Origin: an uncultured bacterium | GTDB taxonomy: Bacteria; Cyanobacteriota; Vampirovibrionia; Gastranaerophilales; Gastranaerophilaceae | Length of the DNA stretch: 64,000 bases | Assembly (NCBI GenBank): GCA_949292185.1 | Contig: CASEYP010000019.1 | Location: forward strand, 62,001-126,000 | Direction of reading: 5' to 3' | The notes under the pieces: generated by a model | Seen by the model: only the letters and a program-made list of their open reading frames with translations | Database searches by the model: none | What the model was told of the DNA's origin: nothing | Position numbers and translations under genes: made by a program | Shown here: positions 1 through 64,000 of the stretch, in pieces | Position numbering within the stretch: the first letter of the stretch is position 1 | How the letters are laid out: the number at the start of each line of letters is the position of its first letter

Positions 1-576
1 ATTTTGAGTTTTTACTAAAGTTATTCCATTATAATTTTTTATTATTAAAAATATTAATAGCTTAGGTGTTGATACTTCTTGGAAAATATTATCTGGACTT
101 TCTACAATATTTTTGAATGAATCTTGTACAATAGAAACAAATTTAGGTTTTACAGCCTCTACAAACATATAGGCTAAACCCGCAAATGGATTGTTATCTA
201 ATGCTGGATCATTCATCATTTCAATTGTGACAGCTTCAAATCTGTTATTTACAATTTTTTCAATATTGATATATTTAATTGTTTTTTCATAATTATTTGC
301 TTTCATAGCACTTACAGCACTATAAATAGTGTATTCTGGAGATTTAACAAATATTGTAAATAAAACTCCAGCAAAGATTATAAATAAAACAAGTATTGTT
401 ACCCAAAAATATTTTATATTTTTCGATTTATTATTCTTTTCTTGTATATATTTATCAATAAAATTATCAGAAGTTTCTTCATCTATATTATTATTTTGGG
501 ATTCAACAGATGCTCCACAATAAGCACAAAATTTATAATTATCGGCTATTTCTTTTCCACAATTATTACAATACAT
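1..576 (-). CDS. Zinc-ribbon membrane protein, 3' end outside window
   Basis: I translated this from the minus strand: it opens MYCNNCGKEIADNYKFCAYC, a CxxC...CxxC zinc ribbon in residues 3-20, followed by a polar linker and one membrane segment at about residues 58-80. The rest is a soluble, presumably extracytoplasmic region. The reading frame is open for all 192 codons to the window edge, so the C-terminus is missing. A good ribosome binding site (GAGGTG) precedes the ATG at 576. The layout of zinc ribbon, single helix and exported domain is common in bacteria and the function is unknown. It is divergent from the next gene, which starts with the same kind of ribbon, so the two may share a control region. 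Confidence 0.8.
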   Translation of the reverse strand, partial: MYCNNCGKEIADNYKFCAYCGASVESQNNNIDEETSDNFIDKYIQEKNNKSKNIKYFWVTILVLFIIFAGVLFTIFVKSPEYTIYSAVSAMKANNYEKTIKYINIEKIVNNRFEAVTIEMMNDPALDNNPFAGLAYMFVEAVKPKFVSIVQDSFKNIVESPDNIFQEVSTPKLLIFLIIKNYNGITLVKTQN

Positions 577-655
577 ATTTCACCTCAACAAAAATTATTA
601 TTTAGTTTATTTCAGTATATAATCAATATAAAATAAAAATAAAAAAGGAGTTATT

Positions 656-1498
656 ATGTATTGTCAAAATTGTCAAAAAGAAGTGAATAATAATTCATCT
701 TATTGTCCTTACTGTGGTCAAAAAATTAAAAATAATAAACTATTTAAAATATTTACAGTTACAATAACAATTATTTTATTAATTCTCATAGCTATAATTG
801 GATTTATTATTATTGATAATAACAATTTTAAATCAAGAAATTTTTCAGATTATTTTAATCCAAATATTGGAGGTGTCGGCATTGTTTTTGGATATAACGA
901 TAAGAATGAATTAATAATTCGTGATGTAAAGAAAAATTCACCAGCATCAGAAGCAGGAATACATATTAATGATTTGATTGTAAAGGTAAATGGTAAAGAT
1001 GCAAATGATATTGAGAAAGTATCAAAAATAATGCGAGGTAAGCTTGGTACTAAACTAAATATATTAATAAAGCGTAATAATCAAGAAAAGGAATATACAA
1101 TTGTCAGAGGAAAAATATTCGGAAATGATGGATATTATGAGTTAACAGATAAAGTATACTTAAGACAGGATTATTTAAAGTATGATAATGGAATATATTA
1201 CTTTTGGCTAAAAAGGCTTCCAGGTGCATTTGGTATAAAAGAGGAAAACAAAAATATAAGTTATATTAGTGAATTAATTGCTGTGGATATAATAAATCAA
1301 AAATTTGCAGATGTAGAAATGTATGTATATGATAAAAACAATCATATAATCGATCAAATGGTGTCAAAACAAGGTAAAGTTGAATTTGAAACTATTGCTC
1401 CAGATACAATTGCTCAAAGTTTTTTATTTTTTGTAAGACAGTTGGATAGTGAAATACCTAACAGATACAAAAAAAGACTTAAAGGTTATTTTAATTAA
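656..1498 (+). CDS. Zinc-ribbon, single-pass membrane PDZ protein
   Basis: The 280-residue product has an N-terminal zinc ribbon (CQNC at 3-6, CPYC at 17-20), a membrane helix at about 30-52, then a PDZ domain at about 70-150 recognisable by GGVGIVFG and the segment PASEAGIHINDLIVKVNG. A C-terminal domain of about 130 residues is not recognised. PDZ domains of this type bind peptide C-termini, usually in proteases such as HtrA, but no protease domain is present here. The start is fixed by AAAGGAG eight bases upstream. It is a paralogue in design of the divergent gene at 1-576. I infer a membrane sensor or adaptor; that is a guess. Confidence 0.8.
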   Translation: MYCQNCQKEVNNNSSYCPYCGQKIKNNKLFKIFTVTITIILLILIAIIGFIIIDNNNFKSRNFSDYFNPNIGGVGIVFGYNDKNELIIRDVKKNSPASEAGIHINDLIVKVNGKDANDIEKVSKIMRGKLGTKLNILIKRNNQEKEYTIVRGKIFGNDGYYELTDKVYLRQDYLKYDNGIYYFWLKRLPGAFGIKEENKNISYISELIAVDIINQKFADVEMYVYDKNNHIIDQMVSKQGKVEFETIAPDTIAQSFLFFVRQLDSEIPNRYKKRLKGYFN

Positions 1499-1499
1499 A

Positions 1500-1531
1500 G
1501 ATTACTTAATAAGTAATTCACTCCTTTTTCT
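1500..1531 (+). terminator. Possible terminator after the PDZ gene
   Basis: ATTACTTA and TAAGTAAT form an 8-base inverted repeat almost touching each other, followed by a short T-rich run (CTTTTTC). It sits directly after the stop codon at 1498. The hairpin is AT-rich and weak. Confidence 0.35.
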
Positions 1532-1559
1532 ACAAGGATAGCACAAAAATTTGCAGGAG

Positions 1560-1958
1560 TTATTCTATACCTAAAATTTCACGCTCTATTTGGCGAATGA
1601 AGTCTGGGGAAAGTTCGGTTTTTATTTGCGGTGTTTCGTTTTGAGTATTATTTTCTTTCAATTCAGGCAGAAAGTTCAAAATATTTACAAGGGAATAGTA
1701 CTCTGCTTGGCTTATCTGGCTATTAGTTTTATTACTGTTTGCGATTTTATCCATAAGCTTTTGGGCAAACTTTTGCAAGTCCTCTTTGAACTGGAATTTA
1801 TCATACATTGATTCTTTTCGCTTTTTATCCCAATCATATTGCTTTTTCCAGTAAAACAAAGTCCTTTTTGCAATCCCAAGTTCTAAAGAGATTTCACTAA
1901 CAGTAGAGCCTTTTAAATACATTTGCTCTGCTTGTTTAAATAATTTCATTTTGCTCAT
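1560..1958 (-). CDS. Helix-turn-helix protein, Mu Gp27/DUF1804-like
   Basis: The 132-residue product begins with a homeodomain-like helix-turn-helix (residues 5-40; STVSEISLELGIAKRTLFYW), followed by a basic stretch and a mostly helical tail. Small terminase-type and DUF1804 proteins of Mu-like phages share this N-terminal layout, in which the HTH is followed by the W-K-K motif. Its ATG overlaps the stop of the preceding gene (TAATG) and has GAGGG five bases upstream, so translation is probably coupled. As last gene of the transposition operon it may bind element ends or regulate the operon. The family assignment is from resemblance only. Confidence 0.6.
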   Translation of the reverse strand: MSKMKLFKQAEQMYLKGSTVSEISLELGIAKRTLFYWKKQYDWDKKRKESMYDKFQFKEDLQKFAQKLMDKIANSNKTNSQISQAEYYSLVNILNFLPELKENNTQNETPQIKTELSPDFIRQIEREILGIE

Positions 1959-2518
1959 TAAAATCCCTCAAAAATTAAGTTTTCTATTCCAAAATGGTTT
2001 TTGTCTTGCACTTTTTTAACCTGATAAACGCAGCTCCTATCAATCACTCCAAGGTGTTGGAAATATTTTATCAGCTGATTTAGAAGTGCCATTGTGTTTT
2101 TAATTCTGCGGGGCTTCAGGCGTCTTAATTCGCAGACTTTAAAAAGTTCTTTTATAGAATCAATATCAATTTCGTGCAGGTAATAGCAGTTTATAAAAGG
2201 TATAATATTGAAATTAAAAATCGCGTTATAGTTTCTATAAGTCTCGAATTTGCAGTACTTTTTAACATAATTTTTCATAAAATATTCTTTTGCATCTTCT
2301 ATACTAATTTTTATGTGTTTATTCTTTAGCGGGCTGAATATTTCATAATTTTCATCTGTTTTCGTTTCTTCATTGTATTTATAAATCCCATTTTCAAAAA
2401 GTATTTTATTGCTGTTCAAAAGCTGTTCAAGTTTTGTTTTGCAATCGCATTCTGCTATCAATTCAATATCATCAAGGGTAAATTCTTTTAATCTTTTAGC
2501 TAATTTTTCAATGTTCAT
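1958..2518 (-). CDS. Integrase SAM-like (core-binding) domain protein without catalytic domain
   Basis: The product is 186 residues. Its second half (about 85-165) reads like the N-terminal SAM-like core-binding domain of tyrosine recombinases: a Thr-Tyr-Arg-Asn-Tyr start, a hydrophobic stretch ending IIPFIN, and a basic segment PRRIKNTMALLNQLIKYF. The catalytic domain with its R...HxxR...Y residues is absent and the gene ends cleanly, so this is not an active recombinase. The start overlaps the end of the ATPase gene by four bases (ATGA). I infer a DNA-binding accessory factor for the transposase, perhaps for target or end recognition. The N-terminal 80 residues are not recognised. Confidence 0.55.
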   Translation of the reverse strand: MNIEKLAKRLKEFTLDDIELIAECDCKTKLEQLLNSNKILFENGIYKYNEETKTDENYEIFSPLKNKHIKISIEDAKEYFMKNYVKKYCKFETYRNYNAIFNFNIIPFINCYYLHEIDIDSIKELFKVCELRRLKPRRIKNTMALLNQLIKYFQHLGVIDRSCVYQVKKVQDKNHFGIENLIFEGF

Positions 2519-3195
2519 ATAATTTGCTCCATAACTTCTTTTGTAATTTCTTCTAAATTATTTTCTTTTGCAAAACTTTCAAGTTTGCTTATAAGCTGTA
2601 CTATTTGTCTGAACCTATTGTATTTTTTGTGTATATATTCTATCGAATCAGGGGTAAACGGTATTTCAGATAGTTGGCTAAAAATTTGACTCAAATCTTC
2701 TATTTCAAAGGTTTCAAACTTTACAATTTCACTAAATCTGTCATACAGGTGCTTGTATCTTTCAAGTTTTCTAAGAGCCAAGCCCATTCCGACAAAGACT
2801 ATCGGACAATCGGTTTTATCATGGATATCTCTTAAGGTTTCAACACTTTTGTAATTATTCATCAGGTAGTCGATTTCATCTACAAAAATAATTTTGGGCT
2901 TTTGAATAAGTTTGCTAATCACTACATTAAAGTTATCCGAGGTCAAATACCGAGGGAGTTCGTCCATTTCTCTAACAATTTCTTCAACAAGCCACCTGCT
3001 TGTCATAAGGTTTGAGGCTCGAATGTAAATTCCGTCATATTTGCAGGCTAGCCAAAGTGCCGTTTGTGATTTTCCGAGCCCCGGCTCGCCATATATAAGG
3101 CCCATTTTAGGAATGTTTTTGGATTTGCTTTTCAGGGCTTCAACTAAGCCTATAAAATTCCTTACATTTCGAGTTTTTATAAAGATTTTTTTCAT
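2515..3195 (-). CDS. AAA+ ATPase, MuB/TnsC-type transposition regulator
   Basis: The protein has a Walker A motif (GEPGLGKS) near residue 34 and Walker B (IIFVDEID) near residue 105, followed by sensor-like residues (VFVGMG). Such ATPases bind target DNA, polymerise on it and stimulate their partner transposase. I chose the ATG at 3195, giving 226 residues, because it has AAAGGAT just upstream; an in-frame GTG at 3246 would add 17 residues but lies in a stretch without a binding site. The gene follows the transposase and precedes the SAM-like gene with a four-base overlap. Immunity and target selection would be its expected tasks. Confidence 0.8.
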   Translation of the reverse strand: MKKIFIKTRNVRNFIGLVEALKSKSKNIPKMGLIYGEPGLGKSQTALWLACKYDGIYIRASNLMTSRWLVEEIVREMDELPRYLTSDNFNVVISKLIQKPKIIFVDEIDYLMNNYKSVETLRDIHDKTDCPIVFVGMGLALRKLERYKHLYDRFSEIVKFETFEIEDLSQIFSQLSEIPFTPDSIEYIHKKYNRFRQIVQLISKLESFAKENNLEEITKEVMEQII

Positions 3196-3263
3196 TTTAT
3201 CCTTTCTTGGTTGCTCGCAATAAACGGGTACGGCTTCGCCTTTCACCCACTGCTTTCAATCCG

Positions 3264-5087
3264 CTATTCATATAACAGTTTGTACTCCTTTGTTTGTTTA
3301 AATTCTGTAATCCAAGCGTCGCTTGGGTTATGTTTTATCAAATATTCGTACTTTTCTGAATTGTTTTTGAATATCGGGAGTGACTTTTCTCCGTTGTTTA
3401 TTTTTTGAACACCATTTGAACGAGGCTTGAACTCTTTTTGAAAATTGTTAGAATTTTCCATTTCTTCTTGGTTCGACCTTGCTTCAATCAGTTTTATTTC
3501 ATCATTAGTCAATAATTTTTTAACCGAGTTTATAGTTTTTCGTTTCAGTTTTTGTTGTTTTTGGATTTTTTGTTTGTAATCCTCTAAATCCTCAACCGTT
3601 CCTAAAATCTTTGCCATCGGGTGGGTTTCGGTTACTCGCTCTGCTGTGCATAAATATTCACCTTTCGGGGTAAAAATTTTTACATTAGTCAGATCAAATA
3701 AGTTGTATTTTACTAAAACTTTTCCTCTCAGTCCGTATAGTCTTTCGTCAAAATAGTCGCAGTTCAAGAACCTTACACCATTTCGCTGAATTGTTTTGAC
3801 TTCAGCTGCCAGCATCAAATCGTCAAGCACGCTTTTATCAATATTTTGTTTCTTTCGATTTTCCAAAACCTCTGCGATTGTCATATTCGGTGCATTTGTG
3901 CAGGGCTGAGAGTTTTTGAACTTAAGCCACATATCAATCATTTTGATTGTTTCTTCTATAGTTGGGATGTAGCGGATTGCCGGCAGAGGGCTGGAGTCAG
4001 CTCCGCTGCGTGCCCGTTTAACGCCGCCAACCAAGAGGGCATTATGCAGGTTGGAGTGGAATTTTTCGTTTCGTTTCAAGTATGCAGGTTTGTTGATAAT
4101 TGATGAACCAACATAACTTGGCATTAGTTTTTCAAATCCTTCTTGAAATTCTTTGAAGAACCTCTCAATAACTTTTGACCTTGCGTTATATGGTCTTGCA
4201 AATACCGTTTCAATCCCGAGTTTTGCATAAAGCCCATAAAAGCCTAATTCTCCAAATCCTTTGTCATATGTAAAATACTTTGCTCTAAATGCTCTGCCGT
4301 TATCTTGATAGACAATTTTAGGTATCATATCGAGGTTTATTATTGCATTTCTTAGGGCACTTGCAATGCATTGGGTGTTTTCTTCAAGCATAATTTCATA
4401 ACCGACCAGTGCTGTTGATTTCCAGTCCAAAAATCCGACTAAAGTTGCCCGACAAGGCTTGCCCGTAAACGGATTAATCACTTGAAACGCCAGTTTGTGC
4501 CCGTCTGCGACTAAAATATCCCCGACATCAAGCAGGCTAGCGTCCCTTTTAATATATGGTTCGACTTTGTCTGAAAGTGCTTTTTCACCGTCTCTAGCGA
4601 GCACCCATTTGTCGTAATTATTGTCCTTAAACCATTTTGCATAGCGTCTAAACGTAATATCCGCAGGGATAAAACTTTGGCCTTGCTCTTTGAGCTTGTA
4701 TTTTGTAAGTGCGATTGCTTTGCCGATACAAATTCTATTCGGGTGCAGGAGCAAGCCCATAAATATTTTGATTTCTTCATCCGTTAGACATGTTCTGTAT
4801 TCATTTACAGAAACGTATTTATAATTAGGAATTAGCCTTGTGTAATCCTCAGTTCCGTCCAAACTGGCTTTCCAGCGGTGCAGGCTTCCTCGTGAGATTT
4901 TACCTAAAACACTGAAAAGGTAAGAATCTGAACTGTTATGCAGTTTGACAAAATCATAGTCTGCTTGAAGTTTGTTGACAGCCTTACGACGAAACTCTTG
5001 CCATTTGCGGATTAAATCAAGTTTTGCAAGAGCATTTTGTTTTGCCTTCTCAGGGGTGTATTTGATTGTCTCAACTTGGTTTTCCAT
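3264..5087 (-). CDS. DDE transposase, MuA/TnsB-like (rve fold)
   Basis: The 607-residue protein (619 if the ATG at 5123 is used) contains an RNase H-like integrase core. The likely catalytic triad, numbered from the longer form, is D207 in ILVADGHK, D274 in VYQDNGRAF and E320 in SKVIERFFKEF. A helical DNA-binding region precedes it and a beta-barrel-like region (about 440-520, GLRGKVLVKYNLFD) follows, as in Mu transposase C-terminal domains. All catalytic residues are present, so it may be active. I prefer the start at 5087, preceded by AAGGAT, though 5123 cannot be excluded. It is the first gene of the module. Three TTGAGACA copies lie at its 5' end (see repeats). Confidence 0.85.
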   Translation of the reverse strand: MENQVETIKYTPEKAKQNALAKLDLIRKWQEFRRKAVNKLQADYDFVKLHNSSDSYLFSVLGKISRGSLHRWKASLDGTEDYTRLIPNYKYVSVNEYRTCLTDEEIKIFMGLLLHPNRICIGKAIALTKYKLKEQGQSFIPADITFRRYAKWFKDNNYDKWVLARDGEKALSDKVEPYIKRDASLLDVGDILVADGHKLAFQVINPFTGKPCRATLVGFLDWKSTALVGYEIMLEENTQCIASALRNAIINLDMIPKIVYQDNGRAFRAKYFTYDKGFGELGFYGLYAKLGIETVFARPYNARSKVIERFFKEFQEGFEKLMPSYVGSSIINKPAYLKRNEKFHSNLHNALLVGGVKRARSGADSSPLPAIRYIPTIEETIKMIDMWLKFKNSQPCTNAPNMTIAEVLENRKKQNIDKSVLDDLMLAAEVKTIQRNGVRFLNCDYFDERLYGLRGKVLVKYNLFDLTNVKIFTPKGEYLCTAERVTETHPMAKILGTVEDLEDYKQKIQKQQKLKRKTINSVKKLLTNDEIKLIEARSNQEEMENSNNFQKEFKPRSNGVQKINNGEKSLPIFKNNSEKYEYLIKHNPSDAWITEFKQTKEYKLLYE

Positions 5088-5143
5088 TGTCTCAAAATCC
5101 TTGTAATGCTTTGTGCAACACATTCATCACTCGTTTTGAGACA
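5067..5143. repeat. TTGAGACA octamer repeats at the transposase 5' end
   Basis: TTGAGACA on the minus strand occurs three times within 77 bases (5067-5074, 5088-5095 as TGTCTCAA; 5136-5143 as TTGAGACA on the plus strand). A fourth copy (TGTCTCAA) is at 5853-5860 among the iterons. The first two overlap codons of the transposase, so part of the recurrence may be chance, but the clustering is compatible with binding sites for an element-encoded protein. Confidence 0.35.
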
Positions 5144-5222
5144 GAAGTCAAGTGGGGGTAAATATAAAATAAATATGGTATCTGTTTTCATGTTATAGTA
5201 AGTTCATAATAGTGAGGTGTTT

Positions 5223-5576
5223 ATGAAAAAGTTTGTATATTTAGCAGCTACTCTATTTTTATTTAGTTCTAATTTATCTTATGCAAATTCTAATGAAGCA
5301 TGTACAGACGGGTCAAAATTTTTAGTATTACAAGTTTTAGATAATGGCGTTTTAGGACATATATGTCCACGCATTAATTGGGATTCATATGATTATAAAA
5401 CTGCTTGCAAGTTAAATGGTAGATTAGTATTTTTATCTCCAGATAATAATTATGTTGACGATCAACTTGTAAAAATAAGTAGAAAAGAATGCTTTGCAGA
5501 AGTTGGCACGTTTCAATATATTAACAAAAATAATGATAGAAAAACTGTAAGAGCTGTAGAAATTATAAATAAGTAA
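5223..5576 (+). CDS. Small secreted protein of unknown function
   Basis: The 117-residue product starts with a signal peptide (MKKFVYLAATLFLFSSNLSYA, cleavage expected after the AnA-like Ala near residue 21). The mature part has four cysteines and no motif I recognise. The ATG at 5223 is preferred over the GTG at 5217 because GAGGTG is correctly placed before it. The gene sits between the transposase and the iteron region, so it could be cargo of the mobile module, but nothing shows that directly. Confidence 0.6.
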   Translation: MKKFVYLAATLFLFSSNLSYANSNEACTDGSKFLVLQVLDNGVLGHICPRINWDSYDYKTACKLNGRLVFLSPDNNYVDDQLVKISRKECFAEVGTFQYINKNNDRKTVRAVEIINK

Positions 5577-5638
5577 ATTAAGGTATTAAAAATGATATCC
5601 AAATCTCATTGATAATTTAGGGTATCTCATTTTGCAAG

Positions 5639-5912
5639 TAAAAATAAAATTGCACTTTTTTGCACTTTATTGCACTGAACTTAACTTCAAACACCAAGCC
5701 AATTTTAGCCTAATATGGTCTTAAAAATTTGCAAATGGAGTGCAAAAGAGTGCAAAAAATGAGTAGTTGAGTGCAAGAAAAGACCCATACATCTCAATAC
5801 TAAAAAACAGCCTCAATCGTGCTGTCTGTGTGATTTTTTATTAAATTTTCTCTGTCTCAATGTCCCAGAAACCTATTAGCAAGCAAAAATAAAATTGCAC
5901 TTTTTAGCACTT
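5639..5912. repeat. Phased TGCACT iterons in a non-coding region
   Basis: TGCACT starts at 5651, 5661 and 5671, exactly ten bases apart. The inverted form AGTGCA occurs at 5739, 5749 and 5770. A second direct pair (TGCACT at 5896, AGCACT at 5906) again has ten-base spacing. The surrounding AAAATAAAATTGCACTTTTT is duplicated at about 5641 and 5887. The ten-base phase puts the sites on one face of the helix, as in clustered recombinase, replication-initiator or repressor sites. The stretch 5577-5988 contains no gene. Confidence 0.7.
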
Positions 5913-5956
5913 ATTTATACTGATAAAAACTTGACTCATAATACATATTACTAAAA

Positions 5957-5988
5957 TAAAAGAGACTTTCGTTTGAAAGTCTCTTTTA
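5957..5988 (-). terminator. Terminator of tRNA-Ile
   Basis: AAAAGAGACTTTC and GAAAGTCTCTTTT form a 13-base perfect stem with a four-base loop directly 3' of the tRNA on the minus strand. Its AT-rich flanks supply a U tract in either direction. Confidence 0.75.
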
Positions 5989-6065
<77 letters not shown>

Positions 6066-6137
6066 ATTTTTTGCTATTCATTTCGCATGAATAAATGTAC
6101 TATAAACATTTTTTAAAATCAAGCCTATTTTTTATAA

Positions 6138-6172
6138 AGATTTAGGAGCTATAAAAATAGCTCCCTAATCTC
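6138..6172 (-). terminator. Terminator of the coiled-coil secreted gene
   Basis: GGAGCTAT/ATAGCTCC forms an eight-base stem, extended after two mismatches by GATT/AATC. On the minus strand it is followed by a T-rich run. It lies just beyond the stop codon at 6201. Confidence 0.6.
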
Positions 6173-6200
6173 TTGTTTCTTTATACTTTTCTATGCGTTA

Positions 6201-6647
6201 TTACATATTTATTTTTTGTTCAAAATTCTTTCTGATTTTTGATTTTGCTTTATCTAAGTTTTTAATTCTCTTTTCTGCTTGTTTTACTTGTTTTTTTGCT
6301 GCTTTTCTATCTGCTTTTACTTGTTTTAATTGAGCATCTAGAGCTTCATAATTTGTTTTGTAATTTAATAATTGATTTCTTACTTCAATTTGAGCATTAT
6401 CTAATTGCAAAATAGCATTTTGCATTTTTGTTCCACCTGTAACTTGGCTTGGATCAAGCATTGTGTTTCCACTTGTTCCTGTTAATACTGATGATGATGC
6501 TGTTGAAGATGTTGTTGTAGTTGTTCTTATTGCTGAGCTATCATCAAAGTTTAATGGTGTGAATTGAGTTGATTCTGCCATTGCTAAGCCACTTGTGATT
6601 ATCATTGTACCTAGTACAAGGGTAAAAATTCTTGATAAATTCTTCAT
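6201..6647 (-). CDS. Secreted coiled-coil protein, unknown function
   Basis: The 148-residue product has a clear signal peptide (residues 1-24, ending GLAMA before E). A Ser/Thr-rich low-complexity stretch (about 38-60, TTTTTSSTASSS) follows, then a long coiled coil (about 75-148) rich in Lys, Gln and Ala. GGAGGA precedes the ATG. The gene is monocistronic, between tRNA-Ile and the divergent recJ. The architecture suggests a periplasmic or cell-wall spacer protein, but no family is recognised. Confidence 0.75.
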   Translation of the reverse strand: MKNLSRIFTLVLGTMIITSGLAMAESTQFTPLNFDDSSAIRTTTTTSSTASSSVLTGTSGNTMLDPSQVTGGTKMQNAILQLDNAQIEVRNQLLNYKTNYEALDAQLKQVKADRKAAKKQVKQAEKRIKNLDKAKSKIRKNFEQKINM

Positions 6648-6777
6648 AAATTTTCCTCCGTATAGTCGTAAACCTTGTAATTGTATTTTAATTTATTTTG
6701 TTTTAAAGAAAAAGAAATTTACATAATTTAATATCCGGCAATTCTATGCTATTATTTTAATATATAGGACTTGGAAA

Positions 6778-9129
6778 ATGAAAAAAGATTGGGTTTTAGA
6801 TAGCAATAACACAAATGAGAAATCTCTTATTAAAAGGCTTTTAATATCTCGTGGAATTAAAACTGACGAAGAAATTAAGGAATTTTTGCATCCGCTTGAA
6901 ATGCAATTAACTTCTCCTAACGCATTCACTGATATGCAAAAAGCAGTCGATCGCCTATCACATGCCATTGATAATCAAGAAACAATTATTATTTATGGTG
7001 ATTTTGATGCCGATGGGGTTAATTCGACTTCTGTTTTATATAAAACGCTCAAATTCTTAAATGCAAATGTTCATTATTTCATCCCTGATAGAGAAAATGA
7101 AGGGCATGGATTTGATAAAAAAGCATTGATAAAACTTATGACAACCGTTAAACCAAAAGTTATCATTTCTGTAGACTGCGGAATTTCTGATGTCGATGCC
7201 GTAAAATTTATCAATAGTTTTAAAATGATTGATGTTATTATAACTGATCACCACGAAGCTCCGGAAGAATTACCACCTGCATTTGCTATCATTAACCCAA
7301 AAGCTGAAGGTGCTTTAGATGAAAATTTATCCGCAAAACAAATTGAATATTTAACATATTTGGCAGGATGCGGAGTTGCATTTAAAGTTTCGCAAGCACT
7401 TTTGACAAAATATGGCAAAACAGAATTTATATATGAAATTCTACCGTTTGTCGCTGTCGGAACAGTAGCAGATGTTGTACCATTATTGGGTGAAAACAGA
7501 TATTTTGTAACTAAAGGCTTAGAATTAATCTCAGCCGGCAAACATTACGGATTAAAAAGGCTACTTGAAAGTGCAGGATATGATATTACAAACGGTGTAA
7601 CCTCTGAAAATATAGCATTTGGAATTGCGCCAAGAATTAACGCATCAGGTAGACTTGATACTGTTGAATCAGCCTTAAAGGTTCTAATTTCAGACAACCC
7701 TCAAGAAATAGAAATGGCTATCACAACACTGAATGAATTAAATAAAGTTCGTCAAACCCTATGCCAAGAAGTTTTTGAACAAGCCGATAAAATGGTTCAA
7801 AAAGAAGGTAATAAAAATTCTGCAATAGTTTTATATAGTGAAGCCTGGCATATTGGAATTATCGGAATTGTAGCCTCTAAACTTGTTGAAAAATATTACA
7901 AACCTGTATTTTTAATGACTTATGTTAAAGAAAAAGATCAATTTAGATGTTCTGCAAGAAGTATTGAAGGTGTACCTTTATATGATGTAATAAACGCTAA
8001 TGCCGAATTATTCGATGGTTTTGGAGGTCATAAACTTGCTGCAGGGTTAAGTTTTACGGGTTCAAAAACTCCTTTTGAGGTCGTAAAAAGAGCCTTATGT
8101 GAAACTGTTAAAGAATATACCGCAAATAAAGAATTAAAACCTTTTATAAATATTGATTTGCTGGTTGAACCACAAGATATAACAGTTGATTTAGTAGAAG
8201 AAATTTCACAACTTGAACCTTTTGGCGCATCAAATCCTAGCCCGATTTTTGAGATGAATAACTTGAAAATTAAACAAAAACGCCAAATGGGTAATGATAA
8301 TTCACATTTGAGATTAGTTGTAACATCAGGTGCTGATGAATTTACTGCAATATGGTGGAAAAATGGAAATGCATCTTTATCTAGTGGAGATTCACTGGAT
8401 ATAGCTTTTCACCCGCAAATTAATGAATTTAACGGAAATATATCTGTTCAACTAATCATTGATGATGTTCATTCTGATGCGTTAGTAGAAGATACTCCGG
8501 CTAAAAGTAGTTATAAAATATATGATAACCGCAATAAAACAGGCATTTTACCAAATGTAAATGATTACATTAAAAATTCTAAATGGAATATTGGAGTTTT
8601 TGCAGAAAGTAAGTATATTTTAGATACCATAAAAAACTTCCCTGCAATAGCCTCAAAAGTCTTTACCAGACAGGATGTTCCTAAATGTGATATTGTCATG
8701 TTTTTTGATTATCCGGCAGATAGGTTAACCCTTGATAATATCTTGGAAAAATCTCAACCTAAAGGAATTCATTTTATGAATTATGAGCCGAAAATCCTTG
8801 ATGAACAAGAATTTATAAAAACCTTCAACGGAATGATTAAATACGCTGCCCATAACAATTCAGGTAAAATTGAACTTGTGCGTTGTGCAAGCTTTTTAGG
8901 CAAGTCAGTTAAAATTTTTGAAATGCTCCTTGCGTTATATGAAGAAGTTGGATTTATAAAGATTAAAGAAAAAAATTCTTCATTCTATGTAATAGATTTT
9001 CTTGGAATTGATGATATTTCAAAAATTCTTCATAGCGAAAAATACTCACAAATCTTTGATATGATACTTGAATGCGAAGAATTTCAAAAAAGTTTGTTAG
9101 AAGATGATTTAGCTCAAATTGTAGGCTAA
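6778..9129 (+). CDS. recJ: Single-stranded-DNA exonuclease RecJ
   Basis: The 783-residue protein carries the DHH phosphoesterase motifs: YGDFDADG (73-80), SVDCG (131-135) and TDHHE (156-160) for the two metal ions. A DHHA1 domain follows with GGHKLAAG near residue 422, then an OB-fold region (about 460-570). RecJ degrades single-stranded DNA 5' to 3' in recombination and mismatch repair. The extra C-terminal domain of about 200 residues is usual in long Firmicute and cyanobacterial RecJ proteins and makes the length normal for that subgroup. The start has only a weak binding site (GGA). The upstream neighbour is divergent. Confidence 0.95.
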   Translation: MKKDWVLDSNNTNEKSLIKRLLISRGIKTDEEIKEFLHPLEMQLTSPNAFTDMQKAVDRLSHAIDNQETIIIYGDFDADGVNSTSVLYKTLKFLNANVHYFIPDRENEGHGFDKKALIKLMTTVKPKVIISVDCGISDVDAVKFINSFKMIDVIITDHHEAPEELPPAFAIINPKAEGALDENLSAKQIEYLTYLAGCGVAFKVSQALLTKYGKTEFIYEILPFVAVGTVADVVPLLGENRYFVTKGLELISAGKHYGLKRLLESAGYDITNGVTSENIAFGIAPRINASGRLDTVESALKVLISDNPQEIEMAITTLNELNKVRQTLCQEVFEQADKMVQKEGNKNSAIVLYSEAWHIGIIGIVASKLVEKYYKPVFLMTYVKEKDQFRCSARSIEGVPLYDVINANAELFDGFGGHKLAAGLSFTGSKTPFEVVKRALCETVKEYTANKELKPFINIDLLVEPQDITVDLVEEISQLEPFGASNPSPIFEMNNLKIKQKRQMGNDNSHLRLVVTSGADEFTAIWWKNGNASLSSGDSLDIAFHPQINEFNGNISVQLIIDDVHSDALVEDTPAKSSYKIYDNRNKTGILPNVNDYIKNSKWNIGVFAESKYILDTIKNFPAIASKVFTRQDVPKCDIVMFFDYPADRLTLDNILEKSQPKGIHFMNYEPKILDEQEFIKTFNGMIKYAAHNNSGKIELVRCASFLGKSVKIFEMLLALYEEVGFIKIKEKNSSFYVIDFLGIDDISKILHSEKYSQIFDMILECEEFQKSLLEDDLAQIVG

Positions 9130-9133
9130 AAAA

Positions 9134-9166
9134 TATCGGCACTTAACAAAATGTAAGCGCCGACAT
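9134..9166 (+). terminator. Terminator of recJ
   Basis: TCGGCACTTA pairs with TAAGCGCCGA (one mismatch) across an eight-base loop and is followed by ATTTTATTTT. Confidence 0.6.
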
Positions 9167-9190
9167 TTTATTTTATAAATTTTCTACTGC

Positions 9191-10144
9191 CTATTCAGTA
9201 ATTAACATACTTGCACCGATAACACCTGCAGTATTACCAAGTTGCGCTGGAACAATCTCAACAGATTCTCTTGCAACAACCATAGCTCTTTCTTGAATAG
9301 TCTTTCTTACAGGAGCTAAAAGTAATTCACCGGCTTCTGCAACGCCACCGCCAATAATTACTTTTTCAGGATTCAAAAGATTAATAACACTTGTTAAACC
9401 CATACCTAAATAGGTACCAATTCTTTCAAAAATTCTTCTTGCAACAGGATCACCGGCTTCTGCAGCTTTTGCAACAAGATATGGTGTAATTTCACCTTCT
9501 GCACCTGCAAGTTCTCTGAATTTGGTAGATTTACCACTTTTTAAATAATCCTGAGCCATAGCAACAATACTTGGGCCTGATGCAAAAGCCTCTAAACATC
9601 CTGTATCACCACAACCACATATTGGTCCATCGTTCATTTGAAGTTTTATATGACCAATTTCACCAGCAGCATTTGCAGCTCCTCTAACCAATTTTCCATT
9701 AATTACTAAGCCTGAACCAACTCCAGTACCTACAGTTATACAAATAAAGTTTTCACAACCTTTACCTGCACCAAAGTTTAATTCACCTAATGCTGCACAT
9801 CTTACATCATTATCAATTTTTGTAGGAATACTAAATTCATCTTCTATCATCTTTGCAATAGGAACATTAACCCAACCAGGAATGTTCGGAGCTAATTTTA
9901 CAATACCTTTTTTATAATCTACTTGTCCAGGGAAATCAAAACCTATACCTTGAATAGTTTTTGAATCAGATTTTGTTTCTTTCATCAAATCTCTGATTGC
10001 TTGCTTAATATTGTTAACTGTATATTCATAACCCATATTAGCGTATGTTGGAACGCTGTTTGAGTAAATAATTTTACCCTTATCATCAACTAATGCAATT
10101 TTTACGTTGGTACCACCAACATCAATACCTATTCTCTTTGCCAT
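9191..10144 (-). CDS. glcK: ROK-family sugar kinase, probably glucokinase
   Basis: The 317-residue protein has the ROK ATP-binding start DVGGTN (8-13), the catalytic Asp in DNDVRCAALGE (111-121) and the ROK zinc site, with H165 and CGCGDTGC (176-183). There is no N-terminal helix-turn-helix, so it is a kinase and not a NagC/XylR-type repressor. Glucose phosphorylation at the entry to glycolysis is the most common activity; other hexoses such as N-acetylmannosamine are possible. It begins MAKRIG after AAGGGGAG. It is a single-gene unit convergent with recJ. Aldolase and triosephosphate isomerase elsewhere in the window fit the same pathway. Confidence 0.85.
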   Translation of the reverse strand: MAKRIGIDVGGTNVKIALVDDKGKIIYSNSVPTYANMGYEYTVNNIKQAIRDLMKETKSDSKTIQGIGFDFPGQVDYKKGIVKLAPNIPGWVNVPIAKMIEDEFSIPTKIDNDVRCAALGELNFGAGKGCENFICITVGTGVGSGLVINGKLVRGAANAAGEIGHIKLQMNDGPICGCGDTGCLEAFASGPSIVAMAQDYLKSGKSTKFRELAGAEGEITPYLVAKAAEAGDPVARRIFERIGTYLGMGLTSVINLLNPEKVIIGGGVAEAGELLLAPVRKTIQERAMVVARESVEIVPAQLGNTAGVIGASMLITE

Positions 10145-10330
10145 TTTTCTCCCCTTTTTAATTCTTACGGTTATATATAAATATGATAAGACAAATATTT
10201 TATTTTAAAAATTGTTAACTTTTATTACAAAAAATGCTCATATTTTTAAAGTTATTAGCCCAAAATTCCGTAATACTACATGAATAAACAGAAAAGTTAC
10301 GTCAAATAAAAAAGAAACGAAAGGAAATCA

Positions 10331-12055
10331 ATGGGCTTAGCAGCATCACAAGCTAGATTATTAACAATAACAGCCAGAAAAGCTGACTGCGAGTTTCAAT
10401 CTATGAGTTTATCTCATCAGAAACTTGCACTTGCTCGTGATATGGAAAATGTTTCTAATGAATACCAAGACGCTTTAAATACAACAAAACTTGTTTATGA
10501 TTATTACGGTTCAGGTGATAGCGATATGGCTCTGACTTATGATTTGTTAATGAGCCCGTCTGTTTATAATGATTACTATCCAAAACTTGTAACAGATGCT
10601 AAAAATAGAGTAATTTTGAACTCTTCTTATGCAGCAGCAGCAAGAGCTGCCGGAATACCTGCAGAAGGTTTATCAGGTACTCCATCATCTGATGTTCGTA
10701 ATAAATTTATTGAAGCTTTAGTTGGAGAAAATATTATTACGGCAAATAAAGCTGCGTCAATAGAAGGAGTAACTTATGGAAATACATTAGGACTTGGAGA
10801 TACAGTATCTGTTACCCAAAGTACTACAAATATTTCCTATGATGATTTATTAGATTTATTAAACACATATTCTGCAGATTCTGCAAGTGATGGCGTTCTT
10901 CTTGGTAAAGCAAATGCCGATCCGCAAGCAGGAAAAGAACAAAGATTAGTAACAATTGCTGAAGATGGTACATATTCTGAAGATACATCTTCCGGAGCTA
11001 CAATCACTTTAGCAGATTTGTTAAATGGCAAAACTCAATACATTATCGCTTATGAATCTCAAGAAGGTGTTGCCGGTAATTATCCGGTAGATGCAGCTCA
11101 CAGATTACAACAAGATTTATTAAGTGATGGAGAACACGGTTCAAAATCTGTATTAAGTTGGATTCAAGATGCATTCACAACTGTACTTGGTGGAACCAGT
11201 GCAAGTGATACAGCATTAGATTACGCATATAACGCTGTTTATGACCTTATTTGGCCAAATAGCGAACTTGCAGATGCTGCTGGCGATGGTACACGAAATC
11301 AAGAAGTTATGGATACTGTAGGTACATTAGTTCGTAATAAAAAGAATGATAACGGATATAAAAAAGATGTAGCTCAAGCATCTCCAAATTATCTTGGTAT
11401 GACATATAGCCATACTAAAAATTATGGTGGTATTAAAGGTTGGTTCCACAATAAAAAGAATGATAACACAACTGTATCTATCAACTTAAACAATGTTGCT
11501 CAAGTATTTTTAACAGCTTATGTTCAATATATGGAAGGTATTGAAAATTCAAATTATTCTTGGCAACTTGGTGAAAAATCTAAATCAAATCTATATGATG
11601 GTGACAAAGATGAGTTTGAATTCACAATTGTTGGTGACACATCAACTTCTGAAGAAGACAGCGATGTAATGGCTTCATTCTATGACACAATGTTCAATAT
11701 GATTTGCTTAAATGGATGGACTGAAAATGCCCAAATTGATGATTCTGACTATTTAAGTGAAATGCTTAAATCAGGTATGGCGTATATTTCATCTATAAGT
11801 GATGATGGATATTATTATCAAGGAAATTACTCTACAGATCAATATATTCTTGAAGTTACTGATGATGAAGCTATTTCAAGAGCTGAAGCAAAATATAATA
11901 CCGAAAAAACCAAAATAGAAAACAAAGAAGATACAATAGATTTGAAAATGAAAAACCTTGATACAGAAATATCTTCACTAACAACAGAATATGATACAAC
12001 TAAATCGGTAATATCAAAAGCAATAGAAAAATCATTTAAACGATATGATGCATAA
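10331..12055 (+). CDS. Large lineage-specific protein with ASQ-type N-terminus
   Basis: The 574-residue protein has no signal peptide. It opens MGLAASQARLLTITARKADC, continuing through a helical segment (to about residue 50) ending in NEYQDAL. The middle is rich in Asp, Ser and Asn, with two NKKNDN copies about 42 residues apart. The last 60 residues form a coiled coil (DTIDLKMKNLDTEISSLTTE). Both the N-terminal pattern and the coiled-coil end recur in the short protein at 53327-53653. AAAGGA precedes the ATG. I do not recognise a known family. A leaderless filament-like or surface protein exported by a dedicated system is possible but unproven. Confidence 0.75.
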   Translation: MGLAASQARLLTITARKADCEFQSMSLSHQKLALARDMENVSNEYQDALNTTKLVYDYYGSGDSDMALTYDLLMSPSVYNDYYPKLVTDAKNRVILNSSYAAAARAAGIPAEGLSGTPSSDVRNKFIEALVGENIITANKAASIEGVTYGNTLGLGDTVSVTQSTTNISYDDLLDLLNTYSADSASDGVLLGKANADPQAGKEQRLVTIAEDGTYSEDTSSGATITLADLLNGKTQYIIAYESQEGVAGNYPVDAAHRLQQDLLSDGEHGSKSVLSWIQDAFTTVLGGTSASDTALDYAYNAVYDLIWPNSELADAAGDGTRNQEVMDTVGTLVRNKKNDNGYKKDVAQASPNYLGMTYSHTKNYGGIKGWFHNKKNDNTTVSINLNNVAQVFLTAYVQYMEGIENSNYSWQLGEKSKSNLYDGDKDEFEFTIVGDTSTSEEDSDVMASFYDTMFNMICLNGWTENAQIDDSDYLSEMLKSGMAYISSISDDGYYYQGNYSTDQYILEVTDDEAISRAEAKYNTEKTKIENKEDTIDLKMKNLDTEISSLTTEYDTTKSVISKAIEKSFKRYDA

Positions 12056-12060
12056 AACAA

Positions 12061-12095
12061 GGAAGGCGAGCTTAAAAAAGCTCGCCTTCCTTTCT
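12061..12095. terminator. Bidirectional terminator
   Basis: GGAAGGCGAGCTT and AAGCTCGCCTTCC form a 13-base perfect stem with a four-base A loop, followed by TTTCTT on the plus strand and an A-rich flank that gives U on the minus strand. It lies between convergent genes ending at 12055 and 12098. Confidence 0.85.
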
Positions 12096-12097
12096 TA

Positions 12098-12970
12098 TTA
12101 AACTTTTTGGAATACAAAGATATATTCGTGAGTAAAGATACTAAAGCCGCCTGCCAAAGCTCTATATCTCCATAGATTTGCAGTCCTGCCTTTTCCGCGT
12201 TCATTACCTTGAATATCTTTTACGATTGTTGATTTTAAGATAAATCCTAACTTTCTCATTCTATTCATACATTCAAAACCTAAAGGCTGAACTTCTGAAT
12301 TTTTATAGCTATCTCCAATAATAAGACAAGCAAATCTACCTTTTTCAAGTAAATCATAACCGTTTTGGGCAACTTTTTCGAACATATCATAAAACTCTTC
12401 GGTTGTCGCACAATTTGATAAATCTTCTTTCTTATCAGAAAATTTAATAATATCATCATAAGGCGGATGAAGCATTAAAAATTGAGCTTTTTCTTCACCC
12501 ATAATCTCTAATCTTGCCTTAACTTTTTCAACTGCAAGTTCACTTGTTGAATCTGCACAAATTATATTAACATCAGTTACAAGTTGTTTTGGTGTGAATT
12601 TTTCAGAAACACTCTCTGCCAAATCTTCTTTTAATTCAACACCAATACAGCGTCTATTCATATTGATTGCTTCAATACCTGATGTTCCTGAACCAAAAAA
12701 CAAATCCAATACTACATCATTTTTCTTTGTATATCTTTCATACATTTGCTGAGCAATTTGTGGAATATAATTACCGTGGTATTCATTAGAATGCCCGTGT
12801 TCTTTAAGTCTTGATGGGAATTGCCATAATGTTCCGGTCAAAATATGTCCGTAATCTCTCCATCTTTTCAAATTGATATCGCTGTATTTCGTTGTTTTAA
12901 CTTCAGCTTCTTTAACAATTTGTAAATTCGCTTTTTTAGGCTGTAATTTTAATGATGAATTTTTTACCAA
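12098..12970 (-). CDS. Orphan DNA (N4/N6-amino) methyltransferase
   Basis: The 290-residue enzyme has the SAM-binding motif I LDLFFGSGT (88-96) and, instead of the usual DPPY, a catalytic motif HPPY (168-171) in LMLHPPYDDI. The order, motif I before motif IV with no large recognition domain, fits small DNA modification methylases of the N6_N4 family. There is no restriction gene nearby, so a regulatory or housekeeping role is more likely than a restriction system. The start codon appears to be TTG with a GGGGG stretch just upstream, which is not secure. It converges on the gene at 10331 and is divergent from mutL. Confidence 0.75.
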   Translation of the reverse strand: MVKNSSLKLQPKKANLQIVKEAEVKTTKYSDINLKRWRDYGHILTGTLWQFPSRLKEHGHSNEYHGNYIPQIAQQMYERYTKKNDVVLDLFFGSGTSGIEAINMNRRCIGVELKEDLAESVSEKFTPKQLVTDVNIICADSTSELAVEKVKARLEIMGEEKAQFLMLHPPYDDIIKFSDKKEDLSNCATTEEFYDMFEKVAQNGYDLLEKGRFACLIIGDSYKNSEVQPLGFECMNRMRKLGFILKSTIVKDIQGNERGKGRTANLWRYRALAGGFSIFTHEYIFVFQKV

Positions 12971-13115
12971 AATGCCCCCACAATCTTTAAAAATATATTA
13001 TCGTCCAAGTCTTTATTTTCTTACTTGGTTATCATATAAAATTGTTTCAAATTTGTAATCAAACATTTAGATGATTTTGTGTTTGATGTAGATTGAGATT
13101 AGGGATTAGAGAGAT

Positions 13116-14942
13116 ATGGCAAGAATTAAACAATTATCAAAAAACTTAATTAATCAAATAGCCGCTGGGGAAGTTATTGAAAGACCGGCATCAGTTGTTA
13201 AAGAATTAATGGAAAATTCTATCGATGCTGGTGCTACAAAAGTTAGTGTTGAAATTAACAATGATTGTAGAGATATAAGAGTTGCAGATAACGGTTCAGG
13301 TATTCACCCTGATGATATCATGTTGGCTTTTTCAAAGCACGCAACAAGTAAACTTCAAAATGATGATGACTTATTCGATATTCACACATTTGGATTTAGA
13401 GGCGAAGCTTTAGCAAGTATTATTTCAATCTCAAAATTAACCTGCACAACAAGAACCAAAGACTTTGATACAGGTACAAAAGTTAAATGTGAAAATTCCG
13501 AAGTTACAAAAGTTGAAACAGGTTGCGCGGTTGGTACAATTATGGATATTAAAGATTTATTCTATAATTTGCCTGTTCGATTAAAATTTTTAAAAAACTC
13601 AAATACTGAATTTTCATATATACAAGAAGTTGTGCAGTCAATCGCATTATCTCACCCGGAAGTTTCTGTAGAATTAAAAAAATTCGGCAAAACAGTCTTA
13701 AAAACAACAGGGCAAAATAATCTTACTCAAACAATTAAAGAAGTTTTTTCATCAGATGTCACAAACAATCTAAAAGAAGTTTTAAAAACTGATGAATTAG
13801 CAGGTCTAAGAATAAGCGGATTTGTAAGCACTCCAGATTATACTCGTTCAAGCAAAAAGAATTACCATATATATATAAATTCTCGTAGCGTAAAATGCCC
13901 TATATTCCAAAAGGCAATAGACACAGCCTACAAACACTTAACCGCAAATAACAAATATCCTTTTGTAGTTTTAAATCTGGAAATTCCACCACACGATGTT
14001 GATGTAAATGTTCACCCGACTAAAAAAGAAGTTAGATATAAAAACCCTAACCAAATTTTTAATTTTATATATTCAGCAATAGAAGCAGGATTATCAAATT
14101 ATGTTGAAAAATATTCACCTCAAACACCGAGCCAAAATGATTTTTCACCAAATTTCACACCTGCAAATTCATCAACATCTGAAGTTATACAATTTCCGAC
14201 ACAGCAACAACAAAACCAAGATTTTTATGTTGATAAAGACTCAGATACAATGTTTATATCTGATATGGGAATGCAAAAATTAGAAAATAAAAATTCTAAT
14301 ACTTTTTCACATCAAAATCATTATAATGAGGAACGAAGTGAACAAAAACAATTTTTCACCAAAGAAGAAGCCAATCCGGTTTTAGAACCTTCAGAAAAAA
14401 TTATCGGACAATACCACGATACATATATTTTAATCGACACTGATGAAGGTTTAGAAATTGTTGATCAACATATCGCAGAAGAACGTTATATTTATGAAAA
14501 ATTAAAATCAGAAAAAAATGTAGTCTCTCAAATGCTTTTTGTGTCTGATGTTATTGAAATTTCAGCAACAGAAGCAGAAATCATTAAAGAAAATATCGCA
14601 AAATTTGAGCGTTTTGGGTATGGGATTGAATTTTTAAGTGATAAAGAAATAATTTTCAGAAAAATTCCTCAACTACTATCTAAGGTAAATCCAAAAGACA
14701 TTTTGGCTGACATTTTGGATAATATTGAAGGCGATATTGATAACTTGGAAGAAAAAATTCTGATAACAACATCTTGCAAGGCTTCTGTTAAAGCCAATAC
14801 CAAATTAACAATTTGGCAAATGGAAGATATTATAAAGAAATGGCGAACAACTAAAATGCCATATACCTGCCCACACGGAAGACCAATATCAAAAATTATT
14901 CCACATAAAGAATTAGCGGGATTTTTCCAAAGATCAAAATAA
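13116..14942 (+). CDS. mutL: DNA mismatch repair protein MutL
   Basis: The 608-residue protein has the GHKL ATPase motifs: IAAGEVIERPASVVKEL near the N-terminus with the catalytic Glu, DNGSGI, and TFGFRGEAL. A variable Gln/Asn/Ser-rich linker runs from about 320 to 425. The C-terminal domain carries the endonuclease signature: DQHIAEERYIYE (from residue 450), SCKASVKA (about 553) and CPHGRP (585-590). This is therefore a nicking MutL, as in bacteria that lack MutH. It acts with MutS to license strand removal; RecJ in this window is a plausible partner nuclease. It is transcribed alone. Confidence 0.95.
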   Translation: MARIKQLSKNLINQIAAGEVIERPASVVKELMENSIDAGATKVSVEINNDCRDIRVADNGSGIHPDDIMLAFSKHATSKLQNDDDLFDIHTFGFRGEALASIISISKLTCTTRTKDFDTGTKVKCENSEVTKVETGCAVGTIMDIKDLFYNLPVRLKFLKNSNTEFSYIQEVVQSIALSHPEVSVELKKFGKTVLKTTGQNNLTQTIKEVFSSDVTNNLKEVLKTDELAGLRISGFVSTPDYTRSSKKNYHIYINSRSVKCPIFQKAIDTAYKHLTANNKYPFVVLNLEIPPHDVDVNVHPTKKEVRYKNPNQIFNFIYSAIEAGLSNYVEKYSPQTPSQNDFSPNFTPANSSTSEVIQFPTQQQQNQDFYVDKDSDTMFISDMGMQKLENKNSNTFSHQNHYNEERSEQKQFFTKEEANPVLEPSEKIIGQYHDTYILIDTDEGLEIVDQHIAEERYIYEKLKSEKNVVSQMLFVSDVIEISATEAEIIKENIAKFERFGYGIEFLSDKEIIFRKIPQLLSKVNPKDILADILDNIEGDIDNLEEKILITTSCKASVKANTKLTIWQMEDIIKKWRTTKMPYTCPHGRPISKIIPHKELAGFFQRSK

Positions 14943-15043
14943 AATATAAGTAATTTTCAAAGTTCTCTTGCCTTGAAGTTTATTTTTGTTTGTTATAAAT
15001 TGGGCATGTGTAATATATTATACGAAAGAGAAGGAGAACTCAA

Positions 15044-16003
15044 ATGAGTGAAAGAAAATTAGTTGGAACAGGCGAAATGTTTAAAAAAGCATTGGCCGGT
15101 GGTTATGCTATTGGTGCATACAACGTAAACAACATGGAAATTTTACAAGGTATTGCAGAAGCTGCTGAAGAAACACAATCTCCAATCATCTTGCAAGTTT
15201 CTGCAGGTGCAAGAAAATATGCTAATCAAACATATTTAATCAAATTAGTTGAAGCTGCATTAGCAACAACAACTATTCCTATTGCACTACACTTAGATCA
15301 CGGTGCTGATTTTGATATTTGTAAAGCTTGTATCGATGGCGGATTTTCATCAGTTATGATCGATGGTTCAAGATTCCCATTAGAAGAAAACATCGCTTTA
15401 ACTAAAAAAGTAGTTGATTATGCTCACGCTCACGGTGTATCTGTTGAAGCTGAATTAGGTAAATTAGCTGGTGTTGAAGATGATGTTAAAGTTCATGCTA
15501 AAGATTCAACTTACACAGATCCAGAAGAAGCTGCTAGATTTGTTAAAGAAACTGGTTGTGATTCATTAGCTGTTGCTATTGGTACTTCACACGGTGCTTA
15601 CAAATTCAAAGGTGAAGCTAAACTTGATTTCGAAAGATTAGCTGAAATTAAAAAAGCTGTTAACGATATCGTTGGTTATGATTATCCATTAGTATTACAC
15701 GGATCTTCATCTGTACCAAAAGAATTCGTTGCTAAATGTAATAAATACGGTGGTAACTTACCAGATGCTCAAGGTGTTCCAGAAGATATGCTTAACTACG
15801 CTTCTAAACACGGTGTTGCTAAAATCAATATCGATACAGATTTAAGATTAGCAATGACTTCTACAATTAGAGAATTCTTCATCGAACATCCTGAAAAATT
15901 CGACCCACGTGAATACATGGGACCAGGTAGAACTGCTGTTAAAGAAATGGTTATGCACAAAATGAGAGATGTATTAGGTACAGCTGGTCACGCTAAAGAC
16001 TAA
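15044..16003 (+). CDS. fba: Class II fructose-bisphosphate aldolase
   Basis: The 319-residue enzyme shows the class II aldolase zinc-site motifs LHLDHGADFD, VEAELGKLAG and HGSSSVP, and the phosphate-binding segment IGTSHGAYKF. It cleaves fructose-1,6-bisphosphate to triose phosphates in glycolysis and works in reverse in gluconeogenesis. Length is typical. AGGAGA precedes the ATG. Codon use is strongly biased (GCT, GGT), as expected for a highly expressed gene. It is a single-gene unit closed by its own terminator. Confidence 0.93.
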   Translation: MSERKLVGTGEMFKKALAGGYAIGAYNVNNMEILQGIAEAAEETQSPIILQVSAGARKYANQTYLIKLVEAALATTTIPIALHLDHGADFDICKACIDGGFSSVMIDGSRFPLEENIALTKKVVDYAHAHGVSVEAELGKLAGVEDDVKVHAKDSTYTDPEEAARFVKETGCDSLAVAIGTSHGAYKFKGEAKLDFERLAEIKKAVNDIVGYDYPLVLHGSSSVPKEFVAKCNKYGGNLPDAQGVPEDMLNYASKHGVAKINIDTDLRLAMTSTIREFFIEHPEKFDPREYMGPGRTAVKEMVMHKMRDVLGTAGHAKD

Positions 16004-16043
16004 TTTCTCTTTTGAGATATAACCTTTTTTGAAGGTAAACAAT

Positions 16044-16081
16044 AAAAATCCCGCTTGATACAAAATTCAAACGGGATTTTT
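16044..16081 (+). terminator. Terminator of the aldolase gene
   Basis: AAAAATCCCG pairs with CGGGATTTTT across an 18-base loop, giving a ten-base stem that ends in a T run. Confidence 0.8.
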
Positions 16082-16185
16082 GTATTGAAAATTTATTTTA
16101 AATTTCACATATCACTCTTTGGCTTTATATTAAAGTTTTTTCATGATAAAGTCAAATCATAACAATATGAAAAGGGATATAACAA

Positions 16186-17562
16186 ATGTTTGACAATTTA
16201 AGCGAAAAATTACAAAATATAATCTCAAAAACCAGAGGTCAGGAATTAACGCAAGATAATATGCAAGAAGCACTGAGAGAAATCAGACGTGCACTATTGG
16301 AAGCTGATGTGAATTTACGTGTTGTCAAAGCATTTATATCTTCTATAAAAGATAAAGCTGAAGGCGAAAATGTATTACAAGGTATAGATCCGTCTCAGCA
16401 ATTAGTAAAGATTGTACATGATGAACTTGTTAATATACTTGGTCAAGAACTTAAACCATTAAATTTATCAGGTCATCCAAGTTTAATTATGATGTTAGGT
16501 TTGCAAGGTTCAGGTAAAACAACATCTTCAGCTAAATTAGCAGTAAAATTAAAAAAAGAAGGCAAAAATCCTTTACTTGTTGCATGTGACGTTTACAGAC
16601 CTGCAGCAATAACTCAATTACAAACTTTAGGACAAGAAATTGGCTGTGAAGTTTTTACAATTCCTGATTCTAAAGATGTACAAAACATTGTTCAAAGTGC
16701 AATAAATTATGCTAAAGAAAAAGGATTTAATGTTTTAATCCTAGATACAGCAGGCCGTTTACAGATTGATACAGAGATGATGGCGGAATTACTTATTATA
16801 GATAGAGTATTCCAACCACACGAAAAACTTTTGGTAATTGATGCCATGACAGGTCAAGAAGCTGTCCATGTTGCAGAAAATTTTGATGCTCAAATAGGTT
16901 TAACAGGTTTAGTTTTAACAAAATTAGACGGTGACTCAAGAGGTGGTTCAGCATTATCTGTTGTTTACTGCACAGGAAAACCGATTAAACTAACAGGAAC
17001 AGGCGAAAAACTTAACGCTCTGGAAGATTTTTATCCTGAGCGTATGGCAACAAGAATTCTTGGTATGGGCGATATTGTTTCATTAGTTGAAAGAGCTCAA
17101 GAAGTTTTTGATGAAAAAGAAGCATTAAAAATGCAAGAAAAAATGCAAAAAGCTGAATTTAGTTTCAACGACTTTTTATCAATGCAAAAACAAATGAAAA
17201 TGTTTGGCTCTATGGATCAAATTCTTGGAATGCTTCCCGGTGTAAATTTAAAACAAGCAGATAGAGAAAAGATTTCACACGCAAGTGAAACAGAATTTAA
17301 AAAGATTGAAGTATTCATTCAAAGTATGACCCCGGAAGAACGTGATAATCCTGATTTGATGAATACCAGCCGCAAAAAAAGAATTGCTCAAGGTTGTGGT
17401 ATGGATATGCACACAATCAATCTTTACGTAAAACAATTTGAACAAATGCGCCAAATGATGAAAGGTATGAACAAAATGCAAAAAATGTTCAGCGGTTTTA
17501 GCAAAAAAGATGAGAAAAAAGCTATGGTTAAAGCTATGAAAATGATGAGAAGATTTAAATAA
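16186..17562 (+). CDS. ffh: Signal recognition particle protein Ffh (SRP54)
   Basis: The 458-residue GTPase has an N-terminal helical domain, the G1 loop GLQGSGKTT (105-113), DTAGR (near 187) and TKLDGD (245-250). A methionine-rich M domain follows (after about 300; KMQKMFSGF and MVKAMKMMRRF at the end) that binds the SRP RNA and signal peptides. It delivers nascent membrane proteins to FtsY and SecYEG. AAAGGG precedes the ATG. rpsP and rimM, often next to ffh, are not here; the following gene is on the opposite strand. Confidence 0.96.
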   Translation: MFDNLSEKLQNIISKTRGQELTQDNMQEALREIRRALLEADVNLRVVKAFISSIKDKAEGENVLQGIDPSQQLVKIVHDELVNILGQELKPLNLSGHPSLIMMLGLQGSGKTTSSAKLAVKLKKEGKNPLLVACDVYRPAAITQLQTLGQEIGCEVFTIPDSKDVQNIVQSAINYAKEKGFNVLILDTAGRLQIDTEMMAELLIIDRVFQPHEKLLVIDAMTGQEAVHVAENFDAQIGLTGLVLTKLDGDSRGGSALSVVYCTGKPIKLTGTGEKLNALEDFYPERMATRILGMGDIVSLVERAQEVFDEKEALKMQEKMQKAEFSFNDFLSMQKQMKMFGSMDQILGMLPGVNLKQADREKISHASETEFKKIEVFIQSMTPEERDNPDLMNTSRKKRIAQGCGMDMHTINLYVKQFEQMRQMMKGMNKMQKMFSGFSKKDEKKAMVKAMKMMRRFK

Positions 17563-17579
17563 TAAAATATCAAAATTCT

Positions 17580-18878
17580 TTATTCATTGAATTCTTTTAT
17601 AAATAAATCAACCCATTTTATTAAACTCGAAATTTCATAAGGCTTTGGCAAATATAAATCTGCACCTGCATTCAAAACTAATTCCTTATCGTGAATAATT
17701 GATGTTACGATAATTTTAGAATTTTTAAAATCTTTATGCTGTTTTAATTTATAGCAAAGATTTAAGCCATTACGTTTACCAACATCACCGGCATCAATTA
17801 TAATTAAAGCGGGCAAATCCTTTTTCTTTGGCATACTGTAGGTATTTATAATTTTAGTTTCATATCCTTGAAGATTTAAGATTGTATTTAACAGAACACT
17901 TAAAGCTTCATCCGTTTCAAAAATTAAAATTTTATTGTTATATTCTTTTTCAACAACTGCATTATTCGCATACAATTTAGGACGTTCAATTAAGAAATTA
18001 GATTTGTTCGGCAAATCTGCAACATTATGAATTTGAATTAGTGAATTTAAAACTTGGGTAGTATCCTTATAATTCGTAAATTCATTAGTAACAACACTGA
18101 TTGTAGAATGTACAAAATTTGCACGTCTACCGGCAAACTCATCTCCTTGCAAAATCATATAACCACGCTCTAAATCGTGTTGAGCATAGAATTTTGAAGA
18201 AACCGAATCAAATGCGAAAGTTAAAAATCTTGCTAATCTTTCAGCTTTGAGAGAATCTGTAATTAAAATAAAAACATTTTCACTAAGCTCGCCAATATAA
18301 TCACTTTCGCTAACAGAAGCTTTTATTATTGCGACATAAGTTTGTAATAATTTATCAGACGCTAATTGAGTATAAGCCTGTTTATAACTGTCAAAATTTT
18401 CAATACTTATAGACAAAATTGCCCAATTTTTATCATTAAGTTTACGTTTGATTGCGCGAAGTGTATAATTTTTATTTGGAATGAACAATTTTGTATCCAA
18501 ATTTGTCTCAAATTCACGACGTAAATGTGCTGTTATTCTAACTTTAAATTCTTCAGAATTAACCGGTTCTGATAAAAAATCATCAGCTCCGCTTTCTAAA
18601 ACCTTAATTCTATCATTAAAATCCGCAGACTTTGATAAAGCAACGATTATAGGACGCATATTATATGTCAAAGCTCTTACCTGCTTGCAAAAATCCGATA
18701 AGTCATCATCAAAACTATCTGATATAATTATCAAATCAGGTTCTTCATCTTGAATTATCTTTATTGAAGTTATCAAATCTTTAGAAACAATAACTTCATT
18801 AGAATTTGATTCCAAAAGTCGTTTATATTTTGTCGATAATTCGAGTCTTTTATCAATAATTAATGTGACTGACTGCAT
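17580..18878 (-). CDS. Response regulator: receiver - degenerate GGDEF-like - receiver
   Basis: The 432-residue protein begins with a receiver domain (1-120; phospho-site region LIIISDSFDDD, Lys near SEPVNSEEF) in which the usual acidic pocket is altered. A middle domain (about 135-285) has the length and pattern of a GGDEF domain but no GG(D/E)EF motif, so it should not make c-di-GMP. A second receiver (about 310-430) has IIIDAGD with a plausible phospho-Asp and the LPKPYE signature with the conserved Lys. It overlaps the upstream kinase gene by 19 bases, so they form a two-component pair. I infer an adaptor or relay output rather than a DNA-binding regulator. Confidence 0.75.
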   Translation of the reverse strand: MQSVTLIIDKRLELSTKYKRLLESNSNEVIVSKDLITSIKIIQDEEPDLIIISDSFDDDLSDFCKQVRALTYNMRPIIVALSKSADFNDRIKVLESGADDFLSEPVNSEEFKVRITAHLRREFETNLDTKLFIPNKNYTLRAIKRKLNDKNWAILSISIENFDSYKQAYTQLASDKLLQTYVAIIKASVSESDYIGELSENVFILITDSLKAERLARFLTFAFDSVSSKFYAQHDLERGYMILQGDEFAGRRANFVHSTISVVTNEFTNYKDTTQVLNSLIQIHNVADLPNKSNFLIERPKLYANNAVVEKEYNNKILIFETDEALSVLLNTILNLQGYETKIINTYSMPKKKDLPALIIIDAGDVGKRNGLNLCYKLKQHKDFKNSKIIVTSIIHDKELVLNAGADLYLPKPYEISSLIKWVDLFIKEFNE

Positions 18879-19612
18879 TTTATCCTCGCTTGTTCTTCAA
18901 TACTTTTTACCGGCAAAATAATTTTAAAAGTAATTTTGCTAAGATTTGAATTATCATTTAGAGGCTCAGAATTTACAGAAATTTTTCCATCCATCTTTTC
19001 AATTATATTTTTTGTAATATATAACCCCAAACCACTGCCTTGAACTTTTCTGGTTAAAGGGTTATCTATTCTTGAAAATTTGGTAAATATTTTGTCATAA
19101 TCTGATTTATCAATGCCCAAACCTTTATTTATAAATTCCATACATACATTATTATTTTCGCAAAAAGCTTTTATAATTGTTGTAGAATTTTCCGGAGAAT
19201 ATTTTGCACTGTTTTCGACCAAATTTGTCAAAACCTGTTGAAACTTATCTCTATCAACAAAAATATTTGGCAAATTAGGTTGATAAGAAACTTCAAAACT
19301 GTGATTAGGATACTGGTTTTTCACAATCGTAATAACTTGCTCTAACGGAATTTTTATATTTACTTCGTTAAACACAAATGTGCTATTTGCAGACTGCAAT
19401 TTAGTTACAGAAAGCATATTTTCAACCAAATGAATAAGTCTGTTTGATTGATCCTCAATAATTTTGATAAACTTTTTTTTGCTATTATCATCAAGCTTGT
19501 CCCAAGACGCAAGCATTGTCTGCGAAAACCCTCTTATTGAAGTTAAAGGTGTTCGCAATTCATGACTAACTGTTGATATAAAATCTTCGTAATTTTGTTC
19601 TAATTTATCCAT
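18860..19612 (-). CDS. Soluble sensor histidine kinase core
   Basis: The 250-residue protein starts almost directly with the HisKA dimerisation domain (VSHELRTPLTSIRGFSQT, phospho-His near residue 17). The HATPase domain follows with N-box NLVENSAKYSPE, IDKSDYDKIFTKF (F box) and GSGLGLYITK (G2). It lacks any transmembrane or input domain, so it must be cytoplasmic and receive its signal through a partner protein. It is first gene of a two-gene operon with the double-receiver regulator. The start has no convincing Shine-Dalgarno sequence, so a longer form starting upstream was considered, but no in-frame alternative is visible. Confidence 0.85.
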   Translation of the reverse strand: MDKLEQNYEDFISTVSHELRTPLTSIRGFSQTMLASWDKLDDNSKKKFIKIIEDQSNRLIHLVENMLSVTKLQSANSTFVFNEVNIKIPLEQVITIVKNQYPNHSFEVSYQPNLPNIFVDRDKFQQVLTNLVENSAKYSPENSTTIIKAFCENNNVCMEFINKGLGIDKSDYDKIFTKFSRIDNPLTRKVQGSGLGLYITKNIIEKMDGKISVNSEPLNDNSNLSKITFKIILPVKSIEEQARIKCSQSH

Positions 19613-19733
19613 AGGTTCATTATATCAAATTTTTACACATTTAGGACTATTTTAATATTATTTTAATGAATTTCACTTATCTATCAATTATAAGAATGAT
19701 TGATTTTGGATAAAAAAATATTAAGATTAAAAT

Positions 19734-20381
19734 ATGAAAAAGTTTCTAATCAGTGTATTTTTAATTATATTTGGTTTGTTTACACTTCTCCCATATACAA
19801 TGGCAGAAGAACAGCAGGCGACTTCATACCCTGAAGATGTTGATAAACAAGAAATTACAGAAGATGAATATACTGAAGATATTGATATTGAACAAATGTA
19901 CAGAGATATGCCCGTTCCGGATTTTAAATATGTTCACGATATCGACCCTGGAGAATACCAAGATACAATGTATTCAACTTGGTCACCTTATCCGCTGTTT
20001 AGGTTAACCGCACCATTATTTTTCAAAACCGTGAAAATAGATCCCGGATATTATCTTTTAACCCCAAGAGAACACGACGGTTCTTGGTATATTTTATTTA
20101 AAGAAGCAGGAAAAGTTAAATATATTGTCCCGTGCTACAAAAAAGAAATGGTTCCTTTAGACTTTTACAAAAATAATCTTCCGCAAATAAAAATGACCAA
20201 AGTTCAACTTATCAGAGAAAAATTCTTGAAGTTTGTCGGCAAAAATGTAAAAAGTTCTAAACGAAAACCTATTCCTGATACTTATTTAGAAGCCTCAGAT
20301 TTGGATAATAATTTCATTTCAATTATCGTATATTGGGGTAATTACAGATATTATTTTGTACTAAGAACAATACAACTATAG
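19734..20381 (+). CDS. Exported protein of unknown function
   Basis: The 215-residue product has a signal peptide (residues 1-24, ending YTMA before EEQQ). An acidic stretch follows (about 30-60, EITEDEYTEDIDIEQ), then a folded region with many aromatic residues (WSPYPLFRLT, HDGSWYILFK, VYWGNYRYYF). No known domain is recognised. No Shine-Dalgarno sequence is visible before the ATG. It lies upstream of the parvulin gene on the same strand, 55 bases away, so the two may be co-transcribed periplasmic proteins. Confidence 0.7.
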   Translation: MKKFLISVFLIIFGLFTLLPYTMAEEQQATSYPEDVDKQEITEDEYTEDIDIEQMYRDMPVPDFKYVHDIDPGEYQDTMYSTWSPYPLFRLTAPLFFKTVKIDPGYYLLTPREHDGSWYILFKEAGKVKYIVPCYKKEMVPLDFYKNNLPQIKMTKVQLIREKFLKFVGKNVKSSKRKPIPDTYLEASDLDNNFISIIVYWGNYRYYFVLRTIQL

Positions 20382-20436
20382 TATATTAATTTTTGTCTTT
20401 ATGTGATAATATGAAAAAAAATTGAGGAGGATTTAT

Positions 20437-20814
20437 ATGAAATCTATAATAAAAATATTTATGGCTGTTATGCTTTTATTTACAGGTTTAGGCTCATTCG
20501 CACAAGGTGGTTTTCTTAACCCGAATTTAGATGTTCACGAAGTTCGCGCAAGCCATATTCTTGTTAAAACAAGACCTGAAGCTGTAAAAATTAAAAAAGA
20601 AATAGAAAACGGTGAGATCTCATTTGAAGATGCCGCAAGAATGTATTCACTTTGTCCATCAGGTCAAAAAGGCGGTGATTTAGGTTATTTCAATAGAAAA
20701 CAAATGGTTCAACAATTTTCAGATACAGCATTTGATCTAAAGGTTGGACAAATATCTGATCCTGTAGGTACAAAATTTGGCTGGCACATTATTAAAACTA
20801 CAGATAAACGGTAA
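20437..20814 (+). CDS. Exported parvulin-type peptidyl-prolyl isomerase
   Basis: The 125-residue product has a signal peptide (about 1-22) followed by a single parvulin domain: VRASHILVKT, EEISFEDAA-type helix and the segment QKGGDLGYFNRKQM, ending FGWHIIKT. This is a PpiC/PrsA-type fold that isomerises X-Pro bonds in exported proteins. It lacks the flanking chaperone domains of SurA or PrsA, so it is a minimal form. GAGGAGG places the start at 20437; an in-frame TTG at 20422 overlaps this binding site and is rejected. Confidence 0.88.
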   Translation: MKSIIKIFMAVMLLFTGLGSFAQGGFLNPNLDVHEVRASHILVKTRPEAVKIKKEIENGEISFEDAARMYSLCPSGQKGGDLGYFNRKQMVQQFSDTAFDLKVGQISDPVGTKFGWHIIKTTDKR

Positions 20815-20848
20815 AATTAAAGCCTAAAACATAAAATAAATTTTATTC

Positions 20849-20878
20849 AAGACGATAACTTTATTGGGTTATCGTCTT
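20849..20878. terminator. Bidirectional terminator overlapping the MATE stop codon
   Basis: AAGACGATAAC and GTTATCGTCTT form an 11-base perfect stem with an eight-base loop. The right arm lies in the last codons of the MATE gene. The plus strand continues with ATATTTTC and the minus strand with an AT-rich run. It serves convergent genes. Confidence 0.65.
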
Positions 20879-22231
20879 ATATTTTCTATCAATTTTTCTA
20901 ATATTTATGTAATAACCTAAGGCAACAATAATAGCAGCACTTAACCAAGCAATAGGGCCTGCATAAAATACTCCCAAATAACCATATTGAACAGCAAGAT
21001 ACCCAGCAGCATAAGCTCTTACCATAAGTTCTGCGCAAGATGATGTTAATGGGATTAATGGCCTACCCATACCCTGCATTGCGTTTCTATATATGAAAAT
21101 TTGCCCTAAGAAGAAATAAAATAATGTACTTATCCACAAATAATCATGTGCAATTTTAATAACATCAGGATTAACTTTCCCAATAAATAATTGAACAATA
21201 TGACTGCCCCAATATCTCATAACAACAGCCATGACAATACTTAAAATAACATTTATAATAGAACCACGTTTTACACCTTGTTTAATACGATGAATCTTTT
21301 GAGCCCCAAAATTTTGAGCAACAAATGCAGCCAACGCAACCCCAAATGAAATCATAGGCATAGTAGCAATTTGTTCAATTCTCAAAGCTGCTGTGAAAGC
21401 AGCAATTACATTCGCGCCAAAAGAATTACAAACACTTTGAATAATCAAAATTCCAATTCCTAAAACAGAAAATTGAACAGCCATTGGAATTCCAACTGCC
21501 AAATGTTCTTTTGCAATTTGTCTATCCTCTTCACTATGAAGAAAATCAAACATCCATTCTTCTTTTTTAGTGTGCAAAATAGGAAACTTAAGTTTAATAT
21601 ATATAATACACATCAACGCCGAAACGCCCTGAGATAAAACAACCGCAACGGCAGACCCCGGAACGCCCCAGTGAAATTTCAAAATAAAAAGTAATGCCAA
21701 AAATACATTCAAAACAGACGCAAAAATCAGAAAATATAAAGGAGTTTTGCTATCTCCTAAAGCCCTTACAATACTAGCTAACAAATTATAAAGATTAACT
21801 GTAATAAGTCCCCAAATACAAATTTGAATATACCAAAACGCATTATGCATAATCTCGTGAGGAACATTCATCATAAATAACACAGGCTTCATCAATAGTG
21901 AAAAAACGACAGTAAAAAATGCCGTAAAAGCCGTACTAAGAATAGTCGAAATAGTAACAGATCTTCTAACCCCCACATAATCCTGTGCACCAAAACGCTG
22001 ACCGGTTATAACTGCAAACCCATTATTCATACCGACAACAGCAAAAAGAATCAAAGCAAATAATGGAGCAACAGCACCAACAGATGCTAAAGCATCAACC
22101 CCCAAGGTTCTTCCAACTATCACGATATCTGAGATATTGTACAATTGCTGGAAAATATTACCAATCAATAGGGGTACTGAAAATAAAAATATAACCTTTA
22201 AAGGTTCGCCATCTGTTAAATCCTTTATCAT
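20861..22231 (-). CDS. MATE-family multidrug/sodium antiporter
   Basis: The protein has about 12 hydrophobic segments and the MATE start signature (IKDLTDGEPLKVIFLFSVPL, then GNIFQQLYNISDIVIVGR). MATE proteins export cationic drugs or metabolites in exchange for sodium ions or protons. I chose the ATG at 22231 (456 residues), which gives the usual family length; in-frame upstream codons to 22321 would add a cysteine-rich tail with no counterpart. No good ribosome binding site is visible at any candidate, so the start is uncertain. It is divergent from tRNA-Met. Confidence 0.9.
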   Translation of the reverse strand: MIKDLTDGEPLKVIFLFSVPLLIGNIFQQLYNISDIVIVGRTLGVDALASVGAVAPLFALILFAVVGMNNGFAVITGQRFGAQDYVGVRRSVTISTILSTAFTAFFTVVFSLLMKPVLFMMNVPHEIMHNAFWYIQICIWGLITVNLYNLLASIVRALGDSKTPLYFLIFASVLNVFLALLFILKFHWGVPGSAVAVVLSQGVSALMCIIYIKLKFPILHTKKEEWMFDFLHSEEDRQIAKEHLAVGIPMAVQFSVLGIGILIIQSVCNSFGANVIAAFTAALRIEQIATMPMISFGVALAAFVAQNFGAQKIHRIKQGVKRGSIINVILSIVMAVVMRYWGSHIVQLFIGKVNPDVIKIAHDYLWISTLFYFFLGQIFIYRNAMQGMGRPLIPLTSSCAELMVRAYAAGYLAVQYGYLGVFYAGPIAWLSAAIIVALGYYINIRKIDRKYKTITQ

Positions 22232-22337
22232 ACTAGATATTATATAGCAAAAAAATACTTGAAAAAATTTTTTCTTCATGACACAATAGACATATGCGGA
22301 GCAAGTCCGCAAGGAAATCAATAGAAAAAAGGGTTAT

Positions 22338-22411
22338 GGCAAGGTAGCTCAGCTGGCTAGAGCGTTCGGCTCATACCCGAGAGGTCGAGAGTTCGAGTCT
22401 CTCCCTTGCTA
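22338..22411 (+). tRNA. tRNA with CAT anticodon (elongator Met, or Ile2)
   Basis: The 74-base sequence folds as a full cloverleaf: acceptor GGCAAGG/CCTTGCT with a G-U first pair, anticodon stem TTCGG/CCGAG around loop CTCATAC, and T arm GAGAG-TTCGAGT-CTCTC. The anticodon stem lacks the three G-C pairs of the initiator, so it is elongator Met or the lysidine-modified Ile2 tRNA; sequence alone does not separate these. CCA is not encoded. Confidence 0.93.
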
Positions 22412-22419
22412 AATATAAG

Positions 22420-22449
22420 GAGACAGTGTTTGTACTGTCTCTTTTTATT
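22420..22449 (+). terminator. Terminator of tRNA-Met
   Basis: GAGACAGT and ACTGTCTC form an eight-base perfect stem with a six-base loop followed by TTTTTATTTT, nine bases after the tRNA. Confidence 0.85.
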
Positions 22450-22475
22450 TTCAAAAATTATGGATAACAAAATAT

Positions 22476-23033
22476 ATGTCTAACATAAGTTTTCAAGGAA
22501 ATTACATTACTTCAGTAAATATACTAAAAAGAAATAGCTTTTATATATTTAAACCTCATACAGTCTCTGTTGTAGAAGTTGATACTTTAAATAAAAGAGA
22601 TATTTCGGCTCTAAGAAATATTGAAAACTCTTGGGCTGAACCATTTTCAGATATGGTAAGTGATGATGCACAAATTTTTGCAAAACATTTAGAAAAGAAT
22701 CTTTTTCACAGATTTTTTGTCTTAACAAATCAAAAAGATAATTTTCATAATCTAAAACCTGATGAAATTTTAGCAACAACAGAAATTTGTGCATTCCCAA
22801 CATCTAAAAAAATTAATATTGATGCTCTTCAAGTTAATCCAAATCACAAATATCATGCAAAACATAGAAATTATAAAAATATTGGCTCTGCATTCCTTGA
22901 CGCAATTAAACTAATTTTTAAAAATAAAGCAATCACAGTACAACCAACACCCTCAGCATTCCCTTTCTATATAAAAAATAAATTCCACCCAATATACAAA
23001 AATTCAAAAAATTTATTATTTTTAGAAGTCTAA
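22476..23033 (+). CDS. Possible GNAT-type acetyltransferase
   Basis: The 185-residue product begins MSNISFQGNYITS. Residues about 115-165 match the GNAT acetyl-CoA pattern loosely: a beta strand (INIDALQVNP), a basic loop and helix YKNIGSAFLDAIKLIF where the (R/Q)xxGxG/A motif would be, and later SAFPFYIKNKF, like the FYxKxGF end of GNAT domains. The glycine motif is incomplete (NIGSA), so the call is tentative. The N-terminal F-x-G resembles that of two other small proteins in the window (36870-37295, 48224-48901). There is no Shine-Dalgarno sequence. Confidence 0.5.
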   Translation: MSNISFQGNYITSVNILKRNSFYIFKPHTVSVVEVDTLNKRDISALRNIENSWAEPFSDMVSDDAQIFAKHLEKNLFHRFFVLTNQKDNFHNLKPDEILATTEICAFPTSKKINIDALQVNPNHKYHAKHRNYKNIGSAFLDAIKLIFKNKAITVQPTPSAFPFYIKNKFHPIYKNSKNLLFLEV

Positions 23034-23096
23034 AAAAACACTTATTTAATATATTTTCTAGTCTTCTTTTTTACAATTGTATTTTATTAAATATTG

Positions 23097-23614
23097 TTAT
23101 TTAGAATTTATATTTTCAGATGTTTGATTAGATATTTTTTTATGCTTCTTGATATAGTTTATTCTTCCATATATTAGAAGAATAACAAGTAGTATATTAA
23201 AAGCTAGCACAATAAAAATATCTTGGTTATATTTAGTTATTTTTATTTTTTCAACACTTGATTTTATCAAATCTTTATCTCGATATGCAAAATTCCGAAT
23301 ATAATAAGGCGAATTGAATAAACTATTATAGTCAGAATCATTAATGAATAAGATCTTAAACGATTATTACCTCTACCATAGACTTCCATATTAATGGGTC
23401 TTTGCAGATTAACTATAGCGGACTGTTGAAATAAAAAATGCTGTTCTAAACTACACTTACTTAAATTACATATTAACACTTCTTTATAAGGGGAACTTAG
23501 TAATAACCAAAACAATACAATAATAGGCATACAAAAAAGTATAAAAAGATAAAACTTGACCAATAAATTGTCAATAAATTTATTTTCTATATTCTTATTA
23601 AAAAAATTAGACAT
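23097..23614 (-). pseudogene. Frameshifted two-helix membrane protein
   Basis: The N-terminal part is read from 23614 (MSNFFNKNIENKF..., helix at about 21-42) until about 23350. In that frame translation then runs through an unlikely hydrophobic tail to a stop at 23267. In the next frame the sequence continues sensibly as FKILFINDSDYNSLFNSPYY, then a second membrane helix (IFIVLAFNILLVILLIYG), a basic tail and a stop at 23097. The total span is one base short of 173 codons, so one base seems to be missing near CGTTTAAG at about 23351-23358. It may be a real disruption or a sequencing error. The function is unknown. Confidence 0.65.
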
Positions 23615-23693
23615 AAATTAAAACCCTTTTATTAATTGCATTGCAGGCAAATTTAATATTATAAAACTTATAACAACAAACTATCTTTAAGCT

Positions 23694-25022
23694 CTATGCC
23701 TTATCTTCAACAAGATTTTCATTGCGTTCAAATTTTTCAACTAAAAGTTTTTTAATACGACGCCCTTTCATTTCAACAACTTTTATTCGCAAATTTTCAA
23801 ATTCAACTTCATCTTTTACTTTAGCTAATCTGCACAAAGATTTTTGAACCAAACCGCCGACAGTTTCAACTTCTTCTTCGTGTTTTTCAATACCAAAATA
23901 TTCGAAAAATTCATCTATTCTTTCTAAACCGTTTACTACAAATTTATTTTCACCAACTTGTTTTATTTCTTCAGATTCTTCACCTTCATCAAACTCATCC
24001 TGAACATCACCAAGAATTTCTTCTAACACATCTTCTAAAGATATAATTCCTGACATTCCGCCAAATTCGTCCATTACAACTGCAATTTCTGTTCGATGTT
24101 CTTTAAAATCTTTTAATAGCACATCCATTGTCATTGTTTCAGGTATCAATAAAGGTTTTCTTAAAACTTTTGAAATATCTAATTCTTTATTTTCTCTAAT
24201 ATATGGATATAAATCTTTGATATGCAAAATTCCGATAATATTATCAAAACTTCCGTTATGCACAGGGTATCTTGAATATTGATTCTCATTTAAAATCTTA
24301 TCCAAATCATCCATCTTTATATCAACAGGCAAAGTTACAACGTTACATCTTGGAACCATAATTTGTTTTGCGATTAAATCCGTAAATTTTAAAGTGTTCT
24401 TTAAAATAAAGTTTTCGGTTTCATTCAAAACCCCGCCTTTATAACTTGCATCAATAATCATATCAATTTCTTCTTCAGTATGAACCCCGTGAGTAGGGTG
24501 AGCAGGTGGTATTCCGAACAATTTTAATGCAAAATTTCCAAAACCGTTTAACAAAAAGATAAATGGCGTAAATAATTTTGCTGTAAATACAAGAGGTCTT
24601 GTTACCATAAGTGTTGTTTTTTCAGGATATTGAAGTGCAATAGATTTTGGCATCAATTCACCAAAAACAACATGCATAAACGTAATCAACACAAACGAAA
24701 TAGCAACAGCAATAGAATGTGTTGCAACCGTTTGAGATATATGAGGAAGAAAATCAAACAACGGCTTGATAAGTTTTGCCAAAGTAGCTTCTCCAACCCA
24801 ACCTAAACCGATACTTGCAATCGTAATTCCCAACTGCGTTGCCGCAATATACTTATCCAATTCTTTTAACGCTTTAGCGGTAAGTTCAGCAGTTTTGTTA
24901 CCCTCGTTAGCTAACTGACAAATTCTTGTCTGCCTCACACTTACTAATGCGAATTCAGACGCTACAAAAAATCCGTTTGCTAATAATAAAAATAATATTA
25001 TAAATAAATTTAATAAAATCAT
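23694..25022 (-). CDS. CorC/HlyC-type membrane protein (DUF21 - CBS pair - CorC_HlyC)
   Basis: The 442-residue protein has an N-terminal DUF21/CNNM region with hydrophobic segments (about 1-180), then two CBS domains (about 215-335; IMVPRCNVVTL, GILHIKDLYP, VVMDEFGGMSGIISLEDVLE). A C-terminal transporter-associated domain (about 355-430) follows. This family is linked to magnesium and cobalt export or homeostasis and was named for haemolysins without real haemolytic function. GAGG precedes the ATG. It is monocistronic. Confidence 0.9.
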   Translation of the reverse strand: MILLNLFIILFLLLANGFFVASEFALVSVRQTRICQLANEGNKTAELTAKALKELDKYIAATQLGITIASIGLGWVGEATLAKLIKPLFDFLPHISQTVATHSIAVAISFVLITFMHVVFGELMPKSIALQYPEKTTLMVTRPLVFTAKLFTPFIFLLNGFGNFALKLFGIPPAHPTHGVHTEEEIDMIIDASYKGGVLNETENFILKNTLKFTDLIAKQIMVPRCNVVTLPVDIKMDDLDKILNENQYSRYPVHNGSFDNIIGILHIKDLYPYIRENKELDISKVLRKPLLIPETMTMDVLLKDFKEHRTEIAVVMDEFGGMSGIISLEDVLEEILGDVQDEFDEGEESEEIKQVGENKFVVNGLERIDEFFEYFGIEKHEEEVETVGGLVQKSLCRLAKVKDEVEFENLRIKVVEMKGRRIKKLLVEKFERNENLVEDKA

Positions 25023-25127
25023 ATTTCCTCATTTATAGTTTGTAACAAGTATACTCTATTATACTAATTATTGGGAAAAAGAACATATTGTTACAAATCT
25101 ATGATAAGGAAACTTTAAAAACAAACA

Positions 25128-25155
25128 CAAAAAGGGAGGAAATAAATTCCTCCCT
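25128..25155 (-). terminator. Terminator of the hsp20 gene
   Basis: AGGGAGGAA and TTCCTCCCT form a nine-base perfect stem with a five-base loop. On the minus strand it is followed by TTTTTGTG. Confidence 0.8.
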
Positions 25156-25183
25156 AACAAATAATATAGATACTTAGTTTATA

Positions 25184-25639
25184 TTATTTTACTGTGATTT
25201 TCTTTACAGAGTCTTTAGTTGTATCCATCTTTGGAACTTTAATTTTCAATACACCATGTTCCAAAGTTGCATCGATTTTATCCATATCAATATCTTCCGG
25301 AAGATAAACTGATCTAGAAAATTCACCATATTTGAATTCAGATCTTTTATAAGCTTTTTTATCTTCGCAAACTTCTTCTTCTTTCTTAGCTCTGATAGTA
25401 AGATAGTTTTTATCGATATCAATGTCCAAATCTTCTTTCTTAACACCAGGCAATTCTGCTCTGATATCATATTCTTTCTCTTTTTCTGTAACCTCAACAG
25501 GCATTGATAATTTTTCTAAATCCTCTGAATATCCGTATTCCGGATAAAAACTGTCAAAATGTCTATTCAAAATTGAACTAATTTCGTCATTAACTGTTTT
25601 GATAAAATTGTCCGGTGCTTTTTTAACTAAAAATCTCAT
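25184..25639 (-). CDS. hsp20: Small heat-shock protein Hsp20
   Basis: The 151-residue protein has an alpha-crystallin domain (about 45-140): KEYDIRAELPGVKKEDLDI, the later ARSVYLPEDID-like strand and VLKIKVPK near the end. It holds unfolded proteins for refolding by ATP-dependent chaperones. AGGAG, nine bases before the ATG at 25639, fixes the start; an upstream in-frame codon at 25672 would only add 11 residues overlapping the binding site. No CIRCE element is visible upstream. Confidence 0.92.
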   Translation of the reverse strand: MRFLVKKAPDNFIKTVNDEISSILNRHFDSFYPEYGYSEDLEKLSMPVEVTEKEKEYDIRAELPGVKKEDLDIDIDKNYLTIRAKKEEEVCEDKKAYKRSEFKYGEFSRSVYLPEDIDMDKIDATLEHGVLKIKVPKMDTTKDSVKKITVK

Positions 25640-25824
25640 ACTTAACACTCCTTTCAATTTCTTTCTTATCAACTACACTTATATTATTATTCCATTTTTA
25701 CAAAAAACCGTTTTTTTTAACCAAAAATTAACAATTAAAAATCTCCTATAAACAGAGGATGGAAATAAGCCTTTTATCCATTAAAATCAAAGTGGGTAGT
25801 TTTTTAAGAATTTTGGGAGCTTGT

Positions 25825-26061
25825 ATGGATAATTTGTTGTCACAAGACTTGGATTTATATTTACCGGGGAATGATGAGATGTCCGAATCAATTACACAAA
25901 ATTGGACAGAACAAGCCTTAGAATGTTATTACATAAACTGCGATTGTAAAAAATGTTCACTGCGTAATGGTCATTATTCATTCATCTGTCAAATGCCAAA
26001 AGTAATTGACGCATTAATTAAAACAGTAGGTGAACCTGATGAACAATTAAAAACAGCTTAA
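25825..26061 (+). CDS. Small cysteine-cluster protein
   Basis: The 78-residue protein begins MDNLLSQDLDLYLPGNDE and contains a compact cysteine group, CYYINCDCKKCSL, plus one more Cys about 13 residues later. The spacing suggests a metal site, probably zinc or an iron-sulphur cluster. GGGAG is placed well for the ATG at 25825; the open frame extends upstream to 25759 but without a binding site. A terminator follows. No family is recognised. Confidence 0.65.
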   Translation: MDNLLSQDLDLYLPGNDEMSESITQNWTEQALECYYINCDCKKCSLRNGHYSFICQMPKVIDALIKTVGEPDEQLKTA

Positions 26062-26108
26062 AGATAAACATTTTCGACAACCCTGAACCGAACTTTTACA
26101 AAAAAAAT

Positions 26109-26137
26109 AGCCATAAATTTATTTTATGGCTTTTTAT
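26109..26137 (+). terminator. Terminator of the cysteine-cluster gene
   Basis: AGCCATAAA and TTTATGGCT form a nine-base perfect stem with a five-base loop followed by TTTT. Confidence 0.85.
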
Positions 26138-26157
26138 TTATATGTGTCTGGTAGTCG

Positions 26158-26388
26158 TTACTCTTTAGCAAGTTCATTTTCATGAAAATGTATTAACTTT
26201 GCCAAATGCCATTGTCTGGCTTGAATTTCTTGAATTCGTTCTTTAATTTGATCTAACTCTTTTAATAAAGTTTTCATATCTTTGTTATGTCTTGCATACA
26301 CTGTTGATATAGGCATTTGCTCTGCCTCACTATCATCCAGCCAGCTTGGGGAAAAACATCCCTTTTCAAAAAGTTCTCTTTCATTCAT
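26158..26388 (-). CDS. Small coiled-coil protein
   Basis: The 76-residue product starts MNERELFEKGCFSPSWLDDS and has a coiled coil from about residue 33 on (DMKTLLKELDQIKERIQEIQ). GGAG lies nine bases before the ATG at 26388; another in-frame ATG at 26403 is less well placed. It is 27 bases downstream of the next small gene on the same strand, so both are probably one transcript. Function unknown. Confidence 0.6.
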   Translation of the reverse strand: MNERELFEKGCFSPSWLDDSEAEQMPISTVYARHNKDMKTLLKELDQIKERIQEIQARQWHLAKLIHFHENELAKE

Positions 26389-26415
26389 TACACATATCTC
26401 CAAAATCTACAGCTA

Positions 26416-26625
26416 TTAGCCTTTATCTGATAATAATTCGTGGAAAAAATCTACCAATTTGAAGTTTCCATATTTAAACGCATAAGGCCTTTTTGAATAT
26501 TCGTTATTTGTAATTTTGTTTAAGGTATCCATTTCTTCATTGCTCAATGACCCGAAATCAAAACTTGTCATCTCTGCGTAATCTACCATTAAATCTTCTA
26601 CATCCATAATCTTTTTCTCTGACAT
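26416..26625 (-). CDS. Small acidic protein of unknown function
   Basis: The 69-residue product, MSEKKIMDVEDLMVDYAEMT at its start, is acidic and probably helical. AAGGAG is ideally placed before the ATG. It appears to be the first gene of a two-gene unit with the coiled-coil protein that follows. No domain is recognised. Confidence 0.65.
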   Translation of the reverse strand: MSEKKIMDVEDLMVDYAEMTSFDFGSLSNEEMDTLNKITNNEYSKRPYAFKYGNFKLVDFFHELLSDKG

Positions 26626-26697
26626 TGTAAATACACTCCTTAAATTATCTAATTACAAAGTGTGTATCGGATTATTTTTAGAAAATCTTTAAACTTT

Positions 26698-26734
26698 AAA
26701 TTGGTATTGTTACATATATTAACAATACCAATTT
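26698..26734. repeat. 15-base perfect inverted repeat between divergent genes
   Basis: AAATTGGTATTGTTA and TAACAATACCAATTT form a perfect 15-base stem with a seven-base loop in the divergent gap (26626-26977). The flanks have only four T residues on each side, and no gene ends here, so it is either an operator or the terminator of an unseen short RNA. Confidence 0.6.
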
Positions 26735-26897
26735 TCATATAAATTAATAATTGCCCTCAAACACTAGAAAAACGCATATTTATAAGTTATACTATTATTG
26801 TAGTAGAAAGGTATTAAAATAGCTCATCTGGGGAATAAGTTTTTATTCCCTCTATTTGCAGGATTGATTTAACCACAGCATAATGTAGAATTGTTTA

Positions 26898-26945
26898 GTA
26901 ATGTAAAAAATTATGACTTTTCCGTCAAAAGTTTTTTATTACATG
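26898..26945 (+). promoter_or_regulatory. Leader hairpin before the GGDEF/HD-GYP gene
   Basis: ATGTAA and TTACAT enclose an inner hairpin ACTTTT-CCGTC-AAAAGT followed by TTTTTT. This resembles an intrinsic terminator 30-70 bases before the start at 26978 and could act as an attenuator. A second smaller hairpin, GGGAATAA/TTATTCCC, lies at about 26830-26853. I see no known c-di-GMP riboswitch motif. Confidence 0.4.
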
Positions 26946-26977
26946 ACTTATAAAAGAAAATTGTAGGTAGATTCGTT

Positions 26978-28984
26978 TTGGAAAATTTAAATAAAAAAGA
27001 AATAAATAAAACATCCAAAAAATCGGGAAAGAAATCTCTAAGTTCAAATCCTATCGACAAAATCAAAAGTCCGATAGAGGGAATTAAAATGATTTCTGTT
27101 CCGCAAGATATTGACGTGCCTACCCAAACACCTTCTGAAAAAGAAACAAAAAAAGTAAGGAAAAAACTTGATAGCCTTATAAAACCTATATCCGTTGCTG
27201 AAGAGGCAAGTTTAGATAGTATTGTTGAAACAATCAACAATTTTAATACTACTAAAACCAAACCGAAAATCTACACAAATAATTACACTCTCAATAACAA
27301 CATACTAAACCCTAATATTAATTACACAGAAATTATGAAGAGTTTAGTAGATATTTTTCAAAGCTATAAAAACATAAACGATTTATTTACAAAATTAAAC
27401 GAATTATTCATAAATAAAGCCAAATGGAATTTTATTGGCTTTGGGCTTCTTCACGAAAAATCAAAATGTATAAACCTTAAAATAAACAGTAAAACAGGTA
27501 ATACATACACATCAAAAATATTTTTATCAGATGAAAACAATCCTATCATAAAGTGTTTTTCATCTAAAACACTAATTCACAAAGATAATATCAATTACTT
27601 AAATATTCCATATTTAACTAAAACAAGTTCTGTAATAGTTCCTATGATGTCATTAAACAAATGTATAGGAATACTACTGGTAGGACAGAATATTTCTAAC
27701 ATAAACGTAAATTTAGTAACCTTATTTAGTAATTATATGGGAATGTTTGTCCACAACTTGCAATTACAAGAACAAACAAATAAATATGCAAACACTGACA
27801 ATTTAACAACCTTATACAACCATAGAGGCTTCCAAGAAGTTCTGGCAAAAGAACTTGAAAAAGCCAAAGATACCAATACTCATCTATCAGTTGTAATGTT
27901 TGATGTTAACAACATTTCAAAGATTAACAGAGAACTTGGTCATGCTAAAGGTGATGAAGTAATTAAAACAATTGCAGAAAAGATAAAACAAAATATTCGA
28001 GCAACAGACTCAGCAGGAAGATACGGCGGAGATGAAATCGCAGTTATCATGCCTGAAACTGACACAAAAGATGCTAAATATTTAGCAGAATATATTACTT
28101 ATTGTTTATCTTGCTGTTTTGTAGATGATGTCGGCCCAATTAAGGTATCTGTTGGTATTTCAACTTATCCTGAATGCACAATAGATCAAGAAAAACTTTT
28201 AATCCTTGCAGAACAAGCAATGTTCATATCTCAAGCAAAAGGTTATAAAGAAGGTATGTCTGCAATAATCAGTTCATCAGATTTCAATTTCTGGGATGAT
28301 GTTGCACTAAATTCATTTGCCGAAGTTCTTGCAAAACGTCATTCTCAAATCGGTATCAACTTTGAAGAAGAATTAGTACACAAATTTAACCAAGAAGAAA
28401 TAGTAAACCACAATCACTTAATGGAAATGGTAACATCATTAGCAGGCGCAATTGATGCAAAAGATCCATATACAAAAGGTCATTCAACCTCTGTAGCAAG
28501 ATATGCAGAAGCATTAGCAAGAGCTGTAAACTTGCCTGAACATGAAGTTGAAAGAATTAAAATTGGTGCCGTTCTTCACGATGTTGGAAAAATCGGTATT
28601 CCTGAATCTGTCTTGAAAAAACCTGGCAAATTAAACGATGAAGAATGGGAAATTATGAAACAACACCCGACAATCGGAGCAGAAAAGGTATTAGCACCAA
28701 ATGAAGCTTTGAGAGATTTAATTCCAATAGTAAAATACCACCACGAAAGATTAGATGGAAAAGGTTATCCTGAACACTTGAAAGGTAACCAAATTCCTCT
28801 TGCTGCAAGAATTGTCTCAATCGCAGATGCTTACCACGCTTTGGTTAGTGACAGACCTTACAGAAAAGGTATGCCAATTGAGAAAGCTTGTGCAATCTTA
28901 AAAGAAGGTGCCGGAACTCAATGGGATCCTGATTTAGTAAGACAATTTATCTCAATTGCACCATCTCTTACAACAAATGTGTAA
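26978..28984 (+). CDS. GGDEF plus HD-GYP c-di-GMP enzyme with GAF-like N-terminus
   Basis: The 668-residue protein has a basic, disordered N-terminus (1-100), then a GAF-like domain (about 115-265). A GGDEF domain follows (about 275-425; active-site variant GGDEI near 350), then an HD-GYP domain (about 470-665) with HDVGKIGIPE near 534 and HHERLDGKGYP near 587-597. GGDEF makes and HD-GYP degrades cyclic di-GMP. All HD-GYP metal ligands seen in the motif are intact, so hydrolysis is the safer prediction. There is no transmembrane segment. The start is TTG with a weak AGGT upstream. The leader holds hairpins that may control it. Confidence 0.9.
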   Translation: MENLNKKEINKTSKKSGKKSLSSNPIDKIKSPIEGIKMISVPQDIDVPTQTPSEKETKKVRKKLDSLIKPISVAEEASLDSIVETINNFNTTKTKPKIYTNNYTLNNNILNPNINYTEIMKSLVDIFQSYKNINDLFTKLNELFINKAKWNFIGFGLLHEKSKCINLKINSKTGNTYTSKIFLSDENNPIIKCFSSKTLIHKDNINYLNIPYLTKTSSVIVPMMSLNKCIGILLVGQNISNINVNLVTLFSNYMGMFVHNLQLQEQTNKYANTDNLTTLYNHRGFQEVLAKELEKAKDTNTHLSVVMFDVNNISKINRELGHAKGDEVIKTIAEKIKQNIRATDSAGRYGGDEIAVIMPETDTKDAKYLAEYITYCLSCCFVDDVGPIKVSVGISTYPECTIDQEKLLILAEQAMFISQAKGYKEGMSAIISSSDFNFWDDVALNSFAEVLAKRHSQIGINFEEELVHKFNQEEIVNHNHLMEMVTSLAGAIDAKDPYTKGHSTSVARYAEALARAVNLPEHEVERIKIGAVLHDVGKIGIPESVLKKPGKLNDEEWEIMKQHPTIGAEKVLAPNEALRDLIPIVKYHHERLDGKGYPEHLKGNQIPLAARIVSIADAYHALVSDRPYRKGMPIEKACAILKEGAGTQWDPDLVRQFISIAPSLTTNV

Positions 28985-29011
28985 ACTATGCCAAAATGAA
29001 TATTACAAATG

Positions 29012-29036
29012 ATGTGATTAACTTATTTAATCACAT
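29012..29036 (+). terminator. Possible terminator after the GGDEF/HD-GYP gene
   Basis: ATGTGATTA and TAATCACAT form a nine-base perfect stem with a seven-base loop 27 bases after the stop. The following tract is A-rich rather than T-rich, so termination strength is doubtful. Confidence 0.4.
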
Positions 29037-29101
29037 TAAAATTTCTGCAAAAACACATTAACCATTAGCTAATATATTTTCCGTAAATAAATTCCAATAC
29101 C

Positions 29102-29290
29102 CTAATTTAAAATATCTTCTAAAATTTCAGCATTACGAGAAGCATTCACTAATTGCTGTTTAGAAACTCTGCGCATATAATTTCTCAAAGCTTCTCTGAT
29201 TAATTCACTTCTTGAACAGCGTTCCGTATCTGCCAGCCCATCAACTTTATTTAAAAATTCATCAGGCATTGTTACCAAAATCTTAGCCAT
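29102..29290 (-). CDS. Ribbon-helix-helix (CopG-like) DNA-binding protein
   Basis: The 62-residue protein has the ribbon-helix-helix layout: a beta strand (AKILVTMPDEFLNKV, residues 2-16), then helices with CSRSELIREALRNYM. Such proteins dimerise to bind operators and are often antitoxins or plasmid-copy regulators. No toxin gene is adjacent, so it is a solitary regulator as far as the window shows. AAAGGG precedes the ATG. Confidence 0.85.
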   Translation of the reverse strand: MAKILVTMPDEFLNKVDGLADTERCSRSELIREALRNYMRRVSKQQLVNASRNAEILEDILN

Positions 29291-29424
29291 ATACTAACCC
29301 TTTCTAAATTACATTATAACATGCCTATTAGGTTTTATCAAGACAAAACTAACCAATATTACTACTCCAACAAGATATTGCAAAAACAAGTTAAAGAAAT
29401 AAAATAAAATCGAAAGGAGTAAAT

Positions 29425-29973
29425 ATGGAAGAAAATCAAAAAAACGAGGAATCAAAAGTTAGAAGAGAAGAATATCCTATGTGTGCAAATCATCCGGTTA
29501 TGAAAACCATGTTTGTCGGGGTGTTAATCTTTTTAGGTGCATTTTGTGCATTCTATGTAGTTGCAGATTGGCATTTTAAAACAATGATGCAACCAAGATT
29601 TATGCCAAGCCCAAGAAGAATTGAACACATGATGCAAAAAGATATGCGAGCAATGGATCGTGCTTTGGCAAAAGAAAGAAAATTTGCTCAAAAAGCCGGC
29701 GAAATTATACATCTTGAACAATCCGGAGATGTTTATAAAATCATAATCGATCTAAGAGCTTTTGATAATAATGTAAACAATGTTCAAGTAACTGCTAATG
29801 GTAATATTCTAACTATAAACGGTCGCTCAATATATAAATCAAGACGTAATGAACAAATTTCAGAATTCCAACAAAACTACATGTTTGGAGAAAATGTAAA
29901 ACTTAAAGACTTAACCAAAGAAACCGATGGCAATTATTATATAATTACAATTCCAATAGAAGAAAATGAATAA
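29425..29973 (+). CDS. Membrane-anchored Hsp20/alpha-crystallin-like protein
   Basis: The 182-residue product has a short polar N-terminus, one membrane helix (about 29-48, FVGVLIFLGAFCAFYVVADW), a Met/Arg-rich stretch (about 50-80) and a C-terminal domain (about 92-180). In that domain YKIIIDLRAFDNNVNNVQVT, GNILTINGRS and YIITIPIEEN match the strand pattern of alpha-crystallin domains. I infer a chaperone tethered to the membrane, with the domain outside if the positive-inside rule holds weakly. AAAGGAG precedes the ATG. A terminator closes the gene. Confidence 0.65.
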   Translation: MEENQKNEESKVRREEYPMCANHPVMKTMFVGVLIFLGAFCAFYVVADWHFKTMMQPRFMPSPRRIEHMMQKDMRAMDRALAKERKFAQKAGEIIHLEQSGDVYKIIIDLRAFDNNVNNVQVTANGNILTINGRSIYKSRRNEQISEFQQNYMFGENVKLKDLTKETDGNYYIITIPIEENE

Positions 29974-29980
29974 ATAAATA

Positions 29981-30014
29981 AAAAAGGGATAAAATATAAA
30001 TTTATCCCTTTTTT
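29981..30014 (+). terminator. Terminator of the anchored Hsp20-like gene
   Basis: AAAAAGGGATAAA and TTTATCCCTTTTT form a 13-base perfect stem with a seven-base loop, ending in six T. Confidence 0.88.
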
Positions 30015-30088
30015 ATTGCTGGGTAACAAATAAATACAAATTTTAAAAATTTTTCTTTAATAACTTTTTTTGATAAAATAAATATATT

Positions 30089-30583
30089 ATGAAAATCTTA
30101 GGCATAGATCCGGGAATGGCCATTGTTGGTTATTGTATATTAGATTTTGACGGTAAAAATCTTGAATTAAAACATTCAGGCTCTATTCAAACACCAAAAG
30201 ATAAAAAAGAATCCGCAAGATTATTGGAAATTTTTAATGACATAACATCAATTATAGAAAAATATAACCCTGATGTTTGTGCTATTGAAAAATTATTCTT
30301 TTTCCGAAATCAAACAACCGTAATGCCTGTAGCACACGCTAGAGGAGTTATATTAACTGTTTTGGAACAACATAATATACCAATTTATGAATATACCCCT
30401 ATGGAAGTTAAACAAATTCTCACAGGATACGGCAGGGCAAGCAAAAAAGAAGTAGAACAAATGGTACAAATTGCATTAAATCCGCAAAAATTACCTAAAT
30501 TAGATGATACTGTCGATTCTATCGCAATCGCAATTTCATACACCAGAAGCCCTGATGCTTTAGAAGATTTGAAAAAAATTTGA
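30089..30583 (+). CDS. ruvC: Crossover junction endodeoxyribonuclease RuvC
   Basis: The 164-residue nuclease has the RNase H-like acidic residues: D7 in ILGIDPG, the Glu in CAIEKLFF (near 68) and the Asp pair in KLDDTVDSIAIA (near 138-141). RuvC resolves Holliday junctions after RuvAB branch migration; ruvA and ruvB are not adjacent. There is no Shine-Dalgarno sequence, and an AT-rich -10-like stretch ends only a few bases before the ATG, so initiation may be leaderless. A four-helix membrane protein follows after 33 bases. Confidence 0.94.
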   Translation: MKILGIDPGMAIVGYCILDFDGKNLELKHSGSIQTPKDKKESARLLEIFNDITSIIEKYNPDVCAIEKLFFFRNQTTVMPVAHARGVILTVLEQHNIPIYEYTPMEVKQILTGYGRASKKEVEQMVQIALNPQKLPKLDDTVDSIAIAISYTRSPDALEDLKKI

Positions 30584-30616
30584 GTTTTAAAACTATCAAT
30601 GCTAATATAAAACCAA

Positions 30617-31111
30617 ATGGATAAATTTGTAATTAAATATACAGTAATTTTAAGTCTTATATTAGGAGCAATACTTGGACTTTTGGCACCTATACCTTAT
30701 GTAGGCGGAGTTATGCTTTTTATAGTTGCACTTCTTGCAGCACCTATTGTCGTTTTATATCTTATAATGGACGGCAAACTTGACCTAACAACTCCAAAAG
30801 ACAGTATTCTTACAGGAGCACTAATCGGATTTTGTGCAGATTTAACATTTGCACTTTGTTATTCAATAATTATGGTGATTCTTGCAACTGTTTTTCATTA
30901 TACTCCTAATTTCTTTTTAACAGCAATGCTCACACATTCACCTATTTGGCTTATCTTACTGTTCATAATATTCTTGGGAATATTATGTGCTACAACAAAT
31001 GCCTTTTCAGGATTTGCGACATTTTATATAATAAATTTCATCCGTGATACTTATGAAAAACAACATCCTGAAATTCAAAATCAAAACAACAATACATCGG
31101 AATATAAATAG
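30617..31111 (+). CDS. Four-helix membrane protein of unknown function
   Basis: The 164-residue protein is mostly hydrophobic, with segments at about 8-26, 30-51, 67-98 (possibly two) and 108-140, and a short hydrophilic tail with EIQNQNNN. No conserved motif is recognised. It sits between ruvC and mtnA with short gaps (33 and 17 bases), so it is probably co-transcribed. Confidence 0.7.
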   Translation: MDKFVIKYTVILSLILGAILGLLAPIPYVGGVMLFIVALLAAPIVVLYLIMDGKLDLTTPKDSILTGALIGFCADLTFALCYSIIMVILATVFHYTPNFFLTAMLTHSPIWLILLFIIFLGILCATTNAFSGFATFYIINFIRDTYEKQHPEIQNQNNNTSEYK

Positions 31112-31128
31112 AAAAGGAAAAGATAAGA

Positions 31129-32187
31129 ATGGCTGAATTTACATCAAAAATAAGAACAATTGAATGGATTGATACATATTCAAGAATGGTAGATCAAACA
31201 AAATTCCCTGATCATTTTGAATATATAAATATTACAACAGGACAACAAATGTTTGATGCTATCAAAACAATGATAGTAAGAGGTGCCCCGGCAATCGGAA
31301 TAGCAGGTGCTCACGGAGTTGTTTTATACGCTCAAGAACTTGAAAAAGAAAATCTTACACGCGAAGATTTTGTAAAACAATTACTTGAAAAAGCTGACCA
31401 CATAGCACAAGCAAGACCAACTGCCGTAAATCTTATGTGGGCAGTAGAAAAGCAAAAAGAAATTATAAAAAATTCAAAATCAGATATCAAAACTCTAATT
31501 GAAGAATTAAAAGCCAACGGCAAAAAAATGGAACTTGAAGATATCGAAATTAATAAAAAAATCGGCGATTTTGGAGCAACAGTAGTTCCAAAAGGTGCAA
31601 CAATCTTAACTCACTGTAACGCAGGCGCCTTAGCAACCGTAGGTTACGGAACAGCCCTAGGTGTTGTTCGTTCGGCTTTTGCAAATGACCCGACAATTCA
31701 AGTCTTTGCAGATGAAACCCGTCCTCGCCAACAAGGTGCAAGAATTACAACTCTTGAACTTACTATGGATGGAATTCCTGTAACTCTTATAACTGATGGT
31801 ATGTGTTCATACTTTATGAAAAAAGGTATGATAAATATGGTTTGCGTTGGAGCAGATAGAATTGCCGCAAACGGGGATGCTGCAAACAAAATTGGTACAT
31901 ACACAGTTGCAATAGCTGCTAAATATCATAATATTCCATTCTATGTTGCAGCTCCATTATCTACAATCGATACAAACATTAAATCAGGTGATGATATCGT
32001 AATTGAAGAACGTTCTCACGAAGAAGTTACTCATATCAATGGAAAATCTATTTGTGCAAAAGGCGTCAAAATTATTAATCCTGGATTTGATGTAACACCT
32101 CATGAATTAATTACAGGTATAATAACTGAAAAAGGAATTTTAAGACCTGATTATACTGAATCTATTAAAAAAGCGTTTGAAGCATAA
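31129..32187 (+). CDS. mtnA: Methylthioribose-1-phosphate isomerase
   Basis: The 352-residue enzyme belongs to the eIF-2B-like family. Markers are IVRGAPAIGIAGAHG near residue 50, the catalytic Cys in THCNAGALATVGYG (about 162-175), and the catalytic Asp in CVGADRIAANGD (about 238-250). The Asn-Lys pair in AANKIGTY is also characteristic. It converts methylthioribose-1-phosphate to methylthioribulose-1-phosphate in methionine salvage. No other salvage gene is in the window, so the local pathway cannot be completed here. AGGAAAAG precedes the ATG. Confidence 0.92.
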   Translation: MAEFTSKIRTIEWIDTYSRMVDQTKFPDHFEYINITTGQQMFDAIKTMIVRGAPAIGIAGAHGVVLYAQELEKENLTREDFVKQLLEKADHIAQARPTAVNLMWAVEKQKEIIKNSKSDIKTLIEELKANGKKMELEDIEINKKIGDFGATVVPKGATILTHCNAGALATVGYGTALGVVRSAFANDPTIQVFADETRPRQQGARITTLELTMDGIPVTLITDGMCSYFMKKGMINMVCVGADRIAANGDAANKIGTYTVAIAAKYHNIPFYVAAPLSTIDTNIKSGDDIVIEERSHEEVTHINGKSICAKGVKIINPGFDVTPHELITGIITEKGILRPDYTESIKKAFEA

Positions 32188-32201
32188 TTACGGAGGGAAA
32201 T

Positions 32202-32639
32202 ATGAATAAAGACAAAGCGATAACACTTATAACATCCACAATTGTAATAGTATTGGCACTTTGTATAGGACTTGGCGGGAACTTCTTGCTACATAAATAT
32301 AAAGATCAAATCAATAAACTTGATAAAAAAACTACAGTAAAAGAAAATTTGTCTTCAGATTCCCAGTTATATATGAAAAAAACTCAAGACAAAATTAAAC
32401 AAAATTGGAACCCTCCAAAAGAAAATCAAAACGGAAAAGTAGTTGTTAAATATAAAATAGGTAAAGATGGTAATTTAAAAAGTTTTAAAATAATCCAATC
32501 ATCAGGCTCTAAAAAACTTGATGATTCAGCTGAACAATCAGTTAAAAAATCAGCACCATTTGAACCTCTTCCAAAAGAAATCAAAAGCGATGATATTGAT
32601 ATACAATTTACTTTTAACTATAATGTTAAAGAGAAATAA
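32202..32639 (+). CDS. TonB-like protein with C-terminal TonB domain
   Basis: The 145-residue protein has one N-terminal membrane helix (about 8-29) and a linker. A C-terminal TonB_C domain follows (about 55-142; WNPPKENQNGKVVVKYKIG, the SSGSKKLDDSAEQSVKKSA helix). TonB proteins transmit energy to outer-membrane receptors; TonB_C-domain proteins without ExbBD partners can have other roles. No ExbB, ExbD or receptor is nearby. GGAGGG precedes the ATG, 14 bases after mtnA. An outer membrane is implied but not proven. Confidence 0.8.
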   Translation: MNKDKAITLITSTIVIVLALCIGLGGNFLLHKYKDQINKLDKKTTVKENLSSDSQLYMKKTQDKIKQNWNPPKENQNGKVVVKYKIGKDGNLKSFKIIQSSGSKKLDDSAEQSVKKSAPFEPLPKEIKSDDIDIQFTFNYNVKEK

Positions 32640-32682
32640 TTATTTAACATATAAATGTTAGGGAGTATGTTAAGGAGGAAAA

Positions 32683-32970
32683 ATGAAAAAAATATTACTT
32701 ACAGTTATCGCATTGTCATTTTTGACATTATCTACACCTATGGCATTTGCAGGAACTCATGGTACTAATGGTCAAGTTAGTGCAACATCAGTTGGTGCAG
32801 CAGCTTTATCTTTATTAATCTGGCCAGGTTTGGGACAAGCTGTTAACGACCAATCATTTGAAAAAAATGTAACTCACGCTTTATTAGGTTTAACAGGTAT
32901 TTTTAGAATTTGGTCTTGCTATGATGCTTTTGTTGACCGTCAGGGCGGTGTTTGGCACAATAGAATTTAG
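32683..32970 (+). CDS. Small exported glycine-rich protein
   Basis: The 95-residue product has a signal peptide (residues 1-23, ending MAFA before GTHG) and a hydrophobic middle (AALSLLIWPGLGQAV). An aromatic C-terminus includes FRIWSCYDAFVD. AAGGAGG gives a strong start. Function unknown; it is last in the mtnA-tonB-like run and is closed by a terminator. Confidence 0.7.
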   Translation: MKKILLTVIALSFLTLSTPMAFAGTHGTNGQVSATSVGAAALSLLIWPGLGQAVNDQSFEKNVTHALLGLTGIFRIWSCYDAFVDRQGGVWHNRI

Positions 32971-33003
32971 TTAAATTCCATAAACCAAATAATATATTGA
33001 ACA

Positions 33004-33037
33004 AAAAAGACTGCAAAAATAATTTTGTAGTCTTTTT
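33004..33037 (+). terminator. Terminator of the mtnA-region transcript
   Basis: AAAAAGACTGCAAAA and TTTTGTAGTCTTTTT form a 15-base stem with one G-U pair and a four-base loop. Confidence 0.82.
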
Positions 33038-33052
33038 AATTTGTGTAAACCA

Positions 33053-33080
33053 TAAAAAAAAGGCAGCTAATAAGCTGCCT
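33053..33080 (-). terminator. Terminator of sepF
   Basis: AGGCAGCT and AGCTGCCT form an eight-base perfect stem with a four-base loop; on the minus strand eight T residues follow. Confidence 0.85.
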
Positions 33081-33121
33081 GTCTTTATCTAAACTATCTC
33101 TCTTCTCATACCAAAATTATT

Positions 33122-33646
33122 CTATTGTAGAGATGTTCTCCACAAAGAATCATTAAACTTGCTTTGTTGAGTGCTTGTATCTGCTGATAAAGTAACATTG
33201 CTAGGTGCAAATACAAATACTAAGTCACCAACTTTTTTAGGATTACCGTTAAGAGCTTGAGATGCTCCGCAAACAAAATCAATTGTTCTTTGAGATTGTT
33301 CTTTATCCAATAAGTGAAGATTTAACATAACGATTTTTCTATCTTTCAAGTGTTGAACAATTGTGGCAGCATCGTCAAAAGAACGAGGTTCAACAACTAC
33401 AACTTCACTTCCGCCTCTATTGATGCTTGGGTGGTTTAAGATTTTTGATTCTTGGCGTTTTTCCATAGCAGGAATAGGAGTATATGCCGGAGCTACTTCT
33501 CTTACTGCATTACCGTCTTCAACATAATCATAACCATCATCGTCATAATCTTCTTCATCATTTATATCTACAAAAGGATTTTCTCCACGGAAACCATCCA
33601 TTACGAAATCTACAACTTTTCTGAAACTATCTGCTATTGCTGCCAC
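33122..33646 (-). CDS. sepF: Cell division protein SepF
   Basis: The 174-residue protein has an amphipathic N-terminal helix (ADSFRKVVDFVMDGF) for membrane binding and an acidic linker (DINDEEDYDDDGYDYVED). The SepF core (about 78-160) contains EVVVVEPRSFDDAATIVQHL and the stretch QRTIDFVCGASQALNG. SepF forms rings that tether FtsZ to the membrane and is standard in cyanobacteria and Gram-positive bacteria. The start is GTG with AACGGAGGAAAT upstream. It follows yggS by 18 bases, the classic yggS-sepF order. Confidence 0.93.
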   Translation of the reverse strand: MAAIADSFRKVVDFVMDGFRGENPFVDINDEEDYDDDGYDYVEDGNAVREVAPAYTPIPAMEKRQESKILNHPSINRGGSEVVVVEPRSFDDAATIVQHLKDRKIVMLNLHLLDKEQSQRTIDFVCGASQALNGNPKKVGDLVFVFAPSNVTLSADTSTQQSKFNDSLWRTSLQ

Positions 33647-33664
33647 CGCTATTTCCTCCGTTTA

Positions 33665-34330
33665 TTATTCAAATAATTTTCTACCTATCCTAAGCATTGT
33701 TGCACCTTTTTGAGCTGCAATCTTATAATCTTGACTCATCCCCATTGATATCTCTTTTAAATTACAGTTAAACTCTCTTTCCAGTTCATCCCTAATTTGA
33801 ACAATCTCTGAAAATAAATCCCCAATTTTCGCTTCTGAAATTCCCAAAGGTGCCATATTCATGACCCCGACAATTTCAAGATTATCAAGTTTTTGTATCT
33901 GTCCAAAATATTCAAACACTTCCTGCTTTGAAAATCCAAATTTTTGTTCTTCATTTGCATTATTTATTTGAATAAGTATTTTTTGAACTTTTCCGATTTC
34001 AGAAGCATGTTGAGCTATGCTTTGCGCAAGTTTGAAAGAATCAACGGAATGAATATATTCAAAATCTCTTATTACATGTTTCACTTTATTTGTCTGCAAA
34101 TGACCAATAAAATGAAAGGTCGAATTTTTCCTTATATCTTCCGGAAGATTATGAATTTTTTCACAAGCTTCTATTGCTCTTGATTCTCCGAAATCTCGCA
34201 ATCCTGCATTGTATGCTGCAATCATTGCTTCTTCGTTAAAATACTTTGTAACTGCAATTATTCTAGGTTTACAAGGTGCGATTTCGTCTTGTATCCGCAA
34301 AAGATTACTCTTAATTGTCTCATACATCAT
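33665..34330 (-). CDS. yggS: PLP homeostasis protein YggS
   Basis: The 221-residue protein is a single-domain alanine-racemase-fold PLP binder. The PLP lysine is in IIAVTKYF (residue 28 or so), followed by DFGESRAIEACEK, FHFIGHLQTNK and the C-terminal phosphate loop MGMSQDYKIAAQKGATMLRIGR. It controls free pyridoxal phosphate and amino-acid pools. The start ATG-ATG at 34330 has GAGGTGA upstream. It is first gene of yggS-sepF. The leader contains a structured region with a strong hairpin. Confidence 0.93.
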   Translation of the reverse strand: MMYETIKSNLLRIQDEIAPCKPRIIAVTKYFNEEAMIAAYNAGLRDFGESRAIEACEKIHNLPEDIRKNSTFHFIGHLQTNKVKHVIRDFEYIHSVDSFKLAQSIAQHASEIGKVQKILIQINNANEEQKFGFSKQEVFEYFGQIQKLDNLEIVGVMNMAPLGISEAKIGDLFSEIVQIRDELEREFNCNLKEISMGMSQDYKIAAQKGATMLRIGRKLFE

Positions 34331-34432
34331 TTCACCTCTACAAGAACTAACTCAAAACTTGAGTATAATATAATTGTACTCTAAGTTTTCGGCATGTACA
34401 AAATATTTATTTCTGTTAACTTTTAACTTTAT

Positions 34433-34473
34433 AAAAACAGGGCTGAAACCATGTCTGTGACATGATTTCAGCT
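34433..34473 (-). terminator. Strong intrinsic terminator inside the yggS leader region
   Basis: On the minus strand GCTGAAATCATGTC pairs with GACATGGTTTCAGC (14 pairs, one G-U) around a three-base loop, followed by CCTGTTTTTAT. It lies about 100 bases upstream of yggS and 160 bases after the DUF2023-like gene. Confidence 0.75.
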
Positions 34474-34636
34474 ATTCAGGAGTTTTGATATAGGCGTTTA
34501 CATATCTTAATATTTGATAGCTGAATTTTCCTGTCATTGCCCTATTCTATTGAAGAGCATGCCTTTTCTTTTTAAATTATTTTTCACTCCAATACAGCAT
34601 TTTATATTTACAAAAAGTAATGTATTAAAACATATC
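34433..34636 (-). ncRNA. Candidate structured RNA or attenuator upstream of yggS
   Basis: This gap of about 200 bases has no gene. On the minus strand TTCAGCTATC can pair with GAATAGCTGAA (one-base bulge), using the same bases that form the left arm of the terminator at 34433-34473. There is also GATAT/ATATC as a small hairpin and CAGGA/TCCTG. Mutually exclusive pairings before a terminator are typical of an attenuator; a stable small RNA is the alternative. I recognise no known riboswitch consensus. Confidence 0.4.
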
Positions 34637-34948
34637 TTAAATTTTCCCTAAAATTCGCTTATACTGTTCGTTTCTGGAATACCCGAGCATTATTCCTAAT
34701 ATAAAATCTTCGTATGGCGAAATTTTATTTAATTCTTTATGTGAAAATTTATTCAAAATTGTTAAACACTGTTCATTTCCGAAAAAAATATTTACCTTAT
34801 CATCGGAAATATCAAAGAGCTGATATTTCGTATTCAACTTGTCTAGCAAATCCAAACAGGATTTCACCTCCGATTTTTTGCAGGTATGCAAAGATAAATC
34901 TCTCATACCTTTTTGGTACTCATATACTAAATTATTAAATAACTCCAT
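34637..34948 (-). CDS. DUF2023-like protein
   Basis: The 103-residue product begins MELFNNLVYEYQKGMRDLSLHT, followed by a short Lys-rich segment, VNIFFGNEQCLTIL and a C-terminal ILGIMLGYS motif. This matches my memory of the DUF2023 pattern (a YEYxKGxRxLxLHT start and an NVFFG strand). The function is unknown. The ATG at 34948 has GAGGG upstream and is preferred to 34966. It may share a promoter with the candidate RNA downstream. Confidence 0.65.
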   Translation of the reverse strand: MELFNNLVYEYQKGMRDLSLHTCKKSEVKSCLDLLDKLNTKYQLFDISDDKVNIFFGNEQCLTILNKFSHKELNKISPYEDFILGIMLGYSRNEQYKRILGKI

Positions 34949-35097
34949 TAATAAACCCTCTTTCATACTTTGTTAAATTTATAGACGCAGATTATATAAA
35001 AAAGTTTCAATATAAAAAATAGATGCACAATTTCCAGACAAAACTTACTTTATACTTTGTTTGTGATAATATTAAACCTACAAAGGACAGATAATAT

Positions 35098-35907
35098 ATG
35101 AATTTACATAATAATTTTGCACTTGCATTTTGTCTTACTATGCTTGCTGGTTTAACCACAGCAATAGGTGGAGCAGTTGCATTTGTTACTAAAAAAGATA
35201 ATTTAAAGGCTTTATCTATCGGACTTGGATTTTCAGCCGGAGTTATGATATTTATTTCATTAGTTGACATTATTCCAAGTTCAGAAGCTTTATTAAAAAC
35301 CAATTTTCCACATTCATATCAATGGCTTGTATATGCAGGATTTGTAGTTGGTTTATTGATATCAATATTGATTGACTACTTTTTACCTGATCACGTTGAT
35401 ACTGAGGAGCTTTTAAACCCTGATGCTCCGGAAAAAGATGATCATCATTTTTATAAACTTAAAAGAGCAGGATTATTAACCGCCATTGCAATTTGTATTC
35501 ACAATTTTCCGGAAGGTATGGCAACATTTATAAGTACAACTCAAAATATAACATTAGGGTTTTCAGTTGCTTTTGCGATTGCAATACACAACATTCCGGA
35601 AGGTATCGCTGTTGCACTGCCTATATACCACGTTACAGGCAAAAAACGTTATGCGATGCTTTATGCCGCACTATCTGGTATAACTGAACCGATTGGGGCA
35701 TTAGTTGGAATGTTTATTTTCGGACTTTTTGTTCCTCAAATTTTAGTTGGAGTGTTAATGGCTGCTGTAGCTGGTATTATGACATATATTTCATTTGATA
35801 CTTTATTACCATTAGCCAAAGAGTATGGAAATTGGCACTTATCAATTGTTGGAATTATGTCCGGAATATTATTTATTTGGATAAGCCTTATTTTACTTGG
35901 TGGCTAA
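35098..35907 (+). CDS. zupT: ZIP-family metal transporter ZupT
   Basis: The 269-residue membrane protein has eight predicted helices and the ZIP signature in two helices: CIHNFPEGMATF (about 138-149) and AIHNIPEGIAVALP (about 163-176). A His/Asp-rich loop (about 95-122, ending EKDDHHF) lies between helices 3 and 4. It imports zinc, iron or manganese. The length and both HNxPEG motifs match ZupT. AAAGGAC precedes the ATG. Confidence 0.92.
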   Translation: MNLHNNFALAFCLTMLAGLTTAIGGAVAFVTKKDNLKALSIGLGFSAGVMIFISLVDIIPSSEALLKTNFPHSYQWLVYAGFVVGLLISILIDYFLPDHVDTEELLNPDAPEKDDHHFYKLKRAGLLTAIAICIHNFPEGMATFISTTQNITLGFSVAFAIAIHNIPEGIAVALPIYHVTGKKRYAMLYAALSGITEPIGALVGMFIFGLFVPQILVGVLMAAVAGIMTYISFDTLLPLAKEYGNWHLSIVGIMSGILFIWISLILLGG

Positions 35908-35944
35908 ACACTTGTTTTTATTTAAAACAACACTAATTGTTACA

Positions 35945-36259
35945 TTAATCTAAAACAACTTCTCCACCGCAATATTCACATTTTTTAGGTGGTTTTCGTT
36001 GGTAGAATACTTTTTTACATTTTAAACATTTGTATCTTTTACGTTGTAATACAAATAATATACCTCCTAAAAAACATATTATTTGTGCTGCAAATATTAC
36101 CACTCCAAGTAACACCAATAAAAAAGAAAAATTAGGTATAGGCAGAGAATAATAATAAAAAGGCAATCCTAAATCTTGATATTGCTCAGCCAAAATAGCA
36201 GAATCTGTTGGCGGAGTTTGTCTTGATACTTGAACAGTATTAAAAATGTTATACATCAT
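35945..36259 (-). CDS. Membrane protein with C-terminal zinc ribbon
   Basis: The 104-residue product has one membrane helix (about 42-72) and a C-terminal zinc ribbon with CLKCKKVF and CEYCGGEVV. The helix is N-terminal to the ribbon, the reverse of the genes at the window start. Two adjacent ATG codons (36259 and 36256) follow AAAAGGTT. It is divergent from ispF, and no function is known. Confidence 0.65.
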   Translation of the reverse strand: MMYNIFNTVQVSRQTPPTDSAILAEQYQDLGLPFYYYSLPIPNFSFLLVLLGVVIFAAQIICFLGGILFVLQRKRYKCLKCKKVFYQRKPPKKCEYCGGEVVLD

Positions 36260-36335
36260 ATTCAACCTTTTAAAGGTATTATAACATATTCCCCACAAAA
36301 TATGTTATAATTAAGATAACAGAGGATAATAAATT

Positions 36336-36812
36336 ATGTATAGAATTGGTATAGGATATGATATTCATAAACTTACACAAGGGCGCGATTTAATTATTGG
36401 CGGAATAAAAATTACACATGAAAAAGGATTATTAGGACATTCTGATGCAGATGTTTTAATTCATGCAATAATTGATGCAATGTTAGGAGCATTAGCATTG
36501 GATGATATCGGAACTTTATTTCCTGATACAGATCCTAAATATAAAGATATTGATAGCACAATATTATTAAAACACGTTTATGAACTTGTAAAAACTAAAG
36601 GATACAAAATTGTAAATATAGATAGCAATATTATTGCTCAAGCACCTAAAATGATGCCTTATATTCCAAAAATGAAAGATGTTTTATGTAAAATTCTTCA
36701 ACTTCCACACGAAGACCTATCAATTAAAGCAAAAACAAAAGAACAACTTGACGCAGTCGGGCAAAAACTTGCAATAGAAGTTAATGCTGTAGTTTTGCTT
36801 GAAAAAATATAA
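36336..36812 (+). CDS. ispF: 2-C-methyl-D-erythritol 2,4-cyclodiphosphate synthase
   Basis: The 158-residue enzyme has the metal ligands in GYDIHKL (D9, H11) and a further His in LLGHSDADVLIHAIIDA. DIGTLFPDTD and KAKTKEQLDAVG near the C-terminus are also typical. It cyclises CDP-ME-2-phosphate in the MEP isoprenoid pathway. Length is standard. GAGGAT precedes the ATG. It is a single gene with its own very strong terminator; other MEP genes are not in the window. Confidence 0.95.
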   Translation: MYRIGIGYDIHKLTQGRDLIIGGIKITHEKGLLGHSDADVLIHAIIDAMLGALALDDIGTLFPDTDPKYKDIDSTILLKHVYELVKTKGYKIVNIDSNIIAQAPKMMPYIPKMKDVLCKILQLPHEDLSIKAKTKEQLDAVGQKLAIEVNAVVLLEKI

Positions 36813-36818
36813 AAAAAC

Positions 36819-36857
36819 AACAAAGCGGAGCGGCAAAATTGCCGCTCCGCTTTGTTT
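36819..36857. terminator. Bidirectional terminator of ispF and the facing gene
   Basis: AACAAAGCGGAGCGGC and GCCGCTCCGCTTTGTT form a 16-base perfect stem with a six-base loop. It is the GC-richest hairpin in the window and lies between convergent genes. Confidence 0.88.
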
Positions 36858-36869
36858 ATCCATACTTAT

Positions 36870-37295
36870 TTAATTTAAAGACATCAAATCTTTTTCGTTT
36901 ACCAAAAATGTCTTTGCTTCATATATTTTATTCATATTTTCTATTGGGCCGTATTTATCCCCAACAGCAACACATAAACCCATTTTACCATTGGTATTAT
37001 ATTTACCTATATTTTTACCCAAAAGTTTTGATAAATCGTCATTACCAACAATTTGAATACCTATTGAAGAAACTCCGAGACTCTTGTATTTATTCATAAG
37101 ATTATCCATAACATCTTTTAGTTTTTGACCTGAAAATTTTTCAAAAACTTCATTATTTTTAGAAGCTAAAAGTTTTAAAACTCGCTCCATTTGAGCATCA
37201 TTTAACGCACCTTTAAAATTTGGAGTTGAGGTTGTTTTGTTTTGTCTATACAAATTTGTATTAGCATAATTTGCAGTAATTGGTGAAATATACAT
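36870..37295 (-). CDS. Lineage-specific protein with F-x-G N-terminal motif
   Basis: The 141-residue protein opens MYISPITANYANTNLYRQNK, a polar tail that ends in TPNFKGALNDAQ. A helical region (about 35-75) and an alpha/beta-like end (SSIGIQIVGNDDLSKLLG) follow. The N-terminal tail followed by (N/S)F-x-G is also found at 22476-23033 and 48224-48901. AAAGGAG precedes the ATG. No known family is recognised. Confidence 0.65.
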   Translation of the reverse strand: MYISPITANYANTNLYRQNKTTSTPNFKGALNDAQMERVLKLLASKNNEVFEKFSGQKLKDVMDNLMNKYKSLGVSSIGIQIVGNDDLSKLLGKNIGKYNTNGKMGLCVAVGDKYGPIENMNKIYEAKTFLVNEKDLMSLN

Positions 37296-37379
37296 TATAA
37301 TTCTCCTTTTTTAGGGATTAAAACACCTAAAAAAAGTTTTTGCTACTATTGAGCAATCTCTTTACAAATTTATAAAAGG

Positions 37380-38201
37380 CTAAACACCGGAAACGTCAGG
37401 TAAATCAATACTTTTCAAGCGTTGTTCAATACGTCTGTACCATTTTAGATGTTGCTTAAATAATATTTCATAATCGTCCATATTTCCTTGAGAAATATTT
37501 TTAAACTGATCATCTGAAGTTTCAGTAAGCTTTGCTTCTAAGAACTTAGTATAATCTTTTCTATCAATATTAGGATCTGTTAATTCAATACATTTGCCAA
37601 AATCCAAAATAACTTCAGGTCTATTATCTCTTAAGAAACAATAATCAATAGATATAGGAATTAAATTAACTTTGCCATAACGTTTAGCTGCATTTTGAGC
37701 AATATAAGTTAATCCTGTTTGGAATTTAAAAGGACGGAAGTGAGGTGGTCTTATAATTCCTTGAGGGAAAATAAACAAAAGGTTTCTTAAATCACTTAAT
37801 ACTTCAACTGAATATTGCAAGGCTTTCATTGCAGATTGAGCAGATTTTTTATTTACAGAATACGCTCCACCTCTTCTTAAAAGCGGAAATCTGTTTAATT
37901 CTTCAACCATCAAACGAATTTCTTTATGGCAAATTCTATGAGCAATATTGTACAAAACAATACCATCCCACCAATTGCAATGTGGAGCAAAAAGAATTGT
38001 CGGATATTTAGAATCTCTTTGAGTGTAATTTTCAACACCTTTGTATCTAAACGCATAAAATCTATTTTGTAACATATTAAAGAAGAACAAACTAGCAATA
38101 AATAGCCAAAATCTGTTAGTTTTTGCCGGTTTAAATTTCTCCTCTTTATTCCTTAACTTTGTCGGTGGGATATCCGAATATAATTTTTCTCCAGTTGTCA
38201 T
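37380..38201 (-). CDS. plsC: PlsC-type 1-acylglycerol-3-phosphate acyltransferase
   Basis: The 273-residue protein has the acyltransferase motifs HCNWWD (H-x4-D, about 76-81), the substrate-binding Arg region NRFPLLRRGGAYSV and FIFPQGIIRPP (about 142-152). A hydrophobic segment near the N-terminus (about 28-42) gives membrane association. It likely makes phosphatidic acid or another acylated lipid. The E of the usual FPEG motif is Q here, which is common in distant members. It is monocistronic. Confidence 0.85.
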   Translation of the reverse strand: MTTGEKLYSDIPPTKLRNKEEKFKPAKTNRFWLFIASLFFFNMLQNRFYAFRYKGVENYTQRDSKYPTILFAPHCNWWDGIVLYNIAHRICHKEIRLMVEELNRFPLLRRGGAYSVNKKSAQSAMKALQYSVEVLSDLRNLLFIFPQGIIRPPHFRPFKFQTGLTYIAQNAAKRYGKVNLIPISIDYCFLRDNRPEVILDFGKCIELTDPNIDRKDYTKFLEAKLTETSDDQFKNISQGNMDDYEILFKQHLKWYRRIEQRLKSIDLPDVSGV

Positions 38202-38394
38202 GTTCCTATTGTACCCTAATCAAATCAAAAATAAAACTTTAATTAAGAAAACTTAACCCTTATATAATACGATTATTAAACAAAAAAAGCAAGTTATCTA
38301 AATGTATTAATTATATAAAATTGTAACATTTTAGCAAAAATTTTTATATTGAGCTTTAATATAAAAAATAGAGAAATTTATCAGGAGGCGAACT

Positions 38395-38721
38395 ATGGTA
38401 AGTGTTGCAAAATGTGTCGGAATTATGGCAGGTGCAGGTTTAATAGGCGGAGCAGGAGCTTCATATTACATGCAATCTAAAGTAAACAAGTTAGCAATGA
38501 AAGAAGTTTCATCTCATGCTAAAAATGGAATGGTACCTATTGGTGGAATGACAAAAGACGGAAAATTATGGGATGGACAAATGTCAGTTGATGACTTTAA
38601 AAAACAATTAGACAAAAAATCTCAAATTTCATCACTAATAACAGGAGTAATTGCCGCAATAGGAACAGGCATAGTTTCAGGTTTAACTTTACTATTAAGA
38701 GGAAAAGTTAAGGCAAAATAA
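38395..38721 (+). CDS. Small glycine-rich two-helix membrane protein
   Basis: The 108-residue product has a glycine-zipper N-terminal helix (about 5-28, CVGIMAGAGLIGGAGASYY) and a second helix near the C-terminus (about 78-102). A soluble middle contains GGMTKDGKLWDG. AGGAGG precedes the ATG. Function unknown. It starts the island of lineage-specific genes and may end at the weak hairpin at 38763-38783. Confidence 0.6.
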   Translation: MVSVAKCVGIMAGAGLIGGAGASYYMQSKVNKLAMKEVSSHAKNGMVPIGGMTKDGKLWDGQMSVDDFKKQLDKKSQISSLITGVIAAIGTGIVSGLTLLLRGKVKAK

Positions 38722-38762
38722 TTTAAAATAAATATGTAACAAATGTTGCTCAAAATAATTAT

Positions 38763-38783
38763 GCATGTTTGACATGTTTTTTT
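38763..38783 (+). terminator. Weak terminator after the glycine-rich gene
   Basis: GCATG and CATGT enclose a TTTGA loop and are followed by seven T residues. The stem is short, but the T run is good and it stands directly before the riboswitch-like leader. Confidence 0.45.
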
Positions 38784-38784
38784 G

Positions 38785-38947
38785 CTTAAATTAATATCGA
38801 TTTAAGAGGAAATGAAGTGAATATCTTCAACTGCTGCCGCAGCCGTAAAAGTCGGAACACTCAAAGAAAAGCTATAATTCACGTGCAGTTTGGATATAGC
38901 AATAATTTTCTTTTGAAGTGTCCTCTATCATATTAGAGGATTTTTTA
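38785..38947 (+). promoter_or_regulatory. Cobalamin-riboswitch-like leader with RBS-containing hairpin
   Basis: The core matches what I remember of the cobalamin riboswitch: hairpin CTTAAAT/ATTTAAG, then AGAGGAAA, a TGAAG-TGAATAT-CTTCA stem-loop (38813-38829), and ACTGCTGCCGCAGCCGTAA (38830-38848). AGTCGGAACACTC follows. Downstream, TCCTCTA (38921-38927) pairs with TAGAGGA (38934-38940), followed by six T; the right arm is also the ribosome binding site of the gene at 38948. GGAACACT (38854-38861) can instead pair with AGTGTCC (38917-38923), which would break that hairpin. The region lacks the long P6 arm of the classical class, so the ligand call is less sure than the switch itself. Confidence 0.55.
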
Positions 38948-39655
38948 ATGTCATTAGGTGCAACATCGGTTCATACACACAGTTCAAAAATAGGAACTTG
39001 CCCGCACGGAATGCCCTTAGGAGCGTGTCCGATATGTAACGGCATGGCGGGGGGAAATTCTACCACAAAACGTGATGTTCCAAGAAACGTTGGCGAGATG
39101 ACATATAACCAATGCGCAGCAATAGGTGCAATGTTACGAGCGCAAAAACATGCCAGACAACAAGCACAAGCAGCTCAACAAAGTCATTTACAAGCTCTCG
39201 CAAATTTCCAAAAAAATATTGCCTCAACTCACCAAAGAATAATGGAATTTGCCGCAATGATATCCAATACCATGCCTGCTGTTATTGCAAAACCTATAAA
39301 TTTTGTTCTGAATAACATTGTTGGAAAAGTTCTGAATATAATCCAAAATGTTCCAACAGTTATAACAAATGTAATTCAAACAGTTACACAAAAATTTGCA
39401 GAAATTTCAGACAAATTAACTGCAATATATGGCGAACTTAAAGCTGCAATCAGCGAAAAACTCTCTAAATTTACAACAGACTTAAAAAAGAAATTAAAAT
39501 CAATGTTCTTTATATTTGGAACAGATGAAACCGATGATGATGATAAAAAAATAGATGAAGCAAAAAAGACTTTTGAGTTAAAAACCTTTATTCACAAACT
39601 CTACAAAAAACTCAAAAACGAAGATGAAAAGGATATAGAAAAGGATGAACGTTAA
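38948..39655 (+). CDS. Lineage-specific protein with Cys-His motif, under riboswitch-like leader
   Basis: The 235-residue protein opens MSLGATSVHTHSSK and then has a compact metal-site candidate, CPHGMPLGACPICNG (about residues 18-32). A helical, Gln/Ala-rich region (about 60-110), a hydrophobic amphipathic stretch with repeated V-I-N-x-V elements (about 115-160) and a charged C-terminus follow. I chose the ATG at 38948 because TAGAGGA is its binding site; a GTG at 38918 would sit inside the regulatory hairpin. It overlaps the next gene by 11 bases. The family is not recognised. Control by cobalamin would hint at corrinoid or metal handling, which is inference. Confidence 0.7.
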   Translation: MSLGATSVHTHSSKIGTCPHGMPLGACPICNGMAGGNSTTKRDVPRNVGEMTYNQCAAIGAMLRAQKHARQQAQAAQQSHLQALANFQKNIASTHQRIMEFAAMISNTMPAVIAKPINFVLNNIVGKVLNIIQNVPTVITNVIQTVTQKFAEISDKLTAIYGELKAAISEKLSKFTTDLKKKLKSMFFIFGTDETDDDDKKIDEAKKTFELKTFIHKLYKKLKNEDEKDIEKDER

Positions 39656-41153
39656 CCCGTTAAATGATGCGGAATCAATAAGACAACAGCGCAATCTGAC
39701 TAATTCTCAACGAAAAAACAATATAAATACCAAAGAAGGTGTTGTTGTTAATAATTTAATTAAAGATAAAGACTATACTCAATGCACTTTATCAGATTCC
39801 AAAGATACATATATAATCTCTGATAAAGTTCCCATGCCTAATAGTTTATACAAAGACAATAACAAAACACTTGATAAAAAACTAATTCCATTAAGTGGTA
39901 TCGCACTTGGTGTTATGAGTACAATAACTTTACTATCATTATTTTTGAACCGAAGCGCCAAAACAGCAATAGGTTTAGCTAAAGAAAAGTGGCTTCCAGC
40001 AGTTACAAGAAATGTTCAATTAAGTAATGAAAACTTCCAAGTATTTTACCAATTCGTATCAAATCCAAACAGAAAAACATTTTTAGCTGGAACAGGAGTA
40101 TTAGCTCTATCATCAATGGCATTTATGGGAAAAACCTTCTTTGACGGATACAAAGATATCTGGGTAAAACGCAAAGAAGCCGATATTCAAAAAAATCTTC
40201 AAGAAAATTTAATTTCTGTTGAAACTCAATCCTTTGCAGGCAAAATGCAAATTATTAGAAGTATGCTATCTAAGTATTCAACAGATTTTGAAAAATATAT
40301 TAAAAATGATGGAGAACAAATCTTACCAAATTTTGGTAAGAAAAAATTTATGTCTTTACCATTTACATCAGACAAAAATACCCAAAAACAATCTTCACCT
40401 AAATCAAATATTGGAAATCTCATATTAGGACTTGGTACAGCAATAGGAATTGTTGCACTTGGCTTTTTATCTCTTAGAAGTCTATCAAAAAGTAAAATCC
40501 TTCTCCAAAAAAATTGTGATGAACTCAAAGATGGCATAAAAGAAATCATTAAAACTTCTACCGATAAAACAAAAGATATCGATAAAAATAATCTTGAACA
40601 TCTATTTATGGCATCAGAAGCTACTGAAGATTTTATCAAAGAACAAATAAAAGCCCTAAAATGGGGAACAGATGAAGAAAAAGAAGAATTAATCAACAAA
40701 ATTATAAACAAAATCAAAACATCAACAACTAAAGTTAATCCAAATATCGGCGGTGACGGAACTCCAAAACCTGCATTTAACTCATTTGTAGATGATTATA
40801 GAGCATTTTTCTACAATTGGCTTTTAGATACTTCAAATCCGCAATTTAAACTGCTATTTTTAGGAATAACAGGCATAACAGCAGTAAGCTATGGCGGAAA
40901 ACTTGCAGGGGATGCAATAAAAGAAGTTCAAGTTAAAAAAATAAATGCCGAAACAGAATTAGATTTGCAAAAACGTCTTGTTTCAACAGAACTTAGAAAC
41001 TTTAAATCAAAAAAAGATGCTGCAATTCTACCACTTGTTGAAGAATTTTATAAACAAGTTGATAGCGGAAAACGTTCAAAAGAAGAACTTAAAACAATGG
41101 CAGAAAATATACTATTTGAAATTAAAAATGGTCCTCCATTTGTATATTCATAA
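39645..41153 (+). CDS. Large multi-pass membrane protein, lineage-specific
   Basis: The 502-residue protein has a hydrophilic N-terminus and four probable membrane segments: about 84-106 (IPLSGIALGVMSTITLLSLF), 148-170, 257-280 (IGNLILGLGTAIGIVALGFL) and 402-425. These are separated by long charged soluble regions with coiled-coil character (about 280-370 and 430-495). The two halves have similar helix spacing and may be an internal duplication. It overlaps the upstream gene (ATGAACGTTAA), so it belongs to the riboswitch-controlled operon. Function unknown. Confidence 0.7.
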   Translation: MNVNPLNDAESIRQQRNLTNSQRKNNINTKEGVVVNNLIKDKDYTQCTLSDSKDTYIISDKVPMPNSLYKDNNKTLDKKLIPLSGIALGVMSTITLLSLFLNRSAKTAIGLAKEKWLPAVTRNVQLSNENFQVFYQFVSNPNRKTFLAGTGVLALSSMAFMGKTFFDGYKDIWVKRKEADIQKNLQENLISVETQSFAGKMQIIRSMLSKYSTDFEKYIKNDGEQILPNFGKKKFMSLPFTSDKNTQKQSSPKSNIGNLILGLGTAIGIVALGFLSLRSLSKSKILLQKNCDELKDGIKEIIKTSTDKTKDIDKNNLEHLFMASEATEDFIKEQIKALKWGTDEEKEELINKIINKIKTSTTKVNPNIGGDGTPKPAFNSFVDDYRAFFYNWLLDTSNPQFKLLFLGITGITAVSYGGKLAGDAIKEVQVKKINAETELDLQKRLVSTELRNFKSKKDAAILPLVEEFYKQVDSGKRSKEELKTMAENILFEIKNGPPFVYS

Positions 41154-41165
41154 AAAGGAAAAACT

Positions 41166-41684
41166 ATGATTCAACAAATCCAATCAATCACCTATACCAA
41201 TCCATACCAAAATTATATCAATGTACAACCAAAATATGCTTGCACATCTTGTACTTTGCCAAGTGCCGGACGAAATTATTGTACATTTGATAAAAATGAA
41301 GTCGATTATTTTGTTAAACAAAAAGAACAAGCAATTCCATATCTGACAGAAATTTTAAAACATTCAAATAATGAAGCTCAAATTACTGAAACCTTATACA
41401 TCTTAGATAGAATGCACGATAACGGAACAAAAGGTATAGAAAAGTTATATCCTGTTTTATCAAGGTTTAATAATACGCAATCACCAAATATTCAAACCTT
41501 TTTAGCCGGAATATATCGCAAAACCCAAGTTCCCGATGCATTTGGACCTCTAGTTAAAATGCTTATCCAAAATTCTCTAAAACCTACACCTCAAAATCAA
41601 CCATTTGACCCTAATGAGGAAATTGGCGGGGCAATTTTAAGCTACATTAATGACAGATTTGCAAAAAATGTTAATAAGTATTAA
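41166..41684 (+). CDS. HEAT-like repeat protein with CxxC
   Basis: The 172-residue product has a polar N-terminal tail, a CTSC pair (about 27-30) and then helical pairs (FVKQKEQAIPYLTEILKHS, ETLYILDRMHDNGTKGIEKL, IQTFLAGIYRKTQVPDAFGP). These look like HEAT or Armadillo repeats for protein binding. It lies 12 bases after the membrane-protein gene with AAAGGA, so it is the third gene of the same operon. Function unknown. Confidence 0.65.
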   Translation: MIQQIQSITYTNPYQNYINVQPKYACTSCTLPSAGRNYCTFDKNEVDYFVKQKEQAIPYLTEILKHSNNEAQITETLYILDRMHDNGTKGIEKLYPVLSRFNNTQSPNIQTFLAGIYRKTQVPDAFGPLVKMLIQNSLKPTPQNQPFDPNEEIGGAILSYINDRFAKNVNKY

Positions 41685-41758
41685 TTTAACCCATTTTTAA
41701 AGATATCGAACCCACCTATATTCCGCTCATAGTATAGGATTATAACTCCTCTTAACGA

Positions 41759-41787
41759 TTGACATTTTGCCCAAAATACGATAGAAT
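41759..41787 (+). promoter_or_regulatory. Consensus promoter placed for a leaderless transcript
   Basis: TTGACA (41759-41764), a 17-base spacer and TAGAAT (41782-41787) make a near-perfect sigma-70-type promoter. Its expected start site, six to eight bases after the -10 box, falls on the ATG at 41794. Confidence 0.75.
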
Positions 41788-41793
41788 AGAAGA

Positions 41794-42606
41794 ATGGAAT
41801 TAACAGTTTTAGTTGATAATAATAATCGAGTTGGAAATTGTTTGATTTCAGAACACGGTCTCTCATTTTTTATAAAAGAGGATGACGTGCAGCTTTTATT
41901 TGACTGCGGTTCTACTGATGCATTTATTAAAAATGCTTATAAAATGGATATGGATTTAGAGCACGTAACAGATATTATTTTATCCCATAGCCATAGAGAT
42001 CACGTTGGTGGATTTTTAAGGTTGCAATCTTTATATAAAAAATTTAAATATATCGGATTAGAACTTACTCCTAAAAATGTAATTGCACATCCTGATGTAT
42101 TTAAAGAAGAACCCCAAAAAAATACTAATGAAAATGAACAAGAAGATGAAACTTTCCATTTATCAAAAGATAAATTAGAAAAATTCTTTAATTTAACATT
42201 AACAAATAAACCTGTTCGAATAACTCCAAAACTTATTTATCTTGGAGAAATTCCATTAAAATACGGAAATGTAAAAGATGATTATGCACCTGATGAAACC
42301 GCATTAGCATATAAATCTAAAGACGGTCTTATTGTAATTTCAGGATGCTCACACAGCGGTGTTGAAAATATTATTGAACACGCAAAATTTGTTACAGGTG
42401 AAGATAGAGTACATACGCTTATTGGCGGTTTGTATCTAATCAATAGAGATGGCGATGAAATTAATGCTCTTGGAAGATACTTACAATCTCAAAATATAAA
42501 ACAAATTTATCCTTGCCACTGTACAGATTTAGAATCTAAAATTATTCTTTCTAAATTTGTTGTGATAAAAGAAGTAAACACCGGCAAAAGATATACTTGG
42601 GAATAA
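41794..42606 (+). CDS. Metallo-beta-lactamase-fold hydrolase
   Basis: The 270-residue protein has the metal motif SHSHRDHVGG (about 65-74) in a fold whose start, LLFDCGSTDAFIKNA, and later ISGCSHSGVENII place it with the RFA-phosphate-synthase-like or quorum-lactonase-like branch of the family. An insert of acidic residues (about 108-130) is unusual. The ATG is not preceded by a ribosome binding site; the promoter spacing implies a leaderless mRNA. The substrate is unknown. Confidence 0.82.
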   Translation: MELTVLVDNNNRVGNCLISEHGLSFFIKEDDVQLLFDCGSTDAFIKNAYKMDMDLEHVTDIILSHSHRDHVGGFLRLQSLYKKFKYIGLELTPKNVIAHPDVFKEEPQKNTNENEQEDETFHLSKDKLEKFFNLTLTNKPVRITPKLIYLGEIPLKYGNVKDDYAPDETALAYKSKDGLIVISGCSHSGVENIIEHAKFVTGEDRVHTLIGGLYLINRDGDEINALGRYLQSQNIKQIYPCHCTDLESKIILSKFVVIKEVNTGKRYTWE

Positions 42607-42612
42607 ATTTTT

Positions 42613-43017
42613 TTAAGAATGTATTTGAAATGGACATTTAGTACAATGAGCTTTTGGATGAAGAACTAAATTATCCTCAAGATCATACATTTTTGCAATT
42701 CTTGTATCTAATGGAGCGCCACACTTTGGACATTTTAAACCTCCGGCACCGTTTAAGATAAGATTTTTTAAACTTTCAATAATCTCTGGAGAAACAATAT
42801 TACTTGAAATATCCTTTTCAAGTTGTTTGATTTCAGCAGGTTCACACTTCAAAACTTTTGCCAAAGATTGCCTAATTGTAACGGGTAGAAATAAAACTTT
42901 CCCGTCCTCAACTTCTTCAATGACATCTATAGGAACATTTGCAGCAATTGCAAGTCCTTTTTGTGTCAAACCCAGTTCATCTCTTTTGTTTTGAATAAAT
43001 CTAGCTAATGTTTTCAT
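42613..43017 (-). CDS. XRE-type regulator with C-terminal zinc ribbon
   Basis: The 134-residue protein has an N-terminal Cro/C1 helix-turn-helix (about 3-60; NKRDELGLTQKGLAIAANVP) and a C-terminal ribbon with CPKCGAPL and, about 24 residues later, CTKCPF. The zinc end may sense metal or redox state or only add stability. The ATG at 43017 is preferred; a GTG at 43023 also opens the frame. No Shine-Dalgarno sequence is visible. It converges on the MBL-fold gene, six bases away. Confidence 0.75.
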   Translation of the reverse strand: MKTLARFIQNKRDELGLTQKGLAIAANVPIDVIEEVEDGKVLFLPVTIRQSLAKVLKCEPAEIKQLEKDISSNIVSPEIIESLKNLILNGAGGLKCPKCGAPLDTRIAKMYDLEDNLVLHPKAHCTKCPFQIHS

Positions 43018-43169
43018 ACACACATTATGATAGCATAAATTATCATATAAGATAATTATTACGAAATATTAAGATTATATAATTCCGCAAAATTCGCACT
43101 AAATGGCACTTTCAAAGATATAATCATGTAAAACTCTTTCAAATCATGCAATTTTGGAATTAAAAAAAA

Positions 43170-43182
43170 CTTTATATAAATA
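43170..43182 (+). promoter_or_regulatory. Shared ACTTTATATAAAT motif (copy 1)
   Basis: ACTTTATATAAAT, preceded by an A run and CAATTTTGGAATT, lies about 35 bases before the ATG at 43216. The same 13 bases occur before 44544 and 53327. The TATATA/TATAAA core is consistent with a -10 region. Confidence 0.55.
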
Positions 43183-43215
43183 AGGGGAACAAAAAAAGAA
43201 AACGGGGAAACGATT

Positions 43216-44358
43216 ATGTTTACTAATGTATCTTATGCTAACATGCCATTTTGGGGAGTCTTACCTATGGGTATGACAAATTTTGGAGGTGACACTCAAG
43301 TATTTACAATGCCGGAATATGCTGGTGGTCAAATTGGTTATATGTTAAACCCACAAGCACAAGCCGCAATGAATGGTGTCGGTTTCAATCCTTGGGCTGG
43401 AATGCCTTCTCAACAAGACATGCAAGGTATGATTGATAATTATACAAGAAATCTTGTTACCCCCGCTTTAAATAACTTAGCTAGTAACTGCATAAATACA
43501 AGTTTACAAAACATTTCAATGACAAAGACAAGATTAAATGCTATGTTAGAACGCGAAGGCATTACAAATGAACAAAAACAACAAATTAATGATTTAATTG
43601 ATAGATTAAATGCTCAAGAAGATAAATTAAAAGAATTAACAAAATCTTCAAATCTTGATCCTGAAACAGCTTATCAAAAAGCTAGGGAAATTGAAGAAGA
43701 AATAAGAAAGATTGTTAATGATGCATCTGAACTTGCAAAAGCAATTTATAATACATCAACAACAACTTCAACTTCTACATCAACAGATGAAACAACATCA
43801 ACAAAAGAAAATACTTCAACAAAAGAAAACACTTCTACTAAAGAAAATACATCTACTAAAACAGGAACATCTACTCAAGAAACAGATGACACTGAAGGGG
43901 CATCAAATGTAGATAAATTCTCTCCGGAAGTAATAGAAATGGTAGATTTATTCAACGATGCTATTCACGTATGGGACGGTACAGACAATGACACATTCGA
44001 TGCAGTATGTTCTAATATAACAAAAGACAATGTACTCGAAGTAATGCTTGCTTGGAATAAATACCACTCAGGTCAAGACGGTGAATCATTTATGGAAGCC
44101 TTTATGTGGGATGCAAATGCTTCACAGAAAAAACAATTTGGTAAAGCAATAGCTAGAGCTCTTAGAGACAAAGCTGAAGAACTTGGAGTTTACGATGAAT
44201 GCAGAACAGAATTTGCAGCAATTGATAAAGAATTGAACTCCTTGATCTGGATAAGTAATGACATTTCCGCACAATTTGATACCATTATCGCAAAAATGGC
44301 AGCAAAATCCGGAAGTCAATACGGTCACAAACTTGCTAAAGGAGAAAATAATGAATAA
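43216..44358 (+). CDS. Lineage-specific coiled-coil protein with STKENT repeats
   Basis: The 380-residue product has a hydrophobic, Met/Gly/Phe-rich N-terminus (about 1-65) but no typical signal peptide. A coiled coil follows (about 95-178), then a Thr/Ser low-complexity stretch (about 180-225) with consecutive six-residue repeats (STKENT three times, then a variant), and a helical C-terminal domain (about 235-370). The repeat DNA differs at third positions, so it is not a fresh duplication. GGGG precedes the ATG. It carries the shared upstream motif. I do not recognise the family; a surface or secreted protein is a fair guess. Confidence 0.7.
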   Translation: MFTNVSYANMPFWGVLPMGMTNFGGDTQVFTMPEYAGGQIGYMLNPQAQAAMNGVGFNPWAGMPSQQDMQGMIDNYTRNLVTPALNNLASNCINTSLQNISMTKTRLNAMLEREGITNEQKQQINDLIDRLNAQEDKLKELTKSSNLDPETAYQKAREIEEEIRKIVNDASELAKAIYNTSTTTSTSTSTDETTSTKENTSTKENTSTKENTSTKTGTSTQETDDTEGASNVDKFSPEVIEMVDLFNDAIHVWDGTDNDTFDAVCSNITKDNVLEVMLAWNKYHSGQDGESFMEAFMWDANASQKKQFGKAIARALRDKAEELGVYDECRTEFAAIDKELNSLIWISNDISAQFDTIIAKMAAKSGSQYGHKLAKGENNE

Positions 44359-44432
44359 TTATTATGATTCCTCAATATAAGAGAACTGTGAATATTATGA
44401 TTAATAGGTTAGAAAAGTAGTGTAGAAATTTT

Positions 44433-44463
44433 ATCCTTGCAAATAATGCAAGGATTTTTTTTG
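44433..44463 (+). terminator. Terminator of the STKENT-repeat gene
   Basis: ATCCTTGCA and TGCAAGGAT form a nine-base perfect stem around a short AT loop, followed by eight T residues. Confidence 0.87.
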
Positions 44464-44508
44464 TAAACTTTTCGTAAAATAAAGCAATTTTATACAAAAA
44501 ATTTACTT

Positions 44509-44521
44509 TATATAAATATAT
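44509..44521 (+). promoter_or_regulatory. Shared ACTTTATATAAAT motif (copy 2)
   Basis: The same 13 bases stand about 25 bases before the ATG at 44544 and are preceded by CAATTTTATACAAAAAATTT. Confidence 0.5.
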
Positions 44522-44543
44522 AGGAAAATCACAAGGGATAATT

Positions 44544-45014
44544 ATGGGCTTAACGGTTGGCAAAATTATATCTGAATTTGATTTTAAAAATGGTACCTCC
44601 GCTGAAATCGTAAACTTACGAAAAACATACGGCAACAACGGATACCAAAAATACGTTGCCAAAATGAACAGTATTATGGCAAAAGATAAAGATTTGACTA
44701 ACCCTATCGCTGAAAGCAAAAAAGCATACATCGCAGAAAAAGAAGCTCAATATAAACAAGCTTTAGGAAACTTAAATAAAGCCAGAAATATTTGGAACGA
44801 TTATAAAAGTACATATAATACAAATTTGAGTAATGCTGTAGCACAAAATGGCGGAATATCTTTAAACGGAACTCAAAAACAAAATATTTTGAAAAATTCC
44901 GGCAACGGTGCTGTTAGTGCATATAACAACTTCAATGATGCTCAATCAGAAGTTGATTATGCTCTTAGTCTTTATAACGATGCAACTCATAGCGGAATGA
45001 GCTTTTTGTCTTAA
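44544..45014 (+). CDS. Lineage-specific helical protein
   Basis: The 156-residue product opens MGLTVGKIISEFDFKNGTSA and is largely alpha-helical with a coiled coil (about 55-92, SKKAYIAEKEAQYKQALGNL). The C-terminus ends in SGMSFLS. There is no signal peptide or membrane segment. AAGGGA precedes the ATG, and the gene has its own copy of the shared upstream motif. It follows the STKENT-repeat gene after a terminator, so it is separately transcribed. Function unknown. Confidence 0.65.
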   Translation: MGLTVGKIISEFDFKNGTSAEIVNLRKTYGNNGYQKYVAKMNSIMAKDKDLTNPIAESKKAYIAEKEAQYKQALGNLNKARNIWNDYKSTYNTNLSNAVAQNGGISLNGTQKQNILKNSGNGAVSAYNNFNDAQSEVDYALSLYNDATHSGMSFLS

Positions 45015-45033
45015 TGCTTTTTAACATCATGTA

Positions 45034-45062
45034 TTGATTTTTTTCTTTGAACATATTATTAT
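45034..45062 (+). promoter_or_regulatory. Promoter of rpsO
   Basis: TTGATT (45034-45039), a 17-base spacer and TATTAT (45057-45062) precede rpsO, leaving a leader of about 50 bases. Confidence 0.55.
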
Positions 45063-45117
45063 TTCCTTGTAGAGTGCTTACGCCAATAATCACTCAACAA
45101 GAAAAGGAAAAACTAAT

Positions 45118-45387
45118 ATGTCAATTAACTTAAAAAACAAACAAGAAATTGTTAAAGAATTCGGCAAGAACGAAAAAGACACTGGTTCATCAGCTGTACA
45201 AGTTGCTATGATGACTCAAAAAATCAGCGAACTAACTGAACACTTAAAATCAAATAAAAAAGATTTCGCTACAAAAAGAGGTCTTTTGATGATGGTAGGT
45301 AAAAGAAAAAGATTACTTGCTTACATCAAATCTCAAAACCTTGACGAATACAGAGAATTGATTAAAAAATTAGGAATCAGAGGTTAA
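45118..45387 (+). CDS. rpsO: 30S ribosomal protein S15
   Basis: The 89-residue protein has the full S15 pattern: DTGSSAVQVAMMTQKI, LTEHLKSNKKDFATKRGL and KRKRLLAYIKSQN. It binds the central domain of 16S rRNA early in 30S assembly. AAAAGGAAA precedes the ATG. In many bacteria pnp follows rpsO, but here the next gene is hydF after a terminator. Confidence 0.97.
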   Translation: MSINLKNKQEIVKEFGKNEKDTGSSAVQVAMMTQKISELTEHLKSNKKDFATKRGLLMMVGKRKRLLAYIKSQNLDEYRELIKKLGIRG

Positions 45388-45402
45388 TCTGAAACACTTT
45401 TT

Positions 45403-45434
45403 AAAAGACCGACCTTTTTAGGTTGGTCTTTTTT
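45403..45434 (+). terminator. Terminator of rpsO
   Basis: AAAAGACCGACC and GGTTGGTCTTTT form a 12-base stem (one G-U pair) with a six-base loop and a T tail. Confidence 0.87.
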
Positions 45435-45453
45435 CAATACAAAAAGGAGCTTT

Positions 45454-46653
45454 ATGAAAACATTAAAATCAATGCGTTTACACATCGGAATTTTTGGGAA
45501 AACAAATGTCGGTAAATCTTCATTATTAAATAGAATTACCAATCAAGATGTTTCAATCGTTTCAGACATTGCAGGCACAACAACTGATGTTGTGGAAAAA
45601 TCTATGGAGTTATTACCAATAGGCCCTGTAAATTTCTTAGATACCGCCGGAATTAACGATTCTACATCCTTATCTGCCGAACGTATCGAAAAAACTATGA
45701 AAATCCTAAACAGAGTTGATATTGCTGCGATCGTATGTGATTATAATGGCGTTGATAACTATGAAAAAGCTTTGATGGAAAAGTTTAATGAACTGAAAAT
45801 TCCATATTTAATTATCGTAAATAAAACTGATATCCAAAAACCTGGTGAAAAAGTTTTAGAAGAATTAAACAGCTTATGCAAAAATGTTTTAGTAACTTCC
45901 ACATATTCAGATGAAGCTTTAGTTTATAGATTTAAAGAAACTTTAGTAAAATTATTACCTGATGATTTTGTAAATTCGCCAAAAATCGTAGGTGATTTAG
46001 TTCCTGAAAAAAGTACAGTTATTTTAGTTATACCTATTGATAAAGAAGCTCCAAAAGGTCGTATAATTTTACCACAAGTTCAGGTTCTAAGAGATTTATT
46101 AGACAGTAATTGTATGAGTTTAGTTGTTAAAGAAACAGAATTAAAAGAAGCTATTGAAAATCTAAAAACTCCACCATCATTAGTTGTAACAGATTCACAA
46201 GCTTTTAAACAAGTTGCTGAAATTGTACCTGATGAAATCCCACTAACTTCTTTTTCAATATTATTTGCAAGATTGAAAGGGGATTTAGAAGCATTCACAA
46301 AAGGTGCAAAAGCTATTGATAATTTGAAAGATAATGACAAGGTACTTATTTTAGAAAGTTGCACACATCATGCTATAGAAGATGATATCGGAAGGGTTAA
46401 AATTCCTAGATGGTTAAGGGAAAAAACAGGCAAAAATCTTGTTATTGATAATATTGCCGGCCATGATTTTCCAGATATTTCACAATACAGTTTGATTATA
46501 CACTGCGGTGCGTGTATGACAAACAGACGTGAAGTTCTTTCAAGAATACTTATAGCTTCCCAAAAAGGTATTCCAATAACCAATTACGGTGTTTCAATTT
46601 CATATTGCCTTGGAATTTTACCTAGAGCTTTAAGAATTTTCTCTAAGAATTAA
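45454..46653 (+). CDS. hydF: [FeFe]-hydrogenase maturation GTPase HydF
   Basis: The 399-residue protein has an N-terminal GTPase (GKTNVGKSS at 15-23, LDTAGIND, NKTD). A linker domain and a C-terminal iron-sulphur domain follow, with SCTHHAIEDD and, about 50 residues on, HCGACMTN, the HydF cluster ligands. HydF is the scaffold on which the 2Fe subcluster of the H-cluster is built and from which it is handed to HydA. AGGAG precedes the ATG. It converges on hydG ten bases away. Confidence 0.95.
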   Translation: MKTLKSMRLHIGIFGKTNVGKSSLLNRITNQDVSIVSDIAGTTTDVVEKSMELLPIGPVNFLDTAGINDSTSLSAERIEKTMKILNRVDIAAIVCDYNGVDNYEKALMEKFNELKIPYLIIVNKTDIQKPGEKVLEELNSLCKNVLVTSTYSDEALVYRFKETLVKLLPDDFVNSPKIVGDLVPEKSTVILVIPIDKEAPKGRIILPQVQVLRDLLDSNCMSLVVKETELKEAIENLKTPPSLVVTDSQAFKQVAEIVPDEIPLTSFSILFARLKGDLEAFTKGAKAIDNLKDNDKVLILESCTHHAIEDDIGRVKIPRWLREKTGKNLVIDNIAGHDFPDISQYSLIIHCGACMTNRREVLSRILIASQKGIPITNYGVSISYCLGILPRALRIFSKN

Positions 46654-46663
46654 ATAAGACTGT

Positions 46664-48085
46664 TTAAAATCTAAAATCACGTTGACCATTGTGAATTTTC
46701 TCAAGGTTTTCTTCAACAATGCATTCGATTTTAGAATCTTCTAGTGTCTTTAATTCTTTTTGAATAAGTTGTTCACCAATTTCTTTTGTTTTAGGTGATG
46801 CATAATCTTCTAAATATTCTTTTAAAGTCATAATAGCATTCGGGTGACAGAAATTATGAATTTGTTGTTCTTTGCAAATTGCCATAAATCTATCGCCGAC
46901 TCTGCCTTCTCTATAGCAAGCTGTACAAAAACTTGGAACATAACCAAGCTCCATAAGCCATCTGATAACTTCATCTAATGATCTTCTATCTTCAACATCG
47001 AATTGCGCAGTATCCTCTTCAGATTCATCTTCAGGGTGAGCGTAACCGCCAACACTTGTTTTTGAACCTCCGCTAATTTGAGAAATACCTAATTTCAAAA
47101 CTCTTTCTCTGCATTTTTTAGATTCTCTTGTTGATATAATCATGCCGGTATATGGAACAGCAATTCTAATACAAGCAACGATTTTAGCAAAAGTATCATC
47201 ATCAATACCATTATCAAAAGTTGAAGGATCAATATCATCAGCCCTTCTAATTCTAGGAACAGAAATTGTATGAGGCCCAACACCAAATACAGCTTCCAAG
47301 TGTTCAGCATGCATCAATAGTGCTGAAAATTCATAACGATATAACTCTAAGCCAAATAATACACCTAAACCTACATCATCAATTCCTCCCTGCATCGCTC
47401 TGTCCATAGCCTCAGTATGGTATGCGTAATTGTGTTTTGGTCCTGTTGGGTGTAATCTTTCGTAAGATTCTTTGTTATATGTTTCTTGGAACAAGATATA
47501 TGTTCCAATTCCTGCTTCTTTTAATTTTCTATAATTTTCAACGGTTGTTGCTGCAATATTAACATTTGCTCTTCTGATTGCACCGTTTTTATGGTGAATT
47601 GAATAAATAGTTTTCAAAGATTCCAAAACGTATTCAATAGGATTGTTAACTGGATCTTCTCCTGTTTCTATTGCTAATCGTTTATGTCCCATATCCTGAA
47701 GTGCTATAACTTCTGCTTTAATTTCCTCTTGAGTCATCTTTTTACGAGGAATGTGTTTATTTTTAGCATGATACGGGCAATATACACAACCGTTTACACA
47801 ATAATTTGATAAATACAAAGGTGCAAATAATACAATTCTATTTCCATAATAATCTTGTTTAATTTTTTCAGCTAATTTAAAAATTTCTTGATTTTTTTCT
47901 TCAATATCACAATCCAATAAAACCGCAGCTTCACGGTGAGTTAAACCTTTACCTAATTTGGCTTTTTCTAAAATTTTGTCAATTAATTCAACATTATGTT
48001 TATTTTCTTCGGCATATTTTAAAGATGCCAAAACTTCTTCATGATTTATAAATTCTTCAGCCTTATGTGACTTTGGATTGTACAT
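46664..48085 (-). CDS. hydG: [FeFe]-hydrogenase maturase HydG (tyrosine lyase)
   Basis: The 473-residue radical-SAM enzyme has C96-x3-C100-x2-C103 (NYCVNGCVYC) for the SAM cluster. A C-terminal second cluster motif C-x2-C-x22-C (CTACYREG...HNFC) separates HydG from the thiamine enzyme ThiH. HydG cleaves tyrosine to provide CO and cyanide for the H-cluster. GGGAGGAGG precedes the ATG. hydE and the hydrogenase itself are not in the window. Confidence 0.96.
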   Translation of the reverse strand: MYNPKSHKAEEFINHEEVLASLKYAEENKHNVELIDKILEKAKLGKGLTHREAAVLLDCDIEEKNQEIFKLAEKIKQDYYGNRIVLFAPLYLSNYCVNGCVYCPYHAKNKHIPRKKMTQEEIKAEVIALQDMGHKRLAIETGEDPVNNPIEYVLESLKTIYSIHHKNGAIRRANVNIAATTVENYRKLKEAGIGTYILFQETYNKESYERLHPTGPKHNYAYHTEAMDRAMQGGIDDVGLGVLFGLELYRYEFSALLMHAEHLEAVFGVGPHTISVPRIRRADDIDPSTFDNGIDDDTFAKIVACIRIAVPYTGMIISTRESKKCRERVLKLGISQISGGSKTSVGGYAHPEDESEEDTAQFDVEDRRSLDEVIRWLMELGYVPSFCTACYREGRVGDRFMAICKEQQIHNFCHPNAIMTLKEYLEDYASPKTKEIGEQLIQKELKTLEDSKIECIVEENLEKIHNGQRDFRF

Positions 48086-48161
48086 AAACTAGCCTCCTCC
48101 CAAATATTTCAGCTCTTTACAATATCATAAAACTTTAAAACAAAAAGTAAAGTAGATAAAA

Positions 48162-48194
48162 AGGACGGAATGTTTTTAATAAAAACATTCCGTC
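48162..48194 (-). terminator. Terminator of the glycine-rich membrane gene
   Basis: AGGACGGAATGTTTTT and AAAAACATTCCGTCCT form a 16-base perfect stem with a minimal loop; the minus strand continues with TTTTTAT. Confidence 0.87.
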
Positions 48195-48223
48195 CTCATC
48201 ATTTGAAATATATAAATTAAAAC

Positions 48224-48901
48224 TTAATCTTCCTCAGCAGCCATCGCTTGTTTATCAGCAAATTTCGCAGCACCTTTATTCGCAACGCGATCAGTAATTG
48301 CACCAAGAAGTAATCCTCCTACTGCACCTACAACCGCATTGATAACTAATTTTCCTACAGTATATTGTCTACCGGCAATTTTATGCTGACCAAGACCTAA
48401 TAAAGGAGTCAAAACTAGTCCAAAAACAGGACCAATTTTCTTACCTATACTTGTATGATAATAAACTTCACCTGTTCTTGATAATTCTGCCTGTTCATCT
48501 TTTCTAAGAATTTCTTTTTTATCTTTATTCTCTGTCTTTTTAGCAAACTCAGCATGTTTCTTGTTAATAGCACTATCAACAAGAGCTCCACAACCTATAG
48601 AAGTTAATATAGCTGCAGGGATATATAAAAACCAAATTTTACTAATTTTTCCCGCTGTATTAGGATCCGGTATAAAATTTCTGCCTTGGCTTCTCATTAT
48701 ATCTTGCATAAAACTGGCACCCGTTGCTAATAATCCGGCATAACCAGCTTGAACAATACCATAGCCTATACCTGTTTTTAAACCCGCATGTGTTTTATAT
48801 ACAGGATTTTCATCTTTTTGGATATCTGAAGTGTGTCTTTTTTTACCAATAAAATTCACTTTAGATTGAGTAACTTGATAATTTTGAATTGATTGTAACA
48901 T
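48224..48901 (-). CDS. Lineage-specific membrane protein with F-x-G N-terminal motif
   Basis: The 225-residue product begins MLQSIQNYQVTQSKVNFIGKK and has three to four hydrophobic, glycine-rich segments (about 46-66, 88-112, 157-172 and 182-205, with VGGLLLGAITD). Charged stretches separate them (KKTENKDKKEILRKDEQAE). The polar N-terminal tail ending in NF-x-G recalls the proteins at 22476 and 36870. AAAAGGGG precedes the ATG. Function unknown. Confidence 0.65.
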   Translation of the reverse strand: MLQSIQNYQVTQSKVNFIGKKRHTSDIQKDENPVYKTHAGLKTGIGYGIVQAGYAGLLATGASFMQDIMRSQGRNFIPDPNTAGKISKIWFLYIPAAILTSIGCGALVDSAINKKHAEFAKKTENKDKKEILRKDEQAELSRTGEVYYHTSIGKKIGPVFGLVLTPLLGLGQHKIAGRQYTVGKLVINAVVGAVGGLLLGAITDRVANKGAAKFADKQAMAAEED

Positions 48902-49005
48902 ATTCGATTTATCCCCTTTTGTTGCTTGCTGATATTATAACAATACTTCTGAATAAAAATCTTTGCTATATATTCAACAAAAAGGCTATATCTTGTAACA
49001 ATCCT

Positions 49006-50289
49006 TTACTTAGAAAGCTTAGATTTAACCCAATTATCAATAACTCTCAAAGGTGCACGAGTAATTGCAAGTGCCCAAGATGGAATATTCTTTGTAATAA
49101 TACCACCGGCACCAACATTTGCACCTTCTTCAACAGTTACAGGTGCTACTAAAACCGAATTTGAACCTATTTTTACATTATCTTTTAATATAGTTTTTGA
49201 TTTAGTTTTACTTAATGGTTCATAATTTGCAGTAATCGTTCCTGCACCAATATTAACATGTTCGCCTAACTCAGCATCTCCAATATATGATAAATGACCA
49301 ACATTGGTATTTGAAGAAATTTTTGCCTTTTTAACTTCTACAAAATTTCCGACTTTTACATTATCAACAATTTCAACCCCACCTCTTAAATGTGCACAAG
49401 GCCCGATTTTACAGTTTTTACCAATTTTATTTTTGCCTTCAATGTATGTTGCAGGAAATATAATTGTATCTTGACCAATTTCTGTATCCTCGCTAATCCA
49501 TGTTGAATCAGGATCGACTATTGTTACACCATTTATCATATATTTTTCAAGATTTCTTCTATTCATCATTTTTGTTGCTTGTGCAAGATTTAATCTTGAA
49601 TTTATTCCATATATTTCATCACTATTTTCTAAAATATAAGCATTTACATTAAGTTTTTGTTCTTTTCCCCAAGAAATAATATCTGTTAAATAATATTCTC
49701 CTTGAGCATTATTACTTTTTAATTGTCCAAATGCTGATTTAATCTTTGCCCAGTTCAAACAGTAAATCCCAGCATTAACCTCTTTTACTGCTTTTTGTTC
49801 AGGAGTTGCATCTTTTTCTTCTACAATACATTTTAAAGAGTTATCAGCTTCTCTAATTATTCTGCCGTAATTTGTAGGATTATCAAAAATTGTACTCATT
49901 ACTGTTAAATCAGAATTATGAGATTTGTGAAATTCAACAAATGCCTTCAAAGTTTCTTCCTTAATTAAAGGGGTATCACCGCACAAAATTAAAACTAACC
50001 CGTCATAATTTTCTAAACTTGGGCAAACCATAGAAACCGCATGACCTGTTCCTAATTGTGGTGATTGCAAAACTGTTTTTGCATTCTCATAGTTGTTTTT
50101 TACAAACTCTTCAACTTCTTGAGCGTGGTGCCCTACAATTACAAATTCTTCTGATGCAAAATTTTTCACATTATCTAAAACATATCCTAATAAGGTTTTA
50201 CCCATAATTTCATGTAAAACTTTTGGCGTAGTTTCGGATTTCATTCTAGTTCCCTTACCAGCTGCCAAAATTACGGCTTTTATATCCAT
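49006..50289 (-). CDS. glmU: Bifunctional GlmU (UDP-GlcNAc synthesis)
   Basis: The 427-residue enzyme has the pyrophosphorylase start LAAGKGTRMKSETTPKVLH (8-26), QSPQLGTGHAV and CGDTPLI. A left-handed beta-helix acetyltransferase domain follows from about 240 on (hexad repeats such as IGKNCKIGPCAHLRGGVEI and HVNIGAGTITANYEP). It acetylates glucosamine-1-phosphate and couples it to UTP for peptidoglycan and lipopolysaccharide. It is slightly shorter than the usual 450-460 residues, mainly at the C-terminus, but all signature parts are present. AAAGGGAG precedes the ATG. Confidence 0.95.
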   Translation of the reverse strand: MDIKAVILAAGKGTRMKSETTPKVLHEIMGKTLLGYVLDNVKNFASEEFVIVGHHAQEVEEFVKNNYENAKTVLQSPQLGTGHAVSMVCPSLENYDGLVLILCGDTPLIKEETLKAFVEFHKSHNSDLTVMSTIFDNPTNYGRIIREADNSLKCIVEEKDATPEQKAVKEVNAGIYCLNWAKIKSAFGQLKSNNAQGEYYLTDIISWGKEQKLNVNAYILENSDEIYGINSRLNLAQATKMMNRRNLEKYMINGVTIVDPDSTWISEDTEIGQDTIIFPATYIEGKNKIGKNCKIGPCAHLRGGVEIVDNVKVGNFVEVKKAKISSNTNVGHLSYIGDAELGEHVNIGAGTITANYEPLSKTKSKTILKDNVKIGSNSVLVAPVTVEEGANVGAGGIITKNIPSWALAITRAPLRVIDNWVKSKLSK

Positions 50290-50358
50290 TATATTTTCTC
50301 CCTTTTTATCAATATTTAATTTTAATATCTCAAAAAGATACTATTTCTGCAACTTTTA

Positions 50359-50961
50359 TTAATCTACAGATTTGATCTTAATATTCTTAGGATTAGTAAA
50401 TTCTTCTAACAAATTTATATTTTGATTTGTTGATGAAATAGTTAATTTTTTTATACTAAAATTCGTTACTAAAACATTTGAAGATACGCAAGAAACAATA
50501 TAATCATCTCCCAAAAATGTAGAAAATAAAGAACGAACATTTTTGTTCAATTTAATTTCTGCTTCATGCACCGTCCAAAACTTATAAAAATCAATACGTG
50601 AAGGATTTGGATTATTTTCACCATAACGCTGCATTATGCCCTTATAATTTCTTGGACACATAAATTCAACATCCGCACCTATTTCAGCATTATTAAAAAC
50701 AACAAGAACAATATCGTTTGAATGTGAAATACTAAAATGAATGCCACCTGACATAAAATAAGGTTTTTTTCCCCTTAATTCTATATTCAAATTTTTAACA
50801 CCATAAATATGCTTTGCAACAAATTTTGTTAAAAACAAACCTAAAACATGTTCAAAATATTTATCCTCACAAGCACATTCTCTTCCATCCCAAAAACTTT
50901 CCAAACTTTTTTTATCAATAGAATTTAATACTTCTTGCTTATTTAAATAAAAAATTTCCAT
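50359..50961 (-). CDS. Sfp-type 4'-phosphopantetheinyl transferase
   Basis: The 200-residue product shows the transferase motifs HFSISHSNDIVL, IGADVEF (magnesium-binding Asp) and FWTVHEAEIK, the last replacing the usual WxxKEA. It transfers phosphopantetheine from CoA to acyl- or peptidyl-carrier proteins. The Lys-to-His change in the last motif is unusual but tolerated in the superfamily. It lies nine bases after the LdpA-like gene and is probably co-transcribed with it. Confidence 0.8.
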   Translation of the reverse strand: MEIFYLNKQEVLNSIDKKSLESFWDGRECACEDKYFEHVLGLFLTKFVAKHIYGVKNLNIELRGKKPYFMSGGIHFSISHSNDIVLVVFNNAEIGADVEFMCPRNYKGIMQRYGENNPNPSRIDFYKFWTVHEAEIKLNKNVRSLFSTFLGDDYIVSCVSSNVLVTNFSIKKLTISSTNQNINLLEEFTNPKNIKIKSVD

Positions 50962-50970
50962 AATCCCAAC

Positions 50971-51915
50971 CTATGCTAATACTGAATCCACAAGCTCTTT
51001 TGCAACAGGAAGAGCTCCATTTAAGACTTCCGGATTTATCCAAAAGTCTTCTCTATCAATATATTTTTTAACAATTTTTCTTGCATAAGAACCGACAGCA
51101 ACCCCGCAAGCAGAAATTTCACACATTCTTGCAAGTTCAAAAGTTTTTGAATTTGTACCACCTGAAAACATTATATACACAGGCAACTTAGCGTTCTGAA
51201 CGATTTCACCTGTTGCAACAGCCTGCAATGTAGATTTATAATTATCATCCCCACCGCTCATCGGAAAGCCGTCAGTTTGAATAATAGTTGTATAAGGTTC
51301 ACGATTTTCAATCATTTTTTTAATTCTTTCAACTAAAGCCTCATTACTTAGCTTTCCTCTCCCTATACAAATACTTAATAACCCTTCGTAATTATTATTT
51401 ATATATTCCCATTTAGAAAAAACTTCATCATCATTTTCACCTATAGCATGCAATTCGATACAATCAATTCCCTTTTCAACTATCGGTGGTAGAACTTCAT
51501 CAAGATTTTTCTCTTCCGAAATATATGATATTGCAGCCCTGGAACATACTTTCCAACATCTGCCGCAACCTATACACTTTTCTTTTATAACTTGTCCGTA
51601 ATGAATTGCACCTCTCGGACAAGTTTCTTCACACAATCCGCAATTTACACATTTATCAACATCAATCACAGCTTTATGAGCATTAGGATCATTCTTTGTC
51701 CCAACACTTACACATAAATAAGCATCATAAACTTTTGCAAAATCTAAAACTTCCCTTGCTGCATTAATAACATTTTCATTAGCTGACAAATCAAAAAATC
51801 TGCATCCTGCAATTGCATAGACATAAACGAGTCGTCTAATCTCTTCTATATCTTCATTCCCCGCACCACAAACTAATTTAAAACAATGATTTGTATCTAA
51901 TAAATCTTTTAGCAT
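50971..51915 (-). CDS. ldpA: LdpA-like protein with two [4Fe-4S] ferredoxin motifs
   Basis: The 314-residue protein begins with FKLVCGAGNEDIEEIRRL and IAGCRFFDLSA, closely like the start of cyanobacterial LdpA as I remember it. Two ferredoxin motifs, CVNCGLCEETCP (about 88-99) and CIGCGRCWKVCS (about 115-126), are followed by a TIM-barrel-like half (TTIIQTDGFPMSGGDD). In Synechococcus LdpA relays redox state to the circadian clock; here no kai gene is visible. The start shares an A with the upstream stop (TAATG). A general redox-sensing or oxidoreductase role is likelier than clock input. Confidence 0.8.
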   Translation of the reverse strand: MLKDLLDTNHCFKLVCGAGNEDIEEIRRLVYVYAIAGCRFFDLSANENVINAAREVLDFAKVYDAYLCVSVGTKNDPNAHKAVIDVDKCVNCGLCEETCPRGAIHYGQVIKEKCIGCGRCWKVCSRAAISYISEEKNLDEVLPPIVEKGIDCIELHAIGENDDEVFSKWEYINNNYEGLLSICIGRGKLSNEALVERIKKMIENREPYTTIIQTDGFPMSGGDDNYKSTLQAVATGEIVQNAKLPVYIMFSGGTNSKTFELARMCEISACGVAVGSYARKIVKKYIDREDFWINPEVLNGALPVAKELVDSVLA

Positions 51916-53102
51916 TACCTTACCATATAATTATATATAATTTTAGACGCCTGAACAATAAAATCTTTTCCAGCAACAGAATTATGCGGTCTATTTGCTA
52001 ATATTACAACAATATACTTTTTACCATTTGGAGCAATAACTATTCCTGCATCTCCTAACATTGTTCCAATATCACCGGTCTTATGCAAAAATACAGCCCC
52101 TTCGCCTAAACCTGCTTTTATCAAACGATTATTATGAACATGACCCATATAATTCAACATTCTTGTTCTTGAAGCTTCTGATAAAAATTCACTATTTTCA
52201 TCAATATTATAAAGCATTGTAGCCATATCTCTAGCTGTCGTATAATTAGTACCTTTTAAATCCGGCAGCCACGTATTTACCTGAGTATGTTTGATGCCCC
52301 AAGATCTTATTGATTGATTTACATCAGTCATTGAACCGACTTTTGCCATCAACATATTTGTCGCAGAATTGTCTGATTCTGTAATCATACGTCTTGCAAG
52401 TTCATCTATTGTATATTCAGAATTTCTTGCCTTAAATTGCAAACTTCCTGAACCTTCGGTTCTGAAATACTCTGTCAAAGGAATTTTATCTGATAATGAT
52501 AATTGACCTGCCTCTATAGTTTTAAATACATCAATTAGCACAGGTATTTTGATAATACTTGCAGTTGAATATATTGAAGATGCATTTATATCTGCATAAT
52601 TCTGAGTTTCATAATCCCAAACATATATAGATGGTTGAATTGTCGGGTATGATTGCATAAGATTGGTTAATTCACTTTGCAATACAGGCATATTTACATT
52701 TTCTTTTAAAGAAATCATTTGTGCAGATTTTTCATCTGCCGCAAAACTAAAAGATCTTTTGCCTAAAAACCAGTTATTTGATAAATATTTATGAGTTGGG
52801 AAACTTAATTCATTTAAATCTGTCTGAATTTCTTTATAAGGAGTTGGAACAAACATTGCCTTAGTTATATTATTAAACGAATATGGCATTGCATAAAATA
52901 ATATAAATAACAAAACAGAACACGATACTAAAAATTTAAATAAATTTTTTCTTTTACTGCGCTTCTTATGAGGTCTATTTTCAGCTCTTAACTGAGTGTA
53001 ACTTGCTCTTTGCTCTCTATAATAAGACGATTCACTATAAGCAGATGAAATACGATATTCAGAATACAATCTGGTATCATACTGTCTTGCTAATTTCGGC
53101 AT
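51915..53102 (-). CDS. Membrane-anchored beta-lactamase-fold serine hydrolase
   Basis: The 395-residue protein has a basic cytoplasmic N-terminus rich in Tyr and Ser, one membrane helix (about 55-73) and a class A beta-lactamase-like domain (about 150-395). Motifs are S182-x-x-K185 (TASIIKIP), SDN at 243-245 (TESDNSATN) and KTG at 341-343 (HKTGDIG). In the omega loop the deacylating Glu is replaced: WLPDLK stands where WEPELN is usual. It should therefore acylate but hydrolyse slowly, which suits a cell-wall peptidase or penicillin sink rather than a resistance enzyme. It precedes the LdpA-like gene with a one-base overlap. Confidence 0.82.
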   Translation of the reverse strand: MPKLARQYDTRLYSEYRISSAYSESSYYREQRASYTQLRAENRPHKKRSKRKNLFKFLVSCSVLLFILFYAMPYSFNNITKAMFVPTPYKEIQTDLNELSFPTHKYLSNNWFLGKRSFSFAADEKSAQMISLKENVNMPVLQSELTNLMQSYPTIQPSIYVWDYETQNYADINASSIYSTASIIKIPVLIDVFKTIEAGQLSLSDKIPLTEYFRTEGSGSLQFKARNSEYTIDELARRMITESDNSATNMLMAKVGSMTDVNQSIRSWGIKHTQVNTWLPDLKGTNYTTARDMATMLYNIDENSEFLSEASRTRMLNYMGHVHNNRLIKAGLGEGAVFLHKTGDIGTMLGDAGIVIAPNGKKYIVVILANRPHNSVAGKDFIVQASKIIYNYMVR

Positions 53103-53280
53103 CCCTAATCTATTCCTCCCAATAATATGATTATCATACCGTAATTTATTATTACAAGCAAGTTATTTACACTAAAATCAAATCTCTAAAATCATGAAAA
53201 CCTATATTATATATGTACTTATAGATAATTGTAAATAAATGTTACAAATATAATACTTACTGAAATTCAAGATAACAAAA

Positions 53281-53295
53281 AAACTTTATATAAAT
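53281..53295 (+). promoter_or_regulatory. Shared ACTTTATATAAAT motif (copy 3)
   Basis: AAACTTTATATAAAT lies about 32-46 bases before the ATG at 53327, after a run of A. It is the same sequence as before 43216 and, from ACTTT on, 44544. Confidence 0.55.
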
Positions 53296-53326
53296 GAGAG
53301 TAATAAAAAATAAGGAGACGAGAGAT

Positions 53327-53653
53327 ATGGCATTTTTAGCATTAGCAAGTCAAAAGAGTTTATTGACATTGCAAAAGAATTTTTACCAATTTCAGTACAT
53401 TTCAATCCAAAACCAAATTCAAGCTGCAACAGCACAAATGACAGCTATTGAAAGAGAATACTCAGGTAGCAACGAAGATTGTACTGAAGATGCAGATTAC
53501 ATTTACTATTCAGACTTAAGTGATTCTTTGGAAACTGAAAAAGATGCAATTGATTCACAATTAACCGCAATTGAAAACGAAATTTCAGGATTAAAGACAC
53601 TTGTAAACAACAACATCAAATCAAGTTGTACATTAAACCTTATAAGTTCATAG
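53327..53653 (+). CDS. Short lineage-specific coiled-coil protein with ASQ-type N-terminus
   Basis: The 108-residue protein begins MAFLALASQKSLLTLQKNFY and is helical throughout, with ATAQMTAIEREYS, an acidic middle (EDCTEDADYIYYSDL) and a coiled-coil end (DAIDSQLTAIENEISGLKTL). It is a reduced version of the 574-residue protein at 10331-12055, sharing the N-terminal pattern and the coiled-coil end. AAGGAG fixes the ATG at 53327; an ATG at 53294 lies inside the promoter region. There are no signal peptide or membrane segments. Function unknown. Confidence 0.7.
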   Translation: MAFLALASQKSLLTLQKNFYQFQYISIQNQIQAATAQMTAIEREYSGSNEDCTEDADYIYYSDLSDSLETEKDAIDSQLTAIENEISGLKTLVNNNIKSSCTLNLISS

Positions 53654-53657
53654 TAAA

Positions 53658-54497
53658 TTATAACAGGTCTTTTTCAAACAATTCCACGGTGTTGAGCATC
53701 AATGAAGTAATTGTCATTGGTCCAACGCCACCCGGAACAGGTGATATATATGAGGCGATTTTGGAGGTGCTGTCAAAATCTACGTCTCCGCGGGTTTTCC
53801 CGTCTACATCTTTAAATATACCGACATCTATCACCACACAACCAGATTTTATCATTTCCCCTTTTATAATGTTTTTTCCCACTGCAGAAATCAATATGTC
53901 TGCAGTTTTTGTTATCTGTTCAAGATTTTTTGTATGACTATGACAAACAGTTACCGTAGCATTTTCATTTAACAACATCTGTGCTAATGGTCGACCTACT
54001 ATATTTGATCTTCCAACAACTACAGCGTGTTTACCCTCAAGCTCAATATTGTATTCTTTTAATAACAATAATATTCCTTTTGGAGTACAAGGATAAACAG
54101 TTGGAATTTCTCCTGAAAATAATTTTCCAAAATTATACGGCGTAAAACCATCCACATCTTTTTTAGGAGAAATTGCATTTATTACATTTTCTTTTGAAAT
54201 ATGCTCAGGTAAAGGTAATTGAACTAATATCGCCGTAACATTTTTATCATTATTTAATTCTTCAATCTTAGCCAAAAGTTCTTTTTCAGAAACATCAGAC
54301 GGATAATTTATAATTTCTGAATTAATACCTAACTTTTCCGCTGTTTTCTTTTTATTATTAACATAAATTTTACTTGCAGGATTATCTCCGACAAGAACAA
54401 CCACCAAGGTAGGTTTTGTCGTAAATTTATCAACTTTTATTTTTAATTCTGCTAAAAGTTTTTCTCTTAATTTTTTCCCGTCAAGTATTATTGCCAT
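53658..54497 (-). CDS. folD: Methylenetetrahydrofolate dehydrogenase/cyclohydrolase FolD
   Basis: The 279-residue enzyme has SKIYVNNKKKTAEKLGI with the catalytic Lys, ILVQLPLPEHI, ISPKKDVDGFTPYN, VVVGRSNIVGRP for NADP binding and PVPGGVGPMT. It interconverts methylene-, methenyl- and formyl-tetrahydrofolate. AGAGGTG precedes the ATG. It is the last gene of the operon rplI - methyltransferase-like - CooC-like - folD, which ties it to one-carbon chemistry. Confidence 0.96.
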   Translation of the reverse strand: MAIILDGKKLREKLLAELKIKVDKFTTKPTLVVVLVGDNPASKIYVNNKKKTAEKLGINSEIINYPSDVSEKELLAKIEELNNDKNVTAILVQLPLPEHISKENVINAISPKKDVDGFTPYNFGKLFSGEIPTVYPCTPKGILLLLKEYNIELEGKHAVVVGRSNIVGRPLAQMLLNENATVTVCHSHTKNLEQITKTADILISAVGKNIIKGEMIKSGCVVIDVGIFKDVDGKTRGDVDFDSTSKIASYISPVPGGVGPMTITSLMLNTVELFEKDLL

Positions 54498-54505
54498 AGC
54501 ACCTC

Positions 54506-55258
54506 TTAATGTTTTATCTGCGGCAGATTTAATCTAAAATAGAATTCTTTTATTGCATCCTGCACAACTTTTGAATCTCTCGTCATAGGATGATTTTTCA
54601 ATTCTTTATCATAAGGAATTACACCCAAAACATCCAAATCATACTTCTTCAAAAGGTCATAAACTGATGCCAAATCGTTATTATCAACTTTATTTATAAC
54701 AACACCCAACTGATTTCCTGCAGCATATTTTGCACTAAATTCTTCAATACGATTAGCCAAATGTGCAGATTCTTCACTAGGATTTGCAACAATAATAGTT
54801 GAATCAATTTCCGTATCTACTAATTGATTTAAATATTTCAAATCAAATTCGCAATCAAAAATTACAATGTCGTATCTTTTTAATAATTTATTTACAGCAT
54901 CATTAATTTGTTTTGTAATAGGACATCTGCAATCTTTTGAACCTACAAACCAAGAAACAATAATATCAACATTGTCATCCAACGGAACTAAAATATCTTC
55001 CATAGCCCATTCAATATATTCTTGTTTTGTCATATCAGCAGGAATACCTGTTTTATATTCGTGTTTCCCGCTCCTGATACCATAAATTGTATTTCTAATA
55101 TCTAAACCGAAGCTATGACCCAATTCACTTGTCAGATCATTATCAAATAGCAAAATAGATTTATCAGGAAACATTTCCTTAAATATTTGCATAAAAGCTT
55201 TTACTATAGTTGTTTTACCGCTTCCGCCTTTACCTGTAATTGCTAATTTAACAGTCAA
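54506..55258 (-). CDS. CooC-like nickel-insertion ATPase (MinD/SIMIBI class)
   Basis: The 250-residue protein has the deviant Walker A KGGSGKTT (10-17) and a C-x-C motif at C110 and C112 (KDCRCP), where CooC proteins carry their nickel- or zinc-binding C-x-C. VINKVDNND near residue 185 is the base-recognition motif. CooC inserts nickel into CO dehydrogenase; related ATPases serve other metalloenzymes or corrinoid proteins. It seems to start at TTG, with GAGGT upstream. It lies between the methyltransferase-like gene (2 bases) and folD (8 bases). No CO dehydrogenase gene is in the window. Confidence 0.8.
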   Translation of the reverse strand: MTVKLAITGKGGSGKTTIVKAFMQIFKEMFPDKSILLFDNDLTSELGHSFGLDIRNTIYGIRSGKHEYKTGIPADMTKQEYIEWAMEDILVPLDDNVDIIVSWFVGSKDCRCPITKQINDAVNKLLKRYDIVIFDCEFDLKYLNQLVDTEIDSTIIVANPSEESAHLANRIEEFSAKYAAGNQLGVVINKVDNNDLASVYDLLKKYDLDVLGVIPYDKELKNHPMTRDSKVVQDAIKEFYFRLNLPQIKH

Positions 55259-55260
55259 AA

Positions 55261-56337
55261 TTATAACCTCTTTTTTAATTCTTCTGATAATCTACAAACT
55301 AAATCCATAGCCTTTTGCGCTAAATCTATTGTCAATGAACCCGCACCGCAAGATGATGTTATTAAAGAATTATCTAAAATAAGTTTCTCATCAACACCTT
55401 TATTAGTCAAATATTTTACGGATTCATCAAATCGTTTAACTAAATCTTCAAGGGTAATATTTTCTAAAGCATTACTATCCAATGTCGGAACAATTCCCCA
55501 AGCAATTTTACCACCATTTTTCAAGAATTTTTCAAGTTCAGATGAATAAATACTAAAGTTTTGAGAAAATGCATAAGCATCAAAATTAATAATATTAACT
55601 CCAACCCTTATAGGAATAGTCCAATCGCACTTGCCACAACAATGAATTGCACAAATTCCGCCATTATCTTGAATAACTTCACAAACCTCTTTCAACATAT
55701 TTATAACTTCATCTTCTGATACAGTTAAATATGCAGAAGTTCCTAATTGCGAAATTGAAGGTTCATCTATAAAAATTATAGGAACTGTCTCAGCACTTGC
55801 CTTTTTAATTCTCTTAATCTGCCATAATGCTTTCAAACTCAATAATTTTACAACAATTTCTCTTACAGTCTCGTCATACAAAACACTTTTACCATTTTGA
55901 TCCACAAGAGTAGAGGTTAATGTAAATGGTCCGACAATTTGACCTTTGGCAAACATTGGTTTTGTATCGCGAACCAGTTGTTCAAACTTTGGAAATGCAG
56001 ATGAAAATTTTTCACTTATTGCATAATGTTCTAAACATTCCGAATTCGGATTTTCAATAATTTCTTCGCAATCAGCAAAAAATCTTTCGCAATCTTCAAA
56101 AAATTTATCACTTTCACTATCTACAACAAAATTATCGATATTATCAGACAAAAACGAAGGCAATCCTTCCAAAAATTGGATAATCATGTCTTCGTTTTTG
56201 TTTATATTTGTCAACTGTGGGTAAAAAGGAATATTTGCAAAATCTCTTTTAACCACATTCATTGCATCATCAAGATTACTATGAGGTAAAGAACCAATCG
56301 CCAGTGCTTGAAGTTTTAAATTTGGATATTGATTCAT
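55261..56337 (-). CDS. MetE/UroD-like methyltransferase
   Basis: The 358-residue protein is a TIM-barrel of the uroporphyrinogen decarboxylase / cobalamin-independent methionine synthase superfamily. Markers are LQALAIGSLPH at the N-terminus, PIIFIDEPSISQLG, AIHCCGKCDW (about 230-239) and SSCGAGSL (about 328-335). The His-x-Cys and the later Cys fit a MetE-type zinc site for a thiol substrate. The true UroD Arg and Asp active-site pattern is not seen. It is too short for full MetE and resembles core-MetE proteins that use corrinoid or folate methyl donors. AAGGGAG precedes the ATG. Position before CooC-like and folD genes supports methyl transfer. Confidence 0.72.
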   Translation of the reverse strand: MNQYPNLKLQALAIGSLPHSNLDDAMNVVKRDFANIPFYPQLTNINKNEDMIIQFLEGLPSFLSDNIDNFVVDSESDKFFEDCERFFADCEEIIENPNSECLEHYAISEKFSSAFPKFEQLVRDTKPMFAKGQIVGPFTLTSTLVDQNGKSVLYDETVREIVVKLLSLKALWQIKRIKKASAETVPIIFIDEPSISQLGTSAYLTVSEDEVINMLKEVCEVIQDNGGICAIHCCGKCDWTIPIRVGVNIINFDAYAFSQNFSIYSSELEKFLKNGGKIAWGIVPTLDSNALENITLEDLVKRFDESVKYLTNKGVDEKLILDNSLITSSCGAGSLTIDLAQKAMDLVCRLSEELKKRL

Positions 56338-56359
56338 TCACACTCCCTTGATTGACTAA

Positions 56360-56860
56360 CTATTCAGCAGCTTTTTCTTCTTCAACTTCTTCAATAGATT
56401 CTTTAAGAACTTCAGAAGCAGTAACTGAAACGTTTAATTCACATTTAACTTTTGAAGTTAATTTGATTAACATTACATAGTTACCAATTCTGTTGATTGG
56501 AGCGTTTAGAGAAACAGCTTTTCTATCAACTTCAATACCAGCTTGAGCAGCTAATTCTTCAGTCAATTTCTTAGTTGTAATTGTACCGAATAATTTACCA
56601 GATTCACCAGCTTTTGCTGATAATTCTAATTTACCGAATTTTTCGATAGCTGCAGCTTTTTCTAAAGCTTCTTGGTTTAATTTTTCTTGTTTAGCTTTAA
56701 TTCTAGCAATATTTTTTTCTCTATTTTCTAAAGCACCTGCTGTAGCGATTTCAGCAGCACCTTGAGGAAGTAAAAAGTTTCTAGCATAACCGTCTTTAAC
56801 GTTAACGATATCGCCTACTTCGCCCAAATTTTGAACTTCTTTTTTTAATATAACTTGCAT
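56360..56860 (-). CDS. rplI: 50S ribosomal protein L9
   Basis: The 166-residue protein has the L9 N-terminal domain (MQVILKKEVQNLGEVGDIVN, DGYARNFLLPQGAA), the long connecting helix (about 40-75) and the C-terminal rRNA-binding domain (GKLFGTITTKKLTEEL). A short acidic tail (EEVEEEKAAE) follows. AAGGAGA precedes the ATG. It is followed after 22 bases by the methyltransferase-like gene; the usual dnaB neighbour is missing. Confidence 0.96.
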   Translation of the reverse strand: MQVILKKEVQNLGEVGDIVNVKDGYARNFLLPQGAAEIATAGALENREKNIARIKAKQEKLNQEALEKAAAIEKFGKLELSAKAGESGKLFGTITTKKLTEELAAQAGIEVDRKAVSLNAPINRIGNYVMLIKLTSKVKCELNVSVTASEVLKESIEEVEEEKAAE

Positions 56861-57001
56861 TTTACAATTCTCCTTTTGTATTTATATTTCTGCATGTAGC
56901 CCTAACATACAACAAAAATAATAATTTGCCAATAGTTTTTGTACTATTGTAACACATTTAAGTTTTTATAAGCATAAAGACCATTATTTTTTTAGAAAAA
57001 C

Positions 57002-57802
57002 TTATACCACTTTTAGAGTAACAAATTTTTCTACAGCTTTGACAAACCCGTCATTTTCAACCGTATCTGTGATATAATCCGCGCAAGCTTTCAATTCAGG
57101 AGTTCCGTTACCCATTGCAACTCCAATTCCTCCTGCTTGAATAAGATCAATATCATTATTTTGATCGCCGATTGTCATAACTTCTTCTTTTTTCAAGCCC
57201 CACATCTTACGTAAAAATTCAACACCCAAAGATTTTTTAGCTTCGCCGGATCCTATTTCGCAAAAATATGGAGTAGATTTTACGATATACAATGATGGAT
57301 ATTTTTTCTTTAATTCTTCAACCCAGCCTGTAACTTTATCAGGGTTATGTAAATCGATTGCAAGAATTTTATTAACATTTTCGATTTTCAAATCATCAAA
57401 TGAACATACCGTATAATCTATCAACTTGCCGTCAGTATAATTTTTGACAATTTCATTATCTTCTTCAACATATAACTTGTCGTCAAGGCATAAGTTAATA
57501 TGGATTTTATTTTTTCTTGCCCATTGAATAATTTCTTTTGCGTATTCACTTGGCAAATTACTTTGATAAAGAGTTTGGTTATGGCAATCTTTTATTAGTC
57601 CGCCTTGATAAGAAATTATAGGAGTATCAATACCAAGCCTTTTTGCAACAGGAATAGCTGCACAATGCATTCTGCCTGTAACAAGAACTAATTTAATTCC
57701 GTTAGCCTTCAACTCATCAACACATTTTAAAAGTTTTGGGCTAAAATCTAATCCCCATTTCAAAATCGTACCGTCAACATCAGTTGCAATCATCTTTATC
57801 AT
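57002..57802 (-). CDS. Cof-type HAD phosphatase
   Basis: The 266-residue protein shows HAD motif I DVDGTI (8-13), motif II VTGRM near 41, a C2 cap domain and motif IV GDQNNDIDLI (about 218-227). Such enzymes dephosphorylate sugar phosphates or nucleotides in the cytoplasm. Its start overlaps the stop of the NUDIX gene (ATGA), so the two are translationally coupled and may act on related phosphorylated metabolites. Confidence 0.88.
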   Translation of the reverse strand: MIKMIATDVDGTILKWGLDFSPKLLKCVDELKANGIKLVLVTGRMHCAAIPVAKRLGIDTPIISYQGGLIKDCHNQTLYQSNLPSEYAKEIIQWARKNKIHINLCLDDKLYVEEDNEIVKNYTDGKLIDYTVCSFDDLKIENVNKILAIDLHNPDKVTGWVEELKKKYPSLYIVKSTPYFCEIGSGEAKKSLGVEFLRKMWGLKKEEVMTIGDQNNDIDLIQAGGIGVAMGNGTPELKACADYITDTVENDGFVKAVEKFVTLKVV

Positions 57803-58338
57803 AAACTAAACCCCTTACAAAAAGCTCTTGACAATGCACAAATTGTTTTAGAATCATTAATTTGTCCATTTTGTATCATTTCAAAAACATCAGATAATTT
57901 ATACTCAAAACACTTTATAACTTCACCCACATCAGGATGTTCGCCAACAAATTCCAAATCACGTGCCAAATATAAATATAATTTTTCAGTACAAATTCCA
58001 GGTGTTGTATTTATATACCCAAGTGATTTCCAAACTTTTGCTCTATAACCTGTTTCTTCTTCCAATTCACGTTTGCAAGCATCGTCAGGATTTTCACCGA
58101 TTTCCAATTTACCGGCAGGTAATTCTAAATTCACATGCTTTAAAGGATATCTATATTGTTTTACTAACAAAATAGTTTCCTCATCTTTCATAGCGGCAAT
58201 TACAACACCGCCATTATGCAAAACTACTTCCCTAAATGATTTGTGTCCGTCAGCAGTTTCAATATTATCCTTTATAACTTTTATAACCTTGCCATCATAT
58301 ACAACAGCAGAATCCAATGTTTTTTCTTCGTAATTCAT
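57799..58338 (-). CDS. NUDIX hydrolase, probably ADP-ribose pyrophosphatase
   Basis: The 179-residue enzyme has a complete Nudix box: G-x5-E-x7-REUxEExGU in GKLEIGENPDDACKRELEEE followed by TGY (about 78-100). The surrounding QYRYPL, LELPAGKLE and PGICTEKLYLYLA match ADP-ribose pyrophosphatases (NudF type). It hydrolyses ADP-ribose or a similar nucleoside diphosphate derivative. No Shine-Dalgarno sequence precedes the ATG. It is first of a two-gene operon with the HAD phosphatase. Confidence 0.87.
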   Translation of the reverse strand: MNYEEKTLDSAVVYDGKVIKVIKDNIETADGHKSFREVVLHNGGVVIAAMKDEETILLVKQYRYPLKHVNLELPAGKLEIGENPDDACKRELEEETGYRAKVWKSLGYINTTPGICTEKLYLYLARDLEFVGEHPDVGEVIKCFEYKLSDVFEMIQNGQINDSKTICALSRAFCKGFSL

Positions 58339-58616
58339 ACAAAAATAATATCATAAATTTTCATTATATTAAAACCTTAAAAATCCCAAAATATATTCCA
58401 ATGTAAACAAATCGTAATAAAAAAATATGATGTATTTCGGATTGTAAAGTCCTATTTTAAAATTCAATCTACAGATTGAGGAATTTATTTTTTTTCTATT
58501 TTTTTAAACAAAAACCATTGATATGAGAGAGTTAGAAGCCATTTTGAAATGTAAAGTTTTGTTAAAATTGTTACATATATAGTAAAGAAATATAGAAAAA
58601 CTGACGATACATGTAG

Positions 58617-58622
58617 TATAAT
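58617..58622 (+). promoter_or_regulatory. -10 box upstream of the Ycf45-like gene
   Basis: A perfect TATAAT lies about 90 bases before the ATG at 58708, with no good -35 hexamer at 17 bases. The rest of the gap 58339-58707 is AT-rich and holds a short palindrome (CAATCT-A-CAGATTG, about 58466) but nothing gene-like. Confidence 0.45.
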
Positions 58623-58707
58623 ATATATAGAAGATATAAAACATCCTAATCGCGATTAATAGCCAAAGAATATTTTGTTATAATCAAAATAGAAAGGCAG
58701 CGAATAT

Positions 58708-60327
58708 ATGAGCAACTTACAATTCCAAAATGATTTAGACAAACTGGTTAACATTTTACCCGACAGGATAAGAGAACATATCAATTATGCTCAAATGGAT
58801 GATGCTATAGAAATTGTTCTTGACATTGGGCGAGTGCCGGAAATCAGACATTCGGACGGTAAGATTGAATATCTTGATACCTCTGAGATTACGTATGATG
58901 ATATTAATCATATAACATCACAAGTTCAAGAATTTACATCAGATAATCGTTCAGGGATCCCCGGAACACTCCACAGAATCAGTGCAATAAGGAATAGGCA
59001 AGGAAAAATTGTAGGTCTTACGTGTAGAATTGGTAGAGTAGTTACGGGGACCATTTCTTGTATAAAAGATATTTGCTTGCAAAATAAAAGTATATTATTT
59101 TTAGGGAAACCAGGTGTTGGTAAAACTACAAAATTAAGAGAAATTTCTCGACTTGTAGCAGACGAACTTGGCAAAAGAGTTGTAATAGTAGATACATCAA
59201 ACGAAATTGCCGGAGATGGAGATACCCCGCATCCAGCAGTAGGACATGCCAGAAGAATGCAAGTTCGCCAACCTGAATTCCAAAAAGATGTAATGATAGA
59301 AGCTGTTGAAAACCACACCCCGGAAGTTATCGTTGTAGATGAAATCGGTACAGAAGCAGAAGCACAAGCTGCAAGAACAATCGCAGAACGTGGTGTAATG
59401 CTTATTGCAACCGCACACGGTAACAGTTTGGAAAGTTTGATTAAAAACCCTACATTATCAGACTTAGTTGGAGGAATTCAATCAGTAACATTAGGTGATG
59501 ATGAAGCAAAACGTCGTTCATCCCAAAAAACAGTTCTTGAAAGAGAAAAACAACCAACATTTGATATTGTAATAGAAATCTTAGACAGAAACACTTTAGC
59601 AGTATATAAAAATACCGCAGAAGCAGTAGATTATATCTTAAGAGGATGGCCAATACGTCCTGAAATCCGTAAAGTTGACAAAGTTTACAGCTTTGAAAAT
59701 ACTCCACCGGCTCCTGAAAAAGCACCAACTGTTATTGATAAAATCAATGCTCTTGATGAAAAAATTGAACATCCTGAAAGCCTTAAATTCAGCTTTTCAA
59801 GACAAAAATATGTCGAAGATGTTAAAAAATTCAAAAAAATATATCTATATGCAGTATCAAGAAGTATTGCCGAAAAAGTTATTGAGCGTTTAGACTTAAA
59901 TGCAGAAATAACAAGAAACTTAGATGATGCAGATATCGTAATTGCACATAAAAACTTCATAAAAGGCGGAGCAAAAGTTCTAAGTACAGCAGAAGAAAAA
60001 AGATTACAAATCTTCTACGTAAAAACAAATTCAATGGCACAAATCCAAAAAGTTATAAAAGAAGCACTTGATATAGTTGAAGTAAATGAACGCCAAAATT
60101 TCTATGATACAACAGAAAAAGCTCTGGATGAAGCCAAATCTGCAATCGAAAAGATTTTGGCAGGTGCTGAAGATATCGAATTAAAACCACAAAACCAACA
60201 TATCAGAAAACTTCAACACGAACTTGTCGAGCAACACAATCTTGAAAGTAAATCCATAGGCGAAGGCGATAGCAGACATTTAAGAATCGTTGGAGGCCAA
60301 GACTTTAAAAAAGAAAAATTAGGATAA
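58708..60327 (+). CDS. Ycf45/SpoIIIAA-like AAA ATPase
   Basis: The 539-residue protein has an N-terminal domain (about 1-125; LVNILPDRIREHI, VLDIGRVPEIRH), Walker A GKPGVGKTT (about 133-141), VIVDTSNEIAGDGDTPHPAVG and Walker B VIVVDEIGTEAEA (about 211-223). Its C-terminal extension (about 330-539) includes FSFSRQKYVEDVKKFKKIYL and a helical end. This is the cyanobacterial and chloroplast Ycf45 layout, related to the sporulation ATPase SpoIIIAA; the cyanobacterial forms end in an R3H nucleic-acid domain, which I cannot clearly see here. Its role is not established. AAAGGCAG precedes the ATG. Confidence 0.85.
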   Translation: MSNLQFQNDLDKLVNILPDRIREHINYAQMDDAIEIVLDIGRVPEIRHSDGKIEYLDTSEITYDDINHITSQVQEFTSDNRSGIPGTLHRISAIRNRQGKIVGLTCRIGRVVTGTISCIKDICLQNKSILFLGKPGVGKTTKLREISRLVADELGKRVVIVDTSNEIAGDGDTPHPAVGHARRMQVRQPEFQKDVMIEAVENHTPEVIVVDEIGTEAEAQAARTIAERGVMLIATAHGNSLESLIKNPTLSDLVGGIQSVTLGDDEAKRRSSQKTVLEREKQPTFDIVIEILDRNTLAVYKNTAEAVDYILRGWPIRPEIRKVDKVYSFENTPPAPEKAPTVIDKINALDEKIEHPESLKFSFSRQKYVEDVKKFKKIYLYAVSRSIAEKVIERLDLNAEITRNLDDADIVIAHKNFIKGGAKVLSTAEEKRLQIFYVKTNSMAQIQKVIKEALDIVEVNERQNFYDTTEKALDEAKSAIEKILAGAEDIELKPQNQHIRKLQHELVEQHNLESKSIGEGDSRHLRIVGGQDFKKEKLG

Positions 60328-60342
60328 ACTCCTAAACATATA

Positions 60343-60436
60343 AAAGGTTTGAACCCTTTCTCAAAGTGCGGGGAAATACGTCATTCCACCAATCAAGAGA
60401 AGGGGTTCTCGGGTTTTATAATATATACAAACCTTA
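60343..60436. other. Nested inverted-repeat element
   Basis: GAACCCTTTCTC and GAGAAGGGGTTC form a 12-base stem (one G-U) enclosing 34 bases. An outer pair, AAGGTTTG and CAAACCTT, brackets it. It lies 20 bases after the Ycf45-like gene. GGGTTTTATAAT after the inner stem could make it a terminator, but the outer pairing and long ordered loop suggest more, for example a small RNA or a repeat-derived element. Confidence 0.5.
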
Positions 60437-60482
60437 GATATGTAAACTCGCGCTATCATACTCCCATTAAAGGTCCTTAGAC

Positions 60483-60511
60483 TTGAAAAAACTCGGAAAA
60501 AGTTGTATAAT
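60483..60511 (+). promoter_or_regulatory. Consensus promoter of the pilin-like genes
   Basis: TTGAAA (60483-60488), a 17-base spacer and TATAAT (60506-60511) form a near-ideal housekeeping promoter about 30 bases before the ATG at 60542. Confidence 0.75.
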
Positions 60512-60541
60512 TTGTATATACACAAAAATAGGATTAAGAGT

Positions 60542-61141
60542 ATGAGGAAAGCCTTAACCATTGGTGAATTGTTAGTCACAATGACTATAATAGGAGTTAT
60601 TGCAACTCTTGTTCTGCCTGGTTTCTTGAAAGATTATCACAAAAAAATATATGTAACTAAATTAAAAAAGACTTACGAAATGCTGGATAGCGCTATAAAT
60701 CAAGCTTGTACAGATAACAATGTTTCATACTTATCACAAACTAAATATTCAGTTAACAATAAAGATTATCAGCAAGAATTTTTAGATAAATATTTTAAAA
60801 CCACTGCTGCAAAAACCAATCCTTTCTCATCACAATACAAAAAACTAATTAGCGGTGATGTAGGAACTGTTGGTCTTGGATCAAATCATGGTTGGGCAAA
60901 ATTAACTAGTGGCGAAGCGGTTTCATATTATTGTGGCAGTGACGAGTATTGCGTTTTCAGGGTTGATATCAATTCAACAGACGGTCCTAACATCGGAGGA
61001 AGAGACTTTTTCGCATTATTTATTAACAAAAAAACAAATAAAATATATGATGAATATGAAGAAAATAATTGCGGAGCAAACGTATATGGAGAAGGTTGTT
61101 TCGCTAAAATTTTAAAAGATAATTGGACAATGGAATATTAA
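60542..61141 (+). CDS. Type IV pilin-like protein 1
   Basis: The 199-residue product has a class III (prepilin) leader: MRKA followed by LTIGELLVTMTIIGVIATLV. The hydrophobic helix has Glu at position +5 relative to the expected cleavage after Ala. The residue before the cut is Ala rather than Gly and +1 is Leu rather than Phe, a departure from the next two genes. A globular domain (about 40-199) contains VDINSTDGPNIGGRDFF near the C-terminus, which recurs in the two neighbours. AGGATTAAGAG precedes the ATG at 60542. It is first of three tandem paralogues. Confidence 0.85.
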   Translation: MRKALTIGELLVTMTIIGVIATLVLPGFLKDYHKKIYVTKLKKTYEMLDSAINQACTDNNVSYLSQTKYSVNNKDYQQEFLDKYFKTTAAKTNPFSSQYKKLISGDVGTVGLGSNHGWAKLTSGEAVSYYCGSDEYCVFRVDINSTDGPNIGGRDFFALFINKKTNKIYDEYEENNCGANVYGEGCFAKILKDNWTMEY

Positions 61142-61164
61142 AAAACAATAATGGAAGGATTTAT

Positions 61165-61860
61165 ATGAGAAAAGGTTTTACTTTAGCAGAAGTTTTAATA
61201 ACATTGGGTATCGTTGGTATAGTTGCAGTATTAACAATTCCATCTGTTATGAAAAATTACAAAAATAGACTATATACAGCACAACTTGAAAAAGCTTATG
61301 CTCAAATTGCTGATGCTACTCAAAATATTATGCATGATGAGCATGTTGATAATTTTTATGAAACTAAAGCCATTGGTGAGAACAAATGTGCAGGAGGTAC
61401 TTGTACAAGCGGAACTGCCTATTTTTTAAGTAATTATTTTAAAACCGTAAAAAAAGATTGTGCCAATGGAGATGATGATGAATTATGTATCGCAGGGCAC
61501 AATCCATCTTCATATAAATATATTAGCGGAACAGATGCAGGTGGAGTTGGAGCTACTGTATATTGTATTCAAATGGCCAGTGGAGCAGCAATATGCGGAT
61601 CTCATAATAGTGGTCAGAAATGTACCAGTTTACTTGTAGACGTAAACGGACAAGCTGAACCAAATATTGTCGGTCGTGATGTATTCTCTATGGATATTCA
61701 TAAAGATGGTTCCATATCTGATTACCGAAGCGGCTGTGTAGATAATAATGCAGGATGCTCAGCAGATAAATGTAATGCCGGAGGTGGAGCAAATATTTAT
61801 GAAAGCTCTTGCGGATGTCTTAATGCTGTAATTGAATCCGGTTGGAAAATGGTATATTAG
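61165..61860 (+). CDS. Type IV pilin-like protein 2
   Basis: The 231-residue protein has a canonical prepilin leader, MRKG followed by FTLAEVLITLGIVGIVAVL, cut after Gly with Glu at +5. The globular domain has about 13 cysteines, several in the C-terminal part (CVDNNAGCSADKCNAGGG), suggesting disulphides in the mature fibre or pseudopilin. VDVNGQAEPNIVGRDVFSMD is the shared family motif. AAGGAT precedes the ATG, 23 bases after the first pilin gene. The paralogue order suggests one operon. Confidence 0.9.
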   Translation: MRKGFTLAEVLITLGIVGIVAVLTIPSVMKNYKNRLYTAQLEKAYAQIADATQNIMHDEHVDNFYETKAIGENKCAGGTCTSGTAYFLSNYFKTVKKDCANGDDDELCIAGHNPSSYKYISGTDAGGVGATVYCIQMASGAAICGSHNSGQKCTSLLVDVNGQAEPNIVGRDVFSMDIHKDGSISDYRSGCVDNNAGCSADKCNAGGGANIYESSCGCLNAVIESGWKMVY

Positions 61861-61870
61861 AGGTTAAAAT

Positions 61871-62551
61871 ATGAAAAAAGGTTTTACTTTATCTGAAGTT
61901 CTAATAACATTAGGAATTATAGGAACAATTGCTGCATTAACAATTCCAATTGTAGTTGCAAATTATAAAAATAAGTTATATGCAACACAAATGAAAAAAA
62001 CATATGGACAAATAATTGAAGCTGCTCAAACAATTATGAATGATGAGCATACTAATAATTTTTACACAACATCTGCTGGTATTCCACAAGATGACACCAC
62101 TGAAAATTGTAAAACAGGTGCTTGTTATTTCTTAAGAAACTATTTTAAAACAATAAATGAAAATTGCGCCACAGGAGATCATAAATGCGTTGGTGATTCC
62201 TACAAAACATTAAAAGGCGGTACTACTTATCCACCAGCAACATTTTGTGTTCAAACAACCAACGGAGCAACTATCTGCGCAGGACATAACTCAACTAACC
62301 AAGTAACAAGTATAACTGTTGATATTAATGGAAAAGACGGACCAAATATAGCTGGTAGAGATGTTTTCTCAATGGATATGAAAACAGACGGTTCACTTTC
62401 TGATTATGGCAGTGGATCTAACGATCCTATTATTGCAGGTGCAGACGCTGATTTATGTGGAGCAGCTGATGGCAATGTTTCTATTTTGAATGAAGCTGCA
62501 AGAGGTTGTTTGACAAAACTTATTGAATCCGGTTGGGTTATGGATTATTAA
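61871..62551 (+). CDS. Type IV pilin-like protein 3
   Basis: The 226-residue protein starts MKKG followed by FTLSEVLITLGIIGTIAAL, a canonical prepilin leader with Glu at +5. Residues 1-60 and the motif VDINGKDGPNIAGRDVFSMD are nearly the same as in pilin 2, with fewer cysteines. The ends ESGWVMDY and ESGWKMVY of pilins 3 and 2 also match. It lies ten bases after pilin 2. No assembly ATPase or prepilin peptidase is in the window. Confidence 0.9.
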   Translation: MKKGFTLSEVLITLGIIGTIAALTIPIVVANYKNKLYATQMKKTYGQIIEAAQTIMNDEHTNNFYTTSAGIPQDDTTENCKTGACYFLRNYFKTINENCATGDHKCVGDSYKTLKGGTTYPPATFCVQTTNGATICAGHNSTNQVTSITVDINGKDGPNIAGRDVFSMDMKTDGSLSDYGSGSNDPIIAGADADLCGAADGNVSILNEAARGCLTKLIESGWVMDY

Positions 62552-62668
62552 TTTTAGAAGAAGTATTTTCCAACCTTTATGCAAAAAGAAAAATCTTTTT
62601 ATTGCACTGAAATCTTTTTTAATATAAAATACCACGTGTAAAGTGGTACTATTAAAGGAGATTGTATT

Positions 62669-63466
62669 ATGTCAAGAAAACCAATTATTGCAGGAAACTG
62701 GAAAATGCACCTTTTACAAGGTGAAGCAAAAGCCTTATATGAAGGTATTAAATCATTTGTAGATAAATTTAATGCACCTCAATTACCTACAGTTATTATT
62801 GCTCCTGTATTTACATCATTAAATCAAGTAGCAGAAATTCCTTGTAATTGCGGATGCGAAGGTTCAAAATTATATGTTGCAGGACAAAATTGTCACTGGG
62901 AATCATCTGGTGCATTCACTGGTGAAATTTCAGTAGAAATGCTAAAAGATGCAGGATGTTCTTATGTTATTATCGGACACTCTGAAAGAAGACAATATTT
63001 CTCTGAAACAGATGAAATGATCAACAAAAAAGCTAAAGCTATATTGGCTGGTGGTTTAATTCCAATCATCTGCTGTGGTGAAACTTTAGAACAAAGAGAA
63101 GCTGGCGTTACTGATACTCATATCGCTTCTCAAATCAAAGCAGCTTTAGACGGAATTTCAGCAGAAGATGTTGCTAAATCAGTTATCGCTTACGAACCAA
63201 TCTGGGCTATCGGTACCGGAAAATCTTGTGATGCTGATGAAGCTAACAGAGTTATCAAAATGATTCGTGGAGTTGTAAAAGAAGTTGCAGGAGCTCAAGC
63301 TGCTGATGCTATCAGAATTTTATACGGTGGTTCTGTAAAACCAGCTACTATCGAAGAACAAATGTCAAAATCTGATATCGATGGTGCTTTAATCGGTGGT
63401 GCTTCATTAAAAGCTGATAGCTTCAACGAAATCATTGAAAAAACTATGAAAGTTGCTGTTAAGTAA
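62669..63466 (+). CDS. tpiA: Triosephosphate isomerase
   Basis: The 265-residue enzyme has the active-site motifs NWKMH (10-14, Lys), IGHSERRQ (about 108-115, His), YEPIWAIGTG (about 178-187, Glu) and the phosphate loop ILYGGSVKP. It interconverts the two triose phosphates of glycolysis. The small insert CNCGCEG (about 59-65) after VAEIP is unusual. AAAGGAG precedes the ATG. Codon use is biased like that of the aldolase gene. Confidence 0.97.
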   Translation: MSRKPIIAGNWKMHLLQGEAKALYEGIKSFVDKFNAPQLPTVIIAPVFTSLNQVAEIPCNCGCEGSKLYVAGQNCHWESSGAFTGEISVEMLKDAGCSYVIIGHSERRQYFSETDEMINKKAKAILAGGLIPIICCGETLEQREAGVTDTHIASQIKAALDGISAEDVAKSVIAYEPIWAIGTGKSCDADEANRVIKMIRGVVKEVAGAQAADAIRILYGGSVKPATIEEQMSKSDIDGALIGGASLKADSFNEIIEKTMKVAVK

Positions 63467-63500
63467 TTTTCTAAGACAAATTTGATTGACAGTCGAAAAG

Positions 63501-63534
63501 GAAAGGCCTAAAGTTATACTTTGGGTCTTTTTTT
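63501..63534 (+). terminator. Terminator of tpiA
   Basis: AAGGCCTAAAG pairs with CTTTGGGTCTT (two G-U pairs) across a five-base loop, followed by TTTTT. Confidence 0.8.
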
Positions 63535-63563
63535 ATTACAAATTTTCATGATAAATTATAACT

Positions 63564-64000
63564 ATGAATATCACCGCAGGAAAATATAAAGGTCAAAAAA
63601 TAATTGCACCGGATGAAAATATTACTCGTCCAACTTTATCTAAAGTAAGAATGAGTGTGTTTAATACTTTGCAAGCTATGATTGATTTTAATGGTGCAAG
63701 TTTTCTTGATATGTATGCAGGCTCTGGAATTATGGGACTAGAAGCCTTATCAAGAGGTTTTTCTAAGGTTGTTTCTATTGAAAAAAATAGAAAAGTTTAT
63801 AATATTATAAAATCTAATTTTAAAAAATATGAAAAAGACAACGATTTAAAATTGATTTTAGGCGACAGTATCAAAACTTGTAAAAACCTGTCTGAAACCT
63901 TTGATATAATCTATATTGATCCACCATATTTTTCAGGGATATATGAGGATTCACTAAATTCTATAAAATCTATTGCAAAAAATATCATTATCTTAGAACA
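63564..64000 (+). CDS. rsmD: 16S rRNA guanine-N2-methyltransferase RsmD, 3' end outside window
   Basis: I translated the open end of the window from the ATG at 63564: MNITAGKYKGQKIIAP, then TRPTLSKVRMSVFNTL, the SAM motif FLDMYAGSGIMGLEALSRG and IDPPYFSG. These are the RsmD signatures for methylating G966 of 16S rRNA. The frame is open for 145 codons to the edge, and the last 30-40 residues are missing. No Shine-Dalgarno sequence is visible, and an AT-rich -10-like stretch ends just before the ATG. Confidence 0.92.
   Translation, partial: MNITAGKYKGQKIIAPDENITRPTLSKVRMSVFNTLQAMIDFNGASFLDMYAGSGIMGLEALSRGFSKVVSIEKNRKVYNIIKSNFKKYEKDNDLKLILGDSIKTCKNLSETFDIIYIDPPYFSGIYEDSLNSIKSIAKNIIILE

Follow-up and report, generated by a model that had tools for sequence, protein, structure and literature searches.

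The window analyzed here, a stretch of 64,000 nucleotides at positions 62001 to 126000 of contig C19, comes from the 1.89-Mb genome (G000) of a Gastranaerophilales gut bacterium, the closest named relatives of which are MAGs of Candidatus Gastranaerophilales (Melainabacteria) recovered from animal guts, rumens, and faeces. A promoter and a structured leader stand before an operon of three genes, CPH235, MEM502, and HEAT172 (Table 1). The locus was compared within a set of 59 genomes (G000 and 58 relatives), in which 36 are of the same genus and one, G058, is from another order.

Table 1. Positions of the leader elements and operon genes in the window
Feature	Position	Strand	Basis or remark
Sigma-70-type promoter	38769..38797	+	-35 TTGACA 38769-38774, 17-nt spacer, -10 TAATAT 38792-38797
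AdoCbl-II aptamer core	38804..38867	+	RF01689 score; alignment of 30 relatives
P3 GAG/CUC	38806-38808/38860-38862	+	
P4	38813-38829	+	
P5	38831-38842	+	
L5 loop UGCC(G), 5' half of kissing loop	38835..38839	+	pairs with 38882-38887
P6	38843-38855	+	
GGAACACU, aptamer 3' strand and antiterminator 5' half	38854..38861	+	pairs with 38917-38923
J6/3	38856-38859	+	
P13 hairpin with L13 loop	38871..38900	+	sequence, folding, covariation; kissing sequence CGUGCA 38882-38887
AGUGUCC, antiterminator 3' half	38917..38923	+	overlaps terminator left arm; covariation, energies
Intrinsic terminator/Shine-Dalgarno sequestor hairpin, GUCCUCUA-UCAUAU-UAGAGGAU and U run	38920..38946	+	
Shine-Dalgarno AGAGGA	38935-38940	+	inside terminator right arm; ATG at 38948
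CPH235, 235 aa	38948..39655	+	N-terminal CPHGMPLGACPICNGMAGG motif; C18, H20, C27, C30 invariant
MEM502, 502 aa	39645..41153	+	membrane protein; first 11 nt shared with the end of CPH235
HEAT172, 172 aa	41166..41684	+	predicted soluble; C-terminal half conserved

CPH235 is marked by the invariant motif CPHGxxxGxCPxC. Residues C18, P19, H20, G21, G25, C27, P28, C30, G32, G35, and G36 stay invariant against sequences with merely 17 to 21% overall identity to CPH235, and the Cys/His motif is therefore probably the working part of the protein. The CPHG motif was absent from other families in the DNA stretches fetched for comparison, which did not include the whole genome. Beyond the motif, amphipathic helices are predicted, no signal peptide was seen, and the structure model is of low confidence (pLDDT 55). 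MEM502 combines two clear hydrophobic segments (residues 79-102 and 254-281) with two long helices (residues 143-219 and 399-474), and it is internally duplicated (hhalign 97.6%, E = 2.6e-12); 34 residues are invariant among 17 diverse members, and the C terminus, EIKNGPPFVYS, is conserved. The mean pLDDT of its model is 66, and the fold relatives suggested by Foldseek were rejected (E of 0.28 or more), and the best VIA Z score, 7.6, is of the size usually seen between helical proteins that are not related. HEAT172 was found in genomes of f1, f5, f6, and f7 and is missing from family f3, so that the core unit is CPH235 plus MEM502.

No convincing family could be found for any of the three proteins in sequence searches of Pfam, NCBIfam, PHROGs, PADLOC, and PDB. 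Matches to tape-measure proteins, apolipoproteins, and ZorA were weak, low-complexity, or coiled-coil and were not taken as homology. An earlier reading of the locus, made from sequence alone and referred to here as the sequence-only reading, had described the three-gene operon as unrecognized, and this held in all five libraries; its “HEAT-like” label for the third protein was an impression, and HEAT172 has no match to HEAT/ARM in Pfam or PDB.

The promoter agrees with the consensus at 10 of 12 positions, and the start site inferred from its position, at about 38804, is the first base of the aptamer core. A promoter-like match is found in 72 of 75 leaders of relatives, and in nearly all of these 72 the -10 element ends 6 to 10 nt ahead of the AAGAGG core. 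An Rfam covariance-model search gave an AdoCbl-II (RF01689) match on the plus strand at 38794-38870. Its score of 39.0 bits exceeds the gathering score of 36.5, and its E value is 9.5e-6 when the whole window is searched and 4.4e-8 for a stretch of 301 bases. The leader missed the RF00174 cut-off, with 26.4 bits against 31.5. The P3-P6 core is kept in relatives, with 13 invariant columns in the 30-sequence alignment. The leader resembles AdoCbl-II RNAs in its above-threshold score, its P3-P6 core, its L5-L13 kissing loop, and the typical B12-regulon partners of its class. It differs in its target operon, which contains no known B12 gene, and in its 5' end: given the promoter and the inferred start, the RNA here begins at P3, and what the Rfam model takes as its outer, closing helix (model positions 1-6/76-81) is promoter DNA. 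We have little doubt that the leader is an AdoCbl-II cobalamin riboswitch linked to the operon, an assignment made without ligand-binding or expression data, and the RNA is in all probability one more member of an already known riboswitch class.

The two halves of the kissing loop covary (UGCC/CGUGCA, UGGC/CGCACA, and AGCC/CGUGCU, with GUCC/CGAGAC in nrdD leaders); pairing was 72 of 92, compared to 64.0 +/- 3.1 in shuffled data, and 106 of 10,000 shuffles reached the observed count. Covariation of the antiterminator is stronger, at 214 of 260 pairs compared to 204.8 +/- 1.9, a count that no shuffle in 10,000 reached. In relatives, the aptamer variants CACU, UGCU, and CGCU pair with AGUG, AGCA, and UGCG, respectively, preceding UCCUCU. 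These shuffles leave relatedness in, and the significance is an upper limit. The terminator hairpin has a folding energy of -10.4 kcal/mol (z = -4.5; equaled by none of 200 shuffles) and is the sole terminator-like site in the region, where 0.1 would be expected. Two leaders, L046 (G025) and L144 (G027), carry inserts that replace or interrupt the P13 region, with tandem repeats in G027; in G025, L5 reads UACC and the insert offers GGUA, and it is conceivable that the kissing loop has been rebuilt from the insert.

Most of what the sequence-only reading claimed for the leader was upheld. It had placed a cobalamin-type riboswitch at 38785-38950, which stands with its class now given as AdoCbl-II and not RF00174, and the sequence elements it listed were all found at or close to where it put them. 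Its pairing of GGAACACT with AGTGTCC, proposed to exclude the hairpin, held and is the pairing that covaries beyond all 10,000 shuffles. The TCCTCTA/TAGAGGA hairpin with a T run, the right arm of which it took as the ribosome binding site, also held, with the correction that the hairpin serves two roles, as intrinsic terminator and as Shine-Dalgarno sequestor. The lack of a covariance-model hit, or of covariation of the paired arms in relatives, had been named as a refuting outcome; neither occurred. The left end at 38785 failed, because that end and positions 1-10 of the Rfam model are promoter and not RNA, and the L13 kissing loop at 38882-38887 had been overlooked. The same leader, which it had suggested seeking before orthologs of the gene at 38948, is present in essentially every relative.

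An AdoCbl-II match was found in 55 of the 59 genomes and the operon in 51. Rfam places the switch directly upstream of the operon in all 36 same-genus genomes and in 10 of the 15 operon-bearing genomes of other genera (G039, G041, G045, G046, G047, G049, G052, G054, G055, and G057). The family's own model, R1, adds a switch upstream of the operon in G037, G040, G043, and G056 (L123, L124, L125, and L127), bringing the other-genus total to 14 of 15, with G053 as the sole exception. Among the named contigs, which come partly from the same genomes, the switch lies upstream of the operon in 79 of 80, and the exception, L242, is a contig with only 171 nt upstream of MEM502. R1 scores are 77 to 97 bits in 74 of these 80 contigs and 62 to 97 for most, the lowest being 59. 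Conservation at the locus is limited to the three operon genes (79 to 80 of 80 loci), and the best conserved separate neighbor is present in 34 of 80. The pairing of switch and operon can be regarded with high confidence as an order-wide rule.

The RNA from 38804 was folded stepwise. Until the right terminator arm has been transcribed, the ligand-free RNA favors the antiterminator state (-26.7 versus -22.2 kcal/mol); thereafter, the state combining aptamer and terminator is the more stable (-35.7 versus -30.9 kcal/mol). In the proposed mechanism, the GGAACACU strand would, in the absence of ligand, pair with AGUGUCC once this is made, blocking the terminator/Shine-Dalgarno hairpin and leaving the operon expressed. 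With ligand bound, P3 and the L5-L13 kissing loop would hold that strand in the aptamer and the hairpin would form, ending transcription about 2 nt ahead of the start codon and burying the Shine-Dalgarno sequence. Plentiful coenzyme B12 would thus turn the operon off, and CPH235, MEM502, and HEAT172 would be made in B12 shortage. On these energies, a ligand that stabilized the aptamer early would bring about termination and a buried Shine-Dalgarno sequence, as in an OFF switch; we consider this sign probable, inferred as it is from folding energies and regulon logic and not measured. In corrinoid riboswitches, the kissing loop is already known to be the element that depends on ligand (PMC10653944). 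The repressing metE switch of Priestia megaterium (PMC10653944) likewise is an OFF switch that combines an L5-L13 kissing loop with competition between terminator and antiterminator, but in the present leader the antiterminator is formed by the aptamer 3' strand and not by P13, and the terminator additionally buries the Shine-Dalgarno sequence.

The second AdoCbl-II switch of the genome (38.5 bits) precedes nrdD-nrdG, and G000 also encodes the AdoCbl-dependent class II reductase NrdJ (TIGR02504, 742 bits compared to 400), so B12 plausibly represses the B12-independent enzyme. Elsewhere in the order, AdoCbl-II switches precede a TonB receptor with a BtuC-like FecCD permease and an ABC ATPase behind it (G041, G042, G044, G046, and G051), metE (G036 and G042), an OprB porin with cbiM (G050, with CbiN adjoining cbiM by sequence), and cobT (G038). 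With nrdDG, BtuB/BtuC/D-type genes, metE, cbiMN, and cobT as partners, the operon falls within a conventional B12 regulon. No other switch target was seen throughout the 36 same-genus genomes. The genus members mostly have a class I/II-type ribonucleotide reductase, the AdoCbl-dependent kind being shown in G000. Six members are without a detected NrdJ-type reductase; no nrdD switch was found in these, and all six have the operon's switch, so the regulation of the operon is not tied to ribonucleotide reductase.

Several other switches deserve mention. The OprB-family porins directly behind AdoCbl-II switches at L106:683-2026 (G050) and L112:2567-3985 (G038) share 39% identity, and in G050 cbiM and a CbiN-like gene come next; an outer-membrane porin for cobalt or corrinoids is a possibility. 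Twin divergent AdoCbl-II switches, for nrdD-nrdG and for the operon, share a single intergenic region at L205 3961-4084, L210 2771-2901, and L228 2623-2749 (-), and the nrdD aptamers there have a long P6-loop insert. In G058, of another order of the class, a switch (L109, G058:C12:30133-30203) precedes a 962-residue ribonucleotide reductase large subunit (PF02867, with an ATP-cone), and a further reductase is encoded elsewhere in that genome. At L098:177-1592 (G038), a switch stands before a CbpB-type (TIGR04163) peptide-modifying radical SAM enzyme.

Domain searches of the 36 same-genus genomes found no FecCD permease (BtuC), no TonB plug domain (Plug), and no CbiQ/EcfT (0 of 36 for each), the stand-alone BtuM being outside their scope. 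All gathering-level TonB plug matches within the order are receptors behind AdoCbl-II switches (G041:C4, G042:C62, G044:C181, G046:C3, and G051:C33), adjoining BtuC-like permeases; G058 has one further weak match. By genus, BtuC occurs in 1 of 11 with the operon compared to 4 of 6 without it (p = 0.03), and by genome, in 2 of 51 compared to 4 of 8 (p = 0.002), neither value being corrected for kinship. The operon and BtuC therefore tend toward mutual exclusion, with statistics that relatedness inflates. The operon and a BtuB/C/D-like set occur together in G041 and G046, where the operon is thus not simply a BtuBCD replacement. The first Melainabacteria genome paper lists B2, B3, B5, B7, B9, and K as the vitamins made (PMC3787301), and the absence of B12 from that list fits scavenging. 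In the literature searched, neither a cobalamin riboswitch nor this operon has been connected with Melainabacteria or Gastranaerophilales. Weak matches in the genus to the B12-binding domain (PF02310) were followed, and none proved to be MetH; NCBIfam shows two of them to be radical SAM proteins of the TIGR03960-like kind, and a third looks by sequence to be a MiaB/MtaB-type enzyme. PduO-type adenosyltransferase was found in none of the 59 genomes (CobA/BtuR lay outside the search), although G000 encodes NrdJ and PF02867 reductases occur widely.

The simplest reading of the operon is a new corrinoid acquisition system, because the genus is without BtuC, TonB receptors, and EcfT, because the operon is its sole universal switch target, and because of the exclusion of BtuC. 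We hold this reading tentatively, with a probability of about 0.4, since uptake is inferred and there are no uptake data. The operon would then serve corrinoid acquisition in bacteria from which BtuBCDF was lost or always absent. MEM502 would form the membrane part, CPH235 would be a membrane-peripheral partner binding metal or corrinoid through its Cys/His motif, and HEAT172 would be an accessory. In a bolder form, which we would not yet bet on, the three proteins represent a B12 acquisition system of a type not known before, with no relation to BtuBCDF or ECF transporters; that it serves most of Gastranaerophilales under repression by the AdoCbl-II riboswitch is a no less provisional extension. 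Against uptake, no operon protein resembles any transporter or corrinoid-binding protein, and none matches a FecCD-type permease or a TonB-dependent receptor. The argument from importer loss covers only BtuC, TonB receptors, EcfT, and PduO; BtuM, CobA/BtuR, QueG, and de novo B12 synthesis were outside the search. Better supported is the claim that this B12-regulated system has not been described before, within the protein libraries and literature searched. The sequence-only claim that corrinoid level controls an operon of non-B12 genes is supported by the switch and its regulon, without ligand-binding data, and the further suggestion of an undescribed corrinoid or metal handling system remains an inference, for which the regulon context favors corrinoid over metal.

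The strongest rival holds that the operon responds to B12 starvation by some means other than uptake, replacing or supporting a B12-enzyme process much as MetE and NrdDG do. This remains possible: two other switch targets in the order (nrdDG and metE) are B12-independent isozymes, and the operon is divergent from a switched nrdD in L205, L210, and L228. However, the proteins look structural and membrane-associated, show no catalytic motif apart from the Cys/His knot, and match no enzyme family; the operon retains its switch in genomes without NrdJ; and it tends to be missing where BtuC is present, which would be unexpected for a bypass. Less probable still is a role in intracellular or inner-membrane handling of corrinoid or cobalt (storage, chaperoning, adenosylation, or cobalt supply), with an unidentified importer elsewhere. 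The invariant CxH...CxxC quartet of CPH235 would suit a metal site, for which there are no binding data, the PduO enzyme is absent throughout the set, and cobalt genes (cbiM with adjoining CbiN) are AdoCbl-II targets in G050. Against this, a 502-residue duplicated membrane protein and a HEAT-like protein are unusual partners for a metal transporter, and no link to cobalt genes was seen within the genus, CobA/BtuR again being outside the search.

Two further objections concern the RNA itself. The riboswitch might be real but activating, with the operon made at high B12, and activating corrinoid riboswitches do exist, such as the A. halodurans cobT switch (PMC10653944). We regard this as highly improbable, since the published activating switch uses P13 as its antiterminator (PMC10653944), whereas here P13 and the terminator are compatible, and since the present antiterminator is built from bases of the aptamer, an arrangement shared with models of repressing switches. 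The view that the leader has no function and only looks like an aptamer, by chance or as a decayed remnant, can draw on a window score merely 2.5 bits over the Rfam cut-off, but it is all but ruled out by conservation: the switch is kept with the operon in many genera, and its helices covary.

If acquisition is nonetheless the correct reading, the operon would parallel BtuBCDF in being a membrane-protein operon under a cobalamin riboswitch, each tending to occur where the other is missing, but it is without a TonB receptor, a FecCD permease, an ABC ATPase, or a binding protein. BtuG and BtuH of Bacteroides, accessory B12-binding proteins encoded with B12 uptake genes (PMC8941943, PMC10404256), are a precedent for novel B12 acquisition proteins; they are surface proteins beside BtuB, whereas CPH235 has no visible signal sequence and the genus has no TonB receptor.

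Cobalamin is a contested nutrient in the gut, and Gastranaerophilales are common gut bacteria. Their route of B12 import is unexplained, as the genus carries AdoCbl riboswitches yet has no BtuC, TonB receptor, or ECF transporter in 36 genomes. The one switched operon common to all 36 reduces the question to a short, testable list of three protein families. If they do serve uptake, they would be a new class of B12 transporter, and if they have another role, a new member of the B12-starvation regulon.
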